Assembly (NCBI GenBank): GCA_031278605.1
Contig: JAITKB010000082.1
Span: forward strand, 1 to 37,552
DNA length: 37,552 nucleotides
From: Tannerellaceae bacterium
Lineage (GTDB): Bacteria > Bacteroidota > Bacteroidia > Bacteroidales > Tannerellaceae
Direction: 5' to 3'
Part shown: one piece after another, positions 1 through 37,552 of the stretch
Position numbering within the stretch: the first letter of the stretch is position 1
Layout of the letters: each line of letters starts with the position of its first letter
Notes under the pieces: model-generated
What the model was told of the DNA's origin: nothing
Database searches by the model: none
Seen by the model: only the letters and a program-made list of their open reading frames with translations
Translations under genes and position numbers: made by a program

Positions 1-58
1 TGTTCATTATTGCTCTGCTTTTGCCGCCATTACGGGGGGTGAAACCCTTGGGGGTCTG

Positions 59-66
59 CAAAAATA
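59..66 (-). promoter_or_regulatory. Possible -7 promoter element for a leftward gene off the window
   Basis: Read on the minus strand this is TATTTTTG, a match to the Bacteroidetes TAnnTTTG element. No good TTTG is seen about 20 bases upstream. A minus-strand ATG lies at positions 5-7, so a leftward gene could start there and run off the window edge. The other minus-strand ATG at 29-31 closes after seven codons. The match is short and could be chance. Confidence 0.25.
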
Positions 67-152
67 AGATTTCCTATGTCCGGGGGAGGTCAAGGGATGT
101 TAAAATACAATAAATACAAGTCCGGGTATGCCGCGGGGACAAGGGGTCAAAC

Positions 153-184
153 AAAAAAGGCCGCCCTTCGCAGGGGGACCTTTT
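153..184 (-). terminator. Rho-independent terminator of the greA-HIT operon
   Basis: On the minus strand the arms AAAAGGTCCCCC and GGGCGGCCTTTT enclose a short loop and are followed by six T residues (complement of 153-158). One base pair is a G-U wobble in minus-strand RNA but an A-C mismatch in plus-strand RNA, which supports the leftward reading. It lies about 150 bases beyond the HIT stop codon. Confidence 0.7.
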
Positions 185-290
185 CCTAAGGTTAACAAAA
201 TATGAGTAAAAACCACTAATGAATCTCTCTGTAATTATTATTGTTTATTTAGTATATAATTGTTTACCGGTCTCACACCGGGAAGAGGTA

Positions 291-298
291 CAAATATA
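291..298 (-). promoter_or_regulatory. Possible -7 promoter element between the HIT stop and its terminator
   Basis: The minus strand reads TATATTTG, a TAnnTTTG match. Transcription from here would run left to the terminator at 153-184 and give an RNA of roughly 130 bases without an obvious reading frame. No TTTG is seen at the -33 spacing. Apart from the terminator I see nothing else in the roughly 150 bases below the HIT gene. Confidence 0.25.
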
Positions 299-330
299 AG
301 CATCTTTTGGGATATATAAAAAACCACAAC

Positions 331-729
331 TCATTGCGCTATATGGGATTTAATTTTTTCTGCCAGGCGAAGCAAGTCTGCGGGCGCGGCTTCGTGTTTT
401 TCTTTTCCGGGATGCATATCCGTTTCCCGGTTTATGGGGATGAGGTGGATATGGGCGTGCGGCACTTCCAATCCGATAACCGTCATGCCGATGCGTTTGC
501 AGGGGACGGCGGCGCGGAGCGCTTTGGCCACGCTTTGGGCGAAGATCATCAGGCGTCCCAGAAGGGGTGCATCGAGGTCGAAGAGGTAATCCGTTTCCTG
601 TTTGGGGACTACCAGGGTATGTCCTTTTGCGATGGGGCGTATATCCAGGAATGCGATAAATTCTTCGTTTTCCGCCACTTTGCAGCAGGGGATTCGGCCG
701 GCGATGATTTGGGTAAACAGGCTTGCCAT
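331..729 (-). CDS. HIT family nucleotide-binding hydrolase
   Basis: A 132-residue histidine triad protein. The signature HAHIHLIPI near residue 98 matches the HxHxHxx motif, whose middle histidine attacks the alpha-phosphate of nucleotide conjugates. The N-terminal half (FTQIIAGRIPCCKVAEN, then AFLDIRPIAKGHTLVVPK) is typical of the Hint/HinT branch of AMP-lysine or dinucleotide hydrolases. The start at 729 (MASLFTQI) is chosen over an in-frame start at 765 because homologues begin there and because the longer form would run into greA. It follows greA by 10 bases on the same strand, so the two are probably one transcript ending at the hairpin at 153-184. It should be cytoplasmic, since no signal peptide is seen. 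The exact substrate cannot be told from sequence. Confidence 0.9.
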   Translation of the reverse strand: MASLFTQIIAGRIPCCKVAENEEFIAFLDIRPIAKGHTLVVPKQETDYLFDLDAPLLGRLMIFAQSVAKALRAAVPCKRIGMTVIGLEVPHAHIHLIPINRETDMHPGKEKHEAAPADLLRLAEKIKSHIAQ

Positions 730-739
730 GGGGGTTGAT

Positions 740-1210
740 TTAAACGGATATGTCCATAATTTCAAAACTCATCACGCCCGAGGGCACGGTAATATCGACC
801 TTATCGCCTACTTTCTTTCCGATCAGCCCCTGTGCCACGGGGGTGTTGATGGAGATCTTTCCTTCCTTCAGATTGGCCTCCGAATCCGACACCAGCAGGT
901 AGGTCATGACCGTATTATTCTTGATATTTTTCAGTTTCACACGGGTCAGGATCTGCACAAATTCGGTAGACACTTTGGATTCGTCTATCAGACGGGCGTT
1001 GGAGATGAGATGTTTCAGGTGCGAGAGTTTGGCTTCCACCATACCTTGTGCGTCTTTGGCTGCGTCGTATTCTGCGTTTTCGGTCAGGTCGCCCTTATCG
1101 CGTGCGTCGGCAATCAAGGCAGAGATTTCGGGTCGTTTCACTGTCTCCAAATAGGTGATCTCGGCTAGGATCTTATTATAGCCTTCTTCGGTCATATAAC
1201 TGATTGCCAT
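740..1210 (-). CDS. greA: Transcription elongation factor GreA
   Basis: A 156-residue GreA, the usual length. The N-terminal coiled coil carries the acidic tip motif DARDKGDLTENAEYDAA near residues 35-52. Its acidic residues enter the RNA polymerase secondary channel and stimulate cleavage of backtracked RNA. The C-terminal part (residues 80-156) is the FKBP-like domain, with GKKVGDKVDITVPSG near the end. An AGGAGG sequence eight bases before the ATG marks the start. It heads the greA-HIT operon. A promoter match lies about 170 bases upstream, with a strong terminator hairpin between it and the gene, so expression may be attenuated. I consider the identity secure. Confidence 0.96.
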   Translation of the reverse strand: MAISYMTEEGYNKILAEITYLETVKRPEISALIADARDKGDLTENAEYDAAKDAQGMVEAKLSHLKHLISNARLIDESKVSTEFVQILTRVKLKNIKNNTVMTYLLVSDSEANLKEGKISINTPVAQGLIGKKVGDKVDITVPSGVMSFEIMDISV

Positions 1211-1218
1211 CGTGTTGT

Positions 1219-1224
1219 CCTCCT
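1219..1224 (-). promoter_or_regulatory. Strong Shine-Dalgarno site of greA
   Basis: The minus strand reads AGGAGG, eight bases from the greA ATG. Most genes in this window show no such site, as is common in Bacteroidota, so its presence fixes the greA start and suggests unusually strong translation initiation. Confidence 0.7.
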
Positions 1225-1263
1225 GTATTCATTCATAATTTGTAATTTGCATTTTGTGTTCGG

Positions 1264-1302
1264 TAAAAAAAGAATCCCGGTCAACGTGTGACCGGAACTC
1301 TT
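1264..1302 (-). terminator. Intrinsic terminator or attenuator in the greA leader
   Basis: The arms at 1270-1283 and 1289-1302 form a 14-bp stem with a five-base loop, followed leftward by a run of T. All 14 pairs form in minus-strand RNA if two G-U wobbles are counted, while plus-strand RNA would have two A-C mismatches. It sits between the promoter at 1377-1407 and greA at 1210. It therefore either ends a short leader RNA of about 110 bases or attenuates greA. Confidence 0.7.
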
Positions 1303-1376
1303 AGGCTTTAATCAAAAAAAAACCAAAATTTAAAATTCATCTAATTTAAACATTTCACATGATTTCAATTATGTCG

Positions 1377-1407
1377 CAAAGATAAGCGCCCTTTTTTTAT
1401 TACCAAA
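1377..1407 (-). promoter_or_regulatory. Bacteroidetes-type promoter upstream of greA
   Basis: On the minus strand TTTG (1404-1407) is followed after 19 bases by TATCTTTG (1377-1384), a full match to the Bacteroidetes primary sigma consensus. Transcription should begin near 1372 and run left into the leader terminator and greA. Confidence 0.7.
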
Positions 1408-1573
1408 TCTAAAACGTATGCTATACAACATAAATCGGGGAAAAGTGAAAAATATTTTTCAAAGGCTTCCCCTTCCCCGGTTCCCGCAGGTTGGAATCCG
1501 GCAATCCCTCCGACTTCCCTATATATTATTGTGTGGGGGAGGAAAAAGACCGGGTAAGCGAAGGTTCCAGGGG

Positions 1574-1945
1574 TTTTTCGTTTGCAACACCCAAGGAATT
1601 CGCGGGAAATCATAGTTTTTCGTTTGCAACACCCTCGGCATTCGCGGGAAATCATAGTTTTTCGTTTGCAATACCCCGATTTCCCTCGAATGACGATACC
1701 ATTGCAAACGAAAAACCCCAATTTCCCGCGAATGCCGATACTATTGCAAACGAAAAACCCCGGGAACCGTCGGCGCCGAGGGATTTGCAGGCGACAAACC
1801 CCGATTTCCCGCGAATGTCGAGGGTGTTGCAAACGAAAAACTATGATTTCCCGCGGCGCCGAGGGGTTTGCAGGCGACAAACCCCGGGAACCGTCGGCGC
1901 CGAGGGTTTTGCAAACAAAAAACGCCGGGAATTCGGAAGGGAAAA
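1574..1945. repeat. Intergenic 41-42-bp repeat array with an internal inversion
   Basis: Three units begin at 1574, 1616 and 1658 with TTTTTCGTTTGCAA, exactly 42 bases apart. Reverse-complement units (TTGCAAACGAAAAA or the variant TTGCAGGCGACAAA) begin at 1702, 1744, 1785, 1827, 1868 and 1909, spaced 42, 41, 42, 41 and 41. The switch of orientation creates a large inverted repeat. The 15-base arms at 1658-1672 and 1702-1716 pair perfectly, and ATTCGCGGGAAAT near 1640 pairs with ATTTCCCGCGAAT near 1721. The array lies between divergent genes (greA leader and the gene at 2052). Several frames stay open through it, but this follows from the unit lengths and composition and is not taken as coding. 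Confidence 0.85.
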
Positions 1946-1981
1946 AAGCCTGGGGGATGAAAAACTTTTAACATCAAAAAT

Positions 1982-2013
1982 TTTGTATGCTTTATAAATA
2001 AATTTTATCTTTG
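1982..2013 (+). promoter_or_regulatory. Bacteroidetes-type promoter of the DUF6261-like gene
   Basis: TTTG (1982-1985) is followed after 20 bases by TATCTTTG (2006-2013). Transcription should start near 2018-2020. The GTG at 2019 and ATG at 2022 would then be almost leaderless, which favours the ATG at 2052 as the real start. Confidence 0.7.
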
Positions 2014-2051
2014 CCCCCGTGATGCTTAAAAAGAATATAAAATATATCGCT

Positions 2052-2888
2052 ATGCAAATACAGAAATTTGGAATACGTAAGCTACGAAACGAAGAATGGT
2101 TCCGGTTTCATACCGAATTTTCCGAGCTTGCCGTTCTCTGCGGATTGATTATCCTGGGTCTCGAGCGACTTTATCCTCCCTTTGAAGCGCTTTACAAGGA
2201 AGCCGACGAGCTGCTCGAACGGCTGCGCAAAAGCTTTATCACCATCAACACCACAGAAGCCAATCAGCAGCGGGAACAACAATACCGCGGACTGAGGGAA
2301 TCCGTCAAGACCTTCCTTTACAGCCTCGACGCCAACGTAAAGGCCGCCGCCGCCAAACTCAATGACGTCATCGGGAAATACCATGCAACCATCATGCGGG
2401 GCGGACGTTCCGCCGCTACGGCAGCCATCGACAACCTCCTGCAAGACCTCACCTCCACCCCCGGAGGGATGGACTTCTCCCAGGAAGTACACCTGCTCGG
2501 CGTCGAAACCTGGGTCAACAGCCTCACCGCAGCCAATCAAACCTACAAAGAGGCCATGGCCCAGCGAATCGAAGAATCTACCCGCCGACCGGATACCGGA
2601 CGCCTCAAACAGGTACGCCTTGAAATGGATTTTCTCTACCTCTCCATGACAAGCGCCGTGAATGCACGCCTGGCAGCCATCGGAAACATCCCCGAAGAAG
2701 AGGAAGAAGAAGAAGAACCCAGCGGACCCGTGGAAGATCGGAACCTTCCCGATACCGATGACGGAAAAGTAATACACTTCGCCAAAGGACTCAACTTCTG
2801 TATTGCACACTACAAGGCAATCCTGAAAGGACGCCACACGCGAAGCGAAAAGAAAACAGATGAATCGCAAGATGATTATAAAGTGTAG
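2052..2888 (+). CDS. DUF6261-like protein of unknown function
   Basis: A 278-residue soluble protein without a signal peptide or membrane segment. The opening (MQIQKFGIRKLRNEEWFRFH) and the helical, repeat-like body resemble the DUF6261 family of Bacteroidota proteins. I make that assignment from memory of the family pattern and cannot verify it here. No enzymatic motif is visible. Near residue 218 a run of nine glutamates (from a GAA/GAG-rich tract around 2693-2717) separates the helical body from a basic tail. The start at 2052 is preferred over 2019/2022 because of the promoter at 1982-2013. The gene is transcribed alone between the 42-bp array and the terminator at 2932-2965. Its function is unknown. 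Confidence 0.7.
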   Translation: MQIQKFGIRKLRNEEWFRFHTEFSELAVLCGLIILGLERLYPPFEALYKEADELLERLRKSFITINTTEANQQREQQYRGLRESVKTFLYSLDANVKAAAAKLNDVIGKYHATIMRGGRSAATAAIDNLLQDLTSTPGGMDFSQEVHLLGVETWVNSLTAANQTYKEAMAQRIEESTRRPDTGRLKQVRLEMDFLYLSMTSAVNARLAAIGNIPEEEEEEEEPSGPVEDRNLPDTDDGKVIHFAKGLNFCIAHYKAILKGRHTRSEKKTDESQDDYKV

Positions 2889-2931
2889 AGACTTTTTTTG
2901 AGAAATGCCATATTTCTATTAAACAACTACT

Positions 2932-2965
2932 TCGGCGTGGGAGTGATCTCATGCCGATTTTTTTT
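2932..2965 (+). terminator. Rho-independent terminator after the DUF6261-like gene
   Basis: TCGGCGTGGGA, a GTGA loop and TCTCATGCCGA form a stem with a small bulge, followed by eight T residues. It starts 44 bases after the stop codon at 2888. Confidence 0.75.
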
Positions 2966-3021
2966 CAGGGTTTTCTTCCCCTCGCCGATCTTATAGATAT
3001 ACACACGAAAAATTCAAGCAA

Positions 3022-4284
3022 ATGAAACCAACTATCAAACACCTCGCAGGCTATCTCCTGTGCCTGTTGGCCCTTGAAGGCCTCGCACCCCTTGCCGCAC
3101 AGGAAACGGAAGAAGATTCAACCTATATCACCGTGAACGGAACGGTGAGGGACGAGAAAACCAAAAAACGACTGGAATATGCCAATATCTCCGTGCCGGG
3201 AACACCCATCGGAACCGTCACCAATGAAGAAGGCGCCTTCTCCATCAAAATCAAAACCACGGCACGGGCACGCGTGGTGGAAATCTCCCATGTCGGATAC
3301 CTCAACGAAATGATTCCCATCGGGGAAAGCGATATCCTCGCCCGCGAAGTGTGGATGACGCCCAACGACAACCTCCTGGAAGAAGTCATCATCCGCGCAC
3401 GCGAGCCGCGCTACATCGTGGAAGAAGCCATCAACCGGATCGCACGGAATTATAGCCCCAAAAACAATTTACTCACCGGATTCTACCGCGAAACCGCACA
3501 AAAAGGCAGACGCTACATCAATATCTCCGAAGCCGTAATAGATATATACAAAACAAGCTATGACCAAAATGCCGACCGGGACCGGGTACAGATCTTCAAG
3601 GGTCGATCCCTTCTGAGCCAGAAAAAAAGCGATACGCTGATCGTCAAACTCCTGGGAGGACCCAACCTTTCCATCTACGTAGACATCGTGAAAAATCCGG
3701 AAATCCTGCTCGATAAAGAAACCCTCGCCTATTACGCCTTCCGCCTGGAAGAATCCGTCATGATAGACAGCAGACCGCAATACGTGATCAGCTTTCAGCC
3801 CCAAGCCATCCTCCCCTGGGCGCTGTACTACGGCAAACTGTTTATCGACAAGGAACGCCTCTGTTTCACCCGCGCAGAATTCAACCTCACCATGGACGAC
3901 CGCAACAAAGCCACGGAAGCTATCCTGAGGAAAAAACCCTTCGGCCTCCTCTTCCGACCCCTGGAAGTCTCCTTCCTTGTGACCTACAAGGAACGCGAAG
4001 GCTTGAGCTTCCTGAGCTACATCCGCAACGAAGTGCGCTTCCGATGCGACTGGAAACGACGACTCTTCGCCACCAATTACAGCATCCTGTCCGAAATGGT
4101 CGTGACCGACAGCCGCGACGAAAACATCATAGGCATCCCCTATCGCCTGGCCTTCAAACCCAACCAATCGCTCTCGGACAAAGTCGCCGACTTCCTCGAC
4201 GAGGACTTCTGGGGCGGATACAACATCATCGAACCCACCGAATCGCTCGAATCGGCCGTGAACCGATTGAAGAAACAACGCTGA
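3022..4284 (+). CDS. Carboxypeptidase-D regulatory-like domain protein (no barrel)
   Basis: A 420-residue exported protein. A signal peptide with the core LLCLLALEGLAPLAAQ ends near residue 26. Residues 35-112 form a CarboxypepD_reg-like (CNA-B type) beta domain (NGTVRDEKTKKRLEYANISV, then GTVTNEEGAFSI and SHVGY). The rest is a conserved module that also occurs in the protein at 5694-7232: LTGFYRE near residue 149, ISEAVIDIYKTSY and a closing DEDFWGGYNII. In TonB receptors this beta domain precedes plug and barrel, but both are absent here. It is probably periplasmic or attached to the outer membrane. It is followed after 34 bases by the sigma factor gene and is likely part of the same regulatory cassette. 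Its ligand is unknown. Confidence 0.75.
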   Translation: MKPTIKHLAGYLLCLLALEGLAPLAAQETEEDSTYITVNGTVRDEKTKKRLEYANISVPGTPIGTVTNEEGAFSIKIKTTARARVVEISHVGYLNEMIPIGESDILAREVWMTPNDNLLEEVIIRAREPRYIVEEAINRIARNYSPKNNLLTGFYRETAQKGRRYINISEAVIDIYKTSYDQNADRDRVQIFKGRSLLSQKKSDTLIVKLLGGPNLSIYVDIVKNPEILLDKETLAYYAFRLEESVMIDSRPQYVISFQPQAILPWALYYGKLFIDKERLCFTRAEFNLTMDDRNKATEAILRKKPFGLLFRPLEVSFLVTYKEREGLSFLSYIRNEVRFRCDWKRRLFATNYSILSEMVVTDSRDENIIGIPYRLAFKPNQSLSDKVADFLDEDFWGGYNIIEPTESLESAVNRLKKQR

Positions 4285-4289
4285 AAGAC

Positions 4290-4312
4290 CCAGGGCCAAC
4301 CCCAGGGCCAAC
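4290..4312 (+). repeat. Short tandem duplication before the sigma gene
   Basis: CCAGGGCCAAC occurs twice, 12 bases apart (4290 and 4302), in the gap between the stop at 4284 and the sigma start at 4319. No purine-rich ribosome site is visible in this leader. Confidence 0.6.
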
Positions 4313-4318
4313 CCGCGC

Positions 4319-4873
4319 ATGAAACACGAGCCATTCCTTTGGGCCCAAATACGGCAAGGGGACATCCGCCGGTTTGAAACCCTCTTCAAACATTACCACG
4401 AACCCCTGGTCCTGTATGCCGCCGGCATCACGGGAAACGGCGAGGCGGCGGAAGAAATCGTACAGGAACTCTTCTACACCCTCTGGAAAGAAAGAGAAAA
4501 ATACGGGATCTTCCACGCCATCGGCCCCTACCTCTACCGCAGCGTACGAAACCGGGCGCTGCAGTATTGCGAACACCGCGCCGTGGTCGAACGACACCGG
4601 GCAACCCCCCCGGAACAAACCACAACCCAAACCCCGCAGGACAATCCCCAGGAAATACTGGAGTATCGCGAACTGGAAAACCTGGTGAACCGCACGCTCC
4701 GCAAACTGCCGGAACGAAGGCGGAAAATCTTCCTCATGCACCGCATGGAAGGAAAGAAATACGCCGAAATAGCCGCCACGCTCTCCCTGTCGATCAAAAC
4801 CATCGAAGGCGAAATGACCAAAGCGCTGCGGATCCTCCGAAAAGAAATAGAAAATTACCTACATATCGCATGA
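4319..4873 (+). CDS. ECF-type RNA polymerase sigma-70 factor
   Basis: A 184-residue sigma factor of the Bacteroidetes ECF group that works with FecR-like anti-sigma factors. Region 2 spans about residues 12-82 (RFETLFKHYHEPLVLYAAG, then EEIVQELFYTLWKER and IGPYLYRSVRNRAL). Region 4, with its helix-turn-helix, spans about residues 124-178 (LPERRRKIFLMHRMEGKKY, then SLSIKTIEGEM). Region 3 is missing, as in all ECF factors. The stop codon overlaps the next start (ATGA at 4870-4873), so translation is coupled to the anti-sigma factor. It presumably directs polymerase to genes answering an outer-membrane signal. The target promoters are not recognisable in this window. Confidence 0.92.
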   Translation: MKHEPFLWAQIRQGDIRRFETLFKHYHEPLVLYAAGITGNGEAAEEIVQELFYTLWKEREKYGIFHAIGPYLYRSVRNRALQYCEHRAVVERHRATPPEQTTTQTPQDNPQEILEYRELENLVNRTLRKLPERRRKIFLMHRMEGKKYAEIAATLSLSIKTIEGEMTKALRILRKEIENYLHIA

Positions 4874-5736
4874 TGCCACCCACCCCTACAACCCCGCAAA
4901 CCCTTCGCGCCTGGAATCTCCTGTATGCCCGCTTGCTGCAAGAAGGACTCCTCGCAGAGGAAAAGACACAAAAGCCGCACCGACACATCCCCTTCACGAA
5001 GCGCATCCCCTCGGTCGCCGCCGCAGGCCTGATCGCCCTGGTTGTCTCGACCCTTGCGGTGATTTTATATCCCTCCCCCCCGAAAAACCACCGACTCCGC
5101 TCCCTGCACAACCCAAACGGAGGCGTTACCCTGATTACCACCCTCGAAGACGGCTCGGTGGTCTATCTGGCAGGGCATACGCGCCTGGAATATCCGGAAC
5201 ATTTTACGCCCGAAAGAAGGGAAGTAGCCCTGGAAGGCCAGGCCCTGTTCGACGTACAGGGAAATTCCAGCCAACCCTTTTTGATACAGGCCGGCGCCGT
5301 GGAAATCGAAGTGATGGGAACCTGTCTGCACGTGCGCTGCGGGGAAAACTCCCCCTTTGAACTCGCCGTGCGGGAAGGCGAAGTGAAAGTCGCCCTGCGC
5401 AACAACCGACAAGCCCTGTACGCCACAGCCGGCGAAACCGTCACCCTCTCGCCTTCGGGCTATCTCCGTACAAACCCCAGCCCGCCGGGCGAAGTCTTCG
5501 GAAACTACACCCAAAGGATGCACTTCCGGGACGAAACCCTGGGGAATATCCTCGGGGTGATCAACGCCAACGCCCCGCAAGGACCCCGTCTGCACACAAC
5601 GCCGGCGCTCCAAGCCCGGCGAATCACCGTCACCTTCACCTCCCATGCCCCGGAAAACGTGGCCCGCCTGCTCTGCAAGGCTTTGAACCTGACATGCGAG
5701 GAAAAATACAACGACCTGTGGCTGTCGGAACCCTGA
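4870..5736 (+). CDS. FecR-family anti-sigma factor
   Basis: A 288-residue protein starting at the ATG that overlaps the sigma stop codon. A longer upstream reading frame is an overlap artefact inside the sigma gene. A short cytoplasmic N-terminus is followed by one membrane helix near residues 46-66 (VAAAGLIALVVSTLAVILY). The periplasmic FecR domain covers about residues 80-180 (TLEDGSVVYLAGHTRLEY, EVMGTCLHVR, FELAVREGEVKV), and a DUF4974-like domain lies near residues 215-288 (MHFRDETLGNILGVIN). It should hold the sigma factor at the inner membrane until a transducer touches the periplasmic part. The next gene, with an STN domain, is the obvious candidate and overlaps this one by 43 bases. 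Confidence 0.9.
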   Translation: MMPPTPTTPQTLRAWNLLYARLLQEGLLAEEKTQKPHRHIPFTKRIPSVAAAGLIALVVSTLAVILYPSPPKNHRLRSLHNPNGGVTLITTLEDGSVVYLAGHTRLEYPEHFTPERREVALEGQALFDVQGNSSQPFLIQAGAVEIEVMGTCLHVRCGENSPFELAVREGEVKVALRNNRQALYATAGETVTLSPSGYLRTNPSPPGEVFGNYTQRMHFRDETLGNILGVINANAPQGPRLHTTPALQARRITVTFTSHAPENVARLLCKALNLTCEEKYNDLWLSEP

Positions 5737-7232
5737 ATACCTGCCGCCCCGTCTGCCTGCTGCTGCTCGCCGGACTGGCCCTCGAGGCGCATCCCGAGGA
5801 AGGACTGGATCGGGTGATTGAACTCCCCGATGCACAAGGAGCGGTCTATGAATTGCTGGAAGAAGTGACCCGGCAAAGCGGATACCTCTTCGTCTACGAC
5901 AGCCGGGTGGTCGATAACGAACAAAAAACCGAAATAAAAAAAGGCGCATACACCATCCGACAGGCCATTCACACCCTTACGGGCAACCCGAACCTGGAGC
6001 TGCGCATCGAAGGCGAACATATCCTCATAGGACCCCCGCGGGAAAAGGAATCAACCGGGTATTTCACCCTGGAAGGACGGCTGCTCGACCGCTATACGGA
6101 AGAAGCCGTGGCCTATGCCTCGGTGGGCGTTTCCTCGCACCCCCTCGGCACCGTGTCCAACGCCAACGGCTACTTCCGCCTCCGACTTCCCGATTCGCTG
6201 AGCCATGCGGTGGTGTACTTTTCCCACCTCGGCTACCTCAGAAAGGATTGCGAACTGCCGTGCACGGAAGCATACACAGGCATCATCCACATGGAACCCA
6301 AGGTGATCTCCATCCAAGAAGTGGTGGTACGCCTGGTAAACCCGCGGCGCGCGGTAAACAATATGCTGAACCGACGGGAAACAAACTACGCCGACCGGCC
6401 GGTATACTTCACCACCTTCTACCGCGAAGGCGTCGAACGTAAAAAAGGATTCGTAACCCTGACCGAGGCGGTTTTCAAAGTATACAAAACCCCCTACAAC
6501 CTCCCCCCCTCAGCCGACCGGGTGAAACTGCTCAAAATGCGACGCATCCGCAACGAAAACGAACGGGATACGCTGATCGCCAAAATAAAATCCGGTATCG
6601 ACGCCTGTCTCCTGCTCGACCTGGTAAAGAATCCCCCCGACTTCCTCCAACCCGACGGAGAACATCCCTACGATTACGTACACAGCGACCTGACCGTGGT
6701 GAACAACCGCCCGGTCAATATCATCTCCTTTGAACAAAAAAAAGAAGTCAAGGAGCCGCTCTACAAAGGCGAGCTTTTCCTGGACGCCGAAAACGACGCC
6801 CTGCTGTCGGCACGCTTTGAACTCCATCCCCGATACGTGGAAAAAGCGACCGCCATGCTGGTGGCGCAGAAAAGCAAGAACCTGGACATCGTCGCCCGGC
6901 GCGTGGTGTACAACGTATCGTATACGCCCTGGAACGGCCGGTATTATGTGCATCACATCCGGGGGGATTTGTATTTCAGAATCCGAAAAAAGTCGCAACT
7001 TTTCTCCTCCTCCACCATCCACACCTGGTTTGAAATGGTAACCTGCCGGATAGAAACGGAGAACGTAAGCCGCTTCACCTCGGAAGAGACGCTCCGCACA
7101 CGAACCGTCTTTGCCGAAACACACTTCAGTTACGACAGCGATTTCTGGGACAACTTCAACATCATCCCCCCCGAAGAGCAACTAAGCGAAGCCATCGCCC
7201 GAATCCGTTCCAAGGTGGAAGAGACGCAATAA
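5694..7232 (+). CDS. STN plus carboxypeptidase-D regulatory domain protein without TonB barrel
   Basis: A 512-residue exported protein with a signal peptide near residues 17-33 (CRPVCLLLLAGLALEAHP). Residues 40-110 form an STN (secretin and TonB N-terminal) domain (VYELLEEVTRQSGYLFVYDS, then AIHTLTGNPNLEL). Residues 122-205 form a CarboxypepD_reg-like domain (EGRLLDRYTEEAVAYASV, then SNANGYFRL). The remainder is homologous to the module of the protein at 3022-4284: TTFYREG, LTEAVFKVYKTPYN and a closing DSDFWDNFNII. In FecA-type signalling the STN domain of a TonB receptor contacts the FecR anti-sigma factor. Here the domain is present but plug and barrel are not. The start inside the fecR gene fits translational coupling. 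It is probably the signal transducer for this sigma factor. Confidence 0.8.
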   Translation: MRGKIQRPVAVGTLNTCRPVCLLLLAGLALEAHPEEGLDRVIELPDAQGAVYELLEEVTRQSGYLFVYDSRVVDNEQKTEIKKGAYTIRQAIHTLTGNPNLELRIEGEHILIGPPREKESTGYFTLEGRLLDRYTEEAVAYASVGVSSHPLGTVSNANGYFRLRLPDSLSHAVVYFSHLGYLRKDCELPCTEAYTGIIHMEPKVISIQEVVVRLVNPRRAVNNMLNRRETNYADRPVYFTTFYREGVERKKGFVTLTEAVFKVYKTPYNLPPSADRVKLLKMRRIRNENERDTLIAKIKSGIDACLLLDLVKNPPDFLQPDGEHPYDYVHSDLTVVNNRPVNIISFEQKKEVKEPLYKGELFLDAENDALLSARFELHPRYVEKATAMLVAQKSKNLDIVARRVVYNVSYTPWNGRYYVHHIRGDLYFRIRKKSQLFSSSTIHTWFEMVTCRIETENVSRFTSEETLRTRTVFAETHFSYDSDFWDNFNIIPPEEQLSEAIARIRSKVEETQ

Positions 7233-7268
7233 AATCCCGGCGAATCCGACAGACCCGGAAGAATTTAT

Positions 7269-7276
7269 TACATTTG
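7269..7276 (+). promoter_or_regulatory. Possible -7 promoter element of the LamG/winged-helix regulator
   Basis: TACATTTG matches TAnnTTTG and would start transcription near 7281, about 36 bases before the ATG at 7317. The -33 TTTG is not seen. Confidence 0.4.
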
Positions 7277-7316
7277 CCCTGATGGAATTTTTCCCGGAAA
7301 CCCTTTTATCCTTATC

Positions 7317-9944
7317 ATGTTGCGAAATTGCCCTATCCTCTTATTCCTCCTCCTTTGGGTATCCTTCGGGGGGGATCTCCCGGCCCAAGTCGACCTCGTG
7401 CCTGTGGAGTCCCGCCCCGCCGAAAGAAACACCCTGGCGGACTACCTGTCCCTCCAGCGTCGGGGAGCCATCGGGAATCATCTGAGATATAATGAATACA
7501 TCCATATCGTGTCGAATTATTCGGGCCTTTCCGCCTCCGCAGCAGAGGTGTTGCCGCTGGAGGAACTGCTGCAACGCGGAGTGGAAGGCTTTTACTTTTA
7601 CCTCCGCCAGGATACGCAGACGTCCTCACTCCTGGCAAGGAATCCCAACGGCAGTTTTTCGCCCTTCGCCCACGCTCTGCTCCGGATAAAAGAAGCCCTG
7701 CAAGGCGATACCACCGGGATCTGCACGCTTTTCCTGGATTTCTACGTGGAAATGGATCTGGCAACCCCCTTCCGCGAAGCCGGACTAAACGATTATCTGC
7801 TCGAATACGATACGGAAAACGGATGGCCAACCCTCCAAAACATGGTGCAAACCGGAAAACGCATGGTGGTATTCGAAATGCGAAAACACCCCAACAGCCC
7901 CGCCTGGTTGCACAACTTGAATGATTACGCCACCGGACTCTTGCCGTCGTTTTTCGGGCAAATGAATGACGGAATCGAAACCTTCGGAGAAAAACTCCGC
8001 AAAAACCTGTTTGTCTACACCGGCTACAAGAACCTGATCCTGCCGGAAGAAAGCGAAAACGTCATCCCCTATGCCCGGCAAACACCCTACCTGATCGAAG
8101 CCTTCAAGCAAGCATGGACCAGCGAAGGAAAAGTCCCGAACTTTATCCTTGTCGACCGTTATCACTCCTGGGTAAACAGCCTGCTGCTTATCTTCCGGGG
8201 ATTTCACCTTGTACAGGGATCGGTAACCAACCATAACGAATACCTCAACTATGTAAACTGGCAGGGGATGTCCAATTATACCGGCGGGAAGTTTTCCTTC
8301 CCTCTGGAATCAAACGGGCAACTCACCCTCGCTCCCGTAAGCCCCGGTTATGCCATCACACCCGGAAGTATCAAAGTGACACATTCCGGTAAAAAGGTGT
8401 CTGTCTATGACTTTACCGCACGCCAGCTGGACCCGGAAGAAAACCTGGAACTTTATCTCCCGCTGAACAACCATACCCGGGACTTTTCCTACAAACGCAA
8501 CCACGGCATCCCCCGGAATGTGGAATTTGTCAACGATCCGATCCGCGGATACGTAGCCGCACTGGGAGAAAACAGCCGTATAGACCTCCCCACGGCAGAG
8601 CAACTCCACATGAAAGATCATGATTTCACGGTAACAGCTTGGGTGAAAATACCGAAATACCTGGCACGCAAAGCCGATTACTGCATCCTGGGAACGAAAA
8701 ACAATGCCTACCAGCAAGGCCTTCACCTCCTGATAAGGGAGAAAAAACCTTATATGGGATTCTTCAACAACGACCTGGCAGGAAATACAATCCTCGAAGC
8801 AGGAAAATGGTATCACCTGGGATGGAGATATAATAAACTGAACGGCGAACAGGCCATTTTCGTGAACGGCAAACTGGACGCCATCTCTCTCAATCGCCCG
8901 GCCTACCTGGGCAGCGACAGTATTTATGCAGGTTATGCGGATATGAGCACAGGGTTTCAATTCATCGGAGTCTTGGACAACCTGTCGGTCTGGTCGCGTG
9001 TGTTAAGCGACAAGGAGATCATGGGCCTCAGCAATCAGTTGATCGAGTTGAAACTTTCGGCATGGACCCGGTTTTTCCCCAATCTATCCTTCCCGTTGCT
9101 GCTCGCCTTTGGTATGCTGTTCATTGCGGGTGGGGGGTATTGGTTTTACGCCTTCGGTCGCAGGGAAAAGAAAAAGACAAAGGAGCTTCCGCCTTTGCCG
9201 CCGGTATTTATCCGGGCTACGGAGCGTAATTACATCCAATTGTTCGGCGATTTCTACGTCACCGACAGGGAAGGACGTGATATTACCCCACTCTTTACAC
9301 CCAAACTAAAGCAATTGTTTTTGTTAATCCTGCTTTATTCCCAGCAAGACAAATCGGGAATATCCAGCAGGGAACTGACCCGAATCGTGTGGGGGGAAGA
9401 TTCAATGAAAAGCATAAAGAGCCTGCGAAGCGTTTCTATCCTGAAACTGCGCAAAATATTAGACCGCATGGACCAAACGGAAATCGTTTTCAATGCCGGC
9501 AAATATGCCCTTGTGTTTTCCGATCGGGTATATTGTGATTATCTGTTCGCCCTGCAGCTGGTGAAGAAAAAGCCCATGAGAAGCAGGGAAGAATTTGAAC
9601 GGTTTTATGCGATCATCGGTCGGGGCGAAGTTTTCAAAGGCGAATCTGCCGAATGGCTGGACGACTTCAAAGGCGAGATCTCAAACAGTATCGTAGACAT
9701 CATCTCCCGTTTCATCGGCAACTATTCCCTAACGGAAGATACCGACAGAATCATCCAACTGGCCGACCATATCCTATTGAACGATCCGAGCAATGAGGAA
9801 GCTTTGGTTTACAAGATAAAGGCATTAAATCGCCAAAACAACACCCGATCGGCGAAATACGCATACGATAAATTCTGCCTGTTATACCAGGAAATGTATG
9901 GCGAGGAGTTTGCAAAAACCTATGCCGGCATTGTTTCTTTGTAA
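7317..9944 (+). CDS. Membrane-anchored regulator: PLC-like, LamG-like, TM, winged helix
   Basis: An 875-residue multidomain protein. A signal peptide ends near residue 24. Residues about 35-300 resemble the PI-PLC-like TIM barrel (HIVSNYSG, GVEGFYFYLRQD, NFILVDRYHSWVN), but the catalytic histidines seen in active enzymes are not evident. Residues about 375-575 look like a LamG/concanavalin jelly roll (LYLPLNNHTRDFS, FTVTAWVKIP, LDNLSVWSRVLSDKE). A membrane helix follows near 588-611. The cytoplasmic part has an OmpR/SARP-like winged helix near 636-738 (NYIQLFGDFYV, then SSRELTRIVWGEDSMKSIKS) and a helical, TPR/BTAD-like end. I infer a one-component sensor that binds a glycan or lipid outside and DNA inside. 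The two exported sugar enzymes downstream are plausible targets. The domain calls rest on pattern recognition. Confidence 0.75.
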   Translation: MLRNCPILLFLLLWVSFGGDLPAQVDLVPVESRPAERNTLADYLSLQRRGAIGNHLRYNEYIHIVSNYSGLSASAAEVLPLEELLQRGVEGFYFYLRQDTQTSSLLARNPNGSFSPFAHALLRIKEALQGDTTGICTLFLDFYVEMDLATPFREAGLNDYLLEYDTENGWPTLQNMVQTGKRMVVFEMRKHPNSPAWLHNLNDYATGLLPSFFGQMNDGIETFGEKLRKNLFVYTGYKNLILPEESENVIPYARQTPYLIEAFKQAWTSEGKVPNFILVDRYHSWVNSLLLIFRGFHLVQGSVTNHNEYLNYVNWQGMSNYTGGKFSFPLESNGQLTLAPVSPGYAITPGSIKVTHSGKKVSVYDFTARQLDPEENLELYLPLNNHTRDFSYKRNHGIPRNVEFVNDPIRGYVAALGENSRIDLPTAEQLHMKDHDFTVTAWVKIPKYLARKADYCILGTKNNAYQQGLHLLIREKKPYMGFFNNDLAGNTILEAGKWYHLGWRYNKLNGEQAIFVNGKLDAISLNRPAYLGSDSIYAGYADMSTGFQFIGVLDNLSVWSRVLSDKEIMGLSNQLIELKLSAWTRFFPNLSFPLLLAFGMLFIAGGGYWFYAFGRREKKKTKELPPLPPVFIRATERNYIQLFGDFYVTDREGRDITPLFTPKLKQLFLLILLYSQQDKSGISSRELTRIVWGEDSMKSIKSLRSVSILKLRKILDRMDQTEIVFNAGKYALVFSDRVYCDYLFALQLVKKKPMRSREEFERFYAIIGRGEVFKGESAEWLDDFKGEISNSIVDIISRFIGNYSLTEDTDRIIQLADHILLNDPSNEEALVYKIKALNRQNNTRSAKYAYDKFCLLYQEMYGEEFAKTYAGIVSL

Positions 9945-10035
9945 AAAAATCCAAAAAAAATATTCGTTCGCCAATTCCTTAAAGTACAAACTATTGAATG
10001 GATACCCCCTTGCCTAACCCCGTCAAATTAACCGG

Positions 10036-10063
10036 GAATTAGTTCCTAATTAAGGAATCATTC
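10036..10063. promoter_or_regulatory. Imperfect dyad, possible operator
   Basis: GAATTAGTTCCT (10036-10047) and AGGAATCATTC (10053-10063) are inverted copies with a single-base bulge, about 75 bases before the oxidoreductase start. It could be a binding site for the regulator encoded just upstream. No consensus TAnnTTTG is seen nearby. Confidence 0.35.
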
Positions 10064-10136
10064 AGCCGGGATTAATTTGCGGTTTATTCCACGAATCTAT
10101 CTTGGGAGGGTATTTAATTTAAAAAATTTAATAGTT

Positions 10137-11621
10137 ATGAGTAGGAATTTGAAATCGAAACATGGCTCTGCGTCATTCTCCCGCAGGGAATTTCTCGGGA
10201 CCATGGCGGCAACCGCCGCATTTACCATTGTACCCCGCTCCGTTTTAGGCGGGAAGGGTTATACGGCTCCCAGCGACCTGGTTAATCTGGCCGCCATTGG
10301 TGTAGGCAGTCAGGGGGGAGGCGATATTCAGAACATTGCAACCCCCGACGTGCCCATCCGCCGAAGCGGCATGGGAATGTCGGGGATGTTGATGCAGCAG
10401 TACGGCGGGATAGCGCCTCAGCGACAACAAAGACGTGCCTCCGACAACCCGATTCAAATGGGGGCGGCAGGAAGAGAAGCCTTCCACCATGCCAATATTT
10501 ACGCGATCTGTGATGTGGACCACAATTATGCCGGACACATTATAGCGGGCTATCCGAAAGCAAAAACGTATACCGATTTCCGGGAGATGATTGACAAGGA
10601 AAAGGAAATTGACGCTGTCTTGATCGGCACTCCCGACCATACACATGCCGTGATTGCTTCGTATGCGATGAACAACGGCAAGCATGTTTTTGTAGAGAAA
10701 CCTATGGCGAAAACCATTTATGAAACTCGTTTCCTCAGGGATCTGGCAAAGAAAACAGGCTTGGTTACGCAGATGGGCAACCAGGGGCATAACGTGGATG
10801 GCACCATGCAGACGGTTGAATGGATACAGGGTGGCGTGATTGGCGATGTAACGGAGGTGCATTTATGGAGTAATCGTCCGATGTGGAAGCAGGGGTATCT
10901 GGATCGACCGGCCGGCATAGAGATTCCCGCCAATCTGAATTATGATATATGGTTAGGCCCGGCGCCCGAAAAACCTTATCACCCGGATATTCTGCACTTC
11001 GCCTGGCGCGGCTTGTGGGATTACGGCACAGGCGCTATGGGTGATATGGGCGCTCATACGTTTGACGCTCCGATATGGGCGCTCAAGCTGGGGATGCCGA
11101 CGAAGATTCAGGCTACATCTACTCCTTTCAACAACGACTACCTTCCCCAGACCGAATTTGTCACTTACGAATTTGCCGCCCGGGATAATATGCCGCCGGT
11201 GAAGGTGACATGGACCGACGGAGGCGTTAAACCGGCACGTCCGCAAGGGTTGGAGGCAAATCGCGCATTGAGGGAAGCTCTTTATGTCGGGACCAAAGGC
11301 ATGATCATGCACGGCACGCACGGCGCATCTCCCGAACTCGTTCCGGAACGACCGGGTTTCACGGCTCCTGCAAAAACATTGCCCCGCCCCAAGAGTGTGT
11401 ATGTAGACTTTATCGAAGCCATCAAAGAAGGAAGAAAAGCGGCGAATGATTTCGAAACGGCAGCCAAACTGACCGAGATCATGTTGCTGACAAATATCGC
11501 CGTCGTTTCGCAACGCTTGAACATCACCTTGGAATATGATGCCGAGAACATGAAAATCACCAACTGCCCGGAAGCGAATGATTATTTCCATTACGAATAC
11601 CGCAAGGGTTGGAGTTTATAA
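10137..11621 (+). CDS. Tat-exported Gfo/Idh/MocA family oxidoreductase
   Basis: A 494-residue NAD(P)-dependent sugar oxidoreductase-like protein. The start at 10137 (MSRNLKSKH) gives a twin-arginine signal, FSRREFLGTMAATAAF, which fits export of a folded, cofactor-bearing enzyme. An in-frame start at 10077 would put an odd extension before it. The Rossmann domain has AAIGVGSQGGGDIQNI near residue 54 and CDVD near 122. EKPMAKT carries the family's conserved EKP lysine, and WDYGTGAMGDMGAHTFD belongs to the C-terminal sheet domain. A glycine- and glutamine-rich insert (residues 75-110) separates the first two Rossmann strands. Its neighbour at 11701 is an exported sugar isomerase, so the pair may act on keto-sugars or glycosides in the periplasm. 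The substrate is unknown. Confidence 0.88.
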   Translation: MSRNLKSKHGSASFSRREFLGTMAATAAFTIVPRSVLGGKGYTAPSDLVNLAAIGVGSQGGGDIQNIATPDVPIRRSGMGMSGMLMQQYGGIAPQRQQRRASDNPIQMGAAGREAFHHANIYAICDVDHNYAGHIIAGYPKAKTYTDFREMIDKEKEIDAVLIGTPDHTHAVIASYAMNNGKHVFVEKPMAKTIYETRFLRDLAKKTGLVTQMGNQGHNVDGTMQTVEWIQGGVIGDVTEVHLWSNRPMWKQGYLDRPAGIEIPANLNYDIWLGPAPEKPYHPDILHFAWRGLWDYGTGAMGDMGAHTFDAPIWALKLGMPTKIQATSTPFNNDYLPQTEFVTYEFAARDNMPPVKVTWTDGGVKPARPQGLEANRALREALYVGTKGMIMHGTHGASPELVPERPGFTAPAKTLPRPKSVYVDFIEAIKEGRKAANDFETAAKLTEIMLLTNIAVVSQRLNITLEYDAENMKITNCPEANDYFHYEYRKGWSL

Positions 11622-11643
11622 ACGAATCAAGTAAAAGGAGGAG

Positions 11644-11669
11644 GAGGCTTGCCGAATGCGGTGAGCCTC
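11644..11669 (+). promoter_or_regulatory. Intercistronic hairpin between the two Tat-exported enzymes
   Basis: GAGGCTTGCCG and CGGTGAGCCTC form an 11-bp stem (two G-U pairs) with the loop AATG, and no T run follows. It could protect the upstream mRNA end or set the ratio of the two enzymes. Confidence 0.5.
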
Positions 11670-11700
11670 GTCATCCGACAATTAAAAAAACAGATCAGAG

Positions 11701-12897
11701 ATGAACGATCAAACAAATAACAGTCAGTCCAGGCGTCAATTTCTGGGACGCTCGGCAGCCGTTTTGGCTGCCACTTCGGTCATTCCCTTCCATTTCGGAT
11801 GCAGCGGAAACACCCCGGCGGAAACCGTGGTTGCCGACAGTTCAAAACCAAACTCCAAGTTCGGAGGTGTACAAATAGGAACAATTACTTATAGCTGGCG
11901 GACGATGGATGGCGGCTTGCAGAACATCATACGCTATTGCAAGGAAGCAAACATCGGTTCCATCGAATTAATGAGCACGGACCTGGAAACTTACCTGGGC
12001 GCTCCGGAAAATCCCATGCAGGCAATGTTTGCCCGTGGCGCCAGCCGCGATCCGGCGAATGCGCCCGGTCCGCCGAGTCCAAGGCCGCCGGATGCGGCGA
12101 ATGCGCCCGGTCCGCCGCCGAGCCCAAGGCCGCCGGATGCGCCGAATGCACCCAATGCAGCAGCCAACCCGAATAATTCCCAATACATACCGGCCGGATC
12201 GGGCTACGTAAGGGTGCCCCGGCAATTGACGCCGGAACAGCAGGCAGCGAGGGATAAGTACAACGAAGACCTGAAGAACTGGCGTATCCAACTCTCCCTG
12301 TCGAAGGTGGAAGAGGCACGCAAGCTTTTGGAAGATAACGGCATTCATGTGCACATTGTGAAATTCTCGCCTGCACAATGGTCCGACGAAGAAATCGACT
12401 ATGCATTTAAGGTTGCAAAGGCCATGGGGGCCAAAGCCGTTACGGAGGAAATCAGTCTTGATGCGGCCCGGAAACTGGCTCCGTTTGCCGAAAAGCACGA
12501 TATGTATGTTGCTTTCCACAACCACATGCAGTATGCGGAAGAAGGCTTTAGCGTCAATCCCATCCTGGAGGTTTCGCCGGCTGTGATGCTGAACTTTGAT
12601 GCGGGACACTTCTACGGCTCCACGGGTATCCATCCGAATGAAATATTGAAGAAATACCACGACCGTATTTATAGCATCCATATCAAGGATAAAACAGGCC
12701 CCACGGCTCCGGAGCCGAACGCCAATCAGGTCTGGGGACAGGGCGAAACGCCCCTGGAGGAACTTTTGCTGCTCATCAAGCAGGAGAAATGGCCGATCTA
12801 TTGCGATATTGAATTGGAATACCCGGTCAAATCCTGGTCGAATCCCGTGAAGGAAGTGGGGATCTGCGTGAATTATGCAAGGCAAATTCTTTTGTAG
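11701..12897 (+). CDS. Tat-exported sugar phosphate isomerase/epimerase (xylose isomerase-like TIM barrel)
   Basis: A 398-residue protein starting with a twin-arginine signal (SRRQFLGRSAAVLAATSV). A cysteine at residue 34 (FHFGCSGN) could serve as a lipobox. The TIM barrel begins with GVQIGTITYSW. Likely metal-binding residues lie in VTEEISLDA, AFHNHMQ, NFDAGHFYGS and CDIELEYP, the pattern of the xylose isomerase-like superfamily. Residues about 115-160 are an inserted proline/alanine-rich repeat not expected in the family. The gene follows the oxidoreductase by 79 bases and is closed by a terminator, so the two form an operon. It probably isomerises or epimerises a sugar or keto-sugar made by its partner. 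The substrate is unknown. Confidence 0.85.
   Translation: MNDQTNNSQSRRQFLGRSAAVLAATSVIPFHFGCSGNTPAETVVADSSKPNSKFGGVQIGTITYSWRTMDGGLQNIIRYCKEANIGSIELMSTDLETYLGAPENPMQAMFARGASRDPANAPGPPSPRPPDAANAPGPPPSPRPPDAPNAPNAAANPNNSQYIPAGSGYVRVPRQLTPEQQAARDKYNEDLKNWRIQLSLSKVEEARKLLEDNGIHVHIVKFSPAQWSDEEIDYAFKVAKAMGAKAVTEEISLDAARKLAPFAEKHDMYVAFHNHMQYAEEGFSVNPILEVSPAVMLNFDAGHFYGSTGIHPNEILKKYHDRIYSIHIKDKTGPTAPEPNANQVWGQGETPLEELLLLIKQEKWPIYCDIELEYPVKSWSNPVKEVGICVNYARQILL
12056..12155 (+). repeat. In-frame tandem repeat encoding a proline-rich insert
   Basis: GCGAATGCGCCCGGTCCGCC opens two successive copies, the first 42 and the second 45 bases long, followed by a partial third. They encode NAPGPPSPRPPDAA-like units inside the TIM-barrel gene. 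Copies differ by one inserted codon, so the repeat changes length in steps of three. Confidence 0.8.
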
Positions 12898-12926
12898 AAC
12901 CCGTTCGTTCCGGATTGAATACATAG

Positions 12927-12961
12927 AAACCGCCGGGGGGATTGACCCCTTGGCGGTTTTT
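12927..12961 (+). terminator. Rho-independent terminator of the oxidoreductase-isomerase operon
   Basis: AAACCGCC and GGCGGTTT close a stem extended by GGGG/CCCC over a two-base bulge, with T residues immediately after. It starts 30 bases past the stop codon at 12897. Confidence 0.8.
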
Positions 12962-13074
12962 GTTTATGCGGAGTTTCCCGGCGTTCACCGATACGCTTGC
13001 GTCGCTATGCAGGCAACGGGGCAGGTCTTCGGCTTCGGTAAGTGAACGAATCGAAAATCCGTCCCAACCCGCAC

Positions 13075-13704
13075 TTCGCCAAAAAAAAAATCCCGGTCCC
13101 AAATGACAAATCAGGGTTTTCCAAAAGTTATCCCATCATTCTCATTCACAAATCGGGGTTTTCCAAAAGTTATCCCATCATTCTCATTTGCAAATCGGGG
13201 TTTTCCAAAAGTTATCTCTTAATTTTCATTCACAAATTGGAGTTTTCCAAAAGTTATCTTATCATTTGACAAAACAAATTGGGGTTTTCCAAAAGTTTTA
13301 TCCTCATTTGACATTACGGATGGGGAGTTCACAAAAGTTGAACCCTTATTTTACCTGTCGGATGATGGTTTTTCAAATGTTAAACCATCGTCCGACATCG
13401 CGGATCATAGTTTGACAAACGTTAAACCATCGTCCGACATCGCGGATGATAGTTTTCCAAAAATTAAACTGTCATCCGACCGAATGAATTATACTTTTCC
13501 AAACGTTAAACCCTTGTCGGAAATTACGGACGATAGTTCTGCAAACGTTAAACTATTGTCGGAAATTACGGACGATAGTTCTGTAAATGTTAAACTATTG
13601 TCGGAAATTACGGACGATAGTTCTGTAAATGTTAAACTATCGTCGGAAATTGCGGACGATAGTTCCGCAAAAGTTTATGTGTTGTCGGAAATTACGGACG
13701 GAAG
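13075..13704. repeat. Contiguous 42-bp tandem array, 15 units without indels
   Basis: Units begin at 13075, 13117, 13159 and every 42 bases to 13663, so fifteen units fill 630 bases. Left units open with TTTTCCAAAAGTTATCCC and end with ACAAATCGGGG. Right units open with TTCTGTAAATGTTAAACTAT and end with TTACGGACGATAG. Neighbours are most alike (13537, 13579 and 13621 are nearly identical), and sequence drifts steadily along the array, yet the spacing never changes. It fills the gap between convergent genes and stops 20 bases short of the gh3 stop codon. Frames stay open because 42 is a multiple of three; I do not treat it as coding. The preceding 110 bases (12962-13074) hold nothing I recognise. 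Confidence 0.92.
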
Positions 13705-13724
13705 GTTTTCCGGGGAGAAAATAT

Positions 13725-15278
13725 TCAGAAAGTGAACTGTAAGAGTTCCTCTATTTGTATACGGTCGTTGCTGAGGCGGGGAATCTTGTGCTGCCCGCCA
13801 AGTTTGCCTTTCCGCTTCAACCATTGATAGAAAATTCCCTCGCGAGCTATGGTGATCTTCGGGGGAAGAAGGGATAGGTTTTTGTGACGTTTGGCCTCGT
13901 AGTCGGAATTTAACTCCTGGAGATGCCGATCCAGTAAGTCGGCAAAAAGAGAAAGAGACGACGGCATTTTTTCAAACTCAATCAACCACTCATGCATACC
14001 CCGCGCCTTGTTGAGCATAAACAAGGGCGCAACCGTGTACTCTTTCACCTTGGCGTCCGTCAAACGACAAGCCAGGGAAATAGCCCTGTCGGCGTTGTCC
14101 ACCATGAGTTCCTCGCCAAAAGCATTGATGTAATGCCTGGTACGACCCGATATGACAAACTTATGGGGATAAAGCGAAGTGAAACGTACCGTGTCGCCAA
14201 TGAGATACCTCCACAAACCTCCACACGTGCTGATCACCAAGGCGTAATTGACCCCAACCTCCACCGACTCGATGGAAAAAGCACGGGGCGAATCCGTCCG
14301 GGAAAGTTCGTTCAAGGGGATAAATTCGTAAAAGATACCATAGTCGGGCATCAGCAAAAGCGAAGAGTCGAAGGGATCATCCTGTATGCCGAAGAATCCC
14401 TCGGAAGCGTTGTAAGTCTCCATGTAATGCATGGACTCGGAAGGTATCAAAAGCTTATACTGATCGCGGTAAGGCTCAAAGCTAATGCCGCCGTGGAAAT
14501 ACACCTCAAGGTTCGGCCAAACCTCCGTCAAACTCTCGCAACGGGTTTCTTCCAAAAGCGCCTTGATGAAGGTCAGCATCCACGAAGGGACGCCCGAAAG
14601 GCTGTTCACGTCTTCGCCCCGAGTGGCCTTGACGATGGCCCGTATCTTGCTCTCCCACTCGTCCATAAGAATGATCTCCTTCCGAGGCACCCGCATCCGG
14701 TGGACAATCGAAGGTAAATTTTGTATCAACACGGCAGACAAATCCCCGTAATGCGATTGACTGTTCAATGGCGAAGGACTGTGACTGCCACCCAAAATCA
14801 ATCCCTTACGCGAAAAAAAACAACTCCGGGGGTTGTTCCCCAAATAAAGCGCCACACAGTCAAACCCTCCCCGGTACTGTGCCTTGCGTATCTCGGGAGT
14901 GATGGGGATGAGTTTGCTCTTGTCGTTGGTCGTCCCACTGCTCCTGGCGTACCACCGCACACGGGACGGCCAGAGAATATCCTTCTCTCCGTTGATCATT
15001 CTCAGGATATAAGGCTTGATGTCGTCGTAGGTCTGCAACGGGAGACGTTGGGCAAAATCGCGGTAAGTGCGGATGCTCCCAAAGTCGTAACGTCTTCCCC
15101 ACTCCGTACGCCCGGCCCCGGAAAGAAGCTGATGCAACTGTTTCTGCTGGATATGATCCATGCGCCGGGCAAACCCCCGAATCTCCCGCCGACGGGGAAT
15201 CATCATTTGCGACACAAGGCTTGTAAGTAAATCCGGGCCTCCCAAAGCAGGCATAGAAGGAAAACGAAAAGTGCGCAT
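13725..15278 (-). CDS. GH3 family acyl-adenylate amido synthetase-like protein
   Basis: A 517-residue protein of the GH3 (auxin-responsive promoter) family, in the ANL adenylating superfamily. The three family motifs are visible: the ATP-binding loop YARSSGTTNDKSKLIP near residue 105, YNASEGFFG in the middle, and ISGRTRHYINAFGEE toward the C-terminus. Plant members join amino acids to acyl acids; the role of bacterial members is largely open. The start at 15278 (MRTFRFPSMPALGGPDL) is chosen over one at 15359, whose extra residues look like non-coding sequence. No signal peptide is seen, so it should be cytoplasmic. The coding end lies next to the 42-bp array. Upstream are the birA terminator and a promoter flanked by inverted repeats that may control this gene. 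Confidence 0.88.
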   Translation of the reverse strand: MRTFRFPSMPALGGPDLLTSLVSQMMIPRRREIRGFARRMDHIQQKQLHQLLSGAGRTEWGRRYDFGSIRTYRDFAQRLPLQTYDDIKPYILRMINGEKDILWPSRVRWYARSSGTTNDKSKLIPITPEIRKAQYRGGFDCVALYLGNNPRSCFFSRKGLILGGSHSPSPLNSQSHYGDLSAVLIQNLPSIVHRMRVPRKEIILMDEWESKIRAIVKATRGEDVNSLSGVPSWMLTFIKALLEETRCESLTEVWPNLEVYFHGGISFEPYRDQYKLLIPSESMHYMETYNASEGFFGIQDDPFDSSLLLMPDYGIFYEFIPLNELSRTDSPRAFSIESVEVGVNYALVISTCGGLWRYLIGDTVRFTSLYPHKFVISGRTRHYINAFGEELMVDNADRAISLACRLTDAKVKEYTVAPLFMLNKARGMHEWLIEFEKMPSSLSLFADLLDRHLQELNSDYEAKRHKNLSLLPPKITIAREGIFYQWLKRKGKLGGQHKIPRLSNDRIQIEELLQFTF

Positions 15279-15361
15279 GGTAATTATTTTTGGGCGAAGG
15301 TAATACAAAAAAAGCCAACACCCGCCCTCAACAACAATGACGGGGAAAACCCGCAACAAAC

Positions 15362-15394
15362 AAAAAAAGGCATTTACCCACAGGTAAATGCCTT
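15362..15394 (-). terminator. Rho-independent terminator between birA and gh3
   Basis: AAGGCATTTACC and GGTAAATGCCTT form a perfect 12-bp stem with the loop CACA. On the minus strand it is followed by seven T residues. It ends birA transcription, and it also lies between the inverted-repeat promoter and gh3. Confidence 0.85.
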
Positions 15395-15423
15395 AATTTC
15401 TATGAACAAATAAAACAAAGAAG

Positions 15424-15552
15424 TGTAGCATTTAATCCTTCGTATAATTGTTACACTTTTTTCCTCTCCGTATTCTCCTGATTTTTATTTGGTAAAACCA
15501 GTTGAATTCCTCTATATTTGTGTCGCAATAAAACGAAGGATTTCCTGCTACA
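15424..15552. repeat. 20-bp inverted repeats flanking a promoter (candidate invertible element)
   Basis: TGTAGCATTTAATCCTTCGT (15424-15443) and ACGAAGGATTTCCTGCTACA (15533-15552) are inverted copies that match at 17 of 20 positions, with the three mismatches together. The 89 bases between them hold a full Bacteroidetes promoter pointing right. This is the layout of phase-variable invertible promoters known from Bacteroidales. No target-site duplication is evident, which weakens a transposon reading. The recombinase is not in this window. Confidence 0.6.
15488..15520 (+). promoter_or_regulatory. Promoter inside the inverted-repeat element
   Basis: TTTG (15488-15491) is followed after 21 bases by TATATTTG (15513-15520). 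In the present orientation it would transcribe antisense into the birA 3' end. Inverted, it would point toward gh3. Confidence 0.55.
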
Positions 15553-15600
15553 TTGCCTCCCTTTCCCCAACATCCCCCCTTCCCTCCTTCGGAGGCAAAA

Positions 15601-16353
15601 CTATCGGTAAGCTACTTCCTTGAAGGCGTAACGACGTATTTCTCCGTCCCTGAGTTGCAATACCAGATGGCCCATCGCATCAATCTCCCGTATACGGGCT
15701 TCAAACAAACCACCGCTATCACAATAACTAAAAAATCCCTCCCTGCGGTAAAGCGATGCATGGTATGCCCGACAAATATCGTCCTCCTTTTCCTGCAAAA
15801 GCTGTAAATAACGGGCGTAGAATCTCTGCATCAAACAATGGAAAAGATCTTCTTTGTCGTATGCTTTCCCGGTGATTTGCCGCAAAGACACAGGATTGGG
15901 AGCATTGCCCGTGAAGCGGGTCTGATTCAAATTAAGCCCAATGCCGATGATGGAGGAATGAAGCTGTTGAGCCGATAAATCATTTTCTATCAACATCCCG
16001 CAAATCTTCTTGTGATGCCAATAAATGTCGTTAGGCCATTTGATGGTGATGTCCCCCGTATAGGCATCCAAGGTCTCCTTGACGGCTACGGCACTCATAC
16101 GGGCAATCACGAATTGACGGTTTGCCGGAATCTGCCTGGGGTACAAAATAATGCTGAAAGTAAGGTTTTCTCCCGGAGCCGACTCCCAATACGTCCCGCG
16201 TTGTCCGCGTCCGGCCGTTTGACTTTCGGTTATCACCACGCTGCCTTCGGGCAAATGCTTCCTTGCAAGATATTCCCTGAGGTAGAGATTGGTCGACCGG
16301 GTTTCTTTTAAGCGGATAATCTGTGGATATATTGCTGTTTCTTCGTAATCCAT
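15601..16353 (-). CDS. birA: Biotin--[acetyl-CoA-carboxylase] ligase, BirA
   Basis: A 250-residue biotin protein ligase that makes biotinyl-AMP and transfers biotin to carboxylase carrier lysines in the cytoplasm. Diagnostic motifs are TRSTN near residue 19, GRGQRG near residue 49 (biotinyl-AMP loop) and IKWPNDIYW near residue 103 with the catalytic lysine, then KKICGMLIE and IGIGLNLNQ. The C-terminal SH3-like domain spans about residues 205-250. It lacks the N-terminal DNA-binding domain of E. coli BirA, so it is a class I enzyme that does not itself repress biotin genes. It diverges from the thioredoxin gene and ends at the hairpin at 15362-15394. Confidence 0.94.
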   Translation of the reverse strand: MDYEETAIYPQIIRLKETRSTNLYLREYLARKHLPEGSVVITESQTAGRGQRGTYWESAPGENLTFSIILYPRQIPANRQFVIARMSAVAVKETLDAYTGDITIKWPNDIYWHHKKICGMLIENDLSAQQLHSSIIGIGLNLNQTRFTGNAPNPVSLRQITGKAYDKEDLFHCLMQRFYARYLQLLQEKEDDICRAYHASLYRREGFFSYCDSGGLFEARIREIDAMGHLVLQLRDGEIRRYAFKEVAYR

Positions 16354-16379
16354 ACGCTCTTACGTATTTGTTTTTTATC

Positions 16380-16395
16380 TAAGTTTGCAAAAATA
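16380..16395. promoter_or_regulatory. Back-to-back divergent -7 elements of birA and the thioredoxin gene
   Basis: TAAGTTTG (16380-16387, rightward) is followed without a gap by CAAAAATA (16388-16395), which is TATTTTTG on the minus strand. The two elements face each other, so polymerases for birA and the thioredoxin gene would compete for the same DNA. No clear -33 TTTG is seen for either. Confidence 0.45.
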
Positions 16396-16404
16396 AGCGT
16401 TTAA

Positions 16405-16860
16405 ATGAAACATACACCTATGAAAAACATCATCGAGCTACTGGGGCTGACCTTCCTTGCCTTTGCCGTCGGCAAGGCTCAACCCGCCGCCCATTTCCCA
16501 ACAACACCTGTTGTTCTTACCAAGACGGATTTTCTTGTCAAAATTGCCGATTACGAATCAACCAGAGAATGGAAGTATCTGGGAGATAAACCGGCCATTA
16601 TAGATTTCTATGCCGACTGGTGCGGTCCCTGCCGGCAGGTTGCACCCATACTGGCCGAATTAGCTGCCGAGTATGCCGGGCAGCTTTACATTTACAAGAT
16701 TGATACCGACAGAGAGCAGGAATTAGCCGCTTTGTTCAACATCCAAAGTATCCCCTATTTACTGTTTATTCCCATGGGGGAAAGACCTCAGGCATTAAAA
16801 GGCGCTGCACCGAAGCCCTACCTAAAAAAAATTATTGACGATCTTTTGCTCAAGCAATGA
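16405..16860 (+). CDS. Exported thioredoxin-like protein
   Basis: A 151-residue thioredoxin-fold protein with the active site DFYADWCGPCRQVAP (WCGPC near residues 72-76) and the cis-proline in IQSIPYLLF. The N-terminus carries a hydrophobic signal sequence (IIELLGLTFLAFAVGKAQ), so it probably acts as a disulfide oxidoreductase in the periplasm. Two in-frame starts exist, 16405 and 16420. The promoter element at 16380-16387 leaves only about 14 leader bases before the first, so 16420 may be the real one; the signal sequence is intact either way. It diverges from birA and converges with hup. The partner protein is unknown. Confidence 0.88.
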   Translation: MKHTPMKNIIELLGLTFLAFAVGKAQPAAHFPTTPVVLTKTDFLVKIADYESTREWKYLGDKPAIIDFYADWCGPCRQVAPILAELAAEYAGQLYIYKIDTDREQELAALFNIQSIPYLLFIPMGERPQALKGAAPKPYLKKIIDDLLLKQ

Positions 16861-16914
16861 TAAAAGTGTCCGGGGAAGAGTGCTTGCGAAGGAGGGAAGG
16901 ATTAGAAGTAAGAT

Positions 16915-16973
16915 CAAAAAAAGAAAGAGAAAGGAAACAACGCTGTTGGATTCTCTCTCTTTCTCTCTCTCAG
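16915..16973 (-). terminator. Terminator of hup
   Basis: On the minus strand GAAAGAGAGAGAA pairs with TTTCTCTTTC across a loop that contains a smaller CAACA/TGTTG stem, and seven T residues follow. It lies between the convergent thioredoxin and hup genes. Confidence 0.6.
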
Positions 16974-17001
16974 GGAACATTAACCGAAGGAGACGGTTCG
17001 T

Positions 17002-17274
17002 TCACTTAACAAGATCCGACAATTCGGCACCTGCTCTAAACTTGACAACTTTACGTGCAGGGATGCTAATCGGTTCCTTAGTCCTGGGATTTATTCCATT
17101 GCGTGCGGCTTTTTCCGTAACGGAAAATACCCCAAATCCCAAAATCGCAACCTTTCCACCACTTTCCAATTCGGAAAAAATTGTCTCAATGAAAGCATTG
17201 ACTACTTTTTTTGTGTCTTCTCTCTTAAAACCGGCTTTTTCAGCTACTGCGGCAATAAATTCAGTCTTATTCAT
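17002..17274 (-). CDS. HU family DNA-binding protein
   Basis: A 90-residue nucleoid protein of standard HU length. The N-terminal helices (MNKTEFIAAVAEKAGFKRED) are followed by the sheet segment GGKVAILGFGVFSV, the arm NGINPRTKEPISIPARKVVK and the closing FRAGAELSDLV. The proline-tipped arm bends DNA in the minor groove. AGGAG just before the ATG fixes the start. A full promoter match lies at 17379-17409, giving a leader of about 98 bases, and a terminator follows at 16915-16973. It is transcribed alone. HU binds DNA with little sequence preference. Confidence 0.95.
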   Translation of the reverse strand: MNKTEFIAAVAEKAGFKREDTKKVVNAFIETIFSELESGGKVAILGFGVFSVTEKAARNGINPRTKEPISIPARKVVKFRAGAELSDLVK

Positions 17275-17378
17275 AACTCCTAAAAAATTATTAATTAAAC
17301 AAACAATGAAAATTTAAATTGTGTATTAAATTATCCCACCCACGAAACTATACATTATATGTAATAATCATGTGGCCT

Positions 17379-17409
17379 CAAAAGTAGTTTTATTTTAATA
17401 TCCCGCAAA
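17379..17409 (-). promoter_or_regulatory. Bacteroidetes-type promoter of the HU gene
   Basis: On the minus strand TTTG (17406-17409) is followed after 19 bases by TACTTTTG (17379-17386). Start of transcription is expected near 17373. Confidence 0.7.
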
Positions 17410-17488
17410 GGAAAAAAGATTTTTTTTACAGAACTCTCACATTTTATTTTTTTTAGTCCCTTTTCTATCTCGCAAATAACAAAATATA

Positions 17489-17496
17489 TATCTTTG
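17489..17496 (+). promoter_or_regulatory. -7 promoter element of the rhomboid operon
   Basis: TATCTTTG lies 34 bases before the rhomboid start at 17531. The -33 TTTG is not seen. A short duplicate of the start region (ATGAATCAACA at 17520) would give a four-codon peptide that overlaps the start of the gene. Confidence 0.5.
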
Positions 17497-17530
17497 CTCA
17501 CATTAAACAATGAAATAAGATGAATCAACA

Positions 17531-18295
17531 ATGAATCAACACGCCCCGGGCTTCTTCAGTTCCATTCCCGCAGTTACAAAAAATCTGATAATCATCAATA
17601 CACTTTGTTGGATCGCCACGTTTGTATTTCAGCGGAACAACATTGATTTTTTTCGTTTGTTTGCCCTCCATTACCCTGCTTCGGATGACTTCAATTTAAT
17701 TCAGATTGTATCCTATATGTTCCTGCACGATACCCATTCCTTTGCACACTTGTTTTTTAACATGTTTGCCGTGTATATGTTCGGGCGTGTGTTGGAAAAT
17801 GTATGGGGCGGGAAGCGCTTCCTTATATATTATATGATAACGGGAGTGGGAGCAGCCTTTGTAAACCTGTTGGTGGCTTATATACGTATCCGTTCGGTGG
17901 AAAGCAACCTGTCTGCCGAATGGATCGAAGAGGTCTACCGCTACGGCGGAAACGCTATACAGGAAGGAAAAAACTACGTAAACCCCATGATGGCCTCGCT
18001 CAATTCACTTATAAACAGCCAAACGGTAGGCGCTTCGGGAGCCGTATTCGGTATTTTGCTGGCCTTTGGAGTATTATTCCCCAATGTACCTTTGTATATT
18101 ATGTTTATCCCGGTTCCCATTAAGGCTAAATATTTTGTTATCGGCTATGGCCTTATTGAATTATTCTTCGGATTTGCCGATTTCACCGGGGATAACGTGG
18201 CCCATTTCGCTCACCTGGGAGGGATGATTTTCGGATTCATCTTAATCTATTATTGGAAAAAGAAAGACGCAGACAATGGAAAATATTTTTACTAA
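17531..18295 (+). CDS. Rhomboid family intramembrane serine protease (first of two)
   Basis: A 254-residue multi-pass membrane protein with about six hydrophobic helices. The catalytic serine lies in VGASGAVFG near residue 169 and the catalytic histidine in FAHLGGMIFG near residue 222. The HLFFNMFAVYMFG segment near residue 79 carries the usual HxxxN motif of helix 2. Rhomboids cut other membrane proteins inside the bilayer. A loop of about 50 polar residues between the second and third helices (IRIRSVESNLSAEWIEEVYR) is longer than usual. It overlaps the second rhomboid by 20 bases, so the two are translationally coupled. Substrates are unknown. Confidence 0.92.
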   Translation: MNQHAPGFFSSIPAVTKNLIIINTLCWIATFVFQRNNIDFFRLFALHYPASDDFNLIQIVSYMFLHDTHSFAHLFFNMFAVYMFGRVLENVWGGKRFLIYYMITGVGAAFVNLLVAYIRIRSVESNLSAEWIEEVYRYGGNAIQEGKNYVNPMMASLNSLINSQTVGASGAVFGILLAFGVLFPNVPLYIMFIPVPIKAKYFVIGYGLIELFFGFADFTGDNVAHFAHLGGMIFGFILIYYWKKKDADNGKYFY

Positions 18296-19109
18296 TCTGC
18301 AACGCTCCTTCCTCCGGGGCGGCATTCTTACGAAGTTGATCTATATCAATGTGGGGGTATTCCTTGTGATACATCTATGGAGAATATGCTTTATCCTGTT
18401 CAACCTGCCGGAGATCACCCTGCTGCCTTTCCTGCAGATGCCTTCATCCCCCGGAGCGTTTATAACCAAACCCTGGACGGTGATCACCTATATGTTTACC
18501 CATTTCGACTTCCTGCATATCCTTTTCAATATGCTGTGGTTGTATTGGTTCGGCACGATATTCCTGCAATTTTTCAATCCCCGTCAGTTGGGAGGCCTCT
18601 ACCTGCTGGGGGGGATCGCCGGAGGGCTTCTGTTTATGGCGGCTTATAATCTATTCCCCTACTTCCGCAACCTGGCCGATCAGAGTGCATTGATGGGAGC
18701 ATCGGCTTCTGTGATGGCGGTTGTTTTTGCCGTATCTTTCTACCGGAAGGACTATTTCGTCACACTGCTGTTTCTGGGTCGTGTCAAATTGATTTATCTG
18801 GCTTGTGGTGTTTTTATTTTCGATCTGCTGGCCATTACCTCGAGTAATGCGGGCGGACATATTGCCCATATAGGCGGTGCTTTGTTGGGGATATGCTTTG
18901 CTTCGAGACCCAAAGGATTTACCTTGAAACGCAAACCCAAAATGCGCGTTTCCTACCACAAGCGGAACGAAACAGACTATGAATACAACGCACGCCAACA
19001 AGCCGCCAATGCCGAAATCGACGCCATATTAGACAAACTCAAGCAGTCGGGTTATGCCGGACTTTCTTCTGCAGAAAAGAAGAAATTGTTCGATGCAAGT
19101 AGGAAATAA
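18276..19109 (+). CDS. Rhomboid family protease with C-terminal DUF6576-like tail (second of two)
   Basis: A 277-residue membrane protein with the rhomboid helix-2 motif HILFNMLWLYWFG near residue 89, the serine loop LMGASASVMAVV near residue 146 and the histidine helix GGHIAHIGGALLG near residue 203. Both catalytic residues are present. After the last helix a basic stretch leads to a short tail (DAILDKLKQSGYAGLSSAEK) like the DUF6576 segment found after many Bacteroidota rhomboids. The pair of adjacent rhomboids followed by an endonuclease/exonuclease/phosphatase protein is an arrangement I recall from other Bacteroidales. Substrates are unknown. Confidence 0.9.
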   Translation: MENIFTNLQRSFLRGGILTKLIYINVGVFLVIHLWRICFILFNLPEITLLPFLQMPSSPGAFITKPWTVITYMFTHFDFLHILFNMLWLYWFGTIFLQFFNPRQLGGLYLLGGIAGGLLFMAAYNLFPYFRNLADQSALMGASASVMAVVFAVSFYRKDYFVTLLFLGRVKLIYLACGVFIFDLLAITSSNAGGHIAHIGGALLGICFASRPKGFTLKRKPKMRVSYHKRNETDYEYNARQQAANAEIDAILDKLKQSGYAGLSSAEKKKLFDASRK

Positions 19110-19125
19110 CGCGAAAACGGTCTTT

Positions 19126-20211
19126 ATGCGTGCAAAAATATTCAGCCATATCTTCCGCTATTTCTTGGTTACGACCAACCTCTTGAGCGTGTTACTTCTT
19201 GTGGCCTCGTCGTATTCCGACCGGGTTCCTCCTGAGAAGGTATTGTTTTTCTCCTATTTGGGCCTGCTTTTTCCTTTTATTTGCCTTTTGAACCTTTGTT
19301 TCATCCTGTATTGGATATTTCTTGGACAATGGAAATATCTGCTGATCGGGTTATGCGCTTTCCTTGTATGTTGGAAACCGGTGAAAAACTATTTTCCTGT
19401 CCATCTTCCTTCTCCCCCTGTGAGGGAAGATGTAGTAAAGTTGCTTACCTATAATGTCATGGGGTTTACGGGGAAAGATGGGGCTTCGTATAAAATCCTT
19501 CGTTATATAGCCGACTCGCAGGCCGATATTGTTTGTTTGCAGGAGTACCTTGCAGGCCGTTCAGGGAGCGCCCTTACGGCCCGTGAAATAGACGAAGCGC
19601 TGAGGATGTATCCTTATTCTTCTGTGATTTATTTGAAGACTTTTGGCTGGGGATTGGCGGTTTATTCCAAATACCCCATTACCGCTTCACGTAAGGTGGA
19701 ATATTTCAGCGAGAACAACGGTTCGTCCGTCCACGAAATAGCAATCGGGGGGAAAACCCTGACCTTGATCAACAATCACCTGGAATCCTTCAAGCTGACT
19801 TCGCAGGACAAAGAACATTACGGGGATTTCCTGAAAGCAACCGGAGCAGAAAGTTTCGGCCATCTGCGAAATACGATACAGCGGAAATTAGGCCCGGCTT
19901 TCCGGATACGTGCCGGGCAGGCGCGTGTTGTGGCCGAAGAAGTAAGGAAGAGTACGAGCGATTATTTGCTGGTTTGCGGCGACTTCAACGACACGCCTGT
20001 TTCCTACACGCATCGCACGATGCAGGGAGAGTTGCAGGATGCTTTTGCCCATTCGGGAACGGGGTTGGGGATCACCTACAACCGCAACTATTTTTGGTTT
20101 CGGATCGACTACATTCTCTATTCTCCCAACATGGAGGCCATGAATTGCACGGTAGATCCTCTGAATTATTCCGATCACTACCCTGTGTGGTGTTATCTGA
20201 AGTTGAATTAA
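19126..20211 (+). CDS. Membrane-anchored endonuclease/exonuclease/phosphatase family protein
   Basis: A 361-residue protein. Three hydrophobic helices in the first 95 residues are followed by an EEP-fold catalytic domain. Motifs seen are LTYNVMGF near residue 109, IVCLQEY (the metal-binding glutamate), INNHLES, VCGDFNDTP and the closing SDHYPVW, which carries the catalytic histidine. The fold covers DNases, inositol and sphingomyelin phosphodiesterases, so the substrate is open; the membrane anchor places the domain outside the cytoplasm or at the membrane face. The start at 19126 follows the rhomboid stop. An in-frame ATG at 19093 would overlap the rhomboid by 17 bases and is also possible. 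Confidence 0.85.
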   Translation: MRAKIFSHIFRYFLVTTNLLSVLLLVASSYSDRVPPEKVLFFSYLGLLFPFICLLNLCFILYWIFLGQWKYLLIGLCAFLVCWKPVKNYFPVHLPSPPVREDVVKLLTYNVMGFTGKDGASYKILRYIADSQADIVCLQEYLAGRSGSALTAREIDEALRMYPYSSVIYLKTFGWGLAVYSKYPITASRKVEYFSENNGSSVHEIAIGGKTLTLINNHLESFKLTSQDKEHYGDFLKATGAESFGHLRNTIQRKLGPAFRIRAGQARVVAEEVRKSTSDYLLVCGDFNDTPVSYTHRTMQGELQDAFAHSGTGLGITYNRNYFWFRIDYILYSPNMEAMNCTVDPLNYSDHYPVWCYLKLN

Positions 20212-20243
20212 GGTTTATCGGCTGGCATCAGGCCAAAAATTTA

Positions 20244-20274
20244 TTTGCACACTAAGGGAATCTTCTTATCTTTG
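20244..20274 (+). promoter_or_regulatory. Bacteroidetes-type promoter of tRNA-Gln
   Basis: TTTG (20244-20247) is followed after 19 bases by TATCTTTG (20267-20274). The tRNA begins 25 bases further on. Confidence 0.75.
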
Positions 20275-20298
20275 CATCGCTTTTGGAAGCGTCCGAAT

Positions 20299-20369
20299 TG
20301 TCTTATGGTGTAATGGTAGCACAACAGGTTTTGGTTCTGTTTGTCCAAGTTCGAATCTTGGTAAGACAA
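20299..20369 (+). tRNA. tRNA-Gln (anticodon TTG)
   Basis: A 71-base cloverleaf. The acceptor stem is TGTCTTA with TAAGACA, the D arm is GTG...CAC, the anticodon stem ACAGG/TCTGT holds the loop TTTTGGT with anticodon TTG, and the T arm CCAAG-TTCGAAT-CTTGG is normal. CCA is not encoded. A full promoter match precedes it. Confidence 0.93.
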
Positions 20370-20426
20370 CAAATCTCCCCCCCTTTTTTGATTGATATAA
20401 AAAATGCATCATCTCATGCGCGCTGT

Positions 20427-20465
20427 CTTTGTCAGATGACAAAGGTCGTACGCACGTGGTGCGTA
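20427..20465 (+). promoter_or_regulatory. Two consecutive hairpins between tRNA-Gln and porP
   Basis: CTTTGTC-AGAT-GACAAAG (20427-20444) is followed at once by TACGCAC-GTG-GTGCGTA (20449-20465), two perfect 7-bp stems. They may end the tRNA transcript or form part of the porP leader. I see no consensus promoter in the rest of 20370-20580. Confidence 0.5.
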
Positions 20466-20580
20466 TAGCTTTTGTAAAATCAACTTTCTGAAATTCCTCC
20501 GGATTAAACCCGGGACTTGGTTGGCGAGAAAAGCCTTGGCTTATACAATTTACGCTTTCGGGCGGCGTTGTTTTTTTGTT

Positions 20581-21543
20581 ATGAAACGATTGCTTTTCTT
20601 TTTTATCCTTTGCCTCGCCGGGGTAACAAACGCTTCGGCGCAATATGATGCGCAAATCAGTCAGTATTTCCTGGCCATGGGGTATTATAATCCGGCCTTT
20701 GCCGGCGGATATCGGGAACTGAATGTCTTTGGACTGCATCGGCAACAGTGGGTCGGGATGCCCGGAGCGCCGCAAACTTCTTTTATCCTGATAGACATGC
20801 CTTATGCGTTGGGAAAAATACATACCGGAATAGGACTTACCCTGCATACCGAAACCATAGGACTTTTCAGCAATTCCACCCTGGGTGGTCAGTTTGCCTG
20901 GAAACGGGACTTTCTGGGAGGAACGCTAAGCGTCGGAGTGCAAATCGGGCTGGTAAGCGTTGCCTTCGACGGGTCGAAGGTGGATTTCGGAGACCTTAAG
21001 GAGCAAGAATCGGGCAACGATGCGGCCGCTTCGCAGGATGAAGCCATCCCGCAAGCCGAAGTGAACGGAATGGCCTTGGACCTGAACGCCGGTATTTACT
21101 TTACGCACCGGAAATTTTATATGGGGTTCGCCTCCAGCCACATCCTGGAGCCGCAAATGGAGCTGGAGGAAAACATCAGCACCTACATCGGACGCGCCTT
21201 TAATCTGACCGCAGGATACAATATTCAGCTAAAGAACTCGTTATTGGAGTTGCAACCTTCCGTGTTCATGAAAACAGATCTTCAAAGCTTTCAGATGGAT
21301 GTGACCGCACGTGCGGTGTACAATAAGATGTTCAGCGGGGGTATTTCCTGGCGGGGATACGAGGCCGTGGTGATGTTGGGCGCCTCTTTTGCCAACATCG
21401 AAGTGGGATATGCCTACGACTTCCCCACAGGCGCTCTGCTGAAAGCCGGCTCAGGTAGCCACGAACTCACCTTGCGCTACAAGGTGAAGCTCAATAAGGC
21501 AAAAACAGGTGACTATAGACATAAAAGTGTACGTATATTGTAG
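20581..21543 (+). CDS. porP: Type IX secretion outer-membrane protein PorP/SprF
   Basis: A 320-residue outer-membrane beta-barrel protein of the PorP/SprF family. A signal peptide (MKRLLFFFILCLAGVTNASA) ends near residue 20. The family opening YDAQISQYFLAMGYYNPAFA follows, then alternating barrel strands and the ending HELTLRYKVKLNK. The start at 20581 is taken because a TTG start at 20521 would put a non-hydrophobic stretch before the signal peptide. Gene order porP-porK-porL-porM-porN matches the Porphyromonas gingivalis operon, where PorP works with the PorK/PorN ring. The gap to porK is three bases. Confidence 0.93.
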   Translation: MKRLLFFFILCLAGVTNASAQYDAQISQYFLAMGYYNPAFAGGYRELNVFGLHRQQWVGMPGAPQTSFILIDMPYALGKIHTGIGLTLHTETIGLFSNSTLGGQFAWKRDFLGGTLSVGVQIGLVSVAFDGSKVDFGDLKEQESGNDAAASQDEAIPQAEVNGMALDLNAGIYFTHRKFYMGFASSHILEPQMELEENISTYIGRAFNLTAGYNIQLKNSLLELQPSVFMKTDLQSFQMDVTARAVYNKMFSGGISWRGYEAVVMLGASFANIEVGYAYDFPTGALLKAGSGSHELTLRYKVKLNKAKTGDYRHKSVRIL

Positions 21544-21546
21544 GAT

Positions 21547-22968
21547 ATGAAAAATGTATTATTAGCGATCACGGGCATTCTGCTCTCTTTCTCCTGCGGC
21601 CGGTCGCTACTGGGAAGCGGCGAGGTGACCGGCGCAAGACTGGCAGCCATGAACGAGCCGACACCCTTCGGAATGGTGCTGATTAAACGAGGCGCCTTCC
21701 ACATGGGACCCTCCGATAAGGATTCGCTCTGGGGAATGACGGCAGATACCAAAGGAGTCTCGTTCGACGCTTTCTGGATGGACGAAACCGAAATAACCAA
21801 TGCCAAATACCGGCAGTTTGTTTACTGGGTGCGCGATTCGATCATCCGCGAACGACTGGCCGATCCGGCTTACGGAGGGAATGACCTCTTCAAGATCACA
21901 GAAGACCGACTCGGCGACCCGGTTACACCTTACCTGGACTGGAATCGCCCCATCCCCTGGAGAAGAGCCAACGAAGACGAACAACTCGCCATCGAAAGCG
22001 TGTATTACACCCATCCCATCACCGGCGAACGGCGACTGGATGAAAAACAAATGCTCTTCCGCTACGAATGGTACGATTATACCTCGGCGGCTCTGCGCAA
22101 ACATCGCCTCAACCCGGCAGAAAGAGTGAGGAATACCGATGTGACGGTGGACCCCGATGAAGTGGTGATGATCTCCAAGGATACAGCCTACATCGACGAA
22201 GAAGGACGCGTGGTGAGGCAAACCATCGTCCGCCCCCTAAGCAGCGAATGGGATTTCCTGCATACCTATATCATCAATATATACCCCGACGAAACATGCT
22301 GGATAAACGACTTCAATAATGCATACAACGAACCCTATATGCGGATGTATTTCCAACATCCCGGATACGATGATTATCCCGTGGTGGGCGTGTCCTGGGA
22401 ACAAGCCTCGGCCTTCTGCGTGTGGCGTACGAACCTCTTCAAATCCTCAGCCAACCTGCCTGCCGGACAATTCGTGGAGCCTTTCCGCCTCCCCACCGAA
22501 GGAGAATGGGAGTACGCTGCACGTACCGGTAAAAACGACACGAAATATCCCTGGGGCGGCGATGATCTGCAAAGCAAAGATTGTTTCCTGGGCAACTTCA
22601 AGCCGGGAAACGGAAACTATACGGAGGACGGACACCTGATCTCCTCCCGCGTGGGATCCTTCTCCCCCAATGAATTCGGCCTCTACGACATGGCTGGGAA
22701 TGTGGCGGAATGGACCGTAACGGTCTATTCCGAATCAGGCCAAAGGCAAATGAATGATATGAATCCCGATTTGCGCTACAATGCGGCAGGAGAAGACCCC
22801 TACGCCATGAAAAAGAAAGTGGTGCGGGGAGGATCCTGGAAGGATGTAGCCCAATTCATCCGCTCGGACATGCGTACGTTTGAATTCCAAAACGAGACAC
22901 GCTCCTACATCGGTTTTCGTTGCGTACGTACGCAAATCGGCTTCTCCCGATCGAAAGGAAAAAAATAA
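21547..22968 (+). CDS. porK: Type IX secretion ring lipoprotein PorK/GldK
   Basis: A 473-residue lipoprotein with the lipobox LLSFSC (Cys17). The following residues (GRSLLG) lack the acidic surface-export signal, consistent with a location on the periplasmic face of the outer membrane. The body is a formylglycine-generating-enzyme (SUMF1-like) domain: FGMVLIKRGAFHMGPSD near residue 38, DAFWMDETEITNAKYRQFVY, VVGVSWEQASAFCVWRTN, FRLPTEGEWEYAAR and VVRGGSWKD. In GldK/PorK this fold is structural: with PorN it builds the large periplasmic ring of the type IX secretion system. It is co-transcribed with porP, porL, porM and porN. Confidence 0.95.
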   Translation: MKNVLLAITGILLSFSCGRSLLGSGEVTGARLAAMNEPTPFGMVLIKRGAFHMGPSDKDSLWGMTADTKGVSFDAFWMDETEITNAKYRQFVYWVRDSIIRERLADPAYGGNDLFKITEDRLGDPVTPYLDWNRPIPWRRANEDEQLAIESVYYTHPITGERRLDEKQMLFRYEWYDYTSAALRKHRLNPAERVRNTDVTVDPDEVVMISKDTAYIDEEGRVVRQTIVRPLSSEWDFLHTYIINIYPDETCWINDFNNAYNEPYMRMYFQHPGYDDYPVVGVSWEQASAFCVWRTNLFKSSANLPAGQFVEPFRLPTEGEWEYAARTGKNDTKYPWGGDDLQSKDCFLGNFKPGNGNYTEDGHLISSRVGSFSPNEFGLYDMAGNVAEWTVTVYSESGQRQMNDMNPDLRYNAAGEDPYAMKKKVVRGGSWKDVAQFIRSDMRTFEFQNETRSYIGFRCVRTQIGFSRSKGKK

Positions 22969-23004
22969 ACAGGGGTTGATTCGGAATATATAATACCAAA
23001 TAAA

Positions 23005-23898
23005 ATGGGAAAGTACAGAAGATATAAAAATAGAGTGGAGATGTATCTCTCCAGCGATAAAGGGAAACGCCTGCTGAACTTTTGTTATAGCTGGGGAGCC
23101 TCGATCGTAATCCTGGGCGCCTTGTTCAAAATCCTGCACATGCCCTACGGGAATACGATGCTGGCCGTGGGAATGATTACGGAATTCTTTGTGTTCTTCG
23201 TCTTCGGGTTTGAAAGACCCAACAACGATTACCGCTGGGAAGATGTCTTCCCGGTACTAAAGTCGAAAAATCCCCTGGACCGCCCGGACTTTGCACATAC
23301 GGATGCACCCTCCGGCCGGGTTCCGCAGGGGATGAACACGGGAGGACACGGAGGATACGCCATGGGGAACATATCAGTGTCTGAAACGGATTCGCAGAAC
23401 CTCTCTGCAGGTGTGCAAAAATTGCTGGATGCGGCCGACAGGATCGCCGAAATACCGCAGCTCACGGAAGCTACCCAAAAATACCTGGAGCAACTCACCA
23501 CCATAGCAGGAGACATGGAACGCTTCGGGGCAGTAGCCCATTCGCTCTCCAACGTATCCGACGGCATCAACCGTAGTTCGCAAGGCTATGTGCAGCAAAT
23601 GGAAATGCTGAACCGCAACATCGCCGGGCTGAATACCATCTACGAAGTGCAGTTGCGCAGCATCAGCTCTCAAATCAGCTCCATAGAACACATCAACGCA
23701 GGCTTGAACCGCATCAGGGAACTCTACGACGGATCCATCACCGACAGTGCCGTCTTCCGCTCGGAAACAGAAAAAATGGCCCAGCAACTGGCGCAACTCA
23801 ACCAGGTGTACACGCGTCTGCTGCAAGCAATGACCGTAAACATGGGAATCCCTCCCACGTCGAACCCATATCCGCACAATCCGTATCAAACAAAATAA
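23005..23898 (+). CDS. porL: Type IX secretion motor protein PorL/GldL
   Basis: A 297-residue inner-membrane protein. Two membrane helices near residues 20-70 (NFCYSWGASIVILGALFKIL and MLAVGMITEFFVFFVFGFE) form the motor core. The glutamate in the second helix (MITEFFVF) is the conserved residue linked to proton use in GldL. The remaining 220 residues form a long cytoplasmic helical or coiled-coil tail. With PorM it forms the proton-driven motor that powers type IX secretion. It sits 36 bases after porK and four before porM. Confidence 0.94.
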   Translation: MGKYRRYKNRVEMYLSSDKGKRLLNFCYSWGASIVILGALFKILHMPYGNTMLAVGMITEFFVFFVFGFERPNNDYRWEDVFPVLKSKNPLDRPDFAHTDAPSGRVPQGMNTGGHGGYAMGNISVSETDSQNLSAGVQKLLDAADRIAEIPQLTEATQKYLEQLTTIAGDMERFGAVAHSLSNVSDGINRSSQGYVQQMEMLNRNIAGLNTIYEVQLRSISSQISSIEHINAGLNRIRELYDGSITDSAVFRSETEKMAQQLAQLNQVYTRLLQAMTVNMGIPPTSNPYPHNPYQTK

Positions 23899-23901
23899 AC
23901 A

Positions 23902-25476
23902 ATGGCCGTAGTAAACAATCCCAATTCCCCACGCCAGAAGATGATCAACCTGATGTACCTGGTGTTTATAGCCATGATGGCGCTCAATGTGTCGTCGGAA
24001 GTACTCAATGGGTTCGTGCTGGTGGAAAACGGTTTGCGCCATTCCATAGAAAACTCAGCGCAACGCAATACCATCGTGAGCAGGGAATTGGAAACTTATT
24101 ATCAGGCAAACCCCGACAAGGTGAGGGAATGGTACAGCAAAGGCGTGCAGGTAAACAGGGCTTCGGAGGATATCTATGATTATGTGCAGGGACTGAAAGA
24201 ACGTATCGTAAGGCTGGCCGACGGAGAGAAGGCCGACGTAAACGATATTCAGCATAAAGACGATCTGGAAGCCGCCTCGCGCATCATGCTCGCCCCGCTG
24301 AACGGCGAAGGGAAAAACCTGCGCGAAGCCATCGACTCCTACCGGGCCATGATGGCCAACCTGGTTCAAGACCCGGGGAAAAACCGCATCATCAAGGAAA
24401 GCCTCAGCACCACACCGCCGCGACAAACAGATATAAACGTGCGCAAATGGGAGGAATCCCTGTTCGAGAATATGCCGGTATCGGCCGCCATCACCCTGCT
24501 TACCAAATTGCAGAGCGATATCCGCTATGTGCAGGGAGAGGTGTTGAGCAATTTGCTGAACAGCGTAGATGTGGGGGATTACCGCGTGAACCTGGTAGAA
24601 GCCCAGGTGGTGCCCACCAGCCAGATCGTGATGCGGGGAAGCGCCTACGAAGCCAACATTGTGCTCTCGGCCATAGACTCCACCAAGCGCCCTTCCGTGT
24701 ATGTGAACGGACGCATGTTGGAGGCGGAAGATAACGGACGGTTTGTGGTGCCTGCATCCTCCACCGGGACATTTCCCGTGGAAGGATACATCGAAATGCC
24801 CAATAGTGACGGCACGACGTTGCGCCGCGACTTCCGAAGCGAATACTTCGTGACCGAACCGAGCGCAACCGTTGCCCCTACGATGATGAACATCCTCTAT
24901 GCGGGAATTGAAAACCCCATCCGTATTGCCGTGTCCGGCATCCCCAGCGGAAATGTATTCCCCTCCATCTCTACAGGCCGACTAACAAAAAAAGGAGAGT
25001 CCATCTGGGATGCCTTCCCGGCAGCCAATACCGTGGGGCAGGAGGCCGTAGTGAGCGTTGTGGCGCAAATGGCAAATGGCCGGCGGGTGGAAATGGCCAA
25101 AACACCCTTCCGCATCCGGATGCTTCCCGATCCGATGCCTTACATCGAATACAAGGACGTTAACGGCAATGTGCGGAAATTCCGGGGAGGAACCATCCTC
25201 AAACGTAGCCTGATGGAAGCCGGAGGTATCCTGGCGGCTATCGACGATGATATACTAAACATCGAATTCACCGTCTTGCGCTTCGAACTGATCTATCCCG
25301 ATTCGTTCGGTAATATGATCAACGAGCCAACGGAAGGAGCCAACTTCTCCGAACGGCAAAAGAACTTCATCCGGGGATTGGCACGTGGAAAACAATTCTG
25401 GGTGAACCGGGTGGTTGCTCGCGGACCCGATGGCGTGGAACGATCGATCCCCCCCATTCAAGTAATAGTAAACTAA
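23902..25476 (+). CDS. porM: Type IX secretion motor protein PorM/GldM
   Basis: A 524-residue protein anchored by one N-terminal helix (MINLMYLVFIAMMALNVSSE) right after the conserved NSPRQK opening. The rest is periplasmic and should fold as the elongated D1-D4 domains known for GldM/PorM, with beta-rich segments such as VVPTSQIVMRGSAYEANIVL and VYVNGRMLEAEDNG. Through its periplasmic stalk it connects the PorL motor to the PorK-PorN ring. The length matches the family. The gene follows porL by four bases and precedes porN by eleven. Confidence 0.95.
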   Translation: MAVVNNPNSPRQKMINLMYLVFIAMMALNVSSEVLNGFVLVENGLRHSIENSAQRNTIVSRELETYYQANPDKVREWYSKGVQVNRASEDIYDYVQGLKERIVRLADGEKADVNDIQHKDDLEAASRIMLAPLNGEGKNLREAIDSYRAMMANLVQDPGKNRIIKESLSTTPPRQTDINVRKWEESLFENMPVSAAITLLTKLQSDIRYVQGEVLSNLLNSVDVGDYRVNLVEAQVVPTSQIVMRGSAYEANIVLSAIDSTKRPSVYVNGRMLEAEDNGRFVVPASSTGTFPVEGYIEMPNSDGTTLRRDFRSEYFVTEPSATVAPTMMNILYAGIENPIRIAVSGIPSGNVFPSISTGRLTKKGESIWDAFPAANTVGQEAVVSVVAQMANGRRVEMAKTPFRIRMLPDPMPYIEYKDVNGNVRKFRGGTILKRSLMEAGGILAAIDDDILNIEFTVLRFELIYPDSFGNMINEPTEGANFSERQKNFIRGLARGKQFWVNRVVARGPDGVERSIPPIQVIVN

Positions 25477-25487
25477 GATAAAAAGAT

Positions 25488-26552
25488 ATGAAACGCTTGC
25501 ATTGCATAGGATTGTTGATGGGCCTTATCGCTCTCTCCGGCTCATTATATGCCCAGAACACAAACGAACAGCCGGAACGCAGATCGCCCCGCGCCCGTAC
25601 CGGCGAACGGGAATCCGTGAAAAAAGAAACGGGTCTACCCGAACTGACCGTGAGGGCGCAGGATATGAATGAACGCATGACCCAGGAAACAGGCAGTGCA
25701 CGATGGATGCGTGTCATCTACCGCGAAATTGATCTGACCAAAGAACAGAATGCACCTCTGTACTATCCTGTTCGCCCGTTGAATCGGACAATGAACCTCT
25801 TCTCTTCTATCTTCCAACTGCTGAGCGAAGGGAAGCTGTCGGCCTACGAATACCTTGACGGTTATGAGGTTTTCGACGACGAGCATATCATCGACTTCCG
25901 AAAAGATGTGCTTGACAGGGCCTATATCTATTACGAAGAAGTGCCGGGAACAGGAGGCGCCGAACCGACCCTTATGATCAACGAAAGCGATGTCCCTTCT
26001 GCCGATGTACGCGCTTTTTACGTAAAAGAAGCTTGGTATTTCGACCAGAATAATTCCGTATTCGACGTAAAAACATTGGCGCTATGCCCCATCCTCACCA
26101 CAACGGGCGACCTGGGCGAACAGCGTTTGCCGCTCTTCTGGCTACCCTACGAGAACATCCGCCCTTACATCAACAACACGCTGATCATGACCTCAGACTT
26201 CAACAATGCCAAGACGTTTACCATCGACGATTACTTCCGCCGGCGTATGTTCGACGGCGAAATCATCAAGACGGAGAACCTGCTGAACAAAACCTTGCGC
26301 GAATACTATCCGGATCCCGATTCGCTGCTACTGGCACAGCAGGAAATAGAAAAACAACTGACCACCTTCCGCGAGTCGCTTTATTGGCAGCCGGACACGA
26401 CTCGAATAACCGATCCGAAAGAAGCCCGGAAAGCGGCAAGAACGGCCAAGCGTACAGCATCCACCACCCCAAAAGAGAGCCAGCCGAAAACCACCTCTTC
26501 GTCTGCTAAGACGGAAAAATCCTCCCCAGTGCGTAGCGTGCGCAGAAGATAA
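25488..26552 (+). CDS. porN: Type IX secretion ring protein PorN/GldN
   Basis: A 354-residue periplasmic protein with a signal peptide (LMGLIALSGSLYAQ). The family core includes ARWMRVIYREIDLTKEQNAP near residue 66, PLNRTMNLFSSIFQLL, VRAFYVKEAWYFDQNNSVFD and LPLFWLPYENIRPYINN. It partners with PorK in the outer-membrane-associated ring. The last 45 residues are a low-complexity basic tail rich in K, T, S and R (AKRTASTTPKESQ to VRSVRRR) that I would not expect to be folded. The stop codon is followed directly by the first chromate-transporter start. Confidence 0.93.
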   Translation: MKRLHCIGLLMGLIALSGSLYAQNTNEQPERRSPRARTGERESVKKETGLPELTVRAQDMNERMTQETGSARWMRVIYREIDLTKEQNAPLYYPVRPLNRTMNLFSSIFQLLSEGKLSAYEYLDGYEVFDDEHIIDFRKDVLDRAYIYYEEVPGTGGAEPTLMINESDVPSADVRAFYVKEAWYFDQNNSVFDVKTLALCPILTTTGDLGEQRLPLFWLPYENIRPYINNTLIMTSDFNNAKTFTIDDYFRRRMFDGEIIKTENLLNKTLREYYPDPDSLLLAQQEIEKQLTTFRESLYWQPDTTRITDPKEARKAARTAKRTASTTPKESQPKTTSSSAKTEKSSPVRSVRRR

Positions 26553-27083
26553 ATGTATTGGACGCTATTCCTTACTTTCACACGCATCGGCGCCTTCACC
26601 ATTGGAGGCGGTTATGCCATGCTTCCACTCATCGAACGGGAAGTGGTCGGCCGGGGATGGATAAACAGGGAGGACTTCTTCGACCTGTTTACCGTATCGC
26701 AATCCATGCCCGGCATCTTTGCCGTTAACATCTCCTTGTTTCTGGGCTATCGTCTGAAGAAAATACCGGGAAGCCTGGTGTGTATGTTGGGTGCGATCCT
26801 GCCTTCATTCCTGATGATTCTCCTCATTGCCCTTTTCTTCACGCACATACAAGACCAGCTATGGGTGGAGCGCCTGTTTAAAGGGCTTCGTCCGGCAGTG
26901 GTTGCCCTGATTGCCGTTCCTTGTTTCACAGCCGCCCGTTCGGCGGGTCTTACGTGGAAGACTTCGTTCATAGCGATTGGCGCTGCTATGCTTATCTGGT
27001 TATTGGGAGTTTCGCCCATTTACATTATTCTCGCTGCTGCCGGCGGAGGGCTTTTCTACGGTTTGAGGATAAAGAAAGATTGA
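26553..27083 (+). CDS. Chromate transporter-family protein, first half
   Basis: A 176-residue membrane protein with about five helices, a single CHR domain. It opens with FLTFTRIGAFTIGGGYAMLP and continues with QSMPGIFAVNISLFLGYRL and LKGLRPAVVALIA-like sequence, the conserved marks of the ChrA family. Short CHR proteins encoded as adjacent pairs are thought to work together as the two halves of a full-length transporter. The start codon follows the porN stop without a gap, so it is probably read from the secretion operon. Chromate may not be the real substrate; many CHR proteins are uncharacterised anion exporters. Confidence 0.88.
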   Translation: MYWTLFLTFTRIGAFTIGGGYAMLPLIEREVVGRGWINREDFFDLFTVSQSMPGIFAVNISLFLGYRLKKIPGSLVCMLGAILPSFLMILLIALFFTHIQDQLWVERLFKGLRPAVVALIAVPCFTAARSAGLTWKTSFIAIGAAMLIWLLGVSPIYIILAAAGGGLFYGLRIKKD

Positions 27084-27084
27084 G

Positions 27085-27636
27085 ATGATATTCCTGCAAC
27101 TTTTTTGGGTGTATGTGAAAATCGGCCTTTTCAATTTCGGAGGAGGATACGCCATGCTCTCGCTCATTCAAGACGAGGTGGTAGACAAACATGGCTGGAT
27201 TAGTATGCAGGAGTTCACCGATATCGTGGCCGTTTCGCAGATGACGCCCGGCCCTATCGGCATCAACAGCGCCACCTACGTGGGGTACACCTGCGTGCTC
27301 AATGCCGGCTACCCCTTGCCGGTAGCTGTGCTGGGATCCTGCCTGGCCACCTTGTCCGTCTGCCTTCCTTCGTTTGTTCTGATATGGATTATTGTGCATT
27401 ACTTCACCCGTTTCCGGCAGAACAGATACGTAGCATCCGCCTTCCTGGGCTTACGTCCTGCCACGGTAGGCCTGATAGCATCCGCAGCTCTGCTGTTGCT
27501 GAACAGCGAGAACTTTATCGACTATAAAAGCTTTCTTATCTTCGGCTTTGCCTTTTTGCTTACCTGGAAAGTCAAACTACATCCCATCCTTACCATCCTG
27601 GCCGCGGGAGTGTCGGGTTTGTTGCTCTATGGATGA
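27085..27636 (+). CDS. Chromate transporter-family protein, second half
   Basis: A 183-residue membrane protein, the partner CHR domain to the gene one base upstream. The opening LFWVYVKIGLFNFGGGYAML and the segment QMTPGPIGINSATYVGYT are classic ChrA motifs, and FLGLRPATVGLIASAALLLL follows. The ending overlaps the convergent S41 protease gene by ten bases. The paired half-proteins, probably inserted in opposite orientation in the membrane, would form a heterodimeric anion transporter. The substrate is unproven. Confidence 0.88.
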   Translation: MIFLQLFWVYVKIGLFNFGGGYAMLSLIQDEVVDKHGWISMQEFTDIVAVSQMTPGPIGINSATYVGYTCVLNAGYPLPVAVLGSCLATLSVCLPSFVLIWIIVHYFTRFRQNRYVASAFLGLRPATVGLIASAALLLLNSENFIDYKSFLIFGFAFLLTWKVKLHPILTILAAGVSGLLLYG

Positions 27637-29330
27637 AGCGCAGCTCTATACTTGCTGCTTGCAGTTCGGAGGGTTTCCGCTATTGTTTCCGGCGAGGCCA
27701 ATACTTCGAGGGCTTTTGTCAGCACCTCATCGTCTTTTAAGTTCTGAATCAGCTCGCCTCTCTCGAAATAATACCGCTTGACGATTTCGGCCGCCATCAA
27801 TTGTTTCACCGCTTCTTTAAAGCGTTCGAAATCCCGTTCGATATCAGGCGTCAGTTTCGTTTCCAATTCTTTCAGTGTTGTCGAATCGTTTTCTTGCAGA
27901 TAGCCTTCAAAGCGGGCGATCTCTTTCAGGTTTTTCAGGATCTTTTCGCTCTGACGATCGTAGCTGAAGTTCTTTTCTTTGGCGTATTGTTTGAAAGTCT
28001 CAAATTCCGCGTCCGTCAATACAAACTCCTCCACGGGGGCGATTGTTTTATGCTTCTGTACATAACCGGTAATGAAATCGAACAGCACGTAATCGTTCAG
28101 CAGATAATACAGCAGTGTAGGGGTTTTCTCTTCTGCTATTTCAAAATCGGGGCGGATTCCTCCTCCGTCGCGTACAGGACGTCCCTGGGAGGTGTAGAAA
28201 ACGGAGGTCAGACTGTCGGGGATATTCCCTACGCTTCCGTCGACATTCCGGTGGGTATAGTCGATCTGCTGGATGCAACGTCCGCTGGGGATATAGTATC
28301 GGCTGACGGTCACTTTCAAACTGCCGTTATAGGGCAGATCCCTTGTTGACTGAACCAGTCCTTTCCCGTAGGAACGCTGCCCGATGAGCACGGCCCGGTC
28401 CATATCCTGCAAGGCGCCCGCAACGATTTCGGCAGCCGAAGCAGATGCTCCGTTGATGAGAATCGCCAGCGGCATCACCGTGTCGACGGGTTCGGATGCA
28501 GTGCGGTATGCCCTGTCCCACTGGGGAATTTTTCCTTTGGTGGAGACGACTTTTTCCCCTTTGGGGACAAAGAGGTTGACAATCTGAACGGCGCCTTCCA
28601 GCACTCCGCCTCCATTGTTGCGCAAGTCCAGCACGAGCGATTGGATGTGATGATTCTTACGCAGGTCTTCGAGCGCCGTTTTTACTTCCTGTGCACTTTT
28701 ATCGGTAAATCCTCTCAGGTAGATATAGCCTACATTGCCATTGTACACGCCGTGGTATACCACCTGGTTGAGCAATACCTGTTTGCGTGTCAGTTCTATC
28801 ATACGCGGTTTATTTTCTCCCGGTCTCAGGATTTTGACTTTCAGTTTCGTATTGGGCAGTCCTTTGAGCAGGTCGCTCACCTTGTCGCTTGAGGCATTTT
28901 CCACGTTTACCGTGTCGACTGCCAGGATACGGTCTCCTGCCATCAATCCGGCTTCGGCTGCCGGCATGTTCTCGAACGGTTCGGTAATGATGACGCCATC
29001 CGTTCCGCGTTTCTGGACATAAGCGCCTATTCCTCCGTATTCGCCGGTAGTCATCATGCGCAGTTTGCTCATCTCCTGTTCGGGAATGTATTCGGTATAG
29101 GGGTCTAATCCTCCCAGCATGGCGTCAATACCTCGACGGAAAGCTTCTTCCACATCCATGGAATCAACATAAAACATCTCCATTTCCTTTACCAGGTCGT
29201 TAAAGATTTCCAATTGTTTACTTATTTCAAAGCGATTTTCATTCTGCGCCCGGCTGTCTGTTATATGGGCTACGAAAAATAATACGGCGAAGAGGCCTGT
29301 TTTTATTTTGTTGTCTGTCAACTTAAGCAT
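27627..29330 (-). CDS. S41 family C-terminal processing peptidase
   Basis: A 567-residue exported serine protease with a signal peptide (GLFAVLFFVAHITDSRAQ). The N-terminal helices include GGLDPYTEYIPEQE near residue 74. A PDZ domain spans about residues 85-170 (YGGIGAYVQKRGTDGVIITE, then MPAAEAGLMAGDRILAVD). The S41 core includes VGYIYLRGFTDKSAQEVKTA and LRNNGGGVLEGAV. The catalytic serine lies in INGASASAAEIVAGALQD and the catalytic lysine in GQRSYGKGLVQ. Such Ctp proteases trim or degrade periplasmic and envelope proteins. It converges on the chromate-transporter gene with a ten-base overlap. It follows the PfkB kinase gene on the same strand, 52 bases downstream. The natural substrate is not known. 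Confidence 0.93.
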   Translation of the reverse strand: MLKLTDNKIKTGLFAVLFFVAHITDSRAQNENRFEISKQLEIFNDLVKEMEMFYVDSMDVEEAFRRGIDAMLGGLDPYTEYIPEQEMSKLRMMTTGEYGGIGAYVQKRGTDGVIITEPFENMPAAEAGLMAGDRILAVDTVNVENASSDKVSDLLKGLPNTKLKVKILRPGENKPRMIELTRKQVLLNQVVYHGVYNGNVGYIYLRGFTDKSAQEVKTALEDLRKNHHIQSLVLDLRNNGGGVLEGAVQIVNLFVPKGEKVVSTKGKIPQWDRAYRTASEPVDTVMPLAILINGASASAAEIVAGALQDMDRAVLIGQRSYGKGLVQSTRDLPYNGSLKVTVSRYYIPSGRCIQQIDYTHRNVDGSVGNIPDSLTSVFYTSQGRPVRDGGGIRPDFEIAEEKTPTLLYYLLNDYVLFDFITGYVQKHKTIAPVEEFVLTDAEFETFKQYAKEKNFSYDRQSEKILKNLKEIARFEGYLQENDSTTLKELETKLTPDIERDFERFKEAVKQLMAAEIVKRYYFERGELIQNLKDDEVLTKALEVLASPETIAETLRTASSKYRAALHP

Positions 29331-29382
29331 AAAAGTGTCATTTGATTATTCATGAACGTAAAAGTAAGCAATAATCCATCGT

Positions 29383-30360
29383 TCAGCCCAAGATGTTTTT
29401 GGCTTTTAACTTTATTTGTTCCCATCGTTCGTCGGGGATTTGGGGGCCGATCACGTTTATGACTTCGCCTGCCAGCATGGAGCCGATGCGTGCCGACTGT
29501 TCCGGGGATGCGCCGAGGGATTGTCCGTAGAGGAATCCGGCGGCGAAATGATCGCCTGCGCCGGTTGTATCCAACGGTTTTCCACCTTCGGCCTTCACCT
29601 TTATGGTTTGACCCTGCACGCACACAACGGTTCCATCTTTTCCGCAAGTAACGATTGCAATGCCGACCGATTGCGCCATTTCGCGAACGGCCTCGCAAGC
29701 ATCCAGGCCCGTAAAGGCTTTTGCCTCGCTTTCGTTGGAGAAGAGTATGTCCACATACACAGGGATAATATCGGCCAGCATATCCTTGAAAGCATGTACG
29801 ATATTAAAGTTCGACAAGTCCAATGCGATTTTCACTCCCGCCTGTTTTGCTTTTTTCATCGCATCGCGCACCAGGGGTTCGTTCACCAACAAATATCCTT
29901 CTATATATATATAATGATATTGTGCAAGAATTTCCCGGCGAATATCCTCCGCATCCAGGCTGGGGGCCGGTCCGAGGAAGGTCGCCATGGTACGTTCGCC
30001 GTCGGGCGAGATCAACACTGTGCAACACCCCGATATACCCTTTGTTTTCGCGAAATACGGGGTGACGCCTGCTTCCCTTAGAGCTTTTTCATAATAATTT
30101 CCCGTATCATCGTTGCCGATTTTGCCGATAAAGCCGGTCTTCATTTCCATTTTGGACAGTGCGCGCATGGAATTGCAGACGGAACCGCCTGGGGTTTGAT
30201 ATCGTTCCAGATGCGACAAAGTCTGCCGGATAACCCGCATTTGATTTTCGTTGATCATCTCCATGGCTCCTTTTTCGATACCTGTTTGCCGGAGTGCGCA
30301 TTCGTCATTCAATTTCAGAAGCACATCCACCAAAGCATTTCCTAATCCAAGTATACTCAT
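29383..30360 (-). CDS. PfkB family sugar/nucleoside kinase
   Basis: A 325-residue ribokinase-fold kinase. The start at 30360 (MSILGLGNALVDVLLKL) fits the family; an earlier in-frame start at 30381 adds only seven residues. Features are the N-terminal GNALVD, the lid and substrate motif GGSVCNSMRALSKM near residue 57, GKIGNDDTGNYY near residue 82, FSNESEAKAFTG, and the PfkB signature 2 DTTGAGDHFAAGFLYG near residue 270, whose aspartate is the catalytic base. The pattern is close to the adenosine kinase-like branch common in Bacteroidota, but sugar and nucleoside kinases cannot be told apart safely. A TATATTTG promoter element precedes it on the minus strand. Confidence 0.9.
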   Translation of the reverse strand: MSILGLGNALVDVLLKLNDECALRQTGIEKGAMEMINENQMRVIRQTLSHLERYQTPGGSVCNSMRALSKMEMKTGFIGKIGNDDTGNYYEKALREAGVTPYFAKTKGISGCCTVLISPDGERTMATFLGPAPSLDAEDIRREILAQYHYIYIEGYLLVNEPLVRDAMKKAKQAGVKIALDLSNFNIVHAFKDMLADIIPVYVDILFSNESEAKAFTGLDACEAVREMAQSVGIAIVTCGKDGTVVCVQGQTIKVKAEGGKPLDTTGAGDHFAAGFLYGQSLGASPEQSARIGSMLAGEVINVIGPQIPDERWEQIKLKAKNILG

Positions 30361-30378
30361 TGTTGTAATTTTTTTTTG

Positions 30379-30386
30379 CAAATATA
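30379..30386 (-). promoter_or_regulatory. -7 promoter element of the PfkB kinase gene
   Basis: The minus strand reads TATATTTG, 19 bases before the start codon at 30360. No -33 TTTG is visible. Confidence 0.45.
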
Positions 30387-30409
30387 TTGCATATTAAAAA
30401 AACATCCCG

Positions 30410-30417
30410 TAGTTTTG
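30410..30417 (+). promoter_or_regulatory. -7 promoter element of tRNA-Asn
   Basis: TAGTTTTG matches TAnnTTTG and ends ten bases before the tRNA. The -33 element is not at the usual distance. Confidence 0.5.
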
Positions 30418-30426
30418 CACCGGAAT

Positions 30427-30500
30427 TCTTCCTTAGCTCAGTCGGTTAGAGCATCTGACTGTTAATCAGAGGGTCCTTGGTTCAAGTCCAAGAGGGAGAG
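30427..30500 (+). tRNA. tRNA-Asn (anticodon GTT)
   Basis: A 74-base cloverleaf. The acceptor stem TCTTCCT pairs with AGGGAGA (one G-U), the D stem is GCTC/GAGC, the anticodon stem CTGACT/AATCAG surrounds GTT, and the T arm is CTTGG-TTCAAGT-CCAAG. CCA is not encoded. A strong terminator follows at 30508-30547. Confidence 0.93.
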
Positions 30501-30507
30501 CAAAAAC

Positions 30508-30547
30508 AAAACGCCAACAATCTGTTCTTTGGATTGTTGGCGTTTTT
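30508..30547 (+). terminator. Rho-independent terminator of tRNA-Asn
   Basis: AAAACGCCAACAATC (30508-30522) and GATTGTTGGCGTTTT (30532-30546) form a perfect 15-bp stem with a nine-base loop and a T tract. Confidence 0.9.
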
Positions 30548-30720
30548 ACTTTTAGAAATTGCGCCACATTTGCACCACTCAAAACAAAAGCACCCCCGAA
30601 TTTCGCTAAATCCAGATCGCCTTTCACGATTAAAAAAAACAATACCTTTCGGCATCAATTGCAGTCGGGCATTACTGTAGCGTAACCCTACGGCCAAGTA
30701 CTTCTTTTCCGTTAGCCGAC

Positions 30721-30960
30721 GTCCGATTAGCTTTGCCGAAAAAAAACGTATGGTACGACATACATCCTTATCCTCGTTTGAGTGAGGCGGAAGGTTTGGT
30801 TCATATAGCTTGCCGTCTGCAAAGCGGGTTAGGTTCCTCGGAGTGTTACCAAACTCATAATTTATCGTAGCCTCAGTTCCATAAATGGTTTAAACGTTAC
30901 AAGTCGACGCATCCGGAGTTATTCGCTGCCGGGGCGGAATCAATAAAAAATATGACGCTC
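30721..30960 (+). pseudogene. Degraded transposase-like remnant (IS66 orfA-type helix-turn-helix)
   Basis: The frame through 30754 reads YDIHPYPRLSEAEGLVHIAC, then RLQSGLGSSECYQTHNLS, an in-frame TAG, then PQFHKWFKRYKSTHPELFAA. The pattern of a short helix, a turn and xFxxWxxxYxxxHPE resembles the small first protein of IS66-type elements. A stop in the middle, no intact neighbour gene and no visible terminal repeats make it a remnant at best. The rest of 30548-31096 has no gene I can support. Confidence 0.4.
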
Positions 30961-31096
30961 GCTTAGCCTGCGGCGGGATGAAAATAAAAAATACGGCCCT
31001 TCGCCAACTATTATACCTATACCGTCAACAGCCCTGGTTCATCTTATCCGGCGCAGCTTTATGCCGGTAACATGTCTGCGCCTTTCCCGGATATAA

Positions 31097-31127
31097 TTTG
31101 GCAAAGCGCCCCGAATATTTATCTTTG
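31097..31127 (+). promoter_or_regulatory. Bacteroidetes-type promoter of the B12 uptake operon
   Basis: TTTG (31097-31100) is followed after 19 bases by TATCTTTG (31120-31127). Transcription should start near 31134, at the beginning of the riboswitch. Confidence 0.8.
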
Positions 31128-31137
31128 CATCCGGATA

Positions 31138-31325
31138 AGGGTGTAATCGGTTGTTTTCAGCAGCTGGTTAGTAAAAGGGAATCCGGTGAGAGACCGGAGC
31201 TATACCCGTAGCTGTGAGTTCTGTATTCCTCGGTAAAACTTCTAATAGCCACTGTTCCGTAACCCTGGAATGGGAAGGCTACCGATAAAAAGGAGAACAA
31301 GCCAGAAAACCTGCCGTTATTCCAT
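31138..31325 (+). ncRNA. Cobalamin (adenosylcobalamin-type) riboswitch
   Basis: The core elements appear in the known order: GGGAATCCGGTGAGAGACCGG with GAGCTATACCCG near 31180-31208, the L5 loop GCCACTG near 31248, GGGAAGGCTACCG near 31272, and the B12 box AAGCCAGAAAACCTGCCG at 31299-31316. Binding of a corrinoid is expected to close the expression platform just downstream and shut off btuB-btuG-btuF. The promoter at 31097-31127 starts the RNA at its 5' edge. The outer limits are approximate. Confidence 0.93.
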
Positions 31326-31333
31326 TTATTCAG

Positions 31334-31356
31334 CAACGCCGCGGGTGAAGGCGTTG
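31334..31356 (+). promoter_or_regulatory. Riboswitch expression platform hairpin
   Basis: CAACGCC and GGCGTTG close a loop of GCGGGTGAA 20 bases before the btuB start. There is no T run, so control is probably at translation. GGTG in the loop could kiss CACT in the L5 loop, as in other cobalamin riboswitches; this is inference. Confidence 0.55.
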
Positions 31357-31376
31357 GATAAATCGGAAAATGTTCT

Positions 31377-33380
31377 ATGACAATATCGTTGTTTTATAAG
31401 AAAGGGCTATGCCCCTGTATCGGCTTGCTGTGCCCCATTGCCATAGTTGCCCAGCAGGCAGACAGTTTGTTGTATCGTGAACTTCCTCACGTGGAAGTGG
31501 TTGAAAAAGCGCGTCCTTCGGCTACACGCGAAGGCGCGCCGCTTCAATTGCTGGACAGAAACACGATAGAAGGTCTGGGACTGCATGACCTCCCGGAAGC
31601 CGTCAGGCGTTTTTCGGGCGTGACGCTACGGGATTACGGGGGGATAGGCGGACTGAAAACGGTTTCTATCCGCAGCCTCGGCGCACAGCATACGGCGGTT
31701 AGTTATGACGGGGTGACTGTGGCCGATGCGCAAAGCGGACAGGTAGACATTGGTCGCTTTACCTTAGACCACGTGGAAAGTATCGCGCTTTCCGTGGGAC
31801 AATCCAACGATATTTTCCAAACCGCACGCATGTACGCCTCGGCAGGAGCGCTCCACATTTCAACGCAAACGCCCCACTTTGACAACACACGCCCGTTCCG
31901 TTTGCAGGGACAGATAAAAGGAGGCTCTTTCGGCATGATCGCCCCATCGCTTCGCTACGAGCGGAAGCTGACTTCCACGTTTGCCGCCTCCCTTCACGCC
32001 CGGTACCTCAGCGCCCAGGGCGAATACCCCTATACGTTTACGAACGGAAACAGGGTGTCGCACGAAAAACGTAAAAACAGTGATATAAAAAGCCTGAATA
32101 CGGAACTCAACCTCTTTGCGGCCCTGCCCCGCGCAAGCAGCCTCCGCGTGAAGGCTTACTTCTTTGATTCACACCGAGGCCTGCCCGGTGCGGTAATTCT
32201 CTACAATGACTATCATAGCGAACGCCTCGGCAACCGGAACGCTTTCGTGCAAGCCGGTTACGAGCGACGCAAGGAGAGAGGCTTTAGCTTTGGAGCGCAG
32301 GGGAAATTTGACTATTCATGGACGCATTACCGGGATTATCACAGCAAATACGTAGACGGACAGCAAACCGACGTGTATACACAACGGGAATATTATGCCT
32401 CGGCAGTTGGGCTATATGCCGTGAACGGGAATCTGTCGTTCTCGGTAGCCCAGGATCTGTTCTTCGGCGCCTTGGACGCCACAACGCCGCTTTGCGCCTT
32501 TCCCAGACGCCTCACCTCGCTCACAGCTTCCGCCGCCCGCTTTGAGAATAGTTCTTTTACGGCTACGGCAAGTTTGCTGGGCACCTGCATCGCCGAAGAG
32601 GTGCAAAGGGGTGAAGCAGCCGCAGACCGCAAACGCCTATCGCCGGCACTGAGTTTCTCGTATCGCCTCCTTCCGACACAAAACCTGCGCCTAAGGGCTT
32701 CGTTCAAAGATATATTCCGCGTCCCAACGTTTAACGACTTGTATTATGACCGGATCGGCAATAAAGATCTCGACAGCGAAAAGGCCAGGCAATACAACGC
32801 CGGCCTTACCTGGAGCGGCGCCTTTGGACGCCTCCATTACGTGAGCCTTACGGCCGACGCCTATTACAATAAGGTAAAAGACAAAATCGTCGCCATGCCC
32901 ACCATGTTTATATGGAAGATGATGAATATGGGCGAGGTAGACATAAGAGGATTGGACGTGAACCTCTCCGCCCGGTTGTTACTTCGAGAGGCGGTGCATC
33001 TGCAGGCCGAGGGGTCTTATACGCGGCAGAGGGCTGTGGATATAACAAAGAAGGGGGCAAAAACCTACGGACATCAACTGCCGTATACGCCCGTACATTC
33101 GGGGGCGGTTTCCGTTTCCCTGATGCATCCCGCGGCAAATGTGAGTTGGCTCCTCACAATGGTGGGCGAGCGGTATTCGCTCCCTCAGAACACGGAGGCC
33201 AACCGGATGGAGGGATACGCAGAGCATCAGCTCTCCATACGGCGCAACTTCCGCCTCCGGCAAGGAACCCTGGGCGTGCAGGCCGAGGCGATCAACCTGG
33301 GGAACGTTACCTATGACGTGATTCGTTATTACCCCATGCCGGGGCGTTCCTTCCGCGTAACGATAACTTATAGCTATTAA
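31377..33380 (+). CDS. btuB: TonB-dependent vitamin B12 receptor, BtuB-like
   Basis: A 667-residue outer-membrane receptor. A signal peptide (CIGLLCPIAIVAQ) ends near residue 26 and a possible TonB box (HVEVVEK) follows. The plug domain spans about residues 45-160 (LPEAVRRFSGVTLRDYGGIG, then SIRSLGAQHTAVSYDGV). The remainder is a 22-strand-type barrel with the TonB-receptor segment FRVPTFNDLYYDRIGNKDL near residue 445 and an aromatic C-terminus (TITYSY). It lacks the CarboxypepD_reg and STN extensions of SusC-type receptors. The cobalamin riboswitch directly upstream identifies corrinoids as the likely cargo. It leads the operon with btuG- and btuF-like genes. Confidence 0.92.
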   Translation: MTISLFYKKGLCPCIGLLCPIAIVAQQADSLLYRELPHVEVVEKARPSATREGAPLQLLDRNTIEGLGLHDLPEAVRRFSGVTLRDYGGIGGLKTVSIRSLGAQHTAVSYDGVTVADAQSGQVDIGRFTLDHVESIALSVGQSNDIFQTARMYASAGALHISTQTPHFDNTRPFRLQGQIKGGSFGMIAPSLRYERKLTSTFAASLHARYLSAQGEYPYTFTNGNRVSHEKRKNSDIKSLNTELNLFAALPRASSLRVKAYFFDSHRGLPGAVILYNDYHSERLGNRNAFVQAGYERRKERGFSFGAQGKFDYSWTHYRDYHSKYVDGQQTDVYTQREYYASAVGLYAVNGNLSFSVAQDLFFGALDATTPLCAFPRRLTSLTASAARFENSSFTATASLLGTCIAEEVQRGEAAADRKRLSPALSFSYRLLPTQNLRLRASFKDIFRVPTFNDLYYDRIGNKDLDSEKARQYNAGLTWSGAFGRLHYVSLTADAYYNKVKDKIVAMPTMFIWKMMNMGEVDIRGLDVNLSARLLLREAVHLQAEGSYTRQRAVDITKKGAKTYGHQLPYTPVHSGAVSVSLMHPAANVSWLLTMVGERYSLPQNTEANRMEGYAEHQLSIRRNFRLRQGTLGVQAEAINLGNVTYDVIRYYPMPGRSFRVTITYSY

Positions 33381-33408
33381 CATATATAATCATTTAAACT
33401 TACAGACA

Positions 33409-34797
33409 ATGAAAAGGTTTTTTTATGTATTTACAATGTGTGTGTCTTTGTTGGCGATTTCCGGCGCATGTAGCGACGACGATCAAGACGAGAACCTGCT
33501 GGCGCCCGCCAACGCGGTAGCCAATCTTACGTTTACGGATGCGGATACGGATGCGCAGAAAATCGGAGGTACACTCTCCTGGCAGCTTCCTTCGCAGGAA
33601 AACAATATCGACGGCTATGTTATTTATCTGAGCGAAAGCAATACGTCGAAAGGTGTCAAATTAGGCGAAGTGACTAAGGGAACGACCTCCTTCACCGTCC
33701 CGACCGGCACGCAGTTCAATAACTACCTTTTAGTGGTAGCCCGGAATACGTCCGGCGAATCAACGAACATCGCCTCCGTGGCGGTAACGGATCTCGCGGA
33801 AGATGTGCCGCCTCAGAAAGAGCCTCAAACCCTGGGAGCCTTTATTCTGAACCGGGGAGCCTACAAAGCCAACAACGCCTCCGTGTCGTTTTATAACCTC
33901 TCGGAGCAAGTGATGATTAGCCGGGTCTATCAGTCGACAAACCAAAAAGGCCTGGGCGATTCGGCAGAGCAAGCGCTGATTTACGGCTCGAAAATATACA
34001 TCACCGTAACAAATTCCAACCGCGTGACCGTGATCGACGAAACGGGCGCAGAGTTGGACAGCATCGTGCCTGTGATAAACGGGGAACCGCAGCATCCGCG
34101 TTGCCTGGCGGCCTGGAACGGGAAAGTGTACGTAAGCTATTATTACGGACACAGCGTGGCCGTGGTAGACACCGCTTCGCTGAAAGTGGAAAAAACCGTG
34201 GCCGTGGGACGTTATCCGGAAGCCCTGGCCGTGGCCGGCGGTAAGCTGTACGTGGCCAATTCCGGAGGATTGGATTATCCCAACTATGGGAGTAGCGTAT
34301 CGGTGATTGATCCGAACACATTTACCGTTGAAAAAGAAATCGACGTAGCCCTCAATCCCACCCGTTTGGCGGTTGACAGCCAGGGCGACGTATACGTCAT
34401 CTCGATGGGCAACTACGGCGATGTGCCGAACACCCTCCAGCGCATTGACGGCGCCACGGGCCAGGTAACCGGGATGGGAAGAGGCTCGATCTTCGCCCTG
34501 GTAAACGACAAGCTCTACGTCATCTACGCCCAGTGGGGCGACCCCACGGTTAGTTACAGGAAATACGACGCCCTGACGGAAACCGTCGAATCCGAAAACT
34601 TCATCACCGACGGCACGACCTTCAACTCCATATCGGCTTTGAATATCGACCCCATCGGCGGAGACATTTACATAGCGGATGCCGAAGACTTCGTAAGCTC
34701 CGGCACGCTCTACATCTTCTCGCCCGAAGGCAAGCTGAAGACTTCGGAAGATACGGGAGGACCCGATCCAAGTGCGATCTTATTCCTTATCCGATGA
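33409..34797 (+). CDS. btuG: Surface lipoprotein with Fn3-like and beta-propeller domains, BtuG-like
   Basis: A 462-residue lipoprotein with the lipobox SGAC (Cys21), followed by SDDDQDE, the acidic pattern that directs Bacteroidota lipoproteins to the cell surface. Residues about 35-125 form a fibronectin type III-like domain (TLSWQLPSQENNIDGYVIYL, then NYLLVVARNTSGES). From about residue 140 a YncE-like, probably seven-bladed propeller follows, with repeated units such as NSNRVTVIDETG, GHSVAVVDTASLKV and SSVSVIDPNTFTV. In Bacteroides thetaiotaomicron BtuG is a surface propeller that binds B12 very tightly and pairs with BtuB. Position and fold argue for the same role. The Fn3-like domain may be an extra. 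The stop overlaps the next start. Confidence 0.82.
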   Translation: MKRFFYVFTMCVSLLAISGACSDDDQDENLLAPANAVANLTFTDADTDAQKIGGTLSWQLPSQENNIDGYVIYLSESNTSKGVKLGEVTKGTTSFTVPTGTQFNNYLLVVARNTSGESTNIASVAVTDLAEDVPPQKEPQTLGAFILNRGAYKANNASVSFYNLSEQVMISRVYQSTNQKGLGDSAEQALIYGSKIYITVTNSNRVTVIDETGAELDSIVPVINGEPQHPRCLAAWNGKVYVSYYYGHSVAVVDTASLKVEKTVAVGRYPEALAVAGGKLYVANSGGLDYPNYGSSVSVIDPNTFTVEKEIDVALNPTRLAVDSQGDVYVISMGNYGDVPNTLQRIDGATGQVTGMGRGSIFALVNDKLYVIYAQWGDPTVSYRKYDALTETVESENFITDGTTFNSISALNIDPIGGDIYIADAEDFVSSGTLYIFSPEGKLKTSEDTGGPDPSAILFLIR

Positions 34798-35921
34798 AGC
34801 GGCTTATCCTGTTAATCAGTCTGGTTTACCTGGTTGTCTCGTGCAGGCAGCCGGGGCAACCGTCTTCCTCCACGGAGGCCCTCCTGCCGGACACGATCCT
34901 TTATGCCCAAGGGTTTTCCATACATACCCACGACCACTATAAGCTGGTGGAAGTGCGGGATCCCTGGGATAGCACCCGTTTGCTGCAACGCTATGTGCTG
35001 GTAGACCGCCACCTTCCCTTACCGGAGGATTTGCCCCGGGGGCTTATCGTGCGGACGCCGCTGCAAAACGTCGTGGTATATTCCTCGGTTCATGCCTCCA
35101 TCATCGAAGAGTTGGGAGAGATAGACCGCATTGTAGGCGTATGCGAGCCTCAGTACATGGAATCGCCCGGCATTCGCCGGGGATTGCGCACCGGGCGTAT
35201 TGCCGACCTGGGAATGTCTACCGCCCCGAACGTGGAAAAAATGATCGACATAAGCGCCGAATGTATCATCGCTTCTCCTTTCCAGAACTCCAACTACGGA
35301 CAGGCCGAAAAGCTGGGTATCCCCATCATCGAAGCGGCCGATTATATGGAAGCCCTTCCCCTGGGACGCGCCGAATGGGGGCGTTTCTACGGATTGCTGT
35401 TCTGCCAACAGGCAAAGGCGGACTCCATCTTCCGCGTAACGGAAAAACGCTACATGGAACTGAAAACCCTGGCGGAAACAGCCGCCGACCGACCCAGTGT
35501 GTTCTCGGAGAAACGCTACGGCTCCTTCTGGTACATACCGGGCAACGACAGCTACGTGGCGCATTTCTTCCGGGATGCCGGGGCCATGTACCGGTTTGGG
35601 AATATCCCCGGACAGGGGAGTACGCCCCTGGCCTTTGAGAAGGTGTTGGACCAGGCCATCCATGCCGATTTCTGGCTGATAAAATACAACCAGGCAGAGG
35701 AAATGAGTTACGAAGACCTGCGCATCGAATACACCCCTTACGAGAACTTCGACGCCTTTAAGCGCCGCAACATCTACACCTGCAATACCGGCAAGACGCC
35801 CTATTACGAAGAGTTCCCCATCCATCCCGACTATCTGCTCAAGGATTTAATCCACGTATTCCATCCCGATTTGCTTCCCGGCTATACGCCGCGCTACTAC
35901 CGGCGGATGGCGGAGGATTGA
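34794..35921 (+). CDS. btuF: BtuF-like corrinoid-binding ABC transporter lipoprotein
   Basis: A 375-residue lipoprotein with the lipobox VVSC (Cys17) and no acidic surface signal after the cysteine (RQPGQ), so it is probably periplasmic. The two-lobed BtuF/FhuD fold is shown by VVVYSSVHASIIEELGEIDR with IVGVC near residue 105, PNVEKMIDISAECIIASPF in the middle, LGIPIIEAADYME, AEWGRFYGLLF and the late lobe AFKRRNIYTCN. It starts four bases before the btuG stop codon. It would pass corrinoids from BtuB/BtuG to an inner-membrane BtuCD transporter, whose genes are not in this window. The next gene, murF, converges with an 11-base gap. Confidence 0.86.
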   Translation: MKRLILLISLVYLVVSCRQPGQPSSSTEALLPDTILYAQGFSIHTHDHYKLVEVRDPWDSTRLLQRYVLVDRHLPLPEDLPRGLIVRTPLQNVVVYSSVHASIIEELGEIDRIVGVCEPQYMESPGIRRGLRTGRIADLGMSTAPNVEKMIDISAECIIASPFQNSNYGQAEKLGIPIIEAADYMEALPLGRAEWGRFYGLLFCQQAKADSIFRVTEKRYMELKTLAETAADRPSVFSEKRYGSFWYIPGNDSYVAHFFRDAGAMYRFGNIPGQGSTPLAFEKVLDQAIHADFWLIKYNQAEEMSYEDLRIEYTPYENFDAFKRRNIYTCNTGKTPYYEEFPIHPDYLLKDLIHVFHPDLLPGYTPRYYRRMAED

Positions 35922-35932
35922 AGGGGCGCGTT

Positions 35933-37273
35933 TCACAACACCTCCACACACCTCTCCAGGCCCATGCCCCGCGAGCCTTTCAGCAGGATGTTGTACCCGC
36001 TCAGGGGATTTCGGCGCAAGGCATCAATAAGTTCCTCTGTGGTAAGGAAGGAGGCAAAACGCGTGCCGACGGCAGCCCGGGCGAAACAGGCGCCGCAGAG
36101 GAATACCGCGTGGAAGGAGGCGTTTTGCACCTCCTTCAGTATTTCCCGGTGCAAAGCCGGGCTGTCGAGGCCGAGTTCTTTCATATCGCCCAGGATAAGG
36201 GCTTTGGGCGAAATAGACAGGGCGGCAAAGTTCCGAAGCGCCGCCTTCATGCTGTCGGGGTTGGCATTGTAGGCGTCAATGATCAGGTGGTTGCGGGGGG
36301 TTTCCTGCCATTGCGAGCGATTGTTGACGGGGACATACGAAGCAATAGCCCGGTTGATTTGCCCGGCAGGAATCCCAAAGTAGCAGCCAACAGCCACGGC
36401 AGCCATCACATTGTCTAAGTTATAAGCCCCTACAAGCCGGGTTTCTACCCGATGCCCGGTGAAGGCTTCCCCCTTCATCCCCCAGTGGAAGGTCAACAGG
36501 GGGGAAGCCTTCACCAGGCTTCCGGAGACAAAAGACCCGTCGGTTGCCCCGTGGGTTACGCCATCGGTTGCGCCATAAGTTGTGCCATAAGTTACCCGGC
36601 GGCTGATCCCTTCGGACATTTTCGTTAGGCGTTCGTCTCCGCTTTTGATAAAGACCACCCCCTGGGTGCGGCGGAGGTAATCATACAATTCCCCCTTGGC
36701 CCTGACCACGCCCTCCAAGGAGCCGAACCCCTGCAGATGCGCCCGTCCTACGTTGGTGACAATTCCGTAGTCGGGCCGGGCGATTTCCACCAGTTCGGCA
36801 ATGTCGCCGGGATGGCTGGCGCCCATTTCAATCACCGCCATTTCGTGCGCGCGGGTCAAGCCCAGCAGGGTGAGGGGAACGCCTATGTGGTTGTTGAGGT
36901 TCCCCTCAGAATAAAGCAAACGAAACCGGTTAGAAAGAACGGCAACCAGGAGTTCCTTGGTCGTTGTCTTGCCGTTGGTGCCGGTGATTCCAATTAGGGG
37001 AATCCCCCGCATTCTCCGGTGGTGTTGTGCCAGGTCCTGCAGGGTTTTCAACGCATCGTCAACCAAAAGGGTCCGTTCCCCCCGGTCATATTCCGCCCGG
37101 TCGATCACGGCATAGGCCGCACCGGCCGCCAAAGCCTTCTCCGCAAATTGATTCCCATCGAAATTCCCTCCCCTGAGAGCGAAAAACAACGAACCCGCCG
37201 GGCAATTCCGGCTATCGGTCGTAATCTGCGGATGACGCAGAAACAGTTCATATAAATCGGATGCGTCCATCAT
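35933..37273 (-). CDS. murF: UDP-N-acetylmuramoyl-tripeptide--D-alanyl-D-alanine ligase, MurF
   Basis: A 446-residue Mur ligase that adds D-Ala-D-Ala to UDP-MurNAc-tripeptide in the cytoplasm. The N-terminal domain carries TTDSRNCPAGSLFFALRGG near residue 19. The ATP-binding loop is IGITGTNGKTTTKELL near residue 94. MAVIEMGASHPGDI, VTNVGRAHLQGFGS and the C-terminal IIDAYNANPDSMKAALRNF and ILGDMKELG complete the Mur ligase pattern. Residues about 226-244 are an in-frame 12-bp tandem repeat (TYGATDG-like) in a surface loop, not expected in MurF. The ATG pair at 37268-37273 leaves the exact start open by one codon. A TATATTTG element lies upstream at 37314-37321. Confidence 0.94.
   Translation of the reverse strand: MMDASDLYELFLRHPQITTDSRNCPAGSLFFALRGGNFDGNQFAEKALAAGAAYAVIDRAEYDRGERTLLVDDALKTLQDLAQHHRRMRGIPLIGITGTNGKTTTKELLVAVLSNRFRLLYSEGNLNNHIGVPLTLLGLTRAHEMAVIEMGASHPGDIAELVEIARPDYGIVTNVGRAHLQGFGSLEGVVRAKGELYDYLRRTQGVVFIKSGDERLTKMSEGISRRVTYGTTYGATDGVTHGATDGSFVSGSLVKASPLLTFHWGMKGEAFTGHRVETRLVGAYNLDNVMAAVAVGCYFGIPAGQINRAIASYVPVNNRSQWQETPRNHLIIDAYNANPDSMKAALRNFAALSISPKALILGDMKELGLDSPALHREILKEVQNASFHAVFLCGACFARAAVGTRFASFLTTEELIDALRRNPLSGYNILLKGSRGMGLERCVEVL
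36543..36595 (-). repeat. 12-bp tandem repeat inside murF
   Basis: Plus-strand units GTTGCCCCGTGG, GTTACGCCATCG, GTTGCGCCATAA and GTTGTGCCATAA lie end to end, followed by a partial fifth. They encode a four-residue repeat of the type T-(Y/D/H)-G-(A/V/T), so copy-number changes keep the reading frame. Confidence 0.85.
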
Positions 37274-37313
37274 GTATCTATATTATTATTATTGTGTAGG
37301 TATTACTTCGGGA

Positions 37314-37321
37314 CAAATATA
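37314..37321 (-). promoter_or_regulatory. -7 promoter element of murF
   Basis: The minus strand reads TATATTTG, about 40 bases before the murF start. No -33 TTTG is visible because the 22-bp array begins there. Confidence 0.45.
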
Positions 37322-37326
37322 GGCCG

Positions 37327-37470
37327 AAATCCCCGTTGCTGCGAATTCGCAGCCGAGCGGCTGCAAAATCGCAGCCGAGCGACTGCGAACTTGCAGCCGA
37401 GCGACTGCGAACTTGCAGCCGAGCGACTGCGAAATCGCAGCCGCTCGGCTGCGAATTTGCAGCAACCCGG
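37327..37470. repeat. 22-bp palindromic tandem array upstream of murF
   Basis: Units opening with GCAGCC begin at 37349, 37371, 37393, 37415, 37437 and (degenerate) 37459, always 22 bases apart, with a weak copy before the first. Each unit holds an internal palindrome (GCAGCCGAGCGACTGC or GCAGCCGAGCGGCTGC), and the unit at 37437 has the inverted centre GCTC. The remaining 80 bases to the window end show no gene. Confidence 0.85.
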
Positions 37471-37552
37471 CGGCGCGTCCCACAGCGAGACCGGACTACC
37501 TAATTCCAAGGGTTTTATTCTCCAAATTACACATTTGTAGGTATTGTGAAGG

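Follow-up and report, generated by a model that had tools for sequence, protein, structure and literature searches.

Intergenic tandem arrays in Bacteroidales nearly all fall into two narrow classes of unit length. In ∼2.28 Mb of DNA from this order, 111 of 119 intergenic arrays with a period of at least 18 bp repeat every 21–23 or 41–43 bp. Because the period recurs while the sequences differ, the unit length appears to be set from outside the sequence. The array studied here lies in a 37,552-nt stretch of DNA (the window), which is contig C78 of the draft genome of a Tannerellaceae gut bacterium (G000; 2.36 Mb, 140 contigs, 84.5% complete). We tentatively interpret it as one copy of an intergenic minisatellite class spread through Bacteroidales, with its unit length imposed by a putative DNA-binding protein.

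Wraparound alignment of the window array gave 14.6 units with 177 mismatches to the consensus and no indels, and a fixed 42-base grid aligned 14 units (Table 1). Both agree with a sequence-only reading of this DNA, which had unit starts falling every 42 bases without net indel. That reading counted 15 units from 13075; we count 14 full units, because only the final portion of the segment 13075–13116 matches the others. Across 13061–13730, bases 42 apart match at 74.5%. Unit pairs have a mean identity of 63%, and neighboring units are often the most alike. The first and last units share 43% and the lowest pair 40%, which bears out the claim that the two ends have little sequence in common. Two sub-types of unit can be distinguished. 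Palindromes in sub-type 2 are centered at 13376.5, 13439.5, 13565.5, 13607.5 and 13649.5; for sub-type 1, the unit reported by the repeat finder lacks dyad symmetry (P = 0.84, whole-unit test).

Table 1. Features of the window discussed in the text
Feature	Position	Strand	Basis
Second array, 42/41-bp units, 3 forward then 6 reverse	1573–1931	.	Repeat finder and spacing count
Sugar-isomerase-like TIM barrel gene (PF01261), left neighbor	11701–12897	+	Profile match
Candidate intrinsic terminator of the isomerase-like gene, ahead of the array	12927–12963	+	By eye
Array of 42-bp units, 14 full units plus fragments, 0 indels, convergent gap	13096–13708	.	Wraparound alignment
Unit sub-type 1: units 1–6; GTTTTCCAAAAGTT core in units 1–5	13105–13356	.	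Fixed-grid alignment
Unit sub-type 2: units 7–14; arms e.g. GACGATAGTT...AACTATCGTC	13357–13692	.	Fixed-grid alignment
gh3-family gene (PF03321), right neighbor	13725–15359	−	Profile match
22-bp array; family also on contigs C1, C35 and C40 (among contigs read)	37339–37463	.	Clustering

The array occupies a convergent gap beside gh3, as had been proposed, with the two genes ending at 12897 and 13725. We take the PF03321 gene to encode an acyl-adenylating GH3-family protein rather than a glycoside hydrolase; the closest named protein found (76% identity) is from a Tannerellaceae metagenome-assembled genome. A pattern scan listed a terminator-like site at 12936–12951, within the region picked out by eye, and an intrinsic terminator for the isomerase-like gene located before the array is plausible. 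The scan returned 2 such sites in total versus 1.7 in shuffles, and neither promoter nor terminator patterns exceeded their shuffled controls. No replication gene was noticed adjoining the array. Elsewhere in the window, an HU/IHF-type gene lies at 17008–17274 on the minus strand (PF00216, 108.9 bits), one of eight such matches in the genome, and the isomerase-like gene itself contains a 45-bp tandem repeat at 12044–12153 (2.5 copies, 5% indels).

When the DNA of the window array was used as a query, only 1 of 60 genomes matched, its own. There the search found two further long arrays, on contigs C127 and C63, both in divergent gaps. The three arrays together comprise 53 units, and offset 0 gives the best fit for each of the 47 internal ones. 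The minimum spanning trees over the units have 459 substitutions and no net indel off the grid; this is a high estimate of substitution, because the C127 and C63 borders were set by eye and their outermost units are very diverged, matching others at only 24–26% in the worst pairs. If neutral indels arose at 5% of substitutions (an assumed rate), ∼23 would be expected. In the C63 array (L131, 10068–10423), 42-bp sub-types alternate to give an 84-bp superperiod, and, by eye, a unit's 3′ arm looks similar to the complement of the 5′ arm in the unit that follows.

Such exact register is atypical. Among 20 long-class arrays of G000, three of which (L131 18.9 kb, L146 and L148 18.1 kb) lie outside the gene caller's intergenic list, 153 neighboring spacings were measured with 34–50 bp allowed: 133 are 42 bp, 18 are 41 and 2 are 43, and 41-bp steps occur in 9 of the 20. 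Indel events per mismatch were 33/1094 for the long class (18 arrays) and 8/309 for the short class (23 arrays) in G000, 19/320 and 24/456 in other genus members (G006, G011), and 5/25 and 26/639 in the named loci, so that small indels amount to ∼3–6% of mismatches in the larger samples. Some of the G000 long-class events (L134, L138, L153) probably arise as artefacts where the consensus unit has 41 bases. The indel-versus-substitution comparison suggested by the sequence-only reading divides: three arrays have none, but indels mostly run at 3–6% of mismatches elsewhere.

A second array of the same period had been placed at 1574. An array is indeed present there, but its spacings are mixed (five of 42 bp, three of 41) and unit orientation switches inside it. 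Its forward and reverse units form a large imperfect palindrome, a layout that recurs on C91, C101 and C134. Used as a query, this array found relatives on C91, C101, C46, C52 and C134, and clustering joins this set to that of the window array through only one chain of two intermediate arrays. Same-family arrays lie near the start of C46 and the end of C52 with a common 29-bp flank in inverted orientation; the two may represent an assembly break inside a single array. Similarly, the 22-bp array at the end of the window is followed by an 89-bp right flank, running to the contig end at 37552, that is identical to the flank of an array at the start of contig C40; this may mark either an element with dispersed copies or an overlap between the two contigs in the assembly.

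For the wider survey, we counted intergenic arrays of at least 2.5 copies and a period of at least 10 bp, and obtained 133. The DNA came from stretches of G000, stretches from its genus, genome G027 and 79 named loci. Stretches below 4 kb were dropped, leaving 37 of 41 for G000 and 79 of 80 named loci. Genes were called with our own codon-score script rather than a published gene finder, and thresholds differ between the array and dyad surveys, making counts slightly different. Seven of the 40 further G000 stretches were chosen for holding arrays, so array density in this genome is biased upward. Named loci L049, L050 and L051 are probably the same DNA as genus stretches L301, L313 and L306, which would mean that some bases were counted twice; no family joins the former with the latter. 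The eight arrays outside the two bands have periods of 18 (three), 19, 63, 66 (two) and 88 bp, and none of the 119 lies at 24–40 or 44–62 bp. The 14 intergenic arrays of period below 18 repeat every 11 (four), 12, 14 (seven), 15 or 16 bp. Another 14 arrays with periods of at least 18 bp lie in called genes; 9 repeat every 21, 22 or 42 bp.

A lag scan, which uses no repeat finder, gave a similar picture. In G000, 39 of 149 gaps passed, with periods of 22 (17 gaps), 23 (4) and 42 (18) and nothing else. In other genus members 33 of 211 gaps passed, 31 in the bands plus one each at 69 and 86. In G027 and the named loci 32 of 289 passed, 23 in the bands and the rest at 14 (five), 18, 39 and 66 (two). 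One shuffle per gap gave no matches at the same threshold; since 39 of 149 real gaps passed where shuffled gaps gave none, the periodicity exceeds chance. The sole control from outside Bacteroidota, 200 kb of E. coli, had no passing gap among 67 and one intergenic array, of period 98, which may be a REP/BIME element. DNA from elsewhere in Bacteroidota (320 kb; 16 of 20 phylum stretches) held five intergenic arrays, with periods of 17, 21 (three) and 23, and 140 kb from two other genomes of the order held two, of periods 15 and 21.

Clustering by DNA similarity, with periods below 20 excluded, kept 115 of the 133 arrays and sorted them into 77 families, 61 of which are single arrays. Three families occur in more than one genome and 74 in one only, although sharing is harder to see because most named genomes are represented by a single locus. 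The sequence-only reading had suggested a genome-wide family; what recurs genome-wide is the period, whereas the sequences differ. Modal periods of the families are 21 (13 families), 22 (41), 23 (5), 41 (4), 42 (9), 43 (3), 66 (1) and 88 (1), giving band means of ∼21.9 and ∼41.9, in a ratio of 1.92. It is this ratio, rather than 1:2, that strains the earlier proposal of a row of sites on one face of the helix. Median array lengths are 139, 84 and 109 bp for periods of 21, 22 and 23, respectively, and 347, 241 and 136 bp for 41, 42 and 43. The 21-bp arrays are longer than the 22/23-bp arrays (P = 0.006), as helical phase would predict; 42-bp arrays show no such excess over 41/43-bp arrays (P = 0.59). 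Dyad symmetry beat shuffles at P < 0.05 in 37 of the 81 units of the short class and 11 of the 30 of the long class. Under a stricter whole-unit test 35 of 107 Bacteroidales units passed, most units failing singly. Phased A-tracts showed no 10.5-bp excess within units.

Array positions are not conserved between relatives. Only the isomerase side could be compared for an empty site, because gene order beside gh3 is unconserved in the relatives read. The closest isomerase match (G003, 85% amino acid identity) has no array after the gene; a more distant one (G002, 61%) has repeats after it, with periods of 20, 42 and 41. Among 30 loci with gh3 flanks, arrays of 42 bp (G004) and 41 bp (G017) follow the gene and most loci have none, while G008 carries a 2.1-copy repeat of period 32, outside the bands. 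Upstream of HipB-cupin genes (21 loci), arrays were found in G000 (42 bp), G004 (21 bp), G007, G013 and G015 (22 bp each); several more flanks run into contig ends, and no array was seen in the others. The absence in relatives that had been named as pointing to a local slippage product is thus seen after the G003 isomerase and in most gh3 and HipB-cupin gaps, yet wherever at least 2.5 copies are present beside gh3 or HipB-cupin genes the period is 21, 22, 41 or 42.

Local replication slippage with unconstrained length would account for the frequent similarity of neighboring units. It is already contradicted by the period histogram: two narrow bands across 77 families, an empty range on either side of the long band, and a single lag-scan match (at 39) within that range. 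We regard it as very improbable, and the occurrence of other 42-bp arrays in the genome supports the sequence-only view that the pattern extends beyond local slippage. Equally improbable is that the arrays are coding repeats, in which 42 bp would be 14 codons and indels would be purged to hold the frame. Stops in one frame number 1 versus 4.6 in column shuffles for the window array (P = 0.002), 4 versus 9.4 for C127 (P = 0.012) and 4 versus 7.3 for C63 (P = 0.06), and in-band periods predominate among the arrays inside called genes. Yet all three arrays still have stops in this frame, and the column-shuffle control is loose, because C127 and C63 have fewer stops than shuffles in further frames as well (P = 0.005). 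Nor do unit differences by codon phase (43/40/30, 80/80/84 and 80/74/101) show a clear three-base rhythm, and the periods of 81 of the 119 intergenic arrays are not multiples of three. Arrays could also act as RNA, with transcripts folding into hairpins that end or stabilize mRNAs, which seems unlikely to us. Relative to shuffles, folding energies are low in the window array (plus strand z = −6.2, minus strand −3.7) and in C63 (−10; one strand, 20 shuffles), but C127 reaches only −1.6 (one strand). Arms pair as well with neighboring units as with their own partner. Of the tests against random permutation, two favored own-partner pairing, both in the window array (P = 0.005 and 0.049); the other four gave P = 0.07–0.59. 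Apparent arm covariation noted by eye (GATGG/CCATC, GATAG/CTATC) was dropped as a candidate, neighbor-unit pairing being about as good. Within the window array no Rfam match came near its gathering score; the best covariance-model score, 23.7 bits against a threshold of 49, fell over the candidate terminator. RNA loops, moreover, require no fixed length. Among G000 gaps of at least 60 bp, arrays occupy 10 of the 44 divergent ones, 8 of the 22 convergent and 14 of the 88 codirectional. This distribution, the candidate terminator ahead of the array and the unspecific pairing of arms all weaken the earlier suggestion of a folded 3′ RNA.

The most serious competitor is a mutational ruler, a possibility that we find hardly less credible than our own reading. 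Here a duplication process (a transposase, or replication and repair acting on hairpins) would add steps of ∼21–23 or 41–43 bp, and periods would be fixed when arrays arise rather than through selection. Such a process accounts for bands across dissimilar families and for the small indels in many arrays. Two 22-bp families look like MITEs, because leader and tail flanks of ∼30–100 bp are common to their separate loci, and inverted ends were seen by eye in one 22-bp family. There is also precedent in P. gingivalis, where MITEs with 23- and 41-nt repeats are described (PMC4596501). But comparison of separate 42-bp loci at E 1e-3 turned up no common flanks, a genome search for PF01609, the one transposase family sought, returned a single sub-threshold match, and fixed-step duplication leaves the exact register of three heavily diverged arrays unexplained. 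Protein–DNA geometry and fixed-step duplication are close in odds, and we prefer the first only slightly.

Among the closest known systems, two are in P. gingivalis. The BrickBuilt MITE consists of intergenic, imperfect 23-nt tandem repeats with predicted long stem-loops, present in 19 dispersed copies in strain ATCC 33277; MITE464/PgRS carries 41-nt direct repeats without homology to the 23-nt repeats, and 22-nt repeats are likewise reported (PMC4596501). These periods of 22, 23 and 41 lie within both bands found here. Arrays in G000 are likewise intergenic, imperfect, tandem and dispersed in one genome, and BrickBuilt as described there resembles our 22/23-bp class, leader and tail flanks included. 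Unlike BrickBuilt, however, the window array has a 42-bp unit (22 or 23 bp being found among the genome's other arrays) and no flank in common with other arrays; the inverted ends seen by eye in one 22-bp family may correspond to the IS5-like terminal inverted repeats that, with target duplication, mark BrickBuilt. The 41-nt unit of MITE464/PgRS, compared by description, is near 42; the window array has 42-bp spacing alone, and 18 of the 153 spacings in the 20 G000 arrays are 41. REP/BIME elements of enterobacteria are intergenic, palindromic and sometimes tandem; the arrays here are also intergenic, tandem and often partly palindromic, and we know of no two-band period in REP/BIME elements. 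In plasmid iterons, protein sites recur ∼21–22 bp apart, about two helical turns. The analogy is one of spacing, the arrays here differing in their many chromosomal loci, palindromic units and drifting sequence. They also have the constant spacing near whole turns of a helically phased protein-binding array, with the band ratio as a caveat.

Under the protein-ruler reading that we slightly prefer, arrays would be gained and lost between species, those of 22 bp moving partly as MITE-like elements, and all would change by adding or losing entire units. Unit length would be imposed externally, most likely by a putative conserved DNA-binding protein or complex contacting neighboring units at a distance of about two or four helical turns, and arrays with other unit lengths would be selected out. 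We favor selection because three diverged arrays keep exact register and because the 21-bp arrays are longer than their neighbors in the band. Four of the eight out-of-band arrays (63, 66, 66 and 88) were counted for this reading. Against it stand the indels in other arrays, the 41-bp steps, the band ratio, the unremarkable length of 42-bp arrays and the missing 10.5-bp component, as well as the failure of most units in the dyad test, the unconserved positions, and lag-scan periods of 14 (five), 18, 39 and 69. The more specific proposal, that throughout Bacteroidales a putative conserved factor, either a protein or a complex, recognizes how dyad-bearing units are spaced and not their sequence, is doubtful.

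Bacterial tandem repeats are usually explained locus by locus. That 77 families nearly all fall into two unit-length bands sets the recurring part, the ruler, apart from the sequence, which does not recur, and raises the question of whether a host factor selects, or a process generates, DNA modules by length. We found no description of a two-band period rule in the titles and abstract beginnings of the open-access literature searched; one rule would cover the 22-, 23- and 41-nt repeats of P. gingivalis as well. If the more specific proposal is true, species keep gaining new repeats that fit one ruler, and the result would be intergenic sites coded by spacing and free of sequence. The question of what sets the ruler bears on chromosome organization in a group central to animal guts.
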